DNA of 64,000 nucleotides from contig MU270027.1 of NCBI GenBank assembly GCA_021432635.1, positions 558,001 to 622,000 on the forward strand, read 5' to 3'. Position numbers and translations under genes: made by a program. The notes under the pieces are model-generated. The model was not told the origin of the DNA, made no database searches, and was given only the letters and a program-made list of their open reading frames with translations. This stretch comes from Thozetella sp. PMI_491 (lineage: Eukaryota > Ascomycota > Sordariomycetes > Chaetosphaeriales > Chaetosphaeriaceae). Of this stretch, positions 1 to 64,000 are shown one piece after another. Each line of letters starts with the position of its first letter. Position 1 is the first letter of the stretch.

Positions 1-742
1 AAACTTCATTATCCCGAGTATTTGGCCGTGATGGGGGGCTTAGCTGAAAACGGATCGAGCCCTGACGGGTCCCACGGCTTGTTGTCAGGTGGGCTAACAA
101 CCCAGCTCGGCTGAAGAACCCATTGTCAAACATGTCATGACGTGCGCCTACCACAGCAGGCGTGGAGAAAAGGGAGGCAAGTAAAGATCGAGCCGGACCC
201 GTAACCGAGCTACGGTACCGCTCAAGCCCGAACTACTGCAATTACACCTATTAGCTCCCGAGGCCTCTCGTCGCACTTGCGGGCCCCTAACCGAATTCGA
301 GCGGAGGGGAATAAAGATACTGACTGGAGCGAGTTAATGCTCTGGGTGTCACTAGTGGAGTGGGTTGGCCTCTCAAGGGTTGCTTCTCACGGTGAGAAAC
401 GACGGCTACAACATGGTTTTGAACCAGGATTCATGAATTGAAAACCCCAATGCGCGTGCTATACCCTATGTGCCAAACCCATTGCCAGTCCGTCTATCCA
501 AGAAGCTAATGAGACCTTCCGAGAGCAAGGAAATGAGAATGCCAACACCTATGCCAGGCAGCCCAGCCGTCATAGCCGACCGACCATATTGATACACATG
601 TGCATGCATGCACACGCTAGACCATAACGATCTGTCATGGTGAATTTGTTTTGATCTAAACCCTTGCCAGATGATCATCCGACATGGCACTCTATCGCGT
701 TTCGTCGTCAGGGAGGGGAAGTACGTAAAAGGCCTCCTTTTC
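1..742. other. intergenic, no gene seen
   Basis: No convincing coding region, RNA gene or repeat is visible here. A short open frame on the minus strand (466-759) runs into the last exon of the neighbouring VPS9-domain gene in another frame and shows no recognisable domain. Confidence 0.5.
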
Positions 743-3038
743 TTATTCCTTGAAGGCACCTATATCCTTCAGCGTGCCAGCCAGCCTTCTGTAGTCTTTT
801 AGCAGCTCCAGCACTTCGTTGAGCCTCAGTTCACCCGGGTTTTGTAGTTCCATGAACCGCCGGACTGGAGGATTGATCTTGGGTATCTCTTTAGGCGGAA
901 GGGATGCCGCAAGGTCAGGGAAAGCCTAGGACATCGTTAGGATCGAGGGAGGCAAAAAGTTGACAGATTAACGAGGGCCGCCTTACAGTAGCCAAGTCTC
1001 CCCCATCCGAGACACCACCCTTCGACACATCCTTCATGGTCGGTGCTGCCGGGGTCGACGTGGTTCGTCCAAAACCTCGGAAACCCCCAATGCCCGCGGA
1101 AAACCGCGCCATCGGGTTGATTGAGTTCCCAAAGTTGCGCACCGAATCGATGAGCGCAGGGTTTGACGATGAGCCTGCTGCTCCAGGCGCCGAAGCACCC
1201 TTTTCTTTTGCTTGTTCGTCCGAGGCGAACGCAGCCAGTTTCTTGCTGCTGCTCGCGCTACGCGAGCTGTCCGCGCTATGGTCTCTCGAGACCTTTCTCG
1301 CGCCGCCCATCAACGTAAGCAACCTGTCTTCCTTCGCAGCCGTCTTAGCGTTCTCCTCAGGGCTTTGGCCCGAACTGGCGCCGCTGGCTGACTCGCCATC
1401 ATCATCTACGGGTGGTGGGGTGCCGATGAGCTTGCGTGCATCATCGAGGGTCTTCGGCACCACAACCTCGTCGCTTGAATTGCTCGCTAATGGGTTCTGC
1501 TCCCGGAGGCGGCCGAGTAAGAAGTTGTAACTCTCCGTTAGGCTGTTGCCGATGTTCTTGAGGCCTTGGTCAGCCGTGGTGAAGACCGCATCACTGGCCG
1601 CGCCGATCGCCTGCGCGGGTGTGTTCACCAGATCGCTAAGCCGGCGGTTTCGCAGCTGCACGGCGGCACGGAGGCCATTGGGCGAGGGCGAGGGCTTGAT
1701 GCTCGCCCCAGCAACGGCGGCAAGTTCCGGAGTTGCCGGGGCGCCGAGACCAGGAGAATAGGCAGGCGGGAAGGTCTCTACTTTGGGAGAATTTGGCCCA
1801 CTGGAGGACTTGAGGGGCCCCGAGGGGGCTTCATCTGCCCTCAGGGTGGAGAGGTCGACAGTTTCGAGGAAGCTAATGGTCGCCTCTAGGTTGGTTAAGC
1901 AGTATGCTGCCTCGCCCACGAGCTTCGGCTCCCACCGGAATCTCTGTATGAAGTTGACATCGCTTATGACATTCAGATTGGTGGGGGGGAGCGTGATAAG
2001 TGTGTAAATCAACATGGGCATAAGCTCGTCCGCGGAGGAGGACGGGTGGAAGTGCGACAGAGTATCGATGATGCCCTTGTGCGCAGCCTTGAGATGGTTG
2101 AGTTTCCCGAGTGGGTATCTCGACTGGTTCATGAGGACGAGCTCCTTTCGGGCATTCTCGAGCCAGTTCTTCACCTCTTCCTTCCTGTCGGCCAACGCCT
2201 CAGGGGTGGCGGACTCGAGGCCCAGGTCGACCCCTAAGTCGGCCGGGCCAATGCCAACCACAGCAAGCGCGGCCGTCTTGGACCGCAGCTTGTCATCCTG
2301 CGCCTCGTCCTGGGTCGAGTGGTGGCGGTAGATCCTGTCGTATATGCCCTCGCAGAGCCTTCTCTCTACTGCCTCTTCGAGCAGACCTTTCTTCTGCTCC
2401 AGGGCCTTTCTCGCCCGCTTCCGATCCGCATACTCCTCAGCCGTGAGCATCTGCTGATCCGAGTCCTTCCGGACCGGGGCCGGCTTCGCCTTCTCCTTGC
2501 TGCTCAGCGACGCTGCCTTGGCCCTCAGCAGGCTAGCGGCCGAAGCGCGGGGCGAATTGGACGGCGCTGGAGAACCCTCTCGCCTCTGGCGTGTTGCTAG
2601 GCTGTCGACATGTGTCTGGATATGGTTTGCGGCCGTGGCATAAAACTCCTGGAACATCCGGGAGAGATTGTCAATGTTCGGCGGAGTGGGGTGGACTTTG
2701 GCAGAGAGGCCATCGATAAAGCTGTCGGCCAAGCCGATAAGCTCGATAGGGAGGTCCTCAAGATCAACGGAGGCACGCGGGGGCTCGGGTGCCTCCTCGC
2801 TGATTCGACTCTCGAAGGTATCGCGCTCGGGTTTCAAGGCAGACGCGGGTGCGGGAGCCACTGATCCGGCGCCATTCTGGATCGTGCTCGCCCGCTTAGG
2901 ACGGCTCGGTTCTGAGGAAGACACGGGGACGGTCTCTGGGCGAGAGAAGGAACGTGTGGACCGCAACGAGCTCGGGCGGGCGGACGTTTTGGAAGACGGG
3001 TTGGATGCCATGGGGCTGCGGCTCAAGCTAGCGAGCAT
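743..3038 (-). CDS. VPS9-domain guanine nucleotide exchange factor (MUK1-like)
   Basis: Predicted exchange factor for Rab5/Vps21-type GTPases in endosomal trafficking. Model: exon 989-3038, intron about 929-988 (GTAAGG to CTAG), last exon 743-928; about 730 residues. The Ser/Pro-rich N-terminus is probably disordered. The middle holds a VPS9 domain recognisable by DELMPMLIYTLITLPP followed by NVISDVNFIQRF. After a second low-complexity stretch the spliced C-terminus reads RRFMELQNPGELRLNEVLEL and ends LKDIGAFKE, which is coherent only after splicing. The start at 3038 has a good context (CCACCATGC). An in-frame ATG at 3011 is equally plausible, and one at 3203 would add an unlikely Leu-rich leader. 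The MUK1 assignment rests on a VPS9 domain lacking a CUE domain and is inference. Confidence 0.8.
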
Positions 3039-3470
3039 GGTGGTTAGCCGAGTTCGAGTTCGCCTCGCTTCGCACCAACGACGCGCCTCGGGGCAGACGT
3101 GTAGGGGAAGGGATGAGGGGAAGCTGTGAAGCAAAAGGAGGGCCCCTTTGGATTTCGGTGAGAGCGGGAAACCTACGTGTGCGGGAACGAGCAGAGGCAG
3201 CACAAGGATATGTACTCAACTGAGCTCGGTGTCGGTAGTGCATGAAGGACTAAGAAACTAATCAGGCCTTGAAACCATATATGGGGGTGGGAGGACTAGA
3301 GCCAGTGGAAGGGGCCAACACGGACAGCCAAATTATGCCACGGGCCTTAGGCGAGAAACAAATAAGCTCCGGGAGCCAACGCAACGCGGCCTCTGGAGAC
3401 TGGCAAACTGGGTCGACGTCTTTCCCGGGAGGGGCGGATCTCTCGGCGAGCAAAGACAGAGGACTCTCCA

Positions 3471-3500
3471 CGACTCGTCTCGACTCGACTCGACTCGACA
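3471..3500. repeat. (CGACT)n microsatellite
   Basis: Tandem CGACT units with one CGTCT variant, about 30 bp, within the divergent intergenic region. Confidence 0.8.
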
Positions 3501-3771
3501 CAAAAAGGCGTTCGACGTCTAGTCAAAACTGCAGGCCACCGGCGCCACCAAAGTTGAGGTGAAGGGGTCCAGGGGTGGTTCGTGCAGGTGGTGAAGCTGA
3601 GACCCGTCAGCGACAGCTGCCACGGCCTGGGCTGTCTCGGTCTCAAATGCGGCGGGATGCGCAAGGCTACAAACCCATCGTTTGGGGGCACGCTGGCACC
3701 TTCTCGAAAGGGGTCTCGCAGGCTGCTAATTAGCGGTAGGCTTGCGGATGCGTAGGTGTTATGTCATACGG

Positions 3772-3819
3772 GTACAGTACATGCCAGTACATAATTACTG
3801 TACATGCCCAAATGTACTC
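3772..3819. repeat. GTACAT-rich degenerate repeat
   Basis: Interspersed GTAC, GTACAT and TGTACAT words over about 48 bp, partly palindromic. No function can be assigned. Confidence 0.5.
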
Positions 3820-4135
3820 GATGGAACACCTCAGCGCCTCATGCCATGTAGCTGGCAAGAACTAATCGGCGCCCAAGAGCCAAGGGGAGCTAAGGGAGCT
3901 GAGCCAGGCACGATCCTGCACCACATCTCCCTGACCTAGGTAAGGAAGACGGCATCGTCCCTGACCTTGACCTACAAAGCTCCTGGTTGCATCGAGTCAG
4001 TTGCGTAATGGCGGGCTGGACAGCCCGAGTCTCCGGCCTTGCACAAGATGGTAACTACGGAACGAGGCAGGCACCAAAAAGTGACATCGTGTGTGCCCCG
4101 TATACCCTTGCCTTTTGGCGTCGTGGTGTGCCGCC

Positions 4136-4210
4136 CTGCAGGCAGGTTGGTAGGTTTGCAGGCAGGCAGCAAGCAGGCAAGCAAAAGCCGCCGGGCAGGT
4201 GCCAGGCAGA
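4136..4210. repeat. GCAGGCAG-type low-complexity repeat
   Basis: Repeated GCAGG, GGCAG and AAGCAGG words over about 75 bp, resembling a degenerate (CAGG)n tract. Another CCTG tract lies near 49.69 kb. Confidence 0.6.
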
Positions 4211-4820
4211 TCCCCGATGCCCATGCAGAATGTCCCGCCTGCCAGTGATCGGTTGGGGGGACGCCTGCGATAAAACAGCCAATCTGTCGGCGAAGCGTGG
4301 CGATTGGAAGGGGCTAGGCCAGCGTCACATGCGCCATTGCGCGGCTGGCGGCGAAGCATCCATCCCTTTGACCAGGTCCGGTGCGGTACATGAGTTGGCC
4401 GCTGATAAGAGGTGGGGGGGCTGATCATGTACCTCTTGCTACGCCCATAACTGCAAGGGTACCCGGCGGGCCCCTCGGGCGCTAACAAATCTTATCGCTC
4501 GCATCCCTAGAGGAAGCTCCCTTAGACCTCGTGCTCCCGGCGTGCATGGCTTGCATGACCACTGAAATACAGGGGGAGGCATCCGCCATCGGCGCCCGGA
4601 CAACCGAATCATCGTCGTCATAACTGGCTACAACCTAACCTTAGGCACGCGACGACGCAAACGCAGCGGGGTCCGACCTCACCCTACGCCTTCTCCTTCT
4701 CCGTTTTGTTGACCCAACCACGCCTCTCCGCTTCTCTAGCCTCTCTTTTCCTTGTGCTTGCTTGCGGTCATCGATCGCCCTTGCTGCGACCGCCCGTCCC
4801 GGCATTTTCTTTTGGTTACC

Positions 4821-6802
4821 ATGTTCTCCCGACGCAGGGGGGGAAACACGCGCTGCCCCTCTGCCGGCAGAGTCACCACCCACCTGCTCCTCTCTTTCAT
4901 CGCCCTCGCGGCCTCGGCCGCCGCGAGCGGCGCCGGCGCCCAGGCCGTCCTCCCCATCGACGCCTCGCCGTTGCCGCCTCTTGTCCCGGAACCCCCGGGC
5001 CCGGCAGAGCACGTATTTGTGAGTTCCCGCCTGCTTAATCGCCCTCATCTCATCGCCCTCCGTCTCTAACCCCCCAGCCGCAGACACTTCGCCACATCTA
5101 CCACCACGGCACCTATCAACACCCGACGCTCCACCGAAAACGCGACGTTGTTGACCGAGATGCGTCGGTTTGGTTGGCAGCCGAAGATGGCCACGAGAAG
5201 CAACGCATTCCCACCGTCAGGGCCAAGAGCGGCCCGACGAGAATCGAACGGCTCGTCGACCGCCGGCCCAGCGTGGTCGACCCCATGGTGGCTATGGCGC
5301 GCGAGAGGGGTTATGTCTCTGTGCTAGCCCCGGATGCGTGGACCATGGACGATGTTCCTGGGCCCAACATCACCGACAAGGACACGGTTCTGAGCTTCGC
5401 ATTGATGGCGGCCAACGCATATGTGGAGACCCCCGGGCAGGCCGACTGGGAAGAGGTGGGGCGGCCTTTCAACCGGAGCGCCGACTTTGGCTGGGAGACC
5501 GACGGGCTCCGCGGCCATGTGTGGGCCGACGAGACCAACTCGACCATCGTCATCGGACTGAAAGGCACGTCGCCGGCCGTGTTCGACGGGGATGGGACGA
5601 CTACCAACGACAAGGTCAACGATAACCTGTTCTTCAGCTGCTGCTGCGCCCAGCAAGGCCCCTGGACCTGGCACCAGGTTTGTGACTGCGCGACGAGCAC
5701 TTACTCGTGCAACAATACCTGTGTCGTCCAAGCCCTGAGGGAGGAGAACCGCTACTACCAGGCGGCCCGCGAGCTCTATGCCAACGTCACCGAGCTATAT
5801 CCGGACTCCAACGTGTGGCTCACCGGTCACTCCCTAGGCGGCGCTGTCAGCTCCATGCTCGGCCTGACCTACGGAGTGCCGACGGTGACGTTCGAGGCGG
5901 TGCCGGAGGCTCTTCCCGCAGGTCGCCTCGGGCTGCCCGTACCCCCGGGTGCCGACCCCCAGTTCCCGCAGACTCGGCAGTTCACCGGGACTTACCACAT
6001 TGGCCACACGGCTGACCCCATCTACATCGGCACGTGCAACGGAGCTACCGCGAGCTGCTCGTTTGGGGGCTATGCTCTGGAATCTGCCTGCCATACGGGG
6101 TATGAGTGTGTCTACGACACTGTCGGTGACAAGGGCTGGCGGGTAGGCATCGGCACTCACAAGATCCGGAATGTGATTCACGACGTCATCCTCAAGTACG
6201 ACACCGTCCCTGAGTGTAAGTTTACTCCGGAGTGCCGGGACTGTGCGACCTGGAAGATGTACGAAAGCAACGGAACCGAGACCACCACTACGTCAAAGTC
6301 CTCCACCACCAGCAAAACGCGAACCCGGACAGAAACTTGTAAGACGCCGGGCTGGTGGGGATGTTTAGACGAGACGACCACGACGACGGACACCACAACT
6401 ACTTCGACAACTACTTCGACAACCACCACATCCACTACGACTACTACAACTACCACCTGCAAGACTCCAGGTTGGTTTGGGTGTAAGGACAAGACAACCG
6501 AGACCGCACCAACCGTGACCACGCCAGTGACGCCCACGTCGACTTCGACAACGTCGACCGTGACGACCACGTGCGAGACACCTGGGCGGTTCTGGGGTTG
6601 CAATGATCAGACTGCCGTCGAGACCGCTACTACAAGCTCGCAGCAGCATCCCATCACCTCGCCGCCTCCCACGCTGACCTCTGCCGCGCCCCCAGCTGAC
6701 ACCGCAGCGCCGAAGTCGCACTGCCTTCGGCGAAACTGGGTTGGGATGTGCAAGGAGTGGGATTCCGAGGTGCCAGTGGCGTGGCACGAGGAGATGAAAT
6801 AG
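4821..6802 (+). CDS. ATG15: ATG15 autophagy lipase
   Basis: Vacuolar phospholipase that breaks down autophagic bodies and other vesicles inside the vacuole. Exons 4821-5018 and 5078-6802, with a 59-nt phase-0 intron (GTGAGT, branch CTAAC, CAG); 640 residues, close to the usual size for filamentous fungi. An N-terminal hydrophobic segment (about residues 20-40) fits a signal anchor. The class-3 lipase core carries GHSLGG with Ser318; Asp379 in HTADP and His about 427 in GTHK are the likely rest of the triad. Several N-glycosylation sequons are present. The C-terminal tail is Thr-rich and has three spaced modules: [18 protein letters not shown] and [10 protein letters not shown]. The first exon was chosen because it supplies the anchor and splices in frame. 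Confidence 0.95.
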
Positions 6803-7734
6803 ACCCAACGACGTCGGAGGAACCATACCGCATATACTTTGTTTGGCACTTATAGGCTAGGGATAAACTGGATTCGGAATAGGAGTTTGGAGGTGCAGGG
6901 CTTTCGAGCATCGTGTTGGGTTTGTTGTAGATATCTTTACTACTACCACCAAGTATCCGGGTTAGACGAACATATACATGTACATCCTAGCATCGTTTAT
7001 GCTACCATATCTGCGGGGTCCACCCCCCACGAGCTGAACTCGTGCGTCTGCGTGCGCGTGCGTCTTACTTGCGTGTAAGCCATCAGCTGAAGGGGGGTGC
7101 GAGGGGGTGAGAAGGGTTCCCGAAACTCGCGATGGCGAAGATCCCTGGGTCGAGACCAATGTGGTCCTCCATGCGCGTCTCTTCTTAGCGCACGAGGCGC
7201 ATGCTTCTTTGGCTTGTGTGCTTGTCTGGCATCTCTACCATCTGTGTCACTCTCCTCGCTAAACGTTAGCGTCAGCCCAAGTGTTTAGGCGAAGGACATG
7301 GAGGCCGTTAGTGGTGCGATTTCACCGCCCATCCCAACTTACGTGAGGGTTCTCCGAATACCACCGCCTAGCGCGCAACGTCCTTCAGGAACCTTCCCTG
7401 CGCCCCCCCTTTTGCCCCTCCATTTTGGCGCCGGGTTCGCCCCACGTTTCCCCGTCCCGCACCTGCAGCTCAGCCCGCCTCTGCCAAAAAGTTCGAGTCC
7501 GCTGGGCAATGTGCCCGAAGGGGCTGGCTGTACATTCGTAGGGCTGGCGACGCAAGAGACACTAAACCCCCAGTCCGACTTTGCACGACCGACCAGGACC
7601 ACGCCAGTTATGGGACTCTGTCCATACCTCTCCTCCCCATAGACGCCGCGCACATCATAGATCCCCGAGTCGCCTGAGCCTGGCGAAGCCGCTGATCGTC
7701 GACACTCGCTGCGGAGTGCCCGATTAAGGTCGCA
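6803..7734. other. intergenic, no gene seen
   Basis: About 0.9 kb between two plus-strand genes: the 3' end of ATG15 and the promoter of the RING/SH3 gene. An open frame from 7298 has no recognisable domain and is probably leader sequence. Confidence 0.5.
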
Positions 7735-10700
7735 ATGGACTCGCCGCGGCCGACAGTCGATCTGGAGAAGGAGTTGGTGTGCTCGGTGAGCTTCCCCCTC
7801 TCCTCAACGGCGCTGCGAGCGCCGCCCCTCGCAACGTTACTCATTGCTAACGCGGGCCCCTCTCTCGTCCTCAGATCTGCACCGAGCTCCTCTATCAGCC
7901 GCTTACTCTCCTTGACTGTCTGCATACCTTTGACGGAGCATGCGTCAAGGAGTGGTTCTCATGGCAGGCCCAGGCCGCCGAGTCGGCGCTCATACCGCCG
8001 GACCCAGACTCTCCCGTCTTCACCTGCCCATCGTGCCGGGCCCCGGTGCGCAACACCCAGCACAACGCCACCGTTACGACGCTGCTAGATTTGTTCCTGG
8101 CCGCGAACCCGGAGAAGGTCAAGCCCGAGGCGGAGAAGGAGGAGATGGATTCCAAGTACAAGATTGGGGAGCGGGTCTTGCCAAAGCTGAACATCCCGGA
8201 AAAGACACCAGAGCAGAGGAGGTTGGATGAAGTGGAACGCAGACTAGTCGAGGAAGTGAGAGAGCTAAGCCTGCGGGAGGCTGTCGCAGCCGCGGCAGCA
8301 ACGTCGTCGTCGTCGTCGTCGTCGCCGCACGCGGGCTCGAGGACCCGGAGAGCGAGGGGGGAGAGCCGCTCGAGGGATGGGAGGGCTGAGACTCGCTCAT
8401 CCCGGGCGAGCAGGGAGGCGAGCCGCGAGCCAAGCCGGGACTCGGGCCGAGGAGAACACAGGGCGCGGGATGCGCGAGAACGGGCGCGCAGGCAAACTGC
8501 CGAGGAGAACCGGCGGAGGGCCGAGGCCAGCGTCATGCTGACCCCCGAGCTTCCACAGGAAGACAGCCGGCGGCAGAGAAGCGGATCCCGGCAGAGGTCG
8601 ACGGAATCTACAGACCAGCCGCGGAGACTGATCGAGCACCAGTCATCGATCCGCTCCCTGATCAGCCGTTCGGACACTACTGCCATGGACTCCAGGGATG
8701 TCGCCCGTGAGATAGAGGATTTCACGAAGCAGATCCAGGAGGAGGGCCTGTTGGACGGCATTGACCTGGACAACATCGACCTGAACACGAACGATGAGCT
8801 GAGCCGAAGGATTACCGAGGCGTATAGGCGACGACATCGTGAAAGAGCGAGACAGGAAGGCGGGAGGAGAAGCAACGCGAGTGCGCATTCTCATCGATCG
8901 TCCGACAGCGCCCTTGAACCGAGACCGCAGATTCGGGATTCGTCGCGTCCTTCAAGCAGACACAGAGCTCACTCAGGGCCGCGCGCCGTCGAGGAGAGGG
9001 GCAGATATCCACCCTCTAGCTCGCAGCACTTGGAGGTTCAGGAACCCCGCAGACGGCGGAGGACGACGAGCGGTGGCCGGAGCGCAACCGTCCCAGTTGT
9101 GCCAACCCAGCCGGAGCCGAGAACCGCGAGTCGCTCACAGACGGACCTGGGGTTAAGGTCGCAGACCGTCGAATCCCCCCCGAGTAGTTTGGCGATTCGG
9201 CCGAGTGTTACTGCCGAGGCGAGGAGCTCCAGCACACCCACCATGTCCTCCCCAGCGCTTGCCCTTACAGAATCGCCGGGCTTGCGTGGGCTGCCCTTCA
9301 GCGCCCGGGTGTCCTCCACCGGTCTCGGTATCACCCAGGGCAAGAATGCAACGCCCCCGGACACGCCGAGAGATCCGAGTCGGCGAGCCCACCGTCCCAC
9401 CGATCTTGTCATCAGCCCGGCCGCCACGTCAAACGTCACGGCTCCCGTTAGCCCTGGCCTGAGCTCCTCTCTCGTCCCATCTCCCAGGTCTCGCGCTCCT
9501 CGATATCTAGAGCCCAATATCAGCTGCAGGCGTTGCTGCAAGGAACATATCGAGTACGAGTTGCACTACAACTGCGCTGTCTGCGACGACGGCCGCTATA
9601 ACATCTGCCTCAACTGTTACCGCCAGGGCAAGGGATGCCTACACTGGTTCGGCTTCGGGCGTCTTGCTCACACCAAGTGGGAAAACGTTCGGGCAGCCAA
9701 CGGCGATGCGAGCCTTCCAGAGCCGCACCTGCTCAAGGCAACGCGATATCTCCCGCCCAAGACGATTCCTGGCGGCGCGGACGGACGGCGGACCATCTCG
9801 GCGGCCAACCCGCTGGACCGGCTGCAGAGCGGTGCGTTCTGCTCGCGATGCTTCTCCTGGGCCAATGAGTGCTACTGGCGATGCGACCTGTGTAATGATG
9901 CAGACTGGGGCTTCTGCAATGACTGCGTCAACCAGGGGCGTTGCTGCACGCATCCGCTCCTGCCGTTGGGCTACCAGCAGAGCGTGGACCCCCTGAGCGG
10001 GACGCCGCCGGGGAGCCCCACGTACCGCGGCTCACCGCAGTCGCCCCGGCCGCCCACCGCATCGGTGCTCACCGGACCGAACGCGGTGCCTTCCGGGCCG
10101 TACCTGCCCCTGACTTTCACTGTCAGCTGCGATGCCTGCCGCCTGCCCATTGGGCCCCTCCAGAACCGCCACCACTGCTACTCCTGCGTGTCGCTGACCC
10201 AGGGTCCAGACTCGCGCCCGGGCGATTACAATCTCTGCGAGTCATGCTATGCTGGCCTGATTCGCGAGGGAAGCATCGCGGCCGAGAACGGCATCGACGG
10301 ATGGCGCCGTTGCCTGCAAGGCCACCGCATGGTCGTCGTGCGCTTCGTGGACGGGCCCGGCGGACAGCGTCGCATCGTCGCACATGACTTGGTGGGCGGA
10401 CGCATGCTGCGCGTCGAAACCCTCGCACCGGGCCACGCCCAGAGCCACGGGCTGCAGATCTGGAGCTGGTCGGGAGGTGCGAAGCTGTCCGAGAAGTACC
10501 AGCGTCTCGTCTCTGTGGATGTGAAGGCTTGTGCCGACGCGGCCGGCGTCGAACCAGCCCTACGTGCGAAACTCACGGATCGGTTTCCAGCCGAGGGCGG
10601 CTGTGGCCCGCGGGTGTTGGCGCGTTGGGCCTGGTACCCCGAGCCTGGGCCCAACCACGGGGATGAGCTCCTCTTCCCAAAGGGCGCTGAAATTACCGAG

Positions 10701-10793
10701 GTGGACCAGTTTGACGAAGCATGGTTCCATGGGACGTATATGGGCGCGAAGGGGGTGTTCCCTGCGCCATACGTGCGGACATTGGACGAGTAA
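7735..10793 (+). CDS. RING-finger, multi-zinc-cluster, SH3-domain protein
   Basis: Probable E3 ubiquitin ligase. Exons 7735-7785 and 7875-10793 with an 89-nt phase-0 intron inside the RING (GTGAGC to CTCAG); 989 residues. The RING starts at Cys16 (CSIC), continues with CLHTFDGAC (Cys32 to Cys40) and closes with CPSC (Cys68, Cys71). The position normally held by the fifth zinc ligand, a Cys, is Asp37. A long Arg/Ser/Glu-rich region follows. Three Cys clusters of ZZ-like spacing lie near residues 567-610 (CRRC...CAVC...CLNC), 673-715 (CSRC...CDLC...CNDC) and 769-810 (CDAC...CYSC...CESC). An SH3 domain ends the protein (about 931-989, ARWAWYP ... GVFPAPYVRTL). The combination resembles a conserved fungal RING/SH3 family whose substrate I cannot name. 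Confidence 0.85.
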
Positions 10794-11069
10794 ATCGGAA
10801 AGGGGGTAAAGCTCTGGCCGAACTGAGTGCCGAGCAAGTAATGTCTAGATGGATGATGAAGCACATGAACAGAATGACCAAATGCGTGGGAGGGTGAGCA
10901 CTAAAAGGCGCACTCTTGGGCCTTTCTGTTGGGCATACCACAGATAGCGCAGGTCTATATACGGGAACAATGCATAGCTATGCCAAAAAGTCATCGGACC
11001 CAGTGCCAGCAGAGTCGCGCCATTGGCATGTGGCGGTCTGCTTTTCCTTATTTACACCCTGCCTGCACC

Positions 11070-12051
11070 TTACTCGTGGGACCATTCTGCTTTCTTCTTC
11101 TCGGCAAACGCCTTCATGCCAATCTTTTGATCCTGGCTGCCAAAGAGAGCATGGAACACCCTCCTCTCGTACTCGACCCCATCTCGCAGGGGCAGGTCCT
11201 GACTCTTGTTCACCACCTCCTTAGCGGCCTGCACCGCAACTCGGCTGTAGCTGGCAATGGTCTCAGCTGTCTGGAGCGTCGCTTCCATCAGCTTCTCGTA
11301 GTCGTCGAAGGCGCGCGCCGCGACCCCCCATCGCTCTGCCTCGGTTCCCGTGAAGGACTTGCCCGTCAGGATCAGCTCCATGGCACGGGCCTTGCCTATG
11401 GCCCGGGTTAGTCGCTGCGAGCCGCCCGCGCCGGGGATCGTGCCGAGCTTGATCTCGGGCTGGCCGAAGTTGGCGCCGGCCGTGCAGTACAGAACGTCGG
11501 CCATGAGGGCGAGCTCGCACCCGCCACCGAGGGCATGGCCGGAAACGGCGGCGATGATGGGCTTCTTGACGGCGATGGTCAGGTCGGACCAGTTCTCGAT
11601 GAAGGACGACGTGTAGGCGGCGCTGAAGGTTAGCGGGGCCATCTCCTTGATATCAGCGCCGGCCGCGAAGGCACGCTCGGAGCCGGTAAGAACGATGGCC
11701 CCGACGTCGGGCGAGGCGTTAAACTCGCCGAGCGCCTGGTTCAGCTCCTTGATGAGGGGGGAGCAGAGCGCGTTGAGGGCCTTAGGCCGGCTAAGGGTTA
11801 CTGGCCGGGGTGAGCCTAGTTGCACAGGGAAGCCGAGGGCCCGGGGACTCCTTCGTCGGGAGGCCAGGGCCCTGGGGTCAAGCGGAGGGCGAGATGGGAT
11901 CCATACCTTGTCCCACGCCCGGCCGAGGGGTTGACACTTGGATAAACTCATACGGCCGCGCCGAGCTGGCCGAGAAGCCCCGGACCAGGCGAGGCAGCGT
12001 CGACGGTTGGAAACGCGAGGCCATAGGCCGTAAGCACCGAAGCGAGCTCAT
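11070..12051 (-). CDS. mitochondrial enoyl-CoA hydratase (crotonase family)
   Basis: Hydrates trans-2-enoyl-CoA in beta-oxidation or branched-chain amino acid breakdown. Exons 11907-12051 and 11070-11800, with a 106-nt phase-1 intron (GTATGG to CCAG); 291 residues, the normal family length. The N-terminus is rich in Arg, Ser and Leu without acidic residues for the first 30 residues, as in a mitochondrial presequence. The crotonase core shows AFAAGADIKEM (oxyanion-hole region), SGHALGGGCELALMAD and QPEIKLGTIPGAGGSQRL, with both catalytic Glu positions kept. Splicing joins VGQ to VTLSRPKALNAL, restoring the conserved start of the core. Reading through the intron would insert an Arg/Pro-rich segment, so the splice is well supported. 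Confidence 0.93.
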
Positions 12052-13006
12052 GTCTGCAGAGAAAGAGCGGCAAAATCACGAGAGAGCATGCGATGCACCA
12101 ATTATCCAGGAAGGAGGGCCGGAATGGACTGGATTGGTTTACAATCGCATTGGTATGCTTTGTCTGTGTTCGAGGTTTTGGGGGGAAGGAGCTCTCCCCC
12201 ACTAGAGGTTTAAGCTCTAGGTGGAGGAGCTTAAAGCCGAGGTGAAGGAGGCCACGGGTCTGGGGCAGCGACGTCACAGCCTCGAGCCGGCGGAAGCCGA
12301 TACAGAAATACCCGACCAGAATCCTACCACGCTAATTACTGCATGCTACTACTCCCTACTGCCAGTGTAGGAGTGGGCTTGAGCTATTAAACTGAAGCGG
12401 CCAAGGCGGATTTGGGGTTCATGGTCGGCTTAGACATGCAAGTATCATTGCTCCCCTAGGATGCCATCGCGGCTGCAGGACGGTAGTCACTGCGCAGCCA
12501 ATTCTCTCAGCAACTCCACGAAGTCAGATCTTGGACGGAGCCTTAGCAGCAGGTTTGGTAATCCCCCTTTACTCTTTTGACCAAGTTAAAAGTTAAGGGG
12601 GGTGCATATTCTGTACCCTGTCGTTAAGATGACCACCAGTGGAATCGAGCCGGAAGGTGGGGCCAGTCGCACCAATCCGGCCCTTGGCGCGGGTGGCTCC
12701 CCTACGAAAGAAGTGCAACGCGGCCAGACCTGGACAGCACATCAAAAAAAAGACCTCCCAGTCTGTAGGCTTGCTGCACCCATCTCCATCTTCCCTTGCG
12801 ACAACGCCAGCGCATCCGCGAATCCAGCCAGCGCCCCCGCGACGCCGCCTCTTCCCCCCCACTTCGACCCGCAACTGCTCACGTCCACCGCGCGCGAGCA
12901 TATTTGACGCTCCTCTCGCACGGCCACCTCGCCTGAAAAGCCAGAAACCTAGGCCGCACAGCCTCAGCCTCCAACCCGAGAGGTGACCGGATTTCGAACC
13001 ATCACC
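12052..13006. promoter_or_regulatory. divergent intergenic region, enoyl-CoA hydratase / RER1
   Basis: About 0.95 kb between divergent starts. No gene, RNA or notable repeat was seen. The part nearest RER1 is pyrimidine- and CA-rich, as expected for a fungal 5' leader. Confidence 0.5.
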
Positions 13007-13708
13007 ATGGACGCCGCCGAGCCTGAGCAGACCCCCTTCGCGGCGGTCACCGCGCACACATCCAAGCTGCAGAGAGTAAGTTGCAGGCCGCCCTGCGACG
13101 CCGTGCCCGGAGCCTCCCGCTGACATTTTGCTGCTAGCATTACCAAGCGCTGCTGGACCAGTCTACCCCCTTCGTCACGTACCGATGGGTCGGCACCAGC
13201 GTCGGCCTCCTCGTTTTCTTCGCCCGTGTCTTTCTCGCGCAGGGCTGGTACATCGTCGCCTATGCCCTCGGCATCTATCTGCTCAACCTGTTCCTCGCGT
13301 TCCTAACGCCCAAGTTCGACCCCTCCAACGAGGCCATTGACAACGAGATGGAGGACGGCGCGGTCGGCACCCTCCCCACCAAGCGGGATGAGGAGTTCCG
13401 GCCTTTCATCCGCCGCCTGCCCGAGTTCAAGTTCTGGCACTCGGCTACCCGCGCTATCGGCATCGCCTTCCTGTGCAGTTGGTTCGAGATCTTCAACGTG
13501 CCCGTCTTCTGGCCCGTCCTTGTCATGTACTGGTTCATGCTATTCGTCCTGACGAGTACGTTGTCCCGGGCACCCCAAACGCCCCTGGACTAGTGGGTGT
13601 GACGCTAACATCTCTATAGTGAGGAGGCAAATCCAGCACATGATCAAGTACCGCTACGTTCCCTTCTCCTTCGGCAAGACGCGATACTCCCGGGGCTCCA
13701 CCGAGTAG
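13007..13708 (+). CDS. RER1: RER1, Golgi-to-ER retrieval receptor
   Basis: Four-pass membrane protein of the early Golgi that returns ER membrane proteins through COPI vesicles. Exons 13007-13075, 13138-13555 and 13620-13708; 191 residues, the usual size. Introns are 62 nt (phase 0) and 64 nt (phase 1) with canonical ends. The exon-2 product has QALLDQSTPFVTYRWVGT, hydrophobic segments such as GWYIVAYALGIYLLNLFLAF, and the conserved DEFRPFIRRLPEFKFWHS-like stretch (here with EEF). Exon 3 supplies the cytosolic tail MIKYRYVPFSFGK. Confidence 0.95.
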
Positions 13709-14567
13709 ATGGCGGGTCCGCTATGCGTGACGAAGCAGAAGAAAAGGGCAGGCTTTCCATGAAGGCCCCTTGTATCATGAATCGCACTCGGCTCCTGCGG
13801 ACATTTCTGATCCTGCATTGTATAAAGACTATAGGCCTTTCTAATTCCCTTTGGCAAACCACGGGCGTAGGTGATATAAGGAAGAGAGCCGGATGGGCCC
13901 CACTGGGGCAAAACGGTTGCGGCACGACAAGTGGTTCGGTACCACATTCTGGGCGGGCGGTGGTGTAGAGATAGGAACGGCCTGGTGTTTCCTAGAATGA
14001 ACGTCTCAGTTTCGATCTCACGCATGCCTTCACTGGCTGAGCCTGTACAGCTCTTGCGTCTAAGTTACCTGGCTCGATGCAAGGTTACCCATGTCCCTGG
14101 GCGAAATTTGGCCTCGCAAAGCCGCCCAAGGAAGCAACCACATCTAAGCCATGCCCAGCGTCCGGATGCGACTACATACTTCATACTGCCGGGGTAGAGC
14201 CACCCAACAATATCGGTGGGAGGATCCCGGCCCTTGATAGCCATGCCAGAGTGAGTCTAGACTGAAGCGGCGGCCTTAGTCCCTCCAAGCAAAGCCTTGC
14301 GAGAATACTAGGTATATTGCACGGGTCTTTGGGCGCGGTACAGCGACCAGTACCTTACTGGCTGCGCGGCTTCTTGGCCAATCAGAACGCGGCATCCTCC
14401 ACCCCCCCTGCACGACCTTCAGCCTCGACACTTTTTCACGGATACCTCCCTCATCTTTGAGCTCTTCTAGCCACGACGAGATCTCCATTGCTCATCCGCG
14501 TCTTCACGCTCCGCGACGCAGGACACAGAAAGCAGCGAGATCTGGACTGCAATCGCCATCATTCAAA
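13709..14567. other. intergenic, RER1 3' region and PAF1 promoter
   Basis: About 0.86 kb between two plus-strand genes. No supported gene; only short overlapping open frames on both strands. Confidence 0.5.
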
Positions 14568-16108
14568 ATGTCATCATCACAATCTCGAGGCAGCGGCGAG
14601 CGCACAATCCATCAGGATTACATTGCGAGAATCCGATATTCCAACGCGCTGCCTCCCCCTCCGCATCCCCCTAAGCTCCTCGACATTCCCAACACCGGCC
14701 TCGCCAGCGGCCAGTACACTGCACCTGGCTTCGCGTCCCGTTTGGCGCGCGAGCAGCCGCTCAACATCGAGGCCGATGGCGAGCTGGGTATGCCATTGGA
14801 TCTGGTCGGCATGCCTGGAGTGTTTGACGGCGACGAGAGTTGTGAGTCCCCCTTCTCCTTCATGCCTGTCTCGCGGCCAAGTAAAGTGAACGGCAAGCTG
14901 ACAGCCATGCGATAGCCATCCAAGCCCCTGCGCAACCCCCTCCAGTCGACCCTCGCGACAGGGCGCTTCTCAAACCTCTCTCGACCCTCGGCAAGAAGGG
15001 GGGCGATGCCGCCGTGTCCTTCTTGCGCCGTACCGAATACATCTCGTCCACACAGGTCAAGCGCTCGGGCGGCGACAATGTTTTCTTGAAAAAGACACCC
15101 GCCTCAGGTGGCGTCGCCCTCAAGCGGCCCGAGAAGCGCAAGGTGTCTCCCGGGCCCGACAAGGGCACGCCGGCGTGGATCAAACGGCGGATCGAGAAGG
15201 GCTTCGAGGTGGCCGAGCGGAATCTCACCAACCGCTTCATGGCTAAGCACCCGTCCAAGCGGAATTTGAGGATTGTCGATGCTCACCCTTTGCTCCCCGA
15301 CCTCGATGCCTTTCCCGACTCTGGTGCATATGTCACGGTCAAATTCAGTACAAACCCCGTCAACAGCACGTCGACATACGACACTCGGCTGCTCTCGGGC
15401 ATCTTCAAGCCGATCGAGCGGTCGGCCGCCGAGGAGGCCGCGTATGATGCTGCCGTGGCGGCATATGAGCGTGATCCGTCTCACAATCCTAAACCAACCA
15501 ACATGATGAACTACGACCTCTTCCTGGCCCGCGATGTCGAGAGTGCAGTCAACTTCCGGGTCAAGTTCGATATCGACGACCCGCGCCGGGACGAAGAATC
15601 ACTGTACACGGCGTCGGAGGCGAACGGATGCTTCCCCTTCCCTCGTGTGCGTGCCTACGAGACTTCGCAAGAGACCGAGATGGACCACGACAACAAGTAT
15701 GACCACGAGGTGATCCTAGCGTTTCGGGATGAGGCCAAAGGCCGCTCCGATGATGCGGCGCAGAAGGCTGTCTATTACTACCCTGTCATGCAGCGCAGCA
15801 CGATCCGCAACCAACGGACGAAGAACATTGCGCGGAAGACGGGAGTCATGGACGAGGAGGAACTGCATTACGACGAGCTGCATGTGCGGGTTGACGAGCC
15901 GAGCGATGCGCTCAAAGCCGAACTGCTACGGTACAAGGAGCAGCCGGTCGGCTGGGTGGAAGATGACGAACCAGAACAAGATGCGGATGAGATTCAGGAG
16001 AGCAGAGGCCGGGACCGGGAACCCGATAGCCCCGCTGAAATCGGGCGACATGAGCAGAGGGCGGCTTCGGATGACGATCAAGATGCCGAAGGGGATGAGT
16101 ACGAGTGA
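14568..16108 (+). CDS. PAF1: PAF1, RNA polymerase II elongation complex subunit
   Basis: Scaffold subunit of the Paf1 complex, which travels with RNA polymerase II and promotes H2B ubiquitination and H3 methylation. Exons 14568-14841 and 14916-16108 with a 74-nt phase-1 intron (GTGAGT to ATAG); 488 residues. The conserved core is visible: the start QDYIARIRYSNALPPPPHPP, then SFLRRTEYISS, then NYDLFLARDV. The C-terminus is rich in Asp, Glu and Arg, as in other Paf1 proteins. The start has an A at -3 (AAAATG) and immediately precedes conserved sequence. Confidence 0.94.
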
Positions 16109-16797
16109 GCAAGAAAATAATAATGGGGCAATTCAAGCAAAGGCACAGCTTGCTGGCCTGCAGGAGAACAGCGTCGGTATCTGGCACCATTCCATAACTC
16201 AGACTCCCGCCGTCCGGGTTTGGGGGGAGGGACCTTTTGAAGAAGAACCGTGTATCCTAAATTGGCTGGCGTTTGGGTCATCTAGCGATGCTTTCCGGAT
16301 AGGTAGACAAAAACCATCAGCATGGCACCCCCGCCGCAGAGAGCGCCCTTGAAATCATACAAGGCAACCAGCTCCACCGTTTAGCTACCGAATATTTCTA
16401 GCATGCAACAAGAAGCCGGCTGGAACCTCGATGGAGTATATGAGACCCATCGTTGGCCAAATTGGATGTGCTATCATCACATCGATCCAACTGAACTGAG
16501 TGTACAAGAAAAACCCCAAGTATACAAAAAACAGTAGAAGCCGTCTCCAAATCGAAAAACGCCGGCCCGAATGCTCGTCGTACGCAGGCTAATACATGTG
16601 CGTGGCAGGTATCTTGAGTACGTGCCGCCATTTCCTCCCGGCTCTATCCAGGTCCAAGGCCGTTGAAACTCCTGTCATCAGTTGCGGTCCCATATTATTA
16701 TGCATTAAATACAGCTCGGCTCGACCGCGAATGTCCTATGCATCGATGGCGTGGGACAGCATGCGCGAGCTCGGCGGCGCTAGAGGTCAGCTTCGCC
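16109..16797. other. intergenic between convergent genes
   Basis: About 0.7 kb between the 3' ends of PAF1 and the GT90 gene. Somewhat AT-richer than the coding sequence; no gene or repeat recognised. Confidence 0.5.
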
Positions 16798-18698
16798 TTA
16801 GAGGGTGAAGCCAATGTTCTCCCGGTTGTCGTCGATAACTCTTCCGTACCTGCACGTTGGTCAGCAGCCCGCTCGGGGACAGGAATTAAGTGGTCAAAGG
16901 GACAAAATAAGAACGAGGAAACGGGCCAAACATACTCCAGGAGCAGCCGGAAGAACCACGCCTCCATATCCACCTTGCGAAGGACCCTGTTCGCCCACTC
17001 ACGGCCCTCCATGGCGAGGCGCTCCGCCTCCTTCTTGCCATCCTCGGAGTCGGCAAAAAAGCGCACTGCCTCGAGCCACTCCTCGCCCTGAAGGCTCAGG
17101 GGGATGTAGTGTACCCACGACTTGAGCCACTCGAAATGCCATTCGCGGAACACGGCGAGCTTGTACACCAAGCTCCTACTTTGGAGGAAGGCGTAGAAGC
17201 GCCCGGAGAATGCGTTGCCGTCGATGTCGAGCAGATACTTGTATTTCCAGGCGTCTTGCTGCTCGGCGTGGCCCTTGACGTCGAAGAATTGCCTCTGCGC
17301 GTTGCAGTCGCCATCGTCGCACTGGCCCACGTGCGAAAAGTAGACATCCATAATGCTTTTGTATTCGCCGCGCGACACCTCCTCCACCTGCCAGTTCTGT
17401 GTATCTTCGTCGCCCTGGTTGACTAGGATCTTCGCGGTGCCGAGCTCGTTGACCTTCGAGACGAACCGCTGGCGGTGCTGGCGGCGCCAGCCCCCGTTGC
17501 GGCTGAAGCCGCCCGTAGTCGACCCGCGCCAGTAGAGCCGGTCCTTCTTGCGGTTCCACGACATATCCTTCTTCTCGTTGTACGCCACCTTTTCGTACCA
17601 GTACCACGGGGAAGGGTAGATCATGTCCGAGTAGGACGAGATCTTGGATTGCGAGAAGATGGGAAACAAGTCGTGCACGATGTTGAAGGCATTGGGGCGG
17701 TCGAAGAAGCCGAACGACTCGCTCAGCGACGGTGTGAGGCATATGTCAGACATGGCCGTCTCATTGTAGATGAAGCCGAGCTCGCCGAGCCCGTACTTGC
17801 TGACGTCGTCGACACGCTCGTCGTCCTCCAAGGCGCGGGACGGGCTGTCAGGCGGGCACGACATGCGCGAGTGCGTCCATGTGGGCTGGTGGGCGAACAC
17901 GTTGAACCGGGTCAGCTTGGTCTGCGTCCAGCCGTCGACGAGGTCGTCGGGCCGCGTAAAGGCGTTGCTCAGGGTCGTCGCCTCGTTCGCGGCGGGCATG
18001 GTGACCTCCTTCGCCTTCTGTACCAGCCGTGCCATGTCCTCGTGCGGGACCATAACCCTGGGCTCATCGTGGATGTTGAAGGCGAGGTCCATGTCGGGCA
18101 GCCACTGGACGAACTTTTTCATCATGCCGTGCGTGGCCTCCTGCTGCCACTCGTTCGCCCCCGAGATGTTGGTGGCGTTGCCATCTCGGATCTGAACTCC
18201 CATGCACTGGTTCTGCCAATCGAAGAAGCCAATGACTTCGGCGGCCCGACTGCGGATCGTGCTGGGCTTCAGACCCCAGAAGGGCGTGATCAGCTCGAAG
18301 ATGGTGTCAAACTCGTCAATGAGTACCACATCGTTGCTCTTGGCGAATGCGAACCACTTGTCGAAATGCGGCGGCGGCGGCATCTTGTAGCGGCGGCGGT
18401 ACTCGGCTACCGCATCCTCGAGTGTTCGCGACTGCCGGGCCTGGAGACGCTGGAGGTTGCGTTCGGAGTTGGTCATGAGGTACCGTATCGGATGGGTATC
18501 GTCGGGCGCAGGTTTCGGCTTCCCGGCCGGTATCGTACGCGTGATCCCCGGCTCGGGGACTGGAGGCCGCTCGCTCGGCGGATTGGGGTCGCTCGGGCCT
18601 CCATACGACAGCGATGCAGAAGAGGATTGGAACAGATAGATGGTGCAGCACACCAGGAACACGGCGGCTCCTATGAGCACCCTCTGTCGAGGCCGCAT
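16798..18698 (-). CDS. GT90 (CAP10-like) glycosyltransferase, type II membrane protein
   Basis: Probable Golgi glycosyltransferase of the CAP10/GT90 family, whose fungal members add xylose or related sugars to polysaccharide or glycan. Exons 16936-18698 and 16798-16849 with an 86-nt phase-2 intron (GTATGT to GCAG); 604 residues. One transmembrane segment follows a basic start (VLIGAAVFLVCCTIYLF, about residues 7-24), then a Pro-rich stem. The catalytic region contains LTPSLSESFGFF, the family signature RLYWRGSTTGG and FDVKGHAEQQDAWKYKYLLD. The last exon restores the end LEYGRVIDDNRENIGFTL. The start at 18698 is the ATG just before the membrane anchor; the frame stays open upstream but reads as Arg-rich non-membrane sequence. 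Confidence 0.9.
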
Positions 18699-19577
18699 CC
18701 TGCGTCGGGCGGCGCACACAACGCGCAGCGCGACCTTCTCCGAACGGGGCGCCAGCGGGGTACGACGGGCGCGGGGACAGCGGTAGGGTCGGGCAAGCAA
18801 AAGGACGCGATCGAGCTGGGGTGAAGGTGTCTCCGCGGCATCTGGCGTCCGCCTTGTAATACGCAGTATAGACGAATGGGGAAACAAAGGGGAGCAGGCA
18901 GAGGAGATGAGGTAATATTTCGGCGCTGTCGGGGCCTGTTCTCGACGAGTCGGCAAGAAAAAAGTTGGACAGGGGGCTGCAGAAGGTTTTTAGATAGCAG
19001 GTACGGGGATGGGCATTTGTGAAACGCGCGTCACTGAGGTACCACCGTATCTCTGCCAGCCAGAGAAGACACGAACCGGAAGAACCAGCACTAACTACGC
19101 CGTACTCACACATTACGACGTCGTTCCAACCCACACAGTCTAGCCGCCCGAACTGCATTAACTGCATTGGGACTCCGGCGTCTTGGCTAAAGGCATTTCA
19201 TGCCGCACAACTACTCAAACCAACAACTCAAAGCGGCTCTGAGGGACAACGCGGTTTCTTTTTTACAGCCCGATCCGGTCGAGGACATAGCACTGCATCC
19301 ACAGGCAACAATCACATGCAACATTCACATGCGAGACCGTCTAGTAGGTATCGCCCCATGTCTTGGATGCATCAATCAAGCAGTCGTCTTTCCTTTCTTT
19401 TTCCTTTCTCTTTTCCTCGATTTTGGGGAGGTCTGGGCTTGAATGCAGAATTTTGTGGCAGTTGGTTCAAGAATTTGTTGTCATGGCTTCTCAAATGGTA
19501 TCAGCTCCTTTTTGATAATGCCCCCAACGCCGGTCATGCCCTGCCAAAGATGTCCAATTCCTTAAAAGCCCTTCCGT
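18699..19577. other. intergenic, GT90 promoter and uS8 3' region
   Basis: About 0.88 kb between two minus-strand genes. No supported gene. A pyrimidine tract lies around 19385-19420. Confidence 0.5.
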
Positions 19578-20280
19578 CTAGTAGAAGAATCCGATGACCT
19601 TGCCAGCAACGTGCTTCCTACGAGCCTCCTCGTGGTCCATGATGCCAGCCGAGGTGGTAAGGATGACGTAGCCGAACTGACGGGCGGGAAGTAGCTTGAC
19701 AACCCACTTCTCGAGGTCGGCGAGGCGGACGTTGTATCGGGGGCTGATGACACCGATCTTGTTGATACTGCAAGCATTGTCAGCCTCCACCTCGGCATCC
19801 ATAGGCGAGTTCGACTGTAGAACTTACCGGCCGTTGAGCTGCACAACGATCTTGCCGGAGCGGTGATCATCGACCTCCTCGAACTCGCCAATGTAACCTA
19901 GGGTATGGGTCAGCAGATGTCGCGAAATTATAAACATGGAACGTCATAGGGTATTCCGAGCACGTGTAAGATTCCGCGTTGGATCTTTCGGCAACTTAAA
20001 GGGCTGTGGGCGTAGAAGCAGACAGAGACCAGAGCCTAGTTATCATGCCGATGTGTGGGTTCGTGTGAAATAGCGGCAGGCAGCGCCGGCGCCGCCAGGG
20101 GGGGGGGGGGGGGGAGGGGAAAGAAAGAGAGCCCAAAGGTAGCATACCGTGGCGCTGAGCGACCTGGAGGAACTTGACGATGACCTTGGAGCTAGGTCGG
20201 ATCAGGACCTGGCGCTTGCCGGCCTTCTCGGCGTTGTTGATGCTGTTAAGGGCATCGTGGAGGACTGAAGTGCGGACCAT
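19578..20280 (-). CDS. RPS22: 40S ribosomal protein uS8 (S22/S15a)
   Basis: Small-subunit ribosomal protein that binds the central domain of 18S rRNA. Exons 20148-20280, 19828-19897 and 19578-19767; 130 residues, exactly the eukaryotic length. Intron 1 (250 nt) carries a 17-base G run on the plus strand (20098-20114); intron 2 is 60 nt. The product begins [20 protein letters not shown] and includes [37 protein letters not shown] and the end GKVIGFFY. It is divergent from eS12 across a shared promoter region. Confidence 0.97.
20098..20114. repeat. G17 homopolymer
   Basis: Seventeen consecutive G (C17 in the transcript) inside the first intron of the uS8 gene, followed after an A by four more G. 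Such runs are prone to length errors. Confidence 0.8.
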
Positions 20281-20895
20281 CTTGACGGCTGCTGGGGTTG
20301 GAGATTCTCAATTCGTGGAGGGAAATGAGGTATCTGCCAGAAAATTTTCGTTAGCCTTCCGAGGCTCGTGAGCGCGGAGAGTGCCCGTCTCGACCTGTGG
20401 CTCAAGAGGGTTCTGCCTGCTCAGTTGCTGAAGGGGAGAAGCGTATCAAGTCGAGCCAACGCCCTCATCCCTGATTGCTCTCCCCAGGCCTTCGCGAAAG
20501 GCATCTCCTGCTGGTATCAGGTCATTGGAGCTCGAGAAATCACATACCTCGTGTCGGAGTTGCTGTCGTCGGGCGATGCCTGCGTGCGGAATTGACGAGG
20601 TTGAGAGAGGAGTGGGAGGAGGGAAAAAAGTCGGAGCAATCCAAGGTATCGAAATTGGTTGGTGGGTGCCATTCACCCCACGAGCTTAGGGCAAATTTAC
20701 GACCCCATCAGACCAATCAGATGGGCCCGTTCGTCTCACGCACACTCGAGCCAGCCAATTTCTACTGCGTCCCGCTCCGACTTGTCCATCTCCAAAAGCC
20801 CATCTACGAAACCTTTCACGACAAAAAAAAAAAGAGACGACTACCAAACTCTTCGAGGATCGCACCGACAGCAACTTGAAACCTCAATCATCAAG
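20281..20895. promoter_or_regulatory. shared promoter region of the divergent ribosomal protein pair
   Basis: 615 bp separate the start codons of uS8 (-) and eS12 (+). CCAAT motifs occur on the plus strand at 20713-20717 and as ATTGG at 20654-20658. A telomere-like TTAGGG word lies at 20686-20691. An A-rich stretch of 11 bases just upstream of eS12 fits a leader. These words are seen directly; their use in co-regulating the two genes is inference. Confidence 0.5.
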
Positions 20896-21562
20896 ATGGT
20901 GAGTTTCCCCATTCTGGCCGTCCGCCGAACTGGTCAATTCCTCCCCTCTCCCCACCTCTACGCGGCCTGCGATCTCGGGATGTAGTCAAGATGGGAACGG
21001 GCGCGCACGAGACAGGCCTGCGAGCTTCTGCTAACCACGGTTCCCCCGCTCAGTCGGACGTAGAAGAGAACAATGCTGCCGGCGAGGAGGTCGAGGTCTC
21101 TGCCGAGGCTTCCAAGGGCCAGATGTCGGTTCTGGATGCGCTCAAGGGCGTTCTGAAGCTCGCTCTCATGCACGACGGTCTCGCACGCGGTCTCCGCGAG
21201 GCTTCCAAGGCCCTCGATCGACGACAGGCGCACATGTGCGTCCTCAACGAGTCCTGCGAAGAGGAGGCGTACAAGAAGCTCGTCATCGCTCTCTGCTCGG
21301 AGCACAAGATCCCCCTGATCAAGGTCCCCGATGGAAAGCAGCTTGGCGAGTGGGCCGGTCTCTGTGAGTGCCCCCGCCCGGGCCGCAGTCGCACTCGCTG
21401 CGAGTCGGATGGTAGTTTAACTAACAGGTTCTTGCAGGCGTTCTCGACCGTGAGGGCAACGCGCGGAAGGTTGTCAACTGCTCGTGCGTCGTGGTGAAGG
21501 ACTGGGGTGAGGAGTCGCAGGAGCGTTCGATCCTGCTCGACTACTTCCAGACCGAGCAATAA
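20896..21562 (+). CDS. RPS12: 40S ribosomal protein eS12
   Basis: Small-subunit ribosomal protein of the head/beak. Exons 20896-20898 (the ATG alone), 21054-21363 and 21438-21562; 145 residues. Intron 1 (155 nt) starts directly after the start codon (GTGAGT, branch GCTAAC, CTCAG). Intron 2 (74 nt) is phase 1. The product has [38 protein letters not shown] and [12 protein letters not shown], and ends [13 protein letters not shown]. The isolated start codon is preceded by a good context (TCAAGATG) and no other in-frame ATG fits the family N-terminus. Confidence 0.96.
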
Positions 21563-21833
21563 AAGTTCAATGGCGGGACGGCGTTCTTGAAGCGGGGGGA
21601 AATTCATAGAGGTCGAGGCTATTTCCAGTCGCATCTACGACTCTTCGGATGTACTCTAGCTTCACCGACTGGCATCGAGGCATGGGACGGGACCTCCAAA
21701 GGGGACGGTCAGCTTTGCATTACGGCATGAGAAAAGCCTTCCTAAAGGAACACGGTTCTGGACATCCCAAAATGTGGCCCCATCTGTGTCGTGATGATAC
21801 CCGTACACTCCGCTGCTGCTTGGTACCCTATCT

Positions 21834-22372
21834 TCATTTCCGCCCTTCCACCATAATGATATGGTAGCCAAACTCGGTCTTTGCCTCCCCGATCGTAGGG
21901 TTTCCCGTGGTGCTAGTCTCGAGAGCAAAGGCTACGGCCTCGAACTGGGGCGCCAGGCTTCCCTTCGACTTCCAGCCCAATGAACCCCCTAGGCATGCGG
22001 TTAGTGGTGGCAGGCAAGGCAGGCACACTGAAGATGAGAAAGGCGGGGAGAGGGACGTCACACCCTGTCGCGCCTTGTCTTCAGAATACTCTCGTGCTAT
22101 CTCGTCGAACTTGGCGCCATCCCTAATCTTTGCGAGCGCCTCTTCCTTCTTCGCGTGCTTCTCGCACTATGCATGGCCAGGGTCAGATACCAGATCGTGA
22201 AGCCCGCGGGATGCAGAGTTGAGGTGCTTACAAGGATGTGGCGCACGTTGATGGACTGGGCTCCCTTACTACTGCCCTTAGAGTCTTTCGAATCCTTGTC
22301 GTCGCCCTTGCTCTTCCCGCCCGATTTCCCTCCTGAGTTTTTATCCGCTGATTTATTGTCCTTCTTGCCCAT
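21834..22372 (-). CDS. PIN4: PIN4-type parvulin peptidyl-prolyl isomerase
   Basis: Small parvulin (Par14-like) cis-trans prolyl isomerase; family members act in the nucleus and in pre-rRNA processing. Exons 22232-22372, 22064-22166 and 21834-21988 (introns 65 and 75 nt); 132 residues. The first 40 residues are Lys/Gly/Ser/Asp-rich, as in human PIN4. The isomerase domain follows: VRHIL joined to CEKHAKKEEALAKI, then FDEIAREYSEDKARQGGSLG, and the end EFGYHIIMVEGRK. It lacks a WW domain, separating it from Pin1/Ess1. The gene is convergent with eS12, 271 bp apart. Confidence 0.93.
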
Positions 22373-22516
22373 GTTCTGTCGTTGCACTCAGAATTTGTGT
22401 TCTGCGGTGAGTGGGGGAAGTGGTAAGGGCTGCCCAGTAGTGAGTGGTAAGAAAGCAGGTGGGGTACGCCTGATCAAGCATAACCGGGAGTGTGTGCTGC
22501 AAAAACAGCCTTCTTC

Positions 22517-24042
22517 CTAGCTCTCGAGCAGCCGACCCTCTCCTTCGGTTCTGCGGATCTTCTCCGCCTCGAGCTTCTTGTAAAGCCACCAGTCGTCCAG
22601 CTGCGATGGCTGTGGTATTCTGGTGACAGCTTCCATCGAGACCTGGCCGTCGACTCGCTCGATTGTCAGCTCGAGCCTGTAGGCGCCTACCTCCTCGTCA
22701 AGTTTCTGGCGGTAACTGGCCAGTCTCCACCTACATTGCAGGACCAATGTCAGCCAGAAAATAGAAATGCCCATGTTTGGCCCGGAAACTGACAGCCCGT
22801 CATATCGCACTCCGGCGGATGGAGCGTAGATGCTCTTGAGGCGGTATCCTCTCAGAATCCGGATCTGCTTCCCGGTTTGGGTAACCAGGGAGTTGTGCAT
22901 GTCTGAGAGCTTTCCTTCGCGTATGTACTTGACTCGGTTCGGTTCCAGCAATGCCTCTCTCCCAGTCAAAAGAGGAAGAGCGGTAATCCCATACTGCCCT
23001 TCTGTTGGCTTCTCGTACTCGTTTCCGACTATGCCATCGCGGTAGGCACACGCAATGTTCAGCCACCACCTGTTGCTAGAGGTCAGCACCCCGTAGGTTA
23101 TGCACCGCCGTCTATCGGCAGCTCACTTCCCAGCATCAAACTGTAGATTTGTCTCAAAATCGGACATGGCATCGACTTGGCTCGGTCTCCAAACATAGAG
23201 AGCCGGCACGTCTCGGGATTCAGGCAGTGAGAGCGTCACGCCCTTGAGCCTCCCGGAAGTGACCATCTCATGTGCCCTTATCTCGTCGATGGTGAAGTAC
23301 CGCGCCCTGAGCCTCGATCTCCACAGCCTCTGAAGACTTGTAGCGTTGGCAATGGCGCTTAAGTCCTTCGTCGACAGTGCCGATGGTCGCTTTGCAAATT
23401 CAATGATGTCGTGTAGCAGCTTGTCGAGGTGGGTTTGTTTAATTGTCTCGAACCCTAGTGTCGAGATGTCTCTGATCTCATCTGAGTAGGCTGCTTCTAG
23501 AAATGGCGCAAGCTTGTTGGCATCGGGACCGAAGTGCTTCTCCTGGGCCAGAGACAGACGAACTGAATTGGTTAGGTCCAGGAGGGAGCTAGGAGTCCAG
23601 GTGGTCTCCAAGACGGGACTACTGCCTAGTGAAAGAGCCGCCTGGGACGAGAAGAAGGCGCCTACGAGGTCAGTTGTCAAGTAGAATACTGTACCCTCTA
23701 GGAGCTCTGGGAGAGGAGGGAACAGAACGATACCTTGGTCGTATTCATTGCCTTCAGACTTGGACCCCCGACGGGAAATGTAGTTTGAGCAGGCCCCATC
23801 GCACCTAACTGGATATGGTAGCTTCAAGTCCGAAGATGCCGTTAGCACCGCACTCCTGGGTGGTAAGTATGATCTAGGTAAAAGGACCTTACCTGGTTCT
23901 CCGTCCCATTGTCTATGCTTGGTCTGTGAAGGCCATCCAGATGTTCCTGTCCTCCAGGCAGCGGGCGTCGGAGACCTCGCGGGCCCGGGGGGTCTTCGGC
24001 ATCCAGCTTTGAACCGTCAGTGCCCATACCGCAACAGAACAT
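22517..24042 (-). CDS. SRA-YDG domain protein
   Basis: Predicted protein with a C-terminal SRA-YDG-type domain, the fold used by UHRF1 and relatives to read modified cytosine in DNA. Exons 24030-24042, 23127-23946, 22794-23069 and 22517-22730; 440 residues. The last three exons are well supported: splicing gives DAGKWWLNIACAYRDGIVG and then SIYAPSAGVRYDGLWRLASY, with the YDG motif around residue 369. The N-terminal 270 residues (KVLLPRSYLPPRSAVLTAS onwards) match nothing I recognise. The first exon is weaker: ATG plus 10 nt, then an 83-nt intron (GTATGG to ACAG). It is inferred because the long second exon has no in-frame ATG near its start. The gene borders a divergent GST gene. Confidence 0.7.
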
Positions 24043-25146
24043 GTCCGGGGTTAGACAAGCGTTAGGGCGTCGGCAATATGAAAGCGATTTTGTCTCGATG
24101 TTAGAGAGAATAGTAGATGTTGAGTGCCGTCGATGTAGTCAGATGGAAGTGACCTGCCGGCAACTTTGAGGGAATGTAGTAAATTTGGAAACCCGGCAAT
24201 CTGTAGTCAATACGTGTAATATCCTTGGGGGTGGCTTATTTATGGTGCTGATCAAGGTTGCAGGGCGGTGGCACCTTTCTGCTGCCTGAGACACAGTTAT
24301 GCCGGCCTTGCCATGTGCCTTCCGTGCGAGCAAGGGCGACCTCCATCGGTTATGTGCCTCCACGATGGCCGCACTTTCCCTTATCCTGTGAGCAGCGTAG
24401 TTGCATCCTACCAGAATAAAGCCTTCACGGTACAGCCAAGTCGGTATGACTGGTCAGATCAGAGCCAACGAGCCAACTGTCTCGGCCCTGCTCGTAGATT
24501 CTTGGCTGAATACGGCCTCTATACTTGGTCACTAGCTACCCGAAATATCTAGCAGGAGCTACCTTGCTACTAGGAAACATTCGTGTGCTTCCATGGCCAT
24601 GGATGAAGTATTGGCATCTCGTTTGGCCATCCGTTAGGAATACATTATCATCTCATTCTAGAAAGCCAGCCAGCTACAGAACGCCAACTGGGTCTATACT
24701 GACCCAGTGTGTAATTGATTGCTCTGGCTACAGCTCTCTGCCCGAGCTACATTTGATTTGTGCAGACATCCAGTACAAAATCCTATGTACTAGGAGTTTC
24801 TAGGGAATGGTGGCGCACTCGGCCCCCAATCGAGGCGGATCCTTCCCAAGGCAATAATGGCCGATAATGAGCTGGGCTTGGGGTCTTGAAGATTGGATAC
24901 TAACTGCCTTGAAAGTAAGGAGCTTTGAATAATGTTAGTGTGGTATCTAAGCCGCCGTGGCTTGCCTTTCGACCAATCGGCGTGATGCTGTCGGACTCGA
25001 CGAGTCGCGCCGACACGGCATCCAACCTCTTGTTCTATAAAGTCAACAAATTGTCGCCGGACAAACTGCATTAGTCTTCTTGCTGGACCTAATCAAACAT
25101 ATTTTATTCACCATTCCGAATCCACGTTATAGGTCCGATCCCCGCA
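24043..25146. promoter_or_regulatory. divergent intergenic region, SRA-YDG gene / GST
   Basis: About 1.1 kb, visibly AT-richer than flanking genes, between divergent starts. No gene, tRNA or transposon could be recognised. Confidence 0.5.
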
Positions 25147-26029
25147 ATGAATTCGACCATGCAGCCGGGTATCACCGTCTACAGAGGCTGGCTGGACCGA
25201 GGATGCTACGTCTGGTCACCTTTCGTGACCAAGCTCGAGGCTCGCCTTCGCTTCAATGGCGTGAAATACTCAACAGATGCCGGATCACCCTTGTCGGCAC
25301 CCAAGGGGAAGATTCCGTATCTAGAATACCGCGAGCCTCTTGAAACCACCACCTTGTCTGACTCCAGCCTAATTCCCCAGGCCCTGGTCCAGAAAGGCGT
25401 GCTCTCAGATTGGAATGAGAGCCTCAGCACGGAAAAATCGGCGCTAGATTTGTCGCTGCGAGCGCTGCTGGAGGACAAGCTGTATTTCTACCACGTTAGC
25501 TTTAGGCCCTTCAACCCTTTGCCGCCGTGAGACGCTGACCGCGATCGCTAGACAAGGGAGAGATGGAGCGAAAACTACTATACCATGAGAGACCACGCTT
25601 TATGGTCTATATTTTATCCCATGCGCGTTATAATCGGCTACTTTGTCTACCGCAGCCATGTCTCGATGCTGCATGGCCAAGGCACCGGCCGCTTTACTGC
25701 CCAAGAAGTGGATAAGTTTAAGCGTGAGATCTGGGCTGCGCTTGACCGGCTACTGGCAGACTCGAGAGTCAATGCCGGAATGGAGCCTTTTTGGATTCTT
25801 GGTGGGGATTCTCCTACCGAGGCAGATACTACAATCTTCGGCTTCATCGTCTCCGTCTTGATCTGCACAGCGTATGTGCGAACTCCACTTTCGGCAAAGC
25901 AAAGCACTGACTTTGAACAGAGGACCTAACTCCCAAACCATTGTGCGGCAGTCTCCCAATGTCATGGAATACGCAGACAGGATCCACCGCAAGTACTTCC
26001 CGGATTATGAACAGTGGAAGAAGGACTGA
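25147..26029 (+). CDS. FAXC-like glutathione S-transferase family protein
   Basis: Thioredoxin-fold/GST family protein of the metaxin/FAXC (failed axon connections) type, common in filamentous fungi and of unknown substrate. Exons 25147-25494, 25552-25871 and 25921-26029; 258 residues. Introns are 57 nt (phase 0, GTTAGC to CTAG) and 49 nt (phase 2, GTATGT to ACAG). The N-terminal domain reads TVYRGWLDRGCYVWSPFVTK then APKGKIPYLEY. The C-terminal domain has RWSENYYTMRDHALW, GTGRFTAQEVDKFKREIW and GGDSPTEADTTIFGFI. An alternative start four codons downstream (MQPG) would not change the domains. Confidence 0.88.
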
Positions 26030-26334
26030 GTGAAGAAAGAAAAGGAGAGTCAGGCCTACTTGCGCAGCCTCTTCGGACCTTGGAGATTACTATCAATAGT
26101 GGTATGGCGAATATGCATGGCATGCTTATATAACAATTCCCAAGAAAGATCAGAACCAGTTGCGGTTCAAAGAAGCCGCTTCAAGCACGCACAAAGCCGC
26201 TGAGCACTCCGCGATATCCCATCTAGCGTTTATCTCGCCCGGTCTAATAAGTTGCCTTCACTGAAACCACGTATTTCCTTCCACATCCCTTGCATCGCAC
26301 CTCGTGCCAGTTCAACCGGCAGAGGCAGCTGGTT
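26030..26334. other. short intergenic between convergent genes
   Basis: About 0.3 kb between the 3' ends of the GST and the sugar transporter. Nothing recognised. Confidence 0.5.
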
Positions 26335-28731
26335 TCATACTTTCTCAAGATGGCTGCCAGTTTCACCGAACATGCCCTCTTTAGCGGCCACATCGATGGC
26401 ATGCTCCTGGTTCTCTCGAGTAAGACCAACGTCACGGCGAGCCTCGGCTAGCAACTTGGCATCTTCCTCGCCTGTGCGGCTCTTGAACACGCGGTCCATC
26501 TCTTCGAGAGTTGCGCCTTTGGTTTCGGGAAGTGCGAACCAGACCCATACAATGCCACCGGCGAGAAAGACGGCGAAGAAGATGTAGGTGCCCCAGCCCC
26601 AAGCGGTGAACATTGGGGGAACGAAAAATGCCACGGCGAAGTTGTTGAGCTGTGGCCCATATGTTAGATTTGGGGATATGTTGGGGTCCAGTAGGTTCGT
26701 ACCCAATTGCTTGAGGCCCCGAAAGAGGCACCCTTTGCTCTGATAGATAGCGGAAAGATCTCAGCTACTAGAGTCCAAGAGGCAGGGCCCCATGTAGCCC
26801 CACTGAACATATCCAGGTCAGTAGTTGTTTGAAGCTGAAGGGGGAAGTTTTGACTCTGAAATACGTACAACGCGCCGACATATACCCATAGCAAGGCCAC
26901 ACAGACCCATCCCGCTGCCGAGTGCGAGCCCCAGTTGCCGCTGTACTGGGAGACCAAAACCCCAACAATAACCATAGAGACCAGCATCACAACGGACCCC
27001 ACAAGTAGCATGGGTTTTCGGCCGACCCTGTCGATGATTGCCATGGCCGGGAGAGTGCATACGAAGAACACAACTCCGGTGACACCAGTAGCGAGGAGGG
27101 CCGTGGTTCCTTCTGTGAGGCCGAGACTTGTAAATACTGAGGGAGCATAATAAATAATAGCATCAATTCCACTCTGCCCCAGTTGTTAGTTATTTTTCGG
27201 GATTTTTGCCTAGGTCTGGGTATTTTGTAGTTATGACATGCGAGTAGAACTTCTGCCAGGAGCTCATTCAGACATGTACCCGCTCCCAAGAGCCTGCAGA
27301 AGGGGGCAAAGTGCACGGGGAATTCTTACCCATTGCTAGTGAGAGAGTGTTAGAGTCTGGCTTCCAAATATTCGTAGCATGTTAGAGCGAGAATCAGGGT
27401 CTTACCTGGAAGAACATGACCAACCAAGCCGTCGCCACGCGCTTGAAATTGTCTAGCCATACCTAAGTGTCAGTAATTTCCTGGAATAGATGTTTATGTA
27501 ACTACCCGGAGCATGTCTCAAGAGTAGGGGCGCAAATACTCCCGATATTCGACGAAAATGGCAATAAAGAACACGGGAATACGGACCCCAAGTGCGCACG
27601 ATGTTGTAATACTGGGCACCCTCGCGGATCCACACGCTCCCCTGTTCTTTGACCGCGAGCTTGGGGAAGGCCTTGGCAAAGGCACGCTGCTCGAACAGGC
27701 ACTCGGCCTTGATCTCGAGGTACTCGACCTGGACTAGATCGTGCTCCTTGGGCAGCTTGCGTAGGTACGAGAGCGTCTTGAGAGCTTCCTCATCACGGCC
27801 CTGCTTGATCAGCCATCGGGGAGAGAATGGCAGCCACCAGATGCCGAGGGCCAGGAGCACAGCCGGAATCCCCTGAATTATCGACGGTATCTGCCATGCG
27901 AGGTTGGACTGATCTTCGCCGCTACCACCGATGTTGTTGCTCGCGTAACCAAACCAGAACGAGAGCATGATTCCTAAGATGGTGGCAAACTGGTAAAATG
28001 AGACGAGCAACCCGCGCAGCTCAGGTGCAGAGAGCTCAGCGTCTAGGCGTATCCAAGTGTTAGTAATGTCCTGGAATAGATGTTTATGTAGCTACCCGGA
28101 GCATGTCTCAAGACTAGGAGCGCAAATGCTCCCGATATTCGACGAAAATGGCAATAAAGAACACGGGAATACGGACTGTACAGCGGCCCAACACCAGAGA
28201 ACGTTCCCACCCCCAACCCGGTAAAGAACCTCCCAGCGTATAGCAAGCCCGGGTTGTGGTAGGTGGCACCGCAATATAGATAGCTACCCAGGATAACCCA
28301 ACAGCAGGCCGAAAACATGGTGTACTTCCTAGAGAATACCTCGCCGAATACACCGGCCGACACTGAGCCGAGGATGCCGCCGAGCTGGAGCACCGAGGTC
28401 AGCCAGCCGGTGGCGCTAGAAGACTCAACGACGGAGGGGAAGTTGTCTTTGAAGCGAGTCATGACCAGCGACTGGCCCAGGACGCCTTGCTGGTAGCCAT
28501 ATTCGAAGCCGCCGAAACTAAGGCATTGGTGTTAGCGACAGACGGCAGACAATAACGACCAGGACGAGACTGAAACAAGACGCAGTCCAGCGGGCAGAAA
28601 GAGCCGACTCACGATGCGAAGAGGGCGATAACAAGTAGCTTGGGGTTGTGCCACAGACTGTGCCAACGATTCTTGAAGGCAACCTTTGTGCGCTCGTCGG
28701 CGGCCGAGTAACCAACATCGTCAGAACTCAT
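26335..28731 (-). CDS. MFS sugar transporter
   Basis: Plasma-membrane sugar/H+ symporter-type transporter of the major facilitator superfamily. Eight exons: 28613-28731, 28177-28517, 27587-28042, 27406-27452, 27330-27335, 26869-27173, 26703-26802, 26335-26649; 562 residues, normal for the family. Motifs: FGGFEYGYQQGVLGQ, GRFFTGLGVGTFSGVGPLY joined to NAELSAPELRG, FSPRWL, FFQ-QW-SGIDAIIYY, DRVGRKP, the joined stretch GATWGPASW, and LPETKGATLEEMDRVF. Exon 5 is only 6 nt (CAATGG, Gln-Trp). Introns 2 (28043-28176) and 3 (27453-27586) are near-identical 134-nt copies of one repeat. The donor of the 66-nt intron after exon 6 was set at GTACGT because it restores YVGAFGATWGP. Substrate cannot be told from sequence. 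Confidence 0.9.
27330..27335 (-). other. 6-nt microexon of the sugar transporter
   Basis: The bases CAATGG on the minus strand are flanked by an acceptor (CACTAG) and a donor (GTAAGA). Their inclusion supplies Gln-Trp of the highly conserved FFQQWSGID motif; skipping would leave FFQSGID in frame. Flanking introns are 70 nt (27336-27405) and 156 nt (27174-27329). Confidence 0.85.
27453..27586 (-). mobile_element. introner-like element copy B (intron 3 of the sugar transporter)
   Basis: A 134-nt phase-1 intron from GTCCGT to GGCTAG, with a CTGAC branch-like site 13 nt before the acceptor. By hand alignment it differs from the copy at 28043-28176 at about 10 positions. Its removal joins IVRTW to DNFKRVATAWLVMFF, the expected transporter sequence. 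Inside are the hairpin arms GGAGTAT and ATGCTCC (one G-U pair). Confidence 0.8.
28043..28176 (-). mobile_element. introner-like element copy A (intron 2 of the sugar transporter)
   Basis: A 134-nt phase-1 intron from GTCCGT to GCCTAG with a perfect ACTAAC branch site. Removing it joins VGPLY to NAELSAPELRG. Internal arms GGAGCAT (28126-28132 as transcribed) and ATGCTCC (28098-28104) can pair over 7 bp. The exon sequences flanking copies A and B are unrelated, so the similarity is confined to the introns. Confidence 0.8.
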
Positions 28732-30784
28732 TGTGGACGTATCTCAGGGGCCAGACCGACTAGATGCAGTATCACGAAACACCAGGACAATGGAGGCTCG
28801 CGGATCTACGCTGGAGAGTGATGCTTCACAAGAAGAGAAAAAAAAGGCCAAACACACCCTATGAGCGGCGCAGGCCATCTTATAAAAAACCGGTTCGCGA
28901 ATGATGATCATGGCCCAGCATGGGGCACGCTTAGCAACCCCTCATGCGAGTCTCGTACATCACAGATGAGAAAGCGGGCACGGCGCGTATGTACAGGTGG
29001 GGTGGTCATCCAACATGAGGTCGGTGCAGCATGCCGATGTCACCAGAAGAGAGCCCAGCGGGCGAGACAGTATGCAGAACTACTTCCCCATCCCTCCCAG
29101 GCAAGGGTAGGCGACCAAGCGGGCAAGATCCCCCTCTCCTCTGCTCTCGCGTCGCTCGCCACCTAGGCACACTACCGAAGCGGGCTCAGGTGCCATAGGA
29201 AACCAAGGAATTGAGTTGGTGCAGGAGTCGTTGGACGGCATCCAGCCGGTTGACGCATGCGAACCGGCAGACCGATGAGCCGCTCGACCTTTGAGCGGGC
29301 TCGACCTCGACTCGCGTTGGCGTAACGGGAGCAGGGGGATCTGACAAAGGATGGCACGAGATCTAGACAAGGGCGGTCTAGCTTGCCAATTTGGGCCCCC
29401 TCGACAAGGCGGCTGCTCCTACCCGGTACCCCGCTCATGATCGTCCAGTAACGCCTTCCCCACGGGGCACCAAGCCGGAAAAGGCATCTTGAACCACGCT
29501 TACCACTACCCTAGCATTGAATACCGAAGCAGATGCCGTAGCCTTAAAGTGTGGCACTCCTCGCGTGTCCCCGGTGCATTCCCTACTAGCGCATGTCTTC
29601 GCTCGCCGTTACCACGCTGGTGCTAGAATGTGGGAGGGGGCCCGAGAACAGAACCCAGCCTTTGACCATACTAATGTGGCCCGAACATGTCGTATGCCGG
29701 AGCCCACCTCATCCCCGTGTATTGCGCAAAATCTTGAGTTAGGAATCGGCCCGAGCACCTCTCACTGCAGAAGCTAGCAAGGGGCTACTGTCTCCCGACA
29801 ACGGACCAACGTGAGAAAGCGGAGTAGGCTCTGACCACTTTGTCGGTGTTTGGGAAGTTTTGATCTCGTTATATACAAGACGGGTGGCATTATGCCCAGT
29901 TCCACCTCCACCATTAGGGTATCGATAACACATGACTCACCTACAGGTACTTGCACATCTTACTCGGGTCATATATCGCCGGCTTTTTTCCCTCTCGCAA
30001 CTTCTTCTGCACTCGAGGTGAGAGTACAAACGACTAGGAACAAGAAAAAGGGTGGGATCCCTCGCTAAAGGTAGTAGGAGTCGTGTTCTGGAAGTCCTGC
30101 GCCAAGAAGAAATTGACGCTGATTTGCGTATCAATCTCCAACTTCGGATAAGACAGTTACCCAGCAGGGTTTAAGCCATTGACAAAATGCTGTAGGCAGG
30201 CTGGTCGGCACTGTAACTTAGTTTAGAATGGTATTGAGCCTAGGCAAGGGAGACTATCGCAGAAGGTAACCATGGCTCTCGTATGCCACAGGAAGCCGTC
30301 ATAGAAGCGAAGCCCCGCTATCGATAAACAAAAAACCAGTGGTCAATTGTGAGCAAGCACCCAGGGCGGTGAAGGAGCCCCGCCATTCTGCCCAAAGCTC
30401 CCTCAATATTTTTTTCCATCAAACCAGCGAAGCTCTTTCTCCCCTCGAGTTAAACAACAGCACTCCATCGTACGCGACCGGATGGCTTGCGGCTTCGTAC
30501 GCGCCCCCCCCAAACCTACAGTCGACTCACCACATATGACCCGATTGTAGTTTCGTCATTTCTCGGATCTCTTTAGCCGCTGAGCACCTTCCCTCATCAC
30601 TACCTCAAGCTCGTTGGTCCCAAAGCGGACCCACCTCGTGAAACTCAGTCAGATACCAACAGCAACAACCAGTGCCGTAGAGACTTGAGTTTCTCGCGCT
30701 GCTGACACGCATCACATCTCGGCAAATCCTGTGGTTGTATCGATTTCATCCTAAGCTCTGAGAAATTTGTCGAGTCACTTAAAC
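28732..30784. promoter_or_regulatory. divergent intergenic region, sugar transporter / PUS7
   Basis: About 2 kb between divergent starts. No gene, RNA or transposon recognised; open frames are short and conflict between strands. It is large enough for a regulated transporter promoter. Confidence 0.5.
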
Positions 30785-33700
30785 ATGACATCGCATCCGC
30801 GTCACCAGACGCATGTGCCTGCCGTGCGGGTGGAGGTCGAGAAGACTCTCGGCATCACTCAACGCGCAGCCCCCGTCAACTTTGCTTGGACGGGTGACAT
30901 CCGCAAGCGGTACTGCCCGAACCCAGCCACATGGCTGTAACTCCCTCCTCGCTTGGGAACTGGTATCTAACAGGCACTAGCTACACCGACTTCCTCGTCT
31001 ACGAGATCGCAAAGGACGGGACTGTCATCCACCTCTACGACTATCCTGAGGAGACCCCCGCCTCGGCAAATTTAACTGCCACATCGCGCCAGGTATCGCA
31101 GGTATGTTCTAGCGGCTACGCCACTGTCCCTCTTCCCTTTGAACTCTTTTGGGCTTGATTCGATACTCATCCTGCGGGCCGGCAGAACTCGACCACAGCG
31201 AGCTCGCGATCGGTTTCAGGCACCTCGACCCAACCCACACAGACTACGCAACCGACGCAACCTGCGCCTGTTCCGGAGGTTAAGCCAATCTCTGATGATG
31301 ACCGCGGGACTCTCGCAAAACTGATTGACGAAAACACTACAAAGGAGCTCATCGAACTGGACGAGGACATCCAGGCTCAGAAGTGGTCTCTCGTCAAAGG
31401 GAAGTCGATCAAACTTCCCGTCATTGAAGACAGGGATGCTCGCCGCATGATTCACCAGGTGCGGCCAACCTATTCATGGACTACCTAGGTTACTGGACTG
31501 ACGTTAGCGCAGGAGATCCGTCGCATTTTCTCTTCTCGGCTGGACACAGCTGCCGACGCGAACGGCACCATCACTGCAACCCAGAATAAGCAGCGCAATA
31601 GGCGCCGCGATGGCCGCCGAATGGGCCCGCGAAACCAGAGCTTTGAAGACCTAGGTGGTGACTATCTTCATCTTACCCTCTATAAAGAGAACAAGGACAC
31701 CATGGATGCGGTCAACACCATGGCACGGCTCCTGAAGGTGAAAGCTTCCAACTTTGCCTTTGCTGGTACCAAGGACCGTCGCGCCGCTACTGTTCAGCGC
31801 ATAAGCATTGCCAAGCAGCGTTCCCACAACGTCATCTGGCTCAACTCTCGCCTAGCAGGGATGAAGGCGGGAGACTTCACACACTCCACAGAGCCTCTCT
31901 GTCTGGGCCAGCACAGCGGTAACGAGTTTATCATTGTTCTCAAGAACTGCCAACCCCTGTCAACTCCATCCTGTTCCTTCGAACAACGCCTCGTCAAGAT
32001 CCGGGACGCAGTCGATATGGGCCTTGCCTTCCTCAAGGCGCGTGGATACATCAACTACTATGGTCTCCAGCGATTTGGTACCCACACGATTAGCACACAC
32101 CTTCTCGGCATGAAGATCCTGAGCGGAGACTTCGAGGGTGTGATAGACGATATTCTGCATGTGGACGATCACCTTGTCGAGCAAGTTCTGGACCAGGCTG
32201 TCAGTGCTCAGACGAACGCCACCGATGAGATGCTGCGTGCTCGCGCCCTCACGACCTGGAAAATGACCAAGAACGCTCAGTCATCCTTGTCAGTGTTGCC
32301 CAAGCGCTTTAGCGCAGAGACAGCAATCATCCGCCATCTCTCGCTACCGACTCACCATCGGGACTTCATGGGCTCTATCCTCAACATCACGCGCGGCATG
32401 CGCATGATGTATATCCATGCCTACCAGTCCTACGTCTGGAATCATGTAGCCAGCCTGCGCTGGTCCAAGTACGGCACCACTGTCATTGTTGGTGACCTAG
32501 TGCTTGCCGATACTGGCCCGCGTCCTGACGGCGCGGCCGAGGAGGACTTGCGTGACAGCTACGAGGAGGAGGAGTTCTATGCCCGCGCCCGTCATCTGAC
32601 TATTCAGGATATCGCTAGCAGCAAGTATCACATCTCTGATGTTATCCTCCCCACTCCCGGCTTCGATGTTATCTATCCCAACAACGACATCGGCGAATTC
32701 TACAAGGAATTCATGGGCCGGCCGGAAAATGGCAAGCTGAACCCATTCGATATGCGTAGGAAGCAGCGCGAGTTCAGCCTGAGCGGGAACTACCGCCCCC
32801 TTTTGGGTCGTTTACTCGGCACCCCTATGTACGGTATCCGCACCTACTCTGATGACTCAGAGCAGATGTACCCCACAGATCTCGATATCTGCACCCAGAA
32901 CAAGGCGAACCAGAAGGCTGCTTCCGAGAGCAAGCAACGTCAAGAACGTATGGGCAAGGACAAAGACATGAGCGCTTGGAATCACTTCGCCAGCAACCCG
33001 GCCCAATGGGACAAGGCTATGGCCTCGGAAAATCGTCGCAAGGCGGAGAATGAGCCACTGTCGGAAGGCGTTACCCGCGTTCAGGAGACGTGGGTCCAGA
33101 CGGGCCTCGACGATCGTGCTAACAAGCGTGTTAAGCTCACGCGCGAGACCCACGAACGCTTGGAGACTACGGTTCCCGATAAGAAGGAGACTCTGGATAT
33201 TTCGATTACACTTACCGATGATAACGGCTCCAACGCCAGCGCTGGGGGAAACCCTCCTTCCGACAAGACCAACTATCCCTCTCTTGCAGAAGCAGTCTAC
33301 GGCTCCAAATCTAACGAGCCTCCTGCATCCAGCGAGTCCAATAGTGCGCAGAGGCTCGCCGATATCCTCCGCACGAGCGAGAGACAGAGCGAAAATACCC
33401 AGTCTATTGTAGGCACCGAGGGAGTTTCCTCCTCGACTGAGATTATTCCAGACATCGTCGTCGAGCCAATAGAAGTCAAGGCCGAAACGCCAAAAAACGA
33501 CGAAGACCCACTTGGATGGTTTGGAAAAGACATGCCTGATGTGAAAGCTCCTATATTGGCTGCTTCGGCGAACGACGACGTGAAACCTCCAGTGTCGGAC
33601 GGGGCTCATATCCACGGCGTGCCCATCCCCGTCTTGCGTCCTGTTTCGGAGAACCCAATCCTGGCCTTCACCGAGAGCAATCTTTCGAGCGAGGGAATCG

Positions 33701-33822
33701 ACACCTCGACAGGTGGAAACAAGATAGCTGTAATTCTCAAGTTTCAGCTCAAAAGCAGCAACTATGCTACTGTTGTCCTCCGGGAGCTCATGGGCGTCCC
33801 TCCTAACACTTCTACCAACTAG
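30785..33822 (+). CDS. PUS7: PUS7 (TruD family) tRNA/mRNA pseudouridine synthase
   Basis: Converts uridine to pseudouridine in tRNA, U2 snRNA and mRNA. Exons 30785-30909, 30981-31101, 31186-31458 and 31513-33822; 942 residues. TruD-family marks: AFAGTKDRRAATVQ with catalytic Asp261, GNEFIIVLKN, INYYGLQRFG, MMYIHAYQSYVWNHVASLR and FSLSGNYRPLL. A poorly conserved, charged and Ser/Pro-rich stretch of about 280 residues (roughly 630-909) lies between the core and the final conserved segment KIAVILKFQLKSSNYATVVL. The first three exons supply the N-terminal part, including FAWTGDIRKRYTDFLVYEI, which is coherent only after splicing. Confidence 0.92.
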
Positions 33823-34593
33823 AGGCGGGGCCTAGCACCTCTTATCGGCACAACCATCCGGAAATGTCGAACTTTCCGGCGAGTGAGTACACCACGTAAC
33901 GCTTGGTCGGAACTGCAATGTATTCGCAGAAATCTCGACAGTGTTGCGCTCACACTTCTCGGCGCCCCCCACCGAGCATCTTGAGAGACAACTTCTGGCA
34001 ATGGGGAGATGCTGGTAATCTCATATTCAAATTCCGAGCACGTCTATCGCCCATTATTTGTCGTATTATTCTTATTGCCTTGACAACTGTCCCTTTAGGC
34101 CACAAAGCGTTTTGGAAGGTACCTCGACCACGCTGGACCCGGCGCCAAGATTCGCTTATCTACGAGGATACGCAGCACGGCTGCTCTCGTGGTTGCTTGC
34201 CGAGCTATTGCAAATACAGCATACTTATTTATGCCACGTCTAGAAACCTAGGGTGGATTGAGGAATCAGGCAAGGGTTGCCTCCTTTGTGTGGTTCCTAA
34301 GGTAGACAGGGTGTAGGCCGCTAGGGACGCAAGGGGACTATTTGTAAGAGTATCGATCTCAGGGGCATGTCAAAGTGATACCCGCTTCTTAAGAAGCACT
34401 TCATAGAATATAGAAAATGTAGCCAATTGATATCTGGATGCACCACCTGCGTCTCCTTCGCGTGTCGTTACTAAGGCGGCCACTCTGTGCACAAATGACC
34501 GGTCTTTTTGATCAAATATACAGAATGATATCTCGTAATATTCCTCTTCTAATTTTGTGCCCCGAACGCCTTTCTAAGACCAAGTAGTTTCTC
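33823..34593. other. intergenic between convergent genes
   Basis: About 0.77 kb between the 3' ends of PUS7 and DBP8. Relatively AT-rich; no gene or repeat recognised. Confidence 0.5.
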
Positions 34594-36357
34594 TTATTCC
34601 TCTACCTTGAGCCTCTCCTTTGTCCGTTTCCTCTTTCCTCCAACGTCGCGACCCTCCTCCATCTCTAACAGCGCCTCCCGCTTCTTCTCACTGACGACCT
34701 TCAGCGCATCCCGAATCACGCGTGTCTCCAGGTTCACCCCTTCTTCCTGCCACGCATCCATCTGCCTGCCGACACGCTTCTCGATGGCAAGCACAAGTTC
34801 CACGTCCCGTTGCCCCACAAATGTCACGGCATCACCTTTGCGTCCCGCACGCGCCGTACGTCCTACCCGGTGGATGTAATCGTCTGGGTCGCGCGGTATA
34901 TCGTAATTAACTACCAGGCTGACCTCTGGAATATCTAAACCTCGCGCGGCAACATCAGTCGCAACCAGGATGCGGGCGGCTGATGCACGAAAACGGGCCA
35001 GGTTGTCGGTGCGTTGGCGCTGCGGCAGGCGGGAGTGTAGCGATGTGACGCGGTGGTCTAGCAGCCGCAGCAGGTGGTGCAAGAACTCGGCCGTTGCCGT
35101 CCTATTGCAGAAGATGATGATAGACCGTGCTGCGTTGCCCTCGGTGGAGAGAAATACATGTAAGTAATGCTCGCGGTGCGTCACGGGCACCTGTAGATGC
35201 ATTTGCTGTAGCGTCGCTGGGATGGCAAGTGCCTGCGTGTCGACCTCGCACACAAAGACCGGCGGGCGGCCTGGAGCCCTGGGCATATTTTTCAGGGCCC
35301 GTACTTCTGGGGTGATAGTGGCTGTGAATAGGAGTGTCTGACGTTTGTCAGCTGGGGGGAGCACTCCCAGGCACTCTTCAACGTCCGGCAGCATGCTTCC
35401 TTTGGTGGTGGCTGCAAGCAGTCGGTCGGCCTCGTCGAGCACGACGTAGCGGACGCGCCGTAGACCGCCGATGGTGTCCTCGCCCGACGTACGGATATGA
35501 TCTGCCAGGCGGCCGGGGGTCGCGATGACGAAATGCGGCCGGCCGGCGAGGTCGATCGCCTGCTGACGCATGTCAACACCGCCGGTGACGAGGATGGCCT
35601 TCATCGACTGGGGCGACCCAATCGCCTTGAACTGTTCAAATATTTGCAGCGCCAGTTCACTATATGGGGCCGTCAGGACGGTTTACTCTCAGCTGCAGGC
35701 GCCTGTGCAAAGGGCCAGAGGCAACACTTACCGAGTCGGTGTTAAAATGACGGCATATATCGCAGCAGGGTCTTCTGCCCAATGCTGGAGGATAGGTGCG
35801 GCGAAAGCGACCGTCTTTCCGGAACCTGTTCTGCTCCCACCAATACAGTCCCGTCCTTCGAGTATGGCAGGGATGGAAGCTTTCTGAATCCCCGTAGGTC
35901 GTTTTATGGCCATGTTTGAGAGACTCTGTACGAGCCACGGCCGCAGGCCCATCGACCCAAACGTGGTGTTGGGGTCTGTTGGGGCCGTAATCTTCCTCAA
36001 GGGTTTGAGGGCCTCGTCGACGGCCGCGTCGACGGCTGCATCGACGACCTTGGCTGACTGGCCCTTGTGGCGCTTCACACGCGATGGTGCGGTAAAGAGG
36101 TGAGTGCGCTTGGGCTCCTCTGCTGCGCGTTCATCTTCCACGGAGGCGGCGGACGTGCGGGGCCGCTTCCGGGGGGCGGCGCTATCGAGGGAGTCTGAGT
36201 CTGAGTCTGATTCGGTATCGCGGCCCCGGTGGCTACGGGACCGGCGGCTGGCCTGGCCCTGGTCCTCCCCTGACGAGGCCGAGTGCTCGGCGAAGGAGGA
36301 GGCACCAGAGGAGTCGTCGCTGCTCAGGGCAGCGGGTCCATTCTTGGAAGGCGCCAT
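34594..36357 (-). CDS. DBP8: DBP8, DEAD-box RNA helicase of ribosome biogenesis
   Basis: ATP-dependent RNA helicase needed for 40S subunit maturation in the nucleolus. Exons 35732-36357 and 34594-35659 with a 72-nt phase-2 intron (GTAAGT to ATAG); 563 residues. The N-terminal 130 residues are Ser/Asp/Arg-rich. Helicase motifs in order: Q motif ([14 protein letters not shown] ... RPTGIQ), motif [17 protein letters not shown] (Ia, restored by the splice), TPGRL (Ib), DEAD within [12 protein letters not shown] in LLFTATIT (motif III, usually SAT), [13 protein letters not shown] (IV), [12 protein letters not shown] (V) and [13 protein letters not shown] (VI). The C-terminus is Lys/Arg/Glu-rich. 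The start at 36357 fits the family; an upstream in-frame codon at 36396 is less likely. Confidence 0.92.
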
Positions 36358-39300
36358 GATGATGCAAATTTCCCAGCCAACGAGTGACGGGATCACAGGG
36401 TTTTGGCAATGCGCATAAATGCCACTCTTGCTTCGCTGCGCTCACGGACTGGATATTGCGGCAGCAAATCGATGCATCCAAATTTCGGTCTTCGCAGCGC
36501 CCAGGCGACCAGAGGAAGAAAAAAAGACGACTGATAAAAAAATAAAGTGGGTCATATCTAAGGGACCCACAACGTTAGCCAACCGGCGGCCGCCCGATCC
36601 CCCCCGCCTTTGCCCAGCAGATGGCCGCATGAAACGAGTTCCAGGCCATTCGCAATCACAGGGTGCTACCGGCGCTTAGCTGCTGCGCGCCTTTGGGCGG
36701 CGCTTGGGAGAAAAGGAGAAGCACAACTACCGGTTCCTAGTGGGCCGTCCCTCACGCGGCCCTTGCCTCGAGGCTTGATGTGACAAGCCAGAGAGAGTAT
36801 GGGCCCCGGAAATGGGTCGCCCGTGGTCCTCCCTGATGCAGCTTCTGGATTCCCGTGGGGCGGCCCAACGAGAGAGTGGGCACTGGAAAACCCCTGCGAC
36901 ACTCGTTGCGTTGTGAGAGGACCAATCGTCCGACGACGCACTGGGGAGGACCTTGAAGGAGCATGAGAAACCGCCGTGGTTGCCTCGGGGGGCTACAGAC
37001 AGCAGAAGCCTTAGCGGGCAAGGGTGGGAAAGGGCGACGATGCCGAGCGAGCAGACCTAGCGCTCTCTGCTCCAGTTGGCCGGTGGGCAGGATGGTGAGA
37101 GGAGGAAAGGAAGAGGAACTGCTTAGCCGTACAATCTGAGGTACTCGTCATGGTCATGCTGTACCTGCCGGGGCAGACCAGTCCCTGACAGCTCAACCCG
37201 GCCGCCTTCGTCCGATACCAATCCTGGTGGCTGATGGCTGCGCCCGCCCCGCGCACCGTCAAATTCCTCACTCAGCAGGACTTCGGGCCACGTCTGTGTG
37301 CGTTGGGTGGGCGCCGGTGCATCTTGATCAGCCCCTTGGACCCCAAATGCGACCCTGGAAGGGTGGAGGGATGGAGGGATGTACACGGAGAATGAGGGAC
37401 GGAAAGAGGGTCAGCTCTTTCTCGAAGGCCCCCAAACCGACACCACAGTGCAGGATGGAACTGAGGTGCTTCGGACACTTGCCACAGGCATTTGAGACGT
37501 GCCTTCTTTGCTCGCAGCGAAGACCTGGAGTCAGGCCTTGTGTCTTGTATCAAGTACTTTGTTCGAGTTTGACAGCCTTGCTTGCCGGAGGACGCCAGCT
37601 CTGCACTAGCCCTCTGCGAGCCGCTGGACGGATCAATGCGCGCACCATAACGGCGTGGACTGGTCGGCGTCAACCATCATCATAGCAGGCTGTCACTATT
37701 GGGCACGTTCGCCCCCCCTTCCCTGTGGCCCAAACTGGCTAGGATTTTGGCTGTCATATATATCTTGATTTGAGATGACGGTCGCACAGGCGTGACATGA
37801 GGCATGTCCTGGGAGAGGGTGGGCGGGGAGCCGAGGGGACGGAAGGGGGGGGCAAAACGCCAGTGTGTCGCATAGAAAGCCATAGTCCTAGAGGCGAAGG
37901 AAGAGACTAGAAGGCCCAGGACTTCGGGCCGGGCAATTTGCTTCCTTATTGCCCGTGGTCAGCACACTGTCAGGCTTTCTTCGGCCGCCGCAGACTGTGT
38001 CATATGCCAAGAAAGCCCTGCCGTCGAATTGCATACGAAGAAGGGGGGCAGGAAGGGTAGTTGCGATCGGGAAGACATCCCAGATGGAGGATGCAACGGT
38101 GGGCAGGCACGGCAGGTACTGCCTTACACAGTGCAGATGGAACGTAGCTTACCTAGCTCTCTGACCCTCTGACCCTCTGACCCTCTCTACGCTAGCCCCC
38201 ATTGCCCCCATCCACGCCTCCCCCAGATCTTTGCATCACAGGCGAGGAATGGAAGCCCGGCAGGACTGCTGATGTTGGCATGGTGCTTCGTCAAGAACTC
38301 GCTCTATCGCCCCTTCTTTGCCGCAAAAACGAGGGAAAGGGAGAAAAGAAAGAGAAAAAGGAAAAAAAATAAAATAAAGAGAGAGGGAATAGTGAGGAAA
38401 CCCTCAGTCAGCCCGTCTCCCTTGGGCTGTCTTGGCCGCGCCTGTTGTTTGCTTCTTGCATACAGAGAGTACTGTACCTACATATGCACATCCCCTTCTC
38501 GTATTCCTCCTCCTCCTGCTCCTCCTCTCGCTGCTGTCGGCTCTGGAAGGTCTTGTCTCAGTAGCCGCCCTGCAGGCCCGTCTCCCCTAGCTCGCCGGGT
38601 CTCGCCACAACCGAGCCCGCTCGTTCGTTGCTCCTCAAGGTTCCCCTCAATCGTCCCGACGCGGGCGAATTGTGCTTACGGAGCCACGGAGGTATACCAC
38701 CAACAAGGCGCGCCAGTGGGACTCCCCGGGCGACTTGGTGGACACCAAGGAGACCTCAGCCAACGGCCCCGCCTTTGGCTCCGGCAGCTGCCCAATTGCC
38801 CCCCTGTTGGTTCGTCACATTGACCAGCATTCGGACCACTCAAAGCGCCTGAGATCGGCCGCGCTGCACCAGACCTGCAAGATATGAGGGACCCAAACCC
38901 CAAGCACCACCTCAGCCGAGAAATCCACTTCCGGTTTGCTTGATTTCAACACCACGGCACCTGAAGCGCCCCAAAAAAGAGGGAAGAGCTACATACGCGA
39001 GCAGGCCGTCGCCCGACAAAGCTACCTCGTCCAAACACCTCTCGCCTTGGATTCCCGCCTTCCTTCGCTTCCAACTTTTGCTTCCTTGACGACAACCCCC
39101 CTCGCCCCTCCAGCTTTTGCCGCACGAGCGGGGCTCTTGACCAGCAGGACCCGGACCACACAACCAGATCGCACGCCTTCTCCGCAGACGTCCGCACAAT
39201 CAATCCGCGTCGCCGCCCGACAAAACCAGACACATCCCCTTCGACCTATCCCCCTTTTGCGACGCTTGCTCCCTGTGTCGATACTTCGGCCGACGCTCTC

Positions 39301-39565
39301 CCTACCAACTGCTCCGAACGATCCAGTCACCCCGTGCGCTGCCATCGCACAGTTCTCGCCGACTCCCTGCATCCATCTGTTGAACCGAGAGCCGGCTTCC
39401 TACAGAGTCGCTTCGGCCCTACTTTGCTTGTGTCCTACGATTCCTGAACGTGACCTCATTCTGGGGCGCCTGGTTTTTGTACCTCCCGCCCGTACAGCAC
39501 CCCTGCCGTGGTGCAAGGTGAGAGAGCAGAGAGAGGCCAAGGCTCAGAGCCCGCCTTAGCCGACC
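36358..39565. promoter_or_regulatory. long divergent intergenic region, DBP8 / MKK1-type kinase
   Basis: About 3.2 kb without a supported gene. The 1.3 kb before the kinase (38.2-39.56 kb) is C/T- and CA-rich with several short upstream open frames, as expected for a long 5' leader. A short tandem repeat of CTCTGACC units lies around 38157-38187. An open frame at 38672-38887 is the least implausible small coding candidate, but it has no recognised domain. Confidence 0.45.
38157..38187. repeat. CTCTGACC tandem repeat
   Basis: About four consecutive CTCTGACC units in the region upstream of the MAPKK gene. Confidence 0.7.
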
Positions 39566-41560
39566 ATGGGCGATCACGAGAACGCGGGCGTCGCGGGCGC
39601 CACACCCTTTGTAGGACCTCCTTTCTTTATCCATTCTCTTCCATGCCACGCACCGCTTGCCATTGCTCCATCTTCTCGATACTTCGGGCATATTTCGGCT
39701 CCATCTGCATCTGACTGGTGTGTATCGACCACTGTGGTGTCCATCTTCGTTTGCCATCTCTCCACACACAGCGACCTGTACACGCCTGGCATGGCAGTCG
39801 GCCTTCCCACCTTTTGTTTATGTGAGAATCTTCGATGTGTTTGAAGCTGACCTCTTTCTCTAAATCGAAGGCGGGGGCGCCTGAAGCACCTATTGTGCTC
39901 TCCCCACAGCCTCCCACTTCGGTGCCCATCATGTCATCCCCTGCCCCTTTCCTCCGGCCGGCCCTGCCCGGTTCGCGCCCCAGCGGCGCCCGCACACCAA
40001 GACTCGGTCTCGCCATTCCTCCATCGCCAAACGCGAAACCTGTCGGAAATATCAACAGCTCGTCTCGCCCGCCACTCCCGATCCTACACCTCGCGACCCC
40101 CATGGGAAGCACCTCCACCCCGCAGGAGCAGGCCCTCGGCCGGCCCTCTACCCAGGGCCAGAGCGCGAGCGGGGGGAGCGAGAGCAGTGCAGCACACAGC
40201 AGGAGCGGGAGCTTCGGCCCCCTCGATGGACGTGCCAGCAACCCGACGAGCGCCGGGTCGCAGTATAGCGCCCTATCGTTTGCCAGCCAGTACGGGATAG
40301 GGGCGAAACCACAGGGCACGCCTGATCCTGTCTCTGCTGTCGGTTCCTTGTACTCCAATGCCAGTGAGGGTGGCGTTGGGGGCGTAGGCATGGAGAGAGA
40401 GGGCAGTCTGCATGGGCTCGAGAACTTTGACAAGCTCAGCCTAGAGAAGGCTAGGACGCTGGATGTGGAAGATCTGGATGACGAGGCCTGGAGGATTGCG
40501 AGCATGGAGCAGAGGATTGTCGAGCTCGGAAGCTTGGGAGAAGGTGCTGGTGGTGCAGTCACAAGGTGTAAGCTGAAGGGAGGGAAGACTGTTTTCGCTC
40601 TTAAGGTACGGCTCTGGATTGTCGGATAAGCGGAAACACTGGCTAACCCTATGCACTAGGTCATCACTACAAACCCCGACCCAGATGTCAAGAAGCAGAT
40701 CGTGCGGGAGCTCAACTTCAACAAAGACTGCGCCTCAGAGCACATCTGCCGGTACTACGGTGCCTTCGTGGATCCGTCCACCGCTACCATCTCCATTGCC
40801 ATGGAGTTCTGCGAAGGCGGCTCTTTGGACAGCATCTACAAGGAGGTGAAGCGGCTAGGTGGCCGCACTGGCGAGAAGGTGCTGGGGAAGATAGCTGAAG
40901 GCGTCCTTCGCGGCTTGACCTACCTCCACAGCAAGAAGATCATTCACCGTGATATCAAGCCTAGCAACATTTTGCTCTGCCGAGACGGCGCAGTCAAGCT
41001 CTGTGACTTCGGAGTCTCAGGCGACTTCGGCACCAAGGGCGAAGCCAACACATTTATCGGCACCAGCTACTACATGGCTCCGGAGCGCATCACCGGCCAG
41101 TCGTATACCATCACCTCGGATGTCTGGTCGACCGGTGTCACCCTGCTCGAGGTCGCGCAGCACCGATTCCCCTTCCCTGCCGACGGCACTGAGATGCAGC
41201 CAAGGGCCGGCCTCATTGATCTTTTGACCTACATCGTCCGACAGCCAATCCCCAAGCTCAAGGACGAGCCAGCTGCGAACATCATGTGGAGTAACAACTT
41301 CAAATACTTCATCGAATGCTGGTACGTAACCCGCCCTTTGGGGTCCCCTCCCCGGCATTGCATCGCATCGCACCGCTAACGCTTGCAACAGTTTGGAAAA
41401 GGAACCCGGCCGCCGCGCGAGCCCGTGGCGGATGCTCGATCACCCATGGATGACGGAGATGCGTACCAAACGCGTCAATATGAGCCGTTACCTCTCACAG
41501 GTCTGGGGCTGGGACGAGCAGGGGAACTCGGAGCCCCCCAAGCATGAGGATGCCGCGTGA
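39566..41560 (+). CDS. MKK1: MKK1-type MAP kinase kinase of the cell wall integrity pathway
   Basis: Dual-specificity kinase that activates the Slt2/Mps1-type MAP kinase. Exons 39566-39610, 39871-40605, 40660-41321 and 41392-41560; 536 residues. The N-terminus has the motif found in filamentous-fungal Mkk1: LLRPALPG-like [20 protein letters not shown] and LAIPPSPN. Kinase marks: GEGAGGAV (Gly loop), FALK joined to [34 protein letters not shown], an activation loop [19 protein letters not shown], and [14 protein letters not shown]. The third intron (70 nt) joins FIEC to CLEKEPGRR. Exon 1 (15 codons, donor GTAGGA, 260-nt intron) is the least certain part; a start at 39931 (MSSPAPF) is possible. 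Confidence 0.85.
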
Positions 41561-42047
41561 ATGACGACCAAGCAGGCGCAGGTTTCATGACAGTTGACAG
41601 ACAGAACAAGCGTCAAAGACTGAACGAACAACGAATGATCAAAAGGGAGCAACCAACTTGTTGACTGCACAGCCTGACACGGAGAGCATAGTTCCCGGTC
41701 GTCCTGCCAAAGCTTAAATGAAGGAATCCGGGAAAAGCCGAAGGGCAGACATGACATGCATCGGGGGTTGAGCATCCACCAAAATATAAGCGGCTGACAC
41801 CGCAGCGGAAGGCGACCGGTGCCGATCGGGGACTTATATATATCGTGATACCTAGCGAGCTTCTCTTCTCTTCTCGAGTGCGAGATTGTTTCCAAAACTA
41901 CTCGCGGTGGTGCGAGATGGAATCTTTTGTTGCATAGGGTCGGTAAATGCTATCGGGGTGCTATATGGTTCAGACAGCTCCGTGATAGCGAGCAATATAT
42001 GGTGTGATGTATCATGATCATGACCGGAGCGTTCCCTTCCTTCCCTT
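41561..42047. other. intergenic between convergent genes
   Basis: About 0.49 kb between the 3' ends of the MAPKK and the amidohydrolase. Nothing recognised beyond a short TCTCTTC-type tract near 41.86 kb. Confidence 0.5.
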
Positions 42048-43187
42048 TTACTGCTCTTCAAGCCTCAGCACCTTGATCGCGTTACCTCCCATAACCTTGC
42101 CTGCGTCCTCGGTGCCTGCGCCGAGTGCTTTCTGCACAGACTCCGCATTTAGGGTTACGCTCTCCCACTCGCCCTCTTCGTCGCTCTCTAGTGGGGGGAA
42201 GAAGGGATGGTCCGTTCCAAACATCAGCCGGTCCGTTCCGCTCGCGTCTACTGCTGCCTTGAGCCCAACCTCGCTGTAGACCACGGCATCCAAGAAAACT
42301 TGTGTGCGCAGAACCTCCCATACCGTCCGCCTCTTGACGTCCTTGCCGGCACGGCCCTCCCGCACGAGGTGCCCGTCGTGTGCAATGCAGCTCTCGATTC
42401 GGCCGGCCAAGAATGGCAGCGTGCCACCGCTGTGCGCAAGGATCATCTGCAGCGAGGGCACGGCGTCGAATAGGCCGGCGAGATACATGCGCGTCACGGC
42501 AATGGTAGTCTCCATGGGGAATCCTAGGGCGAGCGGTAGTACGTGGCCATACTCGGCAGCCGCGCGTGGTCCCCAGACGGCGTTGGGGAGGCCGTAGTGC
42601 GGGTGGAGGAAGATGGTCAGGTCGGCCTCGCCCAGCGCCGTGAGGATGGGGAGCAGGGCAGGGTCGTCAAGGCCCTGGCCGAGGCCAGTGGTACCAAGGA
42701 TGACCCCTCGGCAGTGGGGGAGCGACTTAACGTAGGCGATGGCCGACAAGATGGTATCCAGAGGCGCCGTGAGGGGCAGGGCGGCGAAGAAGAACAGACG
42801 GCCCGGGTGCTCGGCACACATGGCCTCGAACTCGGCGTTGATGGACTCGGAGACAGGGCCGGACTCGGAGGCGCCTAGAAAGTCGAGCCAAGGGTTGGCG
42901 AGGCTGATGACGCTGATGTCAATGCTATGTGTGTCCATAAAGTGCAGCTTCTGGGCCAGCGAGGAGTAATGTCGGGTCAGCGGCCGGCCGGGCACAGGGG
43001 CCGAGGCATCTTGTTCGGCGGCAGCGATCGAGGGCACCTCAGCCTCCAGGAGGATGAGCCTCGGGTCCGTTGCGCCGGGGAAGCTGCGCACGATGGGGAT
43101 GGTTCCGCGGGACTCGAGAATCTTGACATAAGAAGGGGGGTACATGTGGGTGTGGATGTCCACGATCTTGGCCTTCGGCGCCGCCAT
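42048..43187 (-). CDS. ACMSD-like metal-dependent amidohydrolase/decarboxylase
   Basis: Amidohydrolase-2 family enzyme resembling 2-amino-3-carboxymuconate-6-semialdehyde decarboxylase and related gamma-resorcylate-type decarboxylases. Single exon, 379 residues. Metal-site and active-site marks: DIHTHMYPPSY at the N-terminus (HxH), HPHYGLP in the middle, ILAHSGGTLPFL and FGTDHPFFPP near the end. The start at 43187 lies nine codons before the HxH motif; the frame is open 231 nt further upstream but reads as low-complexity leader. It is divergent from a 2OG-Fe(II) dioxygenase 584 bp away. Whether the substrate is ACMS (kynurenine pathway) or an aromatic acid cannot be told from sequence. Confidence 0.88.
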   Translation of the reverse strand: MAAPKAKIVDIHTHMYPPSYVKILESRGTIPIVRSFPGATDPRLILLEAEVPSIAAAEQDASAPVPGRPLTRHYSSLAQKLHFMDTHSIDISVISLANPWLDFLGASESGPVSESINAEFEAMCAEHPGRLFFFAALPLTAPLDTILSAIAYVKSLPHCRGVILGTTGLGQGLDDPALLPILTALGEADLTIFLHPHYGLPNAVWGPRAAAEYGHVLPLALGFPMETTIAVTRMYLAGLFDAVPSLQMILAHSGGTLPFLAGRIESCIAHDGHLVREGRAGKDVKRRTVWEVLRTQVFLDAVVYSEVGLKAAVDASGTDRLMFGTDHPFFPPLESDEEGEWESVTLNAESVQKALGAGTEDAGKVMGGNAIKVLRLEEQ

Positions 43188-43771
43188 GTTGGTGGTGTGT
43201 CGGTCGTTTGAGCGGTCCGGGGCGGGGTGTCTCGTGTCTTGTCGTCTTGCCTCGTCGAAACTCCGGAGGCACGGGAAAGGAGGTGTCAACACCGGATCGG
43301 AAGGGGCCGATTCACTTACACGAAAGGCAGGTACGGTTTTTGCGACGGCCTGCCTCCTCTGTGACCCCGCCATTATCTCCCCTCCCCCTCCTCTCTCCCT
43401 CTGGGCCCCCTCCCCCACCTTGCGTTATCTCTAGTCTAGCTTATCAGCAAATACCGAGCAAATGCCCAGAGACCACAGAGCCCCCTCGCCCAAGGTTCTA
43501 GGTAATCGCTGTATCCTTGTTAGGTAATGCCTTTCATGTGAGTTCCTTCCCAATGCGATCGACCGACCGATCGATTGGCGGGGCCCGGAGCTGCCCGAGA
43601 TACGACCCCGTTTGCTCGTGACATTTTAATCTCACACAACTATTCCAGTCGTGTCACTCCTTTTGTTCCCTCAAAACTCCTTCTGTGCTAGTCCTCCCGG
43701 TCGTAGAAACATTATACTCGCCTGTCCCGCCCGCACACTCTTTGAGAGTTGAGCGCTCCGCACCACTCGAG
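43188..43771. promoter_or_regulatory. divergent promoter, ACMSD-like enzyme / 2OG dioxygenase
   Basis: 584 bp between divergent start codons. It contains a palindromic GATCGACCGACCGATCGAT-like patch around 43558-43576. No gene seen. Confidence 0.5.
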
Positions 43772-44903
43772 ATGGAGAAGGCAGCTGTCAAGAGCGACGG
43801 GCTCCTCATCCCGGTACGCTAGGCGATCTCGACTACATCTTACTCACAGCAGGTTCCCTGCAGAACCGCTGACGCACCTCACAGCTCATTGACTTTTCCA
43901 AGTTCCTCAACGGGAACGATGATCAGAGGCTCGAGGCGGCTAAAGCTATATTGCATGGCTTCCAGACGGCCGGCTTCATCTACCTGAGCAACATCCCCAT
44001 CACGCAGGAAACGCGCGCCAAGGTCTTCGGCACATCTGCCAAGTTCTTTGAGCTACCCGAGGATACCAAGATTTCCCATGGCTGGACCACCCCGGAGGCG
44101 AACCGTGGCTACTCTGCTCCTGGTCGCGAGAAGGTCACTCAGGAGACCGACATTACCAAGGTCGAGGCCATTCGCAGTGCGGCCCCAGATATCAAGGAGA
44201 GCTTTGAGATAGGGCGGGAAGGAGAACTTGACCATCCCAACCAGTGGCCAACGGCCGAGGGAACGATGGATGACTTCAAGCCAGTGATGCTCGACTTCTT
44301 TGGTCAGTGCAAGGCTCTGCACGTGGAGGTGATGCGCGCCATTGCTGTGGGTATGGGCTTGGAGCCATCCTTCTTCGATGGCTTTGTGGACGTTGGCGAC
44401 AACACGCTTCGTCTGCTTCACTACCCGGCCGTCAAGCGCGAGGTATTCCGCATCAACCCCGGTCAGGTACGCGCGGGAGAACATTCCGACTACGGCTCCA
44501 TCACCCTGCTGTTCCAGGACTCGCGAGGCGGCCTTCAGGTAAGGAGCCCGAACGGTCACTTTGTGGATGCCACGCCAATCGAGGGTACGTGCGTTGTGAA
44601 TGCCGGAGACCTGTTGGCGCGTTGGAGCAATGATACGATCAAGAGCACCATTCACCGCGTAGTGGAGCCACCGCACGCAGACGGCGAGTCCCATCCGCCA
44701 CGATACAGCATCGCGTAAGTGTGGCCTGTGTGCTCGACTTGATACAGTGCGGAACTCACGCGTGGTCCAGGTACTTCTGCAACCCCAATTTCGAGAGCCA
44801 TATAGAGGCATTACCGGGCACCTTCGCTACTGAGGCGGACAAGAAGTACGACGGAATCAACAGCGGCCAGTACCTTGTTCAGAGGCTTGCGGCCACCTAC
44901 TGA
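43772..44903 (+). CDS. 2-oxoglutarate/Fe(II)-dependent dioxygenase (isopenicillin N synthase-like)
   Basis: Non-haem iron oxygenase of the IPNS/gibberellin-oxidase-like family. Exons 43772-43813, 43885-44714 and 44771-44903; 334 residues, typical length. Introns are 71 nt (phase 0) and 56 nt (phase 2). N-terminal domain: FQTAGFIYLSN and ESFEIG. The oxygenase core shows LRLLHYP, the iron-binding pair in AGEHSDYGSITLLFQD, distal His in IHRVV and the 2-oxoglutarate-binding Arg in PRYSIAYF, which spans the second splice. Substrate is unknown; the divergent neighbour suggests a small-molecule catabolic or detoxifying role. Confidence 0.9.
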
Positions 44904-45931
44904 GCTTGACGAATTGGACTGAATTTCCGAGGGAGCCAGTGGTGAGACGAAAGATTTGGACCGAGGAATCATGCCTCTTTCCTCTCGTTGTTTCGCCATA
45001 TCCGGATACTTGATATGTGTTGCGGACTATTGCCTCTGCGGTGTAGATGTAGAGGACTCGGTCTTTCTAAGAATCCAGTATGAGGCTCTGGCACCCATAC
45101 AGATATCTGTTGCTGTTTTCAAGACGCCAATGCAGAAGAATCTTATCTACAAAGCTCTACAGGGAATGCACCCCGTAAAGTGGCTGCGATCAGAATTAGC
45201 ACCATCTGTTCCTTGATACGAGTGTAGTGCGATTCGTATTATGTAGCGTTTCAACAATTTACAGGCCTGATCGACTCTGCCTTGGCAAAAGACGGTTGCC
45301 TTTCGGGCCTACCCAACGTCTGCCTGCTACCTAACTACCTGCTGAGTTGACTGTGTGATTGTTGCGCTGTCAGGCCCTGGAGCAGGAATCCGCGAATGCT
45401 CGTATAACGAGAATTCCCGTGGTGAGTTAAGGTATGGAGGTTAGCCGTCTGCAAGTGAAATGAACGCAAACGATACTCTTTCTAAAAAATCTTGGGTCGG
45501 ACCCGGACGCATGTTTACCTGCCCCTATTCTCGCTTGAGTGGGTATAGCCGCTCCTAATGATGGAGTGGTGATTGGTCAAAACCGACCCACATTCCACCT
45601 TGCGCCTATTTGCTCGTTTCCTTGGCAGTTATTCCGGCGTTGGACTGTAGAGAGAAATATAAACTAGGTTTGGCGTCAGAAGCTGCCTCTAGAAGAGCCT
45701 TCAAAGTAAGTGGTGGAGAATCTTTTGGTGTGACGGCTGAAAGGACCGACCTTGGAGGTGGTCGCCTGAGCTTAGTCATCTGATAAATTTCATGGCTAGT
45801 ACCGTGACTCTACACCCTCACACTGACTTGAGGCGAACTCCAAGTAAACTTCAACTCGTTTTGTTCTGCCTGCACACCCAGCTTCCAACTCGCACAGCTG
45901 CATCCGCTGCCGGGCAATCGGCGCCGATACG
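44904..45931. other. intergenic, no gene seen
   Basis: About 1 kb between two plus-strand genes; AT-richer than flanks. Nothing recognised. Confidence 0.5.
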
Positions 45932-46894
45932 ATGGAAGGTCCCGAGCTCATAAAATACGCCAAAGACAAGGCGTCGGAAGGAGTCGATCTCTTCGCCCTC
46001 CTTGGCATCGATGCCACCGCCTCCCCCGACGACATTCACAAGGCATGGCGCCGCACCGCGCTCAAGCACCACCCGGACAAGGCTGGCGCCAACTACGATG
46101 CAGAGCTGTACGAGTCCTTCGGCCGCGCACGCGACGTGCTGATCGACCAGGAGGCCCGTGAGGCCTACAGCAAGGTCGTGTCGGCCGCCCTGCAGAAGAA
46201 AGCACAGCACGAACAGATGAGCTCGCGCCGCCGCCAACTTGTCGAGGACCTAGAGCGCCGTGAGGCCGAGGCGCGAGGTGCCAAGAAACCCCGCACTGAG
46301 CAGCAGAACCTGCACGATCCGGAACGCGCGGCCATGGCGGCGCGCGGGCGGGCTAAGATGGAAGAGCGCAAGAGGCTAATACGCGAGGCAGAAGAGAGAG
46401 AGAGGCTTCGGGAGCTGGAGCGCCAGAAACAAGACGGGGCCGAGAAACCAAGGGTCACCTCTGCCCCGGAGGCAGCCTCAGCCCAGAAGCACCCCTCGCC
46501 TGCTCCTGCCACGGAACACGCGACACCCACCCCCCAAGCCGGCGGCGAAGCGCATGACGACGAGTACGACGAGCGCATCGCGGAGTTGGAACAGCGGATC
46601 CGCGAGCGCAAGGAAGAGAAGCTACGGCGGAAAGAGGAGAAGAAGGCGCGCAAGGCTGGCGCGGCGTCGCAGCCGCCGCCAGCGGCTGTGGCCAAAGAGC
46701 CGCCACAGAAACCACCCGCACCCTCTGATGACGGTCCAAAGGCTGACGCGCACTCCAGCAGGCCAGCATCAGACAAGCCTCCGAAGCCAAGCGGTGCCAG
46801 CAGCAACGGAAATCCTTTCGCGTCTACCATGGCACGCCTGCGGGCTGCGCAGGCTCAGAAAGACGAAGAGAAAAGAAAAGCAGCCGCTGCTTAG
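45932..46894 (+). CDS. DnaJ-domain protein, Cwf23/Cwc23-like
   Basis: Type-III J-protein; the closest family I can suggest is Cwf23/Cwc23/DNAJC17, which works with the spliceosome. Single exon, 320 residues. The J domain (about residues 18-90) opens with DLFALLGIDATASPDDI and carries HHPDKAG with the HPD motif intact. A long Arg/Glu/Lys coiled-coil-like middle follows, then a Pro/Ala-rich part, and the end NPFASTMARLRAAQ. No RRM like that of human DNAJC17 is visible, so the splicing role is inference from the architecture. Confidence 0.85.
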   Translation: MEGPELIKYAKDKASEGVDLFALLGIDATASPDDIHKAWRRTALKHHPDKAGANYDAELYESFGRARDVLIDQEAREAYSKVVSAALQKKAQHEQMSSRRRQLVEDLERREAEARGAKKPRTEQQNLHDPERAAMAARGRAKMEERKRLIREAEERERLRELERQKQDGAEKPRVTSAPEAASAQKHPSPAPATEHATPTPQAGGEAHDDEYDERIAELEQRIRERKEEKLRRKEEKKARKAGAASQPPPAAVAKEPPQKPPAPSDDGPKADAHSSRPASDKPPKPSGASSNGNPFASTMARLRAAQAQKDEEKRKAAAA

Positions 46895-47504
46895 TGTTTC
46901 CGTAGAAGTAGATGCTTGCCTACTACCTTAGGCTATTGATACCCTCCGTTTTCTAAAAGTAAATTTAACATGAGCCAAGAAAGTCACTTAGATGGCTGGC
47001 TGTACATATCATGTGCTACTACTAAATTACCTGTTAAATCGTGACGGCTAAGGATTGCGGCGATGTAGGTCGAGGCGTAAGCAAGGGACTTGCGGATTGG
47101 CAATGCTTAGACACGCCAACAGCTACGTCGGGGTGTGACGAATGCTGGAGCGTACCTTCATCCTCATCACCGGAATGGAAACGCGAGACAATTAATTCAG
47201 ACACTGATTTGTATCCCTTCCCAATCCTCTAGGTGCTATTGCGGTAATGTACAAAGGGGAACGGGATCATGCAAACGGCGGCAGCGCGCGGGGAGCCTAT
47301 ATCTGGCGACCCCCTAGGCTGACCTGAAAAGGCACTGATTAAACAAGATAGACTCCGCGCGAACGGCACCGCCTATGCATGATACAGACATGGGTTGCGG
47401 TTGCGGGTTTATGGCTGGATGACCCAGGTTAAGGCTAGCGGTTGTGGGTATGTCGTGGGTGGAGGTGCTCCTTCGGAATCCTCGGAGGCCAACAAGAGGC
47501 GCTC
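46895..47504. other. intergenic between convergent genes
   Basis: About 0.6 kb between 3' ends of the J-protein and the PDH E1 alpha gene. Nothing recognised. Confidence 0.5.
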
Positions 47505-49027
47505 TTACTGTTGGAAGTAGAAAGCCTCGTCGGTGGTACGGCCGCGGATGTACTGGGGCTCGGTACCCTTCACGTAGATGTCCTCGAAGAGAATCTTGGG
47601 AGTGGCCTCGGGGGCGGCCATCTTCTGGGCGATCTCGACCTCCTCGGCGACGTGGGCGCGGGCCTCCTTGTCGATGGCCTTGAGCTCGTCCTCAGTAGCG
47701 ACGGACCAGTCCAGGATGTGCTGCTTCAGGCCAGCGATGGGGTCGTTGGTCGACCGCATGCGCTGGATCTCCTCACGAGTACGGTAGGTGGTGCCGGGAT
47801 CGGACATGGAGTGGCCGCCGTACCGGTAGGTGACGTACTCGAGCACCAGCGGGCCGTTGCCCTCCTCGGCCCACTTCTTACCGTACTTGACAGCGGCCTG
47901 GACGGCGAGAACGTCCATGCCGTTGACCTTGAGACCGGGAATGTACTGACCACGCTTGTAGTAGTCGGTAAGGGCGGACGAGCGAGCCGCGGACGTGCCC
48001 ATACCGTACTTGTTGTCTAGTAAGGGAGAGAGAAGAGGGTCAGCAAATAATTGCCTCAGACGGCCGGGTACGCAGGTGTAACTCACTCTCGCAGCCAAAA
48101 AGAGCAGGGAGCTTCCACAGCTTGGCCATGTTGAAAGCCTCGAAGACCTGGCCCTGGTTGCTGGCACCGTCACCGTACAGGATGACAGTAGCCTTCTTGC
48201 CGCCTGTGTACTTCTGCGCAAAGGCGAGACCGGCACCGACGGGGACCTGGGCGCCGACGATACCGTTGCCGCCGTAGAAGCCCTTGGTGAACATGTGCAT
48301 GGAACCGCCCTTGCCGTAGGCGATACCCTCGCGCCGGCCCAGAAGCTCACCGATGATAGAGCGGACGGTACCGCCGCGCATCAGAGCAAAGCCGTGGCAT
48401 CGGTATGAGGTGATAACATCGTCCGTCTTCTCAATGGCGTGCTCGATGCCAACGGCGACAGCCTCCTGACCAACTGAAAGGTGGCAGAAACCGCGGATCT
48501 TCTTCTCCTTGTATAACCTGTCCGAGGCCATCTCCATCTGCCTGTTTGGTTCAGAAGCGCCGGGTTAGACGTTACTAGCCGCCAGCGAATGCTGAGTGCG
48601 ACGCATACCTGATCATGACCATATCATAGTACATCTGCTTCAGCTCCTTCTTGGTCACCTCGATGGTGTAAGGGGGCGGGTCGAGCTCGTAGGTCTCGAA
48701 GCTCTCGTCGCTGAGCGTCACCTGGAAAGGCTCGTCCTCGGCCTGCACGGATGGGGGGGGAGCGACTGTCAGCTCCGAAATCATTCAATGCATCGAGCCC
48801 GTCTCGCAGACTCGCAATTGGAAGGCTGCCGGGCCCAATTGGACCGTCGGCACGAAAACACCGCAATCGGGGGGGCTCACCTGGGGGACGGCAGTCTTGA
48901 CGTTCGCAGAAGCGGCATTGGTGGTGACGGTCCGGCGCGACGCAGCGATGAACGGAGCAGAGGCGCGAGGAGCGGCGGGGAGCCGCATGGGCATCGCCCG
49001 TGTAGAGCGGAGGGCTCGCGAGAACAT
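47505..49027 (-). CDS. PDA1: pyruvate dehydrogenase E1 component, alpha subunit
   Basis: Mitochondrial matrix enzyme that decarboxylates pyruvate with thiamine diphosphate. Exons 48881-49027, 48609-48742, 48087-48541 and 47505-48016; 415 residues. A basic, Ala/Arg/Ser-rich presequence ([20 protein letters not shown]...) is followed by [25 protein letters not shown] and GKGGSMHMF. The ThDP motif starts at [10 protein letters not shown] and ends at CENNKYGMGT, completed by the third splice (phase 1). The regulatory phosphorylation loop [17 protein letters not shown] is present. Introns are 138, 67 and 70 nt. Confidence 0.96.
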
Positions 49028-49691
49028 CGTGGTGGTTGGCGTCGGTCGCGATGTTCGAAGGGGGTGGTTGATGAGGGCGAGATAAACCGGAGCTTTCGCT
49101 GGCGAAAAAAAGACTAAACCGCGAGTAGGTGGGATTTTTTTCCGGCCGTTGGGGAAGCTTCGGAGTCGGGACCCAGCTTGTTGAACTGCAAATGGCGCTA
49201 GTCTGCGCCTGGAAATAAGCGGGACTCCATCCTGAGTTTCGGACGCCGGGTCGTAGCTGCAGAACCACAGCTCCCGGTGGCTCCGAGCAGGATTCCTTTG
49301 ATGCCACTTGGACTCTGGGCTTACAGACCAAAACTATCAGTTTTTGCATGCCTTCTGAGAGGGAACCCGACGCTGCTGCGGCCTGTGCTTGGGGCCGGCT
49401 TCGTGATCCGTAATTTTCAATTCATCTTACGGGATTACAATTTTACGCCTGCATTGGGACTGTGAATGGACCCGGGCTCAGTCGCCGAAGGAGTCGACGC
49501 AGAAGGCACCAGGAGCACGCACCTGGAGCACGCTGTTGAGGCATCGCCGGAGTGTCCGTTCAAGGATATCTGATTATTGTCGATAGCAGCAAGAGCAGCA
49601 CATGTGTGATCTGTATGATCATGCAGAGCAAATATAGAGCTAACCTCATCCCATCCATGTCTCATAAAGCCAGTGTCCCTCTCCAATTCCT

Positions 49692-49725
<34 letters not shown>

Positions 49726-50075
49726 TTGCCGTGGTCTCCTCGCAAGATTGCAAACGCCATGCCGATGCCTACAACGTTCACCTCCTTTTGTAAGCCAACC
49801 ACAAATGCCTGTCCGTGGTATCCATTTGCGCCTGCGATGCGCCTCGATGTTATGGGATGAGGTGGATGCGGAGTGGTCGGGCGTAGCCTGCCCGCTCCGA
49901 AAAAAGCAAATGAAGAGGGTATCTCCGTATGTGCAATGCATACTCTGGCCATGGCCATACGGGCCGCATGCTCCACTTGGAGATGCGACGCAGCTAGGCT
50001 CGTGAACAAGTCCTAGATAAAAGTGAAAGCCTGACTTGGAGGCGCCTCCACGACCAGCTGCACGGCGTGCAGCCT
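49028..50075. other. intergenic, PDA1 promoter and F-box gene 3' region
   Basis: About 1 kb between two minus-strand genes. It contains a (CCTG)n microsatellite; no supported gene. Confidence 0.5.
49691..49723. repeat. (CCTG)n microsatellite
   Basis: About seven tandem CCTG units downstream of the F-box/WD40 gene. Confidence 0.8.
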
Positions 50076-52330
50076 CTAGTCGTCGTGGAAGAAGGTGGTG
50101 TTGCCATGCTGGAGAGGCGCTGTCGATGGGCCAGCATCGGTCATATCGACGTCTTGGGCCGCCGTCTGCGCGGATCTATAGTCGAGCGATATGGCACTCA
50201 GAGGGCGATCCGGAGTGGTGGAAATGTGGCCGGTGGGTTGTAGAGAGGCGGGCCGCAGGCTGGGACGCTCCTGAAGCATTTCCTCCGGGGGTGCGAAAGA
50301 CCAGACCTGGTTCAGGTTAGCTTCACCCAAGCGTCAAGCCACAGGCCTTCTAGCTTGTACTTACCTCCATGACGGTTCGGTTGTTGCGCAAGGCCATGGC
50401 CACGCACTTCTCGTCCTCGAATGCCACCCGCCAAACAGCCTCGCCCTGGGCAATAAGCTCGCGAACTAGGCGTCCGTCCTTGAGATCCCAGACCTTCACA
50501 CGGCCATCGCTACCGCCGCTCACTACACGTGTGTCGTCAAACTGCAAGCTCGTTACGCTGTTGTCGTGGGCGGCCAGACGGTGAATGGGGCAGAACTTCT
50601 CCAGCGACCACACCCGCACGGAGCCATCGCTGCCGCCCGTGACCAAGGTACCGCCGCGCATCTGCAGCTGGCCGACAAGGGACGTATGACCCTGCAGGAC
50701 GGCCTGGCATTCACTACAAGCGCACATGTTAGTCCTCGACTGCTCGGCCCCACCCTGTCGGCACCTGATACATACCCTGTGGACGCGTTCCAAATCCGGA
50801 CGCTTGTATCCAAGCTCCCTGTAGCGACTCGCTGCCCATCGAACGCAATTGCATAGATCTGGCTGTAGTGGCCCTGCAGAGTGTGGAGGCAGCGGCCTTC
50901 TGAGATGCTCCAGACCTTGGCGGTCGTGTCGTAGCTACCGGAAACAACAATGTCGCCTTTGATCTCCAAGCATCGCACGCTGGCTTGGTGCCCGACAAGG
51001 AGGTTGCGGCACACACCACTCTGGATATCCCACACACGAAGTGTGGTGTCACGCGAGCCCGAGATTGCGGTGTTTGCATCTGACATCTTGAGGCATCTAA
51101 CTGTCGACGTGTGTCCGCGCAGAGTATGGAGACATTGGCTGTAGATTACTGGTTAGTAGCTGAGACACACGTAGAATAAAGCTGGAGGGAGAGGGCCAAC
51201 GAAGGATAGGGGGCAATGCGACTTACCCAGTTGTCAAGTCCCAGACGCGGACATCACGGTCGCAGCCACCACTCACGAGAATGTCATCCCAAGGGACCAT
51301 AGCCCATACGCCCATAACGTGGCCTTGCAGAGTCCGCAGAGCATTTCCCTCAGTATCAAACACGTGAATCCGGGCATTATCCAGAGCCACAATGATGTAC
51401 TTGGAAGTCAGGTGAAGGCTAGTCACGACACCGCCATCCTGTGTGATATTCCGAGTGATGTTGTGTCCGCCAGTGCGCCAAGCCGCGTCCACCAGGTAGC
51501 GTTGCTTGAAGTGAGACTTGTAAGACCGCATCTTCGGCCGCTCCGTCGCACTCGAGGCGCCGTCAAAGCTGCGCGAGCCCGAAAGTAGAGCATTGGCGCC
51601 GGATAGAGCGCCGGGGAAGCTGTGAGAAGTAGTATCTGAGCCTAGAGGAAGAAGGCTCGGGCGAATAAAGGGAGGAATCTGAGAATGCACCTCCGAGAGT
51701 CTCCGCTGATAATCATGCTTCACACACAGGTTCTTCCAGGTGATGTCATCGCTGACCAAGTCACGCCACCGTCGCGAAACCTGGGCTGCGCGGGCGAGGA
51801 CCTTTGGATCGTCGATGAAGGAGAGGATCTGAGGCGTAGTGTCAGTTAAGGGTCCAACCAAATCTCGATACAAAGCGACTCACCCGAAGGCACAGCTCGT
51901 CGGGGAAGCTGGTGAAAGGGTCCTTCTTGAGAAGCGGGCTCACAAACTGATGCACAAAGCTCAGCTGCTGGCTGGTGCACAGGTTCAATAGGTCGGCAAG
52001 GAGGCGGGTCCGCTGGGGACTGCTGCACTTGACGAAATGCTGGCGGAGCTGTGAAAGGAAGAGGTCCTCGTCGTCCGCGGCGGTCGTCCAGTCGGGGAGA
52101 ACATGCGAGGGTCCGGGTGAGGCCGCAGGGGTAGGCGGCGGGGGAGGAGACCCGGTGAGCTGTTGGTCGAAATCGGCCGCCGGAGTGGTCATGCTGGGAG
52201 TCGGCGGGCCGCGTGGAGGACGCGGCTGGGGCATCTTGACGCTGGGGCTGGTGGTATTGAGGGAGAGCTCGTCGCCAAAGACACTACCGCGCCGCTCAGA
52301 GAAGCTGAGCGGGCGTTGGTATCCAGCCAT
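50076..52330 (-). CDS. F-box/WD-40 protein, Cdc4/FBXW7-type SCF substrate receptor
   Basis: Predicted substrate-binding subunit of an SCF ubiquitin ligase. Exons 51884-52330, 51227-51828, 50776-51138, 50365-50713 and 50076-50306; 663 residues. The F-box is split by the first intron: FTSFPDELCLR joined to ILSFIDDPKVL, then SRRWRDLVSDDITWKNLC. At least six WD repeats follow, with ends such as DVRVWDL, TLRVWDI, TAKVWSI, SVRIWNA, SVRVWSL and RVKVWDL; each later splice falls inside a repeat and keeps its frame. The last exon is a tail of about 75 residues rich in Ser, Pro and Asp. The N-terminal 120 residues are Pro-rich. The exact ortholog (Cdc4, Fwd1 or Pop-type) cannot be decided by eye. Confidence 0.9.
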
Positions 52331-55300
52331 CTTCGGACTAACGCTCTACGGGGTGGATGTGGATGGATAGTTCGCCGTGATGAAAAGATGGGCAGTAATG
52401 TGGGGAGATGGGAAAGGTGTTTGGTTGCGAGAGGACCGAGGGAGACGTGGTGAGGTGAGAAAGGTGTGTGGTAGGTGAGCACGCTAGAAAATCTGAAATG
52501 GTCAGCGTGGCACCGGGGTGGAAGGGGGTAAAAAGTGAAAACAGACGAGTGCTGTGTGAAAAAAAAAGTTGAATACCATCCAACGCGACGTCGAATGTGA
52601 GAGATTGACGGAGGGGTGCGCTAACCTGGGGGAAGTAGAGATCGTTCGGCACGACTCGGGTCAATGTTCCAGGTCGATCTCATAGACGGCGGCCCAGCGT
52701 ATAACTACTTGGGGGAGACAAGCTGGTCGATCGTAGTACCACGATGGGTGGGCGCGCGTACGGGTCCGGCGTGGTGGTTTGGGGGGAGGAGGGGGTTAGA
52801 GGAAAGCGGATGTCGGAGGGCGAGAGGGTGTGTGGTCACCGGATTCGTAGGGCCGTCGAGTCGGGGGTTGCGGGAGGGGTGAGGGTCCTTCTAGAACGAG
52901 GCCGGCGGAGTAGGATTGAAAAGGGATGGCACTCGTTCATATCGAGCCCGGCCCAAGCATTCCAGTCGATGGCGACGAGCGTTCCGGAAGGGCTGAGGTT
53001 CTGGCGGCCACCCGGTGGGTAAAGGGAGATCGTCAAGGAGAGTGAGCGGTGGTCGAGAGTGGGCTGGGAAGCAGAGAAATAAGAGGCGGACAGGGCCTTG
53101 CGGGATTCCCTGGCTTTGGTCGAATGAGGAGAGCGGAACAAGCCCACAACTCCCGGACGGACCTGCCCTGTTGGACGCATTGGACGGGGTCGGGGGACCC
53201 AGTGGACGGTACTTGGGTACAAAGGGCAGCCGGCCATCTATTGCAACTGAGGCGTGCGCGCTAACCCCCTTCCCTTCCTCCTCCCTAACCTTGTCTCCTC
53301 CTAATCCGTGCCTGGGGGCGCGCTCTCCTCCACGGACTCGCGCCTGATTGTCCCTGGGGCGTTGTCCCTATTTAGGACTGCGCTGCCGTAGGAGCACCTA
53401 CTCCTGTACCTGTCGCGTCCCACAGGGCCCGGCCGATGATGGCAGACGGCAAGATGTAATACATGCGATGCATCCAGGGCAAGGAGAGCGCAGTGCAGCG
53501 CCCGTTGAAGACTTTGTCCCACTGGTGCGCACGAATGTGTGCCGAATTGGGAATCGAGGACCTGGCCGGTTCGTCATGACACGTCCTTTGGGGCCCGGCC
53601 GACCGCTCTCTGTCAATAATGTCTTTGATGCAGGACGCCGTGCGTCAGAAACAGTGCTCCCGCTCTCCGCCCCGAGGGGCGGCCTCGTCCCCTCTCTGCC
53701 TCTGTCCTTCGCCGTGCCGCGGCGCCACTGATGGCTCACCCCTCCTCTCCTTTTTGGCCTTTTGCCCTGGCGGGAGGCTGCATCCCGGGCAGGGCCGTGT
53801 GGTTCTCAATCAAAGAGTCCCCATGAAACCTCCAATGGCGCCATCGAGGATCCTCACCAGGGCAGGGCAATTGACGTCCATGCATGATGCACTAGTGCAG
53901 GTCGCCGGGCTGCGCAGGCAGCCCTGCCCCCAATTGCCCTTGTGGTGCGGGAGCCCCTACGAATGGAACATGGCAAAGACGACAATCGTCTGCTGACGGC
54001 GCAGTTGAGTGCAACTATACAGATTACCCTCTCAAAGACAATCACGAGAAAATCGGAACCCCCTCCGGATCTGCTCACGCCTTTCCCTAGTGCTCCCCTC
54101 CCATATGGGCTGAGGCTCTCTCGAAGGGTGGCAAAGGACCCTAGGTAGTTGGACTGGCTCGGACCCTACGTGTTTGGTACAGTACTTTGACCCTGCTCCC
54201 TGTTGCCAGTCTATAGTAGTTCAGGTACAATAAGTAACTTGCCCCGTAAGGGTCGGTCGCTCCCGCTACCTGCAAAAAAGGGGCTGACGCTGACGCTCCT
54301 CGGCCTTGGGGCCACATCATGCTTGCATGAAAGCTACACGGCGCAGTCATCTATCTCTGCCAGAGACGCATTCCATTTGCTCGTCTCTGCCCATCAATAT
54401 CAAACCTGTAGCATGCTGTCAGCTCGAGGCAAGGCATAGGCAAAGACAGCTACCCGAGCGACCACAGGCCGAAAATCGTTGCTGCCGCCGCCGCTGATGA
54501 TGATGATGATGCTGCTGCTGCTCCTGCTGCTGTTGCCGCTGCTTCCCTCCTGTCCGTAAAGGGTGGGAGGGGGATTGGTTGTTCATCGGCGGGGGGCAGC
54601 CTGCATTCCTCGGCCCTCTCCCGAGACCCTGCAGCACTCGACGGAGGGAAAGCCCGCTGTTGATGAGGTTCTTCCCCACCACCCTCTCTCCCTGCGACGG
54701 GAACAAAAAAACAATAAAAAAAAAGGAGACAAGGATATTGTGTTGTAATCACTGCAAGCTACTATAGTATTACAGCCGCGACGGGGGGGATGTCTAGTGG
54801 CCGCCGCTGCAGGAGTTGGGCTTTTGTATTTGCTTTTGCTTCCTTGGCGTTCAGGGCAGTATTGCATTGCTGGTGACGGCGGCTTCAGATCAATCCCCAA
54901 TTTCCAGTTGCAATCGACCGGTCCGGAAGGCCGGGGCAAGGGGGAAGGGGGCCTTCTCTCTAGGCCGCTCGGACCGTCGAAAATTGCCGCCATCACTTTC
55001 GCAGCGGCAAGACCACTCACTACCAGCTGGGTTTCTGACTTTGTGAGACGACCCGTCCTGCTCCTGCCCATTAGCGCACCCACAGTCTCGCCCGGGAAAC
55101 CCCCTGCACTCTACTCCAAACACGAGGAGGGCATAGAAAGGGCTGGCTTTTGCAAGGCTGTCACCATGGAATGTTCCGTGGTCGCTCGGCGTTTGCGCCT
55201 CTGCGCGAGACCAAAATGCTTGAAACGCTTCGCCGTTTCCCGGCGTAGAAGCAGCTCCTAGCATTGGAAGGGGGGCTGGTCGGGCCGGATGCGAAACAAG

Positions 55301-55775
55301 GAAGGCTATTGTCATGGCTGCCCCGGACTGCGGACTGCAGCCCGCCCCAGCCAGAAGCCCGGAGGATGCACGTTATAATACGAGATTGCCCAATTGGCGT
55401 AGGTTTTGGGGGGCTGTTGGGAGGGCTCGCCGTCTGAAGTGTGCGCTCAAACTGCTCGACTACTGCTCTATGCGAGGTTGTGCCTCCTTCCCGCCCCTAC
55501 CGTTGCTCCGTCCCAGGATCCCTCTGATCCCGTGAGTGGTATCCGGAGCCGCCTCTCCACAAGACAACCGGCTAGTCTTCTGCTCGCCTCCTACCACATG
55601 ACCAGAGAGGAGCCCGCTGCACGCTCGTGGCAAAACACATGATGCCCAAAACCAAAGACGCCTGACTCCATTTTGGGTGCCACAAGTTACACAAGACGAC
55701 TCACAATTGTAGACCATCCCGGCTCTACGCACAACGCCTTGCTCCGCGAGTGACCAAAGTAACAAATCGCGGCCA
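52331..55775. promoter_or_regulatory. long intergenic region upstream of the F-box gene
   Basis: About 3.4 kb with no supported gene, the largest gap in the window. A possible 5'-leader intron of the F-box gene lies at 52484-52625 on the minus strand (CAG then GTTAGC, branch CTGAC, end TTCTAG). A GAT/GCT trinucleotide patch occurs at about 54494-54540. Open frames near 54.6-55.3 kb conflict between strands and lack domains. Confidence 0.45.
54494..54540. repeat. GAT/GCT trinucleotide microsatellite
   Basis: A run of GATs followed by GCT and CCT units, about 47 bp, in the long intergenic region. Confidence 0.7.
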
Positions 55776-57206
55776 TCAGTGATGATGGCCAAATTGGGTG
55801 AGGAGGGGGAGCATGATGCCAACCATGGTGGTGATCGTATCGCGCATCTGTGGCTTGCTGTGCTTTCTCTGGGCGAGCGCCCCGCCGTCTGAGTAGCCGT
55901 TCATGCCGGGGTGGTGGTCGTGGGCCTGCGAGTCCTCCTGCATCGCATGCATGGCTACATATCTGGACTTCGGTCAGCGCGGAAGCACGGGATGGGGCGG
56001 ATGGGAAGGCGCCCGGGGAGCTCACAAGAAAGTTCCTGCCGAGAACAGTAGCAGCATGCCCGTCCACCACTGGCCGGACTCGCCCTCCATGCTGCTCCCG
56101 CCCAGCAGTGATATGATGAGATACGTCACCAGGGCGCCAAACGGAGCCGCCAGACTGAAAATGATGAGGTGGCCCCGGGCAGCGCGCTTCGAGAGCCCCT
56201 GCTTCAGCAGAACCGAGGTCAAGCCAAACGCTGCCGGCGCTTTGTGGACCATGATGGCAACGAAGATGATGAGACCCAGCTTCATATTGGCTGTCGTGGC
56301 CGAAGCGCCCATGGCGATACCGTCGGCCGCCGCATGGATCACCAGCCCCGTGGTGGTCGCCAAGCTCCGGGACTGCTTCGGCGACGGAGCTATAGAGCCC
56401 AAGAACCCCTCGGCTTCGTCTTCTCCGGAGACACTTGTGGACCCGAGATTGTCTAGGCTGATATGCCTGGTCGCGGGGGCGGCGTTCAGCTGGTCCGTGG
56501 CATGGCGAGGTAGCCTGTCGATCAGGAACATGAGGACAAAGCCCAGCATCAGCGAGAAACCAATGTAGAACGTCGGCAAGGTAGATTCGCTGTGCTCGCT
56601 ACCGCCACCGCCGGGCGCATCGCCTGCTGGGCTGGCTGCCTTTGGCTCCTCTGTGCCCTCTTTATTCTCCGTCTCATCTCGTACTTTGATCTCGGATACG
56701 AGCGTGTCTCGGGCCGTGGGGTCGAGGGCTGCACCTGCAGAGTATCTTGTTCGTAGTTTAAAGGCCTCGGAAGCCTCCATGCTCGCTCCCACGCTTGCCC
56801 ACCTGATCCCCAGGCCTCTTGATGCAACGAGATGGCGTGTGCTGTGCGAGTGTGCCGGCATCGTGGTAGCGGCGACAGCCTCGATCCCCTCCGGGATGAT
56901 GACTATGAGCGACGTGCCTACTAGAATGCCGATGCCGAGACTGGATATTAGACGGAGCTGTGACTGGGACAGCGACATGGATAGTGGGATGGCGCCAGCC
57001 AGGAAGGAGCTGTCGTGATGTTCAAGTCAGCAATGCGCCACATCATCGGGACGACTCGATTCGAGTGGAGTCTTTGAGGGTTTGCGACATACGCCAATGC
57101 CATCACCACCTGGCGCGCAGGGTCAAGGTTAGCTTCACAATGTCCATGGCAGCTTTGCGCGAGGCCGGCTTACACTGAGAGCGAGCAGGATTAACAGGCC
57201 GCCCAT
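55776..57206 (-). CDS. ZIP-family zinc transporter (ZIP9/ATX2-like)
   Basis: Predicted divalent metal (zinc or manganese) transporter, probably of the Golgi/secretory pathway. Exons 57174-57206, 57093-57109 (only 17 nt), 56026-57009 and 55776-55962; 406 residues. The spliced N-terminus is a membrane segment: MGGLLILLALS, VVMALA, SFLAGAIPLSMS. ZIP metal-site helices are clear: HAAADGIAMGA (TM4) and HKAPAAFGLTSVLL (TM5). A hydrophilic, partly Glu-rich loop separates TM3 from the ZIP core. The last exon ends with a His-containing tail (HAMQEDSQAHDHHPG) and a final hydrophobic stretch. Without the small second exon the first membrane segment would be broken. Confidence 0.88.
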
Positions 57207-58704
57207 CTTGAACAACAGCGAAGCAGCAGCGAGAAAGCAGAGTCGGTCGGCCTCAGGGATTCATTGGATGGGCACCTGTCTGTCCCTCGTCGAACGATGG
57301 TCGAAGGCGCGGGGGTGCGAACGAGCGACTCGAGTTGGCTTGAAAGGGCGGAATGGCGCGAGGTGGGCGTAAATAGGCCAGATTCCAGGCGATTGTCTTG
57401 CTGTGATCAATCGGAGCTTCCTGCCACCTTTTTTAGCGTAGCACTGGCTAAGAGACTGCGAGGGATGCTCGGAGTCTGCATACACGATTGATTGGTGATG
57501 GGCCAGTTGTCCAAACCCCTGCCACATGGCTGAGCCCACGCCGGTCGCACTGCAAACTTAACGACAGGGGTCCTTAGCACGGAGGTTCCCGTTCAGCCTG
57601 TAGAGCTGGGTCTGTAGCTAGTTCATCGCACTAAAGCACCACTGACATACGAATAGTTCTCTATTCCAAGACAAGCCCGAATCCAAAGATCCAGTGCGAA
57701 CTTGCACTCTAGATAGTTAGACAGCGAATCTCTTGATTCAATGCCCATATCTACCATCCAGCGATGGTTCAGGTCGGAATGAAGAAGTGAATGACATTAT
57801 TTGGGTTTGCACCTCTTGACTGCCGGCTGCTACGAACTGCCTTGCTTCTCCGTTTAGGTATGTACATACAATCAGTACGTACTACCTACAAAGCTCACGC
57901 CACGGCATGCTAAAGACCCAATACGGATACTGTCCCTGCGTCACGGAAAATACTTACACCTCATCCTGCCAGGAACGGTGCAGAGGGCCGAAGTCGTTAC
58001 AGCGCAGCAGCAAGCCTCCATGAGATATGGCAGCCTCGTTTCAACCCCTTTCCCAATTGCCATAGTCTAGAGCTCTAGAAGAGAGAACAGGTTGTGACTC
58101 CAGACTGGTAGAGATCACAAGCAGCTAGCTCTAATTACAGGCTGCAAAACGCTGTGATTTATACCAAGATATACTATGCCTGAAGCAACGTCCGTTGTCA
58201 AGTCTGGTATTTATCTAACTTCCATAAGAAAAAAAAAGTGAGGAGATAGGTTAAAGGAAAGTAGCCTCGATTTCGCTCAGAGGCAATCTTATGCACTCTA
58301 ACGAAGGTGCATTTTCTACTGCGATCGGTAATTGGTGCTGTCATGACGAATGTGAGAGACTGATACATTAGCACGTTTGCCATCCGCGACATGCTATAGC
58401 GCACGGGCCCGTATATGGCCTTAGCTTTCAATTAAGACAGGTCGTCTGGAAGACGCGATTTTGCGCGCGAAACCCCTGCTCGATATCGCGTCGGCTGGTC
58501 ACTACCTTTCTACAAGCCAAGGACGGCAACAGCAAGTCCACACTTTGGGGCTTCACTCGACTTCTTGGGGAGCGAACTGGCTCGTTTTTGCTCCTATTTT
58601 ACCTTGTAACGTACCGCTTGACCCGGCGCAGCGCTTAGCCATCCACGACACAAAAGCCTCCTGCGCATCTCGAGCGCGCTCTCGGCCGCGCCCCAAGAGC
58701 CACG
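57207..58704. promoter_or_regulatory. divergent intergenic region, ZIP transporter / HAT1
   Basis: About 1.5 kb between divergent starts; the part from 57.55 to 58.45 kb is markedly AT-richer than the genes. No transposon, tRNA or coding region recognised. Confidence 0.5.
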
Positions 58705-60233
58705 ATGGATGCCGATGAGAAATGTAGGTCGAAATTCTCCCTGTACCCCGTCCGACAGGTTCGCATCGCTAACTGGCAAAACCCCCAGGGATGAAGGACT
58801 CCAACGAGGCCCTGGAGTTCTCCCTCGTACTTCCTGGAGCGAACGGCCCAAAGACTGTTGCGAAGTTCCACCCGGGATTCACATACTCTATTTTTGGCGA
58901 CTCGGAGAAGATTTTCGGGTACCAAGATCTCAAGATTAGCCTTGCCTACAATGCGACCGATATGCGGCCAAATCTGGCCATCCACTATAGCAAGAAGTTC
59001 AAGCCGGTAGGCGAGACCGAAGCACTCGAAGTGCCCGAGGTGCTAAAGCAGTACCTGCCTGAAAGTTCGCTTTTTGCCCTTGCATCACAAACAGACCAAA
59101 TGTACTGACAAGTCGCAGTCGCATTCCAGAAGAAGGCCGAATTCGACGACGCCGTGGCGGCGGTCGCAGCCAGCTGGACACCTCCAGGCCACTTGGTATC
59201 ATCGTTCGAGATTAAACAGGGTGCTACCCGAAGCGCATATGAGGTCTGGAAGGGTAGCCTGGAGGACCCGGCAGTCAAGCAGATGATGAATCGCATTCAG
59301 ATATTTGTACCTTGCTTTATCGAAGGCGGAACTCTGATCGAGGACCAAGGCGACGGCGATCGATGGACTGTCTTCTTTCTGTACGAGAGACAGACGATCA
59401 CCGACCAGCAGGATCCTACCTACATCTTCGCAGGCTACTCGACGGTGTATCGCTTCTTCCTCTACAACAAACACAAGCAGCCGACCACCGTCTCAGAGGA
59501 TATCGACCTAAGCGCCGACTTTGACCTCGCCGAACTTCCGTGCAGAACCCGCATTTCGCAGTTCATCATCCTGCCTCCCTTCCAAGGCAAGGGACTCGGT
59601 TCCCTTTTCTACAGCACCTTGTTCAATGAGTACCTCAATCACCCTCAGACGGTGGAGATCACTGTGGAAGATCCCAACGAAGCATTTGATGATCTTCGCG
59701 ACGTGACAGATCTGAAGTACCTGCGCCAGATTCCCGAATTCACCGCCATCACGCTCAATGCCGCTGCCAAGGTCAAAGATGGCATCGTGCCGAACGACAT
59801 TATCGACGCCGAAGCGACTGAGGAGCTCCGCCGCAAGGTCAAAATTGCTCCCAGGCAGTTTGCTCGAGTCCTTGAGATGCACCTCATGTCGAAGCTTCCC
59901 GATCCCGTGCGGCCCAACTTCACTGTCGAGAAGCCGCTTGCCAAGGCGACGAAGGAACAACAGCGCGAGCTCGAACTATGGCGACTGCTCGTCAAGGCGA
60001 GGGTATATCGCCGGAATAAGGATGCCCTTGGCCAGCTCGTGCTCGGTGAGCGTATCGCCAAGCTGGAGGAGACCGTGTTGGCCGTTGAGTTTGACTATGC
60101 CCGACTTCTCAGCAAGGCGGATGCCCGCTCAAGCAACGAAAGTTCCGTGACCGGCGGCAAGCGGAAACTGGCTGAAGCGGGGCTTGAAGGAGGTGTCACT
60201 GCGAGCAAGAAAGCACGTGCTGAGGATGCATAA
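58705..60233 (+). CDS. HAT1: HAT1, type B histone acetyltransferase catalytic subunit
   Basis: Acetylates newly made histone H4 (Lys5/Lys12) before chromatin assembly. Exons 58705-58723, 58789-59064 and 59119-60233; 469 residues. Introns are 65 nt (phase 1) and 54 nt (phase 1, GTTCGC to GCAG). The spliced start reads MDADEKWMKDSNEALEFSLV. Core motifs: FGYQDLKISLAY, FVPCFIEGG, WTVFFLYERQ, and the acetyl-CoA site LPPFQGKGLGSLFY, followed by EDPNEAFDDLRDVTDL. The C-terminus is Lys/Ala/Ser-rich. Confidence 0.95.
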
Positions 60234-60730
60234 GCGGGATTAAGCAGCATGAGGAACGACGCTGTCCGTCGGATTTCACCCGCGATGCGGGAGAGCATCA
60301 TGGTTTGTTCGCCCCACCAGGGCTGTATTTTGGTAGCCATGGGAAGCACGGGCGGTGGCCGGTCCAAGATTGTGGACCGGCCTGCGAGGATGAAAAGATT
60401 TCCGGCGTTAGATACCTCATGAAAGTCAGGGATAGGCGCAAGTAACTGAAGGGGTAAGGTCCAATTGTATTCTAGCACATTTACACAAAGGACCCTTAGT
60501 TCACGCATTGCCACGCACCCAGGTCAAGAATCTGCCCTTGCTCTAATGAATCTATAATACGGACCTGCATGTTCGGCCAGCTGTAGCAAGCGGGGCAGGG
60601 TATCACCGGGTCGTCTCTCCAAGATATCTATACAACTAGGCGTAGTGAACGCCGGCCTTCGCGTCCAACTTAACTCGGCCAAGGTGTTTAGCCACTTCAC
60701 CCAGACAAACGCCTACATTCCCACGGCGCT
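60234..60730. other. intergenic between convergent genes
   Basis: About 0.5 kb between the 3' ends of HAT1 and the P5C reductase gene. Nothing recognised. Confidence 0.5.
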
Positions 60731-62018
60731 CTACTCAAAGTGTGTGTTTCTAAGAAACCGGGTGCCATTCACGCCTTGTGCCTGCGCACCTTGTCCGAGC
60801 TGGCTGGCTACGACCGTAGCCTCCCGAACGGCACGAGCCACGGTGCCGCGGACGCGGCCTTCCTCGAGAACGAGCAACCCGCCTATGGTGCAACCCCCGG
60901 GCGTGGCGACTTTGTCCCGGAGCACGGCTGGGTGCTCACCGTTCAGGACCATCCCAGCAGCGCCTCGCATAGTCTGCGCGGCCATTCTTGTCGCCTCGGC
61001 GCGAGGGAGGCCCATTGCTACAGCGCCGTCGATGGCGGCCTCGAGCATCAGTGAGAAGAAGGCCGGGCCAGCGCCGCACAGCGCCGTGCTGGCATCCATG
61101 TCCGCGGCCGGGAGATAGACAACCTCGCCAATGCGCTTGAAGATCCATGTCACGAGGCTGGCTGTCTCGACTGGCAAGGGCGGCTCGGAGCTAGCAACGA
61201 CAGTCATGGACTGCCGGATGATGCTGGCGGTGTTAGGGAGAGCGCGAACAATGCGGCAGCGCCCGTCGACCTCTGGGTCGTGCGCGGGCACGGCACCGTG
61301 CAGGATGATCTCGATCTCAGGTACTGTCACGCCGGCGCAGATGCTGATCAAGAGCTTGCCGTGGAGTGCCTTGCTCATGCCCGGCTCACTGAGGAGTTCT
61401 TTGACCACGGTGGGCTTGCACGCGAGGATGATGACATCGGCGACGGCCGCGGCCGCGACGTTGTCGTTCTGGACGACCTTGACAAGAGACGAGTGCTCCC
61501 ACAGCGCGGCCTTGACCTTCTTGGCGCTCTCCGGGCGCCTCACGCAGGCAAGGAAGCGGGAAGGGAGGCGGGCGGGCATCTGCTCCGGTGGAGTAGATAT
61601 GCCCGAAGGAGTCTGAAGAGGTCTAGGGGCCTGGAGATCCTGAAGGGAGCTAAGGATGCCGGAGAGAATGGCAATGCCCATCGTTCCTGTGCTAGGTGAG
61701 CCAACGGACCGCTACAGGGGAGAAAGGGGGGAGAAAGGGCCAGTCCCCCTTGGTAGGCAAGATGCCACTGGGCACCGGTTTCACTCACCACATCCCAAGA
61801 ATGCCATAGTGAGCTCGTTCGAGTCCCCATTGGCACTCCCATGGACGCTCCCGTTGAGCGAGAAAGTAGAGTTGACTCGCATCTGCCGGTACCCGAGTGT
61901 TAGTTATTTCCTAGAATGTATGTTTCTGCAACTACTCGGGGCATTTCTCGAAAACAGGGGCTTAAATGCTCTGATATCCGATGAAAATGGTTATAAGAAT
62001 ACGAGAAAGACAAACCAT
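60731..62018 (-). CDS. PRO3: pyrroline-5-carboxylate reductase
   Basis: Last step of proline synthesis: reduces pyrroline-5-carboxylate with NAD(P)H. Exons 62016-62018 (ATG alone), 61789-61882 and 60731-61686; 350 residues. The second exon also begins with ATG, so translation from 61882 is equally possible and the first exon may be leader. Intron 2 (102 nt, GTGAGT to CACAG, phase 1) restores the Rossmann motif FLGCGTMGIAILSGIL. Further marks: ACKPTVV, RALPNTAS, LCGAGPAFFSLMLEAAIDGA, and ATPGGCTIGGLLVLEEG near the end. A Pro/Thr insert (about 20 residues) follows the first helix. Intron 1 (61883-62015) belongs to the repeat family also found in the sugar transporter. Confidence 0.9.
61883..62015 (-). 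mobile_element. introner-like element copy C (intron at the start codon of P5C reductase)
   Basis: A 133-nt intron from GTTTGT to CGGCAG with a perfect ACTAAC branch site at the same distance from the acceptor as in copies A and B. By hand alignment about 40 of 134 positions differ from copy A, with one gap; the longest shared block is CCATTTTC plus ATCGGATATC-like sequence and the branch region. The hairpin arms are kept as GCATTT and AAATGC. It lies between two ATG codons. Confidence 0.7.
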
Positions 62019-62759
62019 TTTTAAGCTGGGAATAGGGGGTGGAACTCTGCAAGGTGGAAGGCTCTCTGTAGACGGTCCGGAGCTCGAGGCCGGGCACGCG
62101 AGCTGCGTTTGCAAGAGAGGGGAGGGGCTGGGGAGCAAAATGACTGACAGGTGAGAAGGAATTTGAGCGATTTGCTCTCTCGAGCCCAGGCCAGGTCAGA
62201 AATTTCCATGTCGGCCCTTTATACCTGTTTTACCTCTCACTGGCGCTCCCTTGAAGCTCAAGCTCTCCTATTCGACCCCTGCCCATAACTTAGCCAAATA
62301 CCCGTTATCGGTGGCCCAAATTGTCACTGGGTCCACCCAACATCGCCCGAGAGACGACTCCGGTTTTCTCCTTTAGCTGGGTCCTCTCGGTGTTTTTAGT
62401 GGGCTTGCCAGTTTCGCACGGGCCACCAAATGTGTTGCCCGCCGAAGAAAAGGTCTCCGCCACACACGGGATGAGAGACGGCAGCTCCGAGTGTATGGAG
62501 CCAGAGTGCCGAGAGCTTCTGGAGCTTCCCTGTTGGGCCAACTGAAAAAAAAAAAAAAAAACCACCACCCAAACACATACCGCTTTCAGCTCCCACTAAT
62601 TAATCCGCCTCCTACTTCGATCGGGAGCAGCGAGGAGTAACTTTGGCGTCGCCCGGTTGGTTCGTGGGACAGTCGAGTCAAGCTTAACGAGGAGCGACCG
62701 AGAGCCAAGAACCGTCCCTCTCATCCCCCCCCGCCAGCCCTATACAAGACCGCTCAGCC
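62019..62759. promoter_or_regulatory. divergent intergenic region, P5C reductase / CTK3
   Basis: About 0.74 kb between divergent starts; contains an A17 run at about 62545-62561. No gene seen. Confidence 0.5.
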
Positions 62760-63813
62760 ATGGCGGATCCCTTCGAGGTTCGCATGCGGTTCACGAACCA
62801 ACTGCGTGGGCTAAACGCGTCAGTCACGTCGGCGCAGAAGGCAGCCCAGTATGCCCTCAAGTACCGCGACATGGGGGAGGACCTGCACTCGTGCATCCTC
62901 GAGCAGCTCGAGAGGGTAGGCCCCTTTTCTCTTCTCAGCTTTGTTTAGCCTCCCCGGGCTTTTGCTTTTGACCTTGCTTTTGGTGCCCATCTCGTTGCCA
63001 GCCCGGGCGCTCATCCTGGTCTGAGTCGAGACGCTAACCCAGCCGTCGTCTAGAACAATATGAACACACGTGCCAACATCATGTACTTTATCGAGCACTT
63101 CCTCGATATGGCTAATAAAGATGGCCACTCCGATTATGTGCGCATGATGCAGCGCGATATCATCCGTGTTGTTGATGCGGTAGCACCCGACGACGGCTCC
63201 GGTGCTGCCAACGTCAAGGTGGTGCGGAAGGTAGGTTCTTGCCACTGGCGCCCACGCTTCTCCTGTTTTCGTCATCGAGCAAGCGCGCTGAGACCCTGCT
63301 TAGGTTCTCCATGGTTTGCAGAGCAAGAGCTTCCTCGAGGCCCAGGCTGTCGTCCAAATCGAGGAAGTCCTCAAGGAGCGCGAGACTGCTTCGCAGGACA
63401 TGAGCCTCTCGTCGCCCATCGAGGGCGACGACCTCGGCGACATGCCAGCTTCTCAGAGCTTGGCCCCAAAGAAAGGTGGCCTTCCGAAGCTCGACCGGAA
63501 GCAGGTTGAGCAGCGCATCGAGGAGGACCGTGAGCGCCACAAGAGAGCTCGCGAGAACATCTGGGCGTTCCAGCCGACGGAGGACTACACCGAGGCGGAC
63601 AAGCTCTGGGATGAGGCAAGTTCGTTTGGCGAGGATGACCATGTCCTAGGAGAGGAAGAGTGGCAGGAATGGAAAGAAGCCATGCGGAACGCTTGCAGCC
63701 ACCGCCGCGAGGAGGCCGAGGCCAGGGAGGCGGCCGAGCGGGAGGCGGCCGCGCGGGAGGCCGCACGGAAGCTGAACGTGGAGGCGAACGGCGGCAGGGT
63801 TCATTCTCGTTGA
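62760..63813 (+). CDS. CTK3: CTK3, CTD kinase I gamma subunit
   Basis: Subunit of the CTDK-I kinase complex that phosphorylates Ser2 of the RNA polymerase II C-terminal domain. Exons 62760-62915, 63054-63230 and 63304-63813; 280 residues. The N-terminal CID-like domain reads MADPFEVRMRFTNQLRGLNA, YALKYRDMGEDLHSCILEQL, then MYFIEHFLDMA after the first splice. The second splice joins VVRK to VLHGLQSKSFLEAQ. The C-terminus has QRIEEDRERHKRARENIWAF followed by an Ala/Glu/Arg helix. Introns are 138 and 73 nt with canonical ends. Confidence 0.9.
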
Positions 63814-64000
63814 TGGTCACCATGATACCCCCAAGATACCCACAAGGCTCTGTGGGCTGGCGTTTAACCTGGGACACGGCGTTTGCTGGGCACGGGGGAG
63901 GTGCTTTGGCTGGGGGCTCTTTATATCAGGCGGGCAAAACTTTCGGTTTTCGGGGATATGGTGCGCTTATCAATGAGAACTTTGCTCCATTAAGGGCCTG
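63814..64000. other. window end, CTK3 3' region
   Basis: No feature recognised in the last 187 bases. Confidence 0.4.

Follow-up and report, generated by a model that had tools for sequence, protein, structure and literature searches.

How eukaryotic genes acquire new introns has long been a question, and a known but uncommon way is through introners. Van der Burgt in 2012 reportedly described introner-like elements in Dothideomycetes. The DNA studied here raises this question within a single gene, since two introns of a sugar transporter have almost the same sequence, and it is necessary to explain how this likeness arose. We analyzed the whole stretch of 64,000 bases (the window; G+C 57.6%), in which the gene and its two similar introns, copies A and B, are placed as follows.

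26335-28731, minus strand: gene for a sugar transporter (Sugar_tr, PF00083) that carries copies A and B; hand gene model, with the Pfam domain on the reading frame at 27453-28091
28043-28176, minus strand: copy A, transporter intron 2; 134 nt, phase 1, GTCCGT...CTAAC...CTAG; gene model and nhmmer
27453-27586, minus strand: copy B, transporter intron 3; 134 nt, phase 1, GTCCGT...CTGAC...CTAG; gene model and nhmmer (model positions 1-134)

According to the hand gene model, the transporter runs from 28731 to 26335 in 8 coding exons and encodes 562 aa, and residues 34-515 of the spliced protein could be matched to solved sugar transporters. An earlier note on this DNA had placed two introns at 27453-28176 that were both 134 nt long and in phase 1, shared their first 48 bases and showed about 10 differences by hand alignment, with unrelated exons around them. 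These coordinates hold, with the gene on the minus strand, and the description was confirmed by the gene model and the alignment: bases 1-48 show no difference between A and B, and exactly 10 of the 134 columns differ (49, 58, 63, 86, 109, 116, 123, 125, 128 and 130; 92.5% identity). The 30-nt exon flanks are identical at 8/30 bases upstream and 7/30 downstream, which is close to chance, and the dinucleotide AC directly follows both copies on the 3' side. The same gene also contains a microexon of 6 bases (CAATGG, codons for Gln-Trp; 27330-27335, minus strand) between introns 4 and 5; when it is included, the transporter reads FFQQWSGID and aligns to solved transporters without a gap.

A genome holding no further copies, the outcome that the earlier note had set against an introner-like reading, is contradicted by a third copy in the window.

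61883-62015, minus strand: third copy, intron 1 of the pyrroline-5-carboxylate (P5C) reductase gene; 133 nt, GTTTGT...CTAAC...CAG; self-BLAST, nhmmer (model positions 1-134) and gene model
60731-62018, minus strand: P5C reductase gene, which encodes 350 aa and carries the third copy; hand gene model

Self-BLAST of the whole window (E<=0.05, low-complexity filter on) gave E values of 6e-47 for the A/B pair, 2e-16 for the reductase copy against B and 6e-16 against A, with no matches in the 64 kb apart from the three intron copies. The window was also searched by nhmmer with a sequence profile made from these same three copies; all three span model positions 1-134 (E 3.3e-44 for copy A), and no stretch of the 64 kb beyond them scored better than E 0.64. 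In addition, a core pattern derived from the three copies was found three times in the window and in 0 of 100 shuffles. Full alignment of the reductase copy with A and B gave 69-70% identity. It is located ~34 kb from the transporter pair, in a gene whose identity is indicated by residues 110-335, which match solved P5C reductases; the two host proteins are unrelated, having matched different solved proteins. Three of the nine introns modeled across the two host genes belong to the family, and reductase intron 2 (61687-61788) is outside it.

For copy A, protein evidence of a predicted intron is good. Its removal restores PLYNAELSAPELRG in a gap-free alignment to a solved sugar transporter, and likewise gives GPLYNAELSAPELRG, with no gap against TPVYLSEMAPAKIRG in sugar transport protein 10, which we take to be a plant protein. 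Without copy B, NIVRTW is followed in frame by DNFKRV; the protein alignment at this junction is weaker than that at A, with a one-residue gap nearby. Branch-site-like motifs are present near the 3' ends of A (CTAAC), B (CTGAC) and the reductase copy (CTAAC). Each of the three copies, if it stayed in the mRNA, would introduce a stop codon in frame. A and B are open in the phase-1 frame of their host as far as the TAG of their own acceptor, so that translation of an unspliced A or B would continue for ~44 residues and terminate there, and a retained reductase copy would lead to a stop after 18 codons. The reductase copy is regarded as a putative intron on account of its splice signals, its homology to A and B and this stop, because the start of the protein lies outside the matched stretch. 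An ATG is found on either side of it (62016-62018 and 61880-61882, minus strand); thus, it would interrupt the coding sequence after codon 1, in phase 0, or, with the second ATG as the start, it would lie in the 5' UTR. With regard to base composition, introners are described as G+C-poorer than exons (PMC9860276), and the three copies agree with this description (41-46% G+C, vs 56% and 63% for the two host coding sequences), although the six other introns of the two host genes span 42-62%.

A survey of introners, comprising 27,563 introns in 175 genomes, recognizes them by all-against-all blast at E<=1e-5, similarity to both intron ends and hosts that are not paralogous (PMC9860276). All three self-BLAST values given above are within that E value. 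The likeness among the three copies reaches both intron boundaries and stops at the splice sites, with 6-8/30 bases agreeing in the six flank comparisons and no run-on into the exons except for the AC after A and B. The sugar transporter and the reductase are not paralogs, and A and B, which share a gene, have unrelated flanking exons. Only families with four or more introns were retained in that survey, and the 64 kb studied here contain three copies; elsewhere, a comparable rule has been applied to groups with a minimum of two (PMC12768974). All three copies are in sense orientation to their host genes. The intron family is not a product of chance, is dispersed over unrelated genes and extends beyond local duplication or conversion. 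We consider it highly probable that the three introns represent one introner-like element, that is, a spliceosomal intron of ~134 nt, complete with donor, branch site and acceptor, which multiplies into new exon sites and is spliced out there. The earlier note had proposed an introner-like origin from the transporter pair; this proposal is supported, and the third, end-to-end copy strengthens it, since the presence of a relative in an unrelated gene at a distance of 34 kb makes the copies resemble a small mobile intron.

It was also considered that the transporter pair might have been made within its gene, by tandem duplication or by gene conversion from intron to intron, with no mobile element. 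A and B are indeed in one gene, only 456 bp apart, with an identical 5' run of 48 bases, and are much more like each other (92.5%) than like the reductase copy (~70%). However, such an origin does not account for the third copy in an unrelated gene. Moreover, A and B are flanked by unrelated exons, which shows that duplication of an intron did not include an exon, and changes are found in both copies. Thus, an origin within the gene appears unlikely. When the differences between A and B were polarized by using the reductase copy as an outgroup, five had changed in A and four in B, and one was ambiguous, which means that the two copies have been altered by similar amounts since their common source. 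That source is much more recent than the one that either of them shares with the reductase copy. The gene conversion between A and B that the earlier note had suggested is not needed, because the changes fall in both copies; conversion of the 5' part may still have taken place, since an identical run of 48 bases is somewhat unusual (P 0.009 when only that end is considered and 0.10 for a run anywhere). If the introner-like element is the correct explanation, the closeness of A and B could have come from one transporter intron re-entering the same gene or transcript. The recent gain proposed in the earlier note is plausible.

With regard to the mechanism, copying probably occurred via spliced intron RNA, because the copies begin and end at splice sites and have no common target-site duplication. 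The excised intron RNA would be reverse spliced into transcribed DNA or, alternatively, it might be ligated into a DNA break and then copied into DNA. In published models, spliced intron RNA returns to the DNA through reverse splicing or in the course of break repair (PMC8469720), and the features of the three copies agree with such reinsertion as described there. A different possibility is a non-autonomous DNA transposon, that is, a MITE-like introner whose insertion duplicates the target site, in the way suggested for certain introners of algae. The algal elements likewise create new introns from a repeated element, and they are described as having target-site duplications and/or terminal inverted repeats (PMC9860276), none of which is common to the three copies here. 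The ATG that flanks the reductase copy at either end possibly represents a 3-bp duplication produced by insertion, or else a start-codon intron giving Met-Met. No target-site duplication common to the three sites was found, this ATG being the only repeat and confined to the reductase site, whereas the contexts of A (TACA|ACGC) and B (TGGG|ACAA) contain no duplication. In addition, the ends are splice sites in all three copies.

Inverted repeats were examined by two local tests, one global test and five further scorings. Local alignment of the two halves gave no significant inverted repeat in any copy, with 249 (A), 272 (B) and 343 (reductase copy) of 1000 shuffles being as good, and the same was true of the terminal 40 bases (57, 206 and 875 of 1000, respectively). 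Two further local scorings also found no inverted repeat beyond the level of shuffles, at least 46 of 1000 being as good for all ten sequences (the copies, their consensus and six ordinary introns). We then compared the 5' half with the reverse complement of the 3' half over the whole length under three global scorings, each with 1000 shuffles. The shuffles that were as good numbered 5, 14 and 0 for copy A and 0, 21 and 0 for the majority consensus, whereas copy B had 97, 231 and 26 and the reductase copy had 512, 411 and 237; for the six ordinary introns of the host genes there were at least 68 each time. An earlier run of one global scoring had given 9 (A), 98 (B), 459 (reductase copy) and 0 (consensus). 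Thus, the global tests favor whole-length inverted symmetry in copy A and the consensus, weakly or not at all in B and not in the reductase copy, and this symmetry should be considered no more than suggestive because many tests were run. A decayed symmetrical ancestor of the three copies is possible. Although this symmetry and the ATG pair would suit a MITE-like element, the local tests, the sites of A and B and the coincidence of all ends with splice sites argue against it, and we regard such a transposon as very unlikely.

The similarity also covers the interior of the introns, as might be expected if otherwise ordinary introns carried a conserved element that is regulatory or acts as RNA, such as an intronic snoRNA. 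However, no Rfam family reached the gathering threshold for any copy, and the likeness is not limited to an internal core but continues as far as the splice sites. The predicted RNA folds of the copies were no more stable than those of shuffled sequences (z of -0.46 for A, -0.59 for B and -0.25 for the reductase copy), and neither was that of the consensus (z -0.94; 39 of 200 shuffles as good). For the predicted consensus structure, the share of paired cells was reached by 80 of 500 shuffles and four other measures by 227 of 500 each. In this structure 92% of the cells are paired, vs 22-51% when it is slid by 1-3 columns; this excess is expected because the structure was derived from these very sequences. 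As the structure did not rise above shuffles, a sequence profile was used in place of a covariance model. On the basis of these results, a conserved element within ordinary introns is exceedingly improbable, and the introner-like element is retained as the explanation of the family.

Introner-like elements of Dothideomycetes have been described in Fulvia, Dothistroma and Zymoseptoria (PMC4457414), and some fungal genes are known to contain a pair of such introns (PMC4457414; PMC8469720). The Dothideomycete elements are described as having seamless insertion and a stable predicted secondary structure (PMC8469720), and accounts of fungal introner-like elements stress internal symmetry or stable hairpins (PMC8469720; PMC9024468). 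Compared by description only, the three copies resemble the Dothideomycete elements in being near-identical spliceosomal introns that are found in unrelated genes, sometimes two per gene, and are inserted seamlessly. They differ in having no stable fold, a trait whose value for defining a family is debatable, and their host may be a Sordariomycete. Ascomycete introners are also described as having neither target-site duplications nor inverted repeats (PMC9860276), with which the three copies agree in that they show no shared target-site duplication and no significant local inverted repeat.

A second group for comparison is the sister introns of Hypoxylaceae (PMC9024468), which, like the present copies, belong to an ascomycete, are seamless, lack a target-site duplication, lie on the coding strand and sometimes occur twice in a gene. 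The lengths differ, being 133-134 nt here vs 93 nt (the cropped HCOc096A and HECc034A) or 207 nt (the stwintron HCOc066A) in Hypoxylaceae (PMC9024468). In the type-2 cropped sister introns, terminal inverted repeats of 45-55 nt are described as meeting at a palindrome in the center, TTTCTAGAAA (PMC9024468). Inverted repeats of this type were not detected in the three copies by the local half-vs-half tests, and the internal symmetry for which the sister introns are known (PMC9024468) is here suggestive for copy A and the consensus. For the Hypoxylaceae palindrome, WTTCTAGAAA, the best match had three mismatches in A, two in B and one in the reductase copy. The last of these, TTTCGAGAAA, is found at position 63 of the reductase copy (61944-61953, minus strand), near the intron center, and a match as good was present in 0.8% of 5000 random stretches of 133 bases from the window. 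We consider it a lead toward a link with the Hypoxylaceae sister introns.

Public collections were also searched with patterns from the family. A 16-base core pattern was found in 47 stretches of viral contigs; checked by nhmmer, none was a real copy (best E 0.15), and these stretches were therefore taken as chance. A 22-base 3' pattern had no occurrence in the viral contigs, nor did a longer core pattern in the prokaryote contigs. Such blanks say little, because the collections consist of viral and prokaryote sequence. Considering only the reductase copy, which is independent of the choice of region (1 per 64 kb), the number of copies was estimated at ~16 to 3,500 (95% Poisson) per assumed genome of 40 Mb, a rough figure from a single count. 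Gene models were made for the two host genes only, and the Pfam scan covered 20 of the 151 listed reading frames. Additional features were identified in the window.

59109-60233: HAT1_C_fung, a fungal-specific Pfam domain; Pfam scan
42048-43424, minus strand: isoorotate (uracil-5-carboxylate) decarboxylase-like gene; E 1.8e-182 to solved fungal enzymes
19915-20053, minus strand: snR44 (H/ACA snoRNA), Rfam; 33.3 bits vs a gathering score of 33, barely at threshold

One of the solved enzymes matched by the isoorotate decarboxylase-like protein is that of Cordyceps militaris, and the best-matching one is presumably from Metarhizium. A Paf1 stretch of 30 residues in the window matches entry 6af0, whose host we take to be Myceliophthora. 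By its gene structure and Pfam content, the window is eukaryotic and fungal, and the decarboxylase and Paf1 matches point softly to a Sordariomycete host; searches with the helicase, pyruvate-dehydrogenase and kinase gave no further indication.

To our knowledge, introners are the sole route by which many new introns are gained quickly. If the host of the present family is a Sordariomycete outside Hypoxylaceae, introners would have a wider fungal range than the literature describes. It is possible, if somewhat doubtful, that the three copies belong to an undescribed introner family of such a Sordariomycete, which arose from a symmetrical intron that has since decayed and which spreads both within a gene and between genes. 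If true, this would link the two described groups of fungal introners, and source and daughter introns could be found within one transcript. As the copies show ~70% and 92.5% identity and a pair of them shares a gene, the host genome and its relatives would directly reveal how old such new introns are, together with their polarity and insertion preference.
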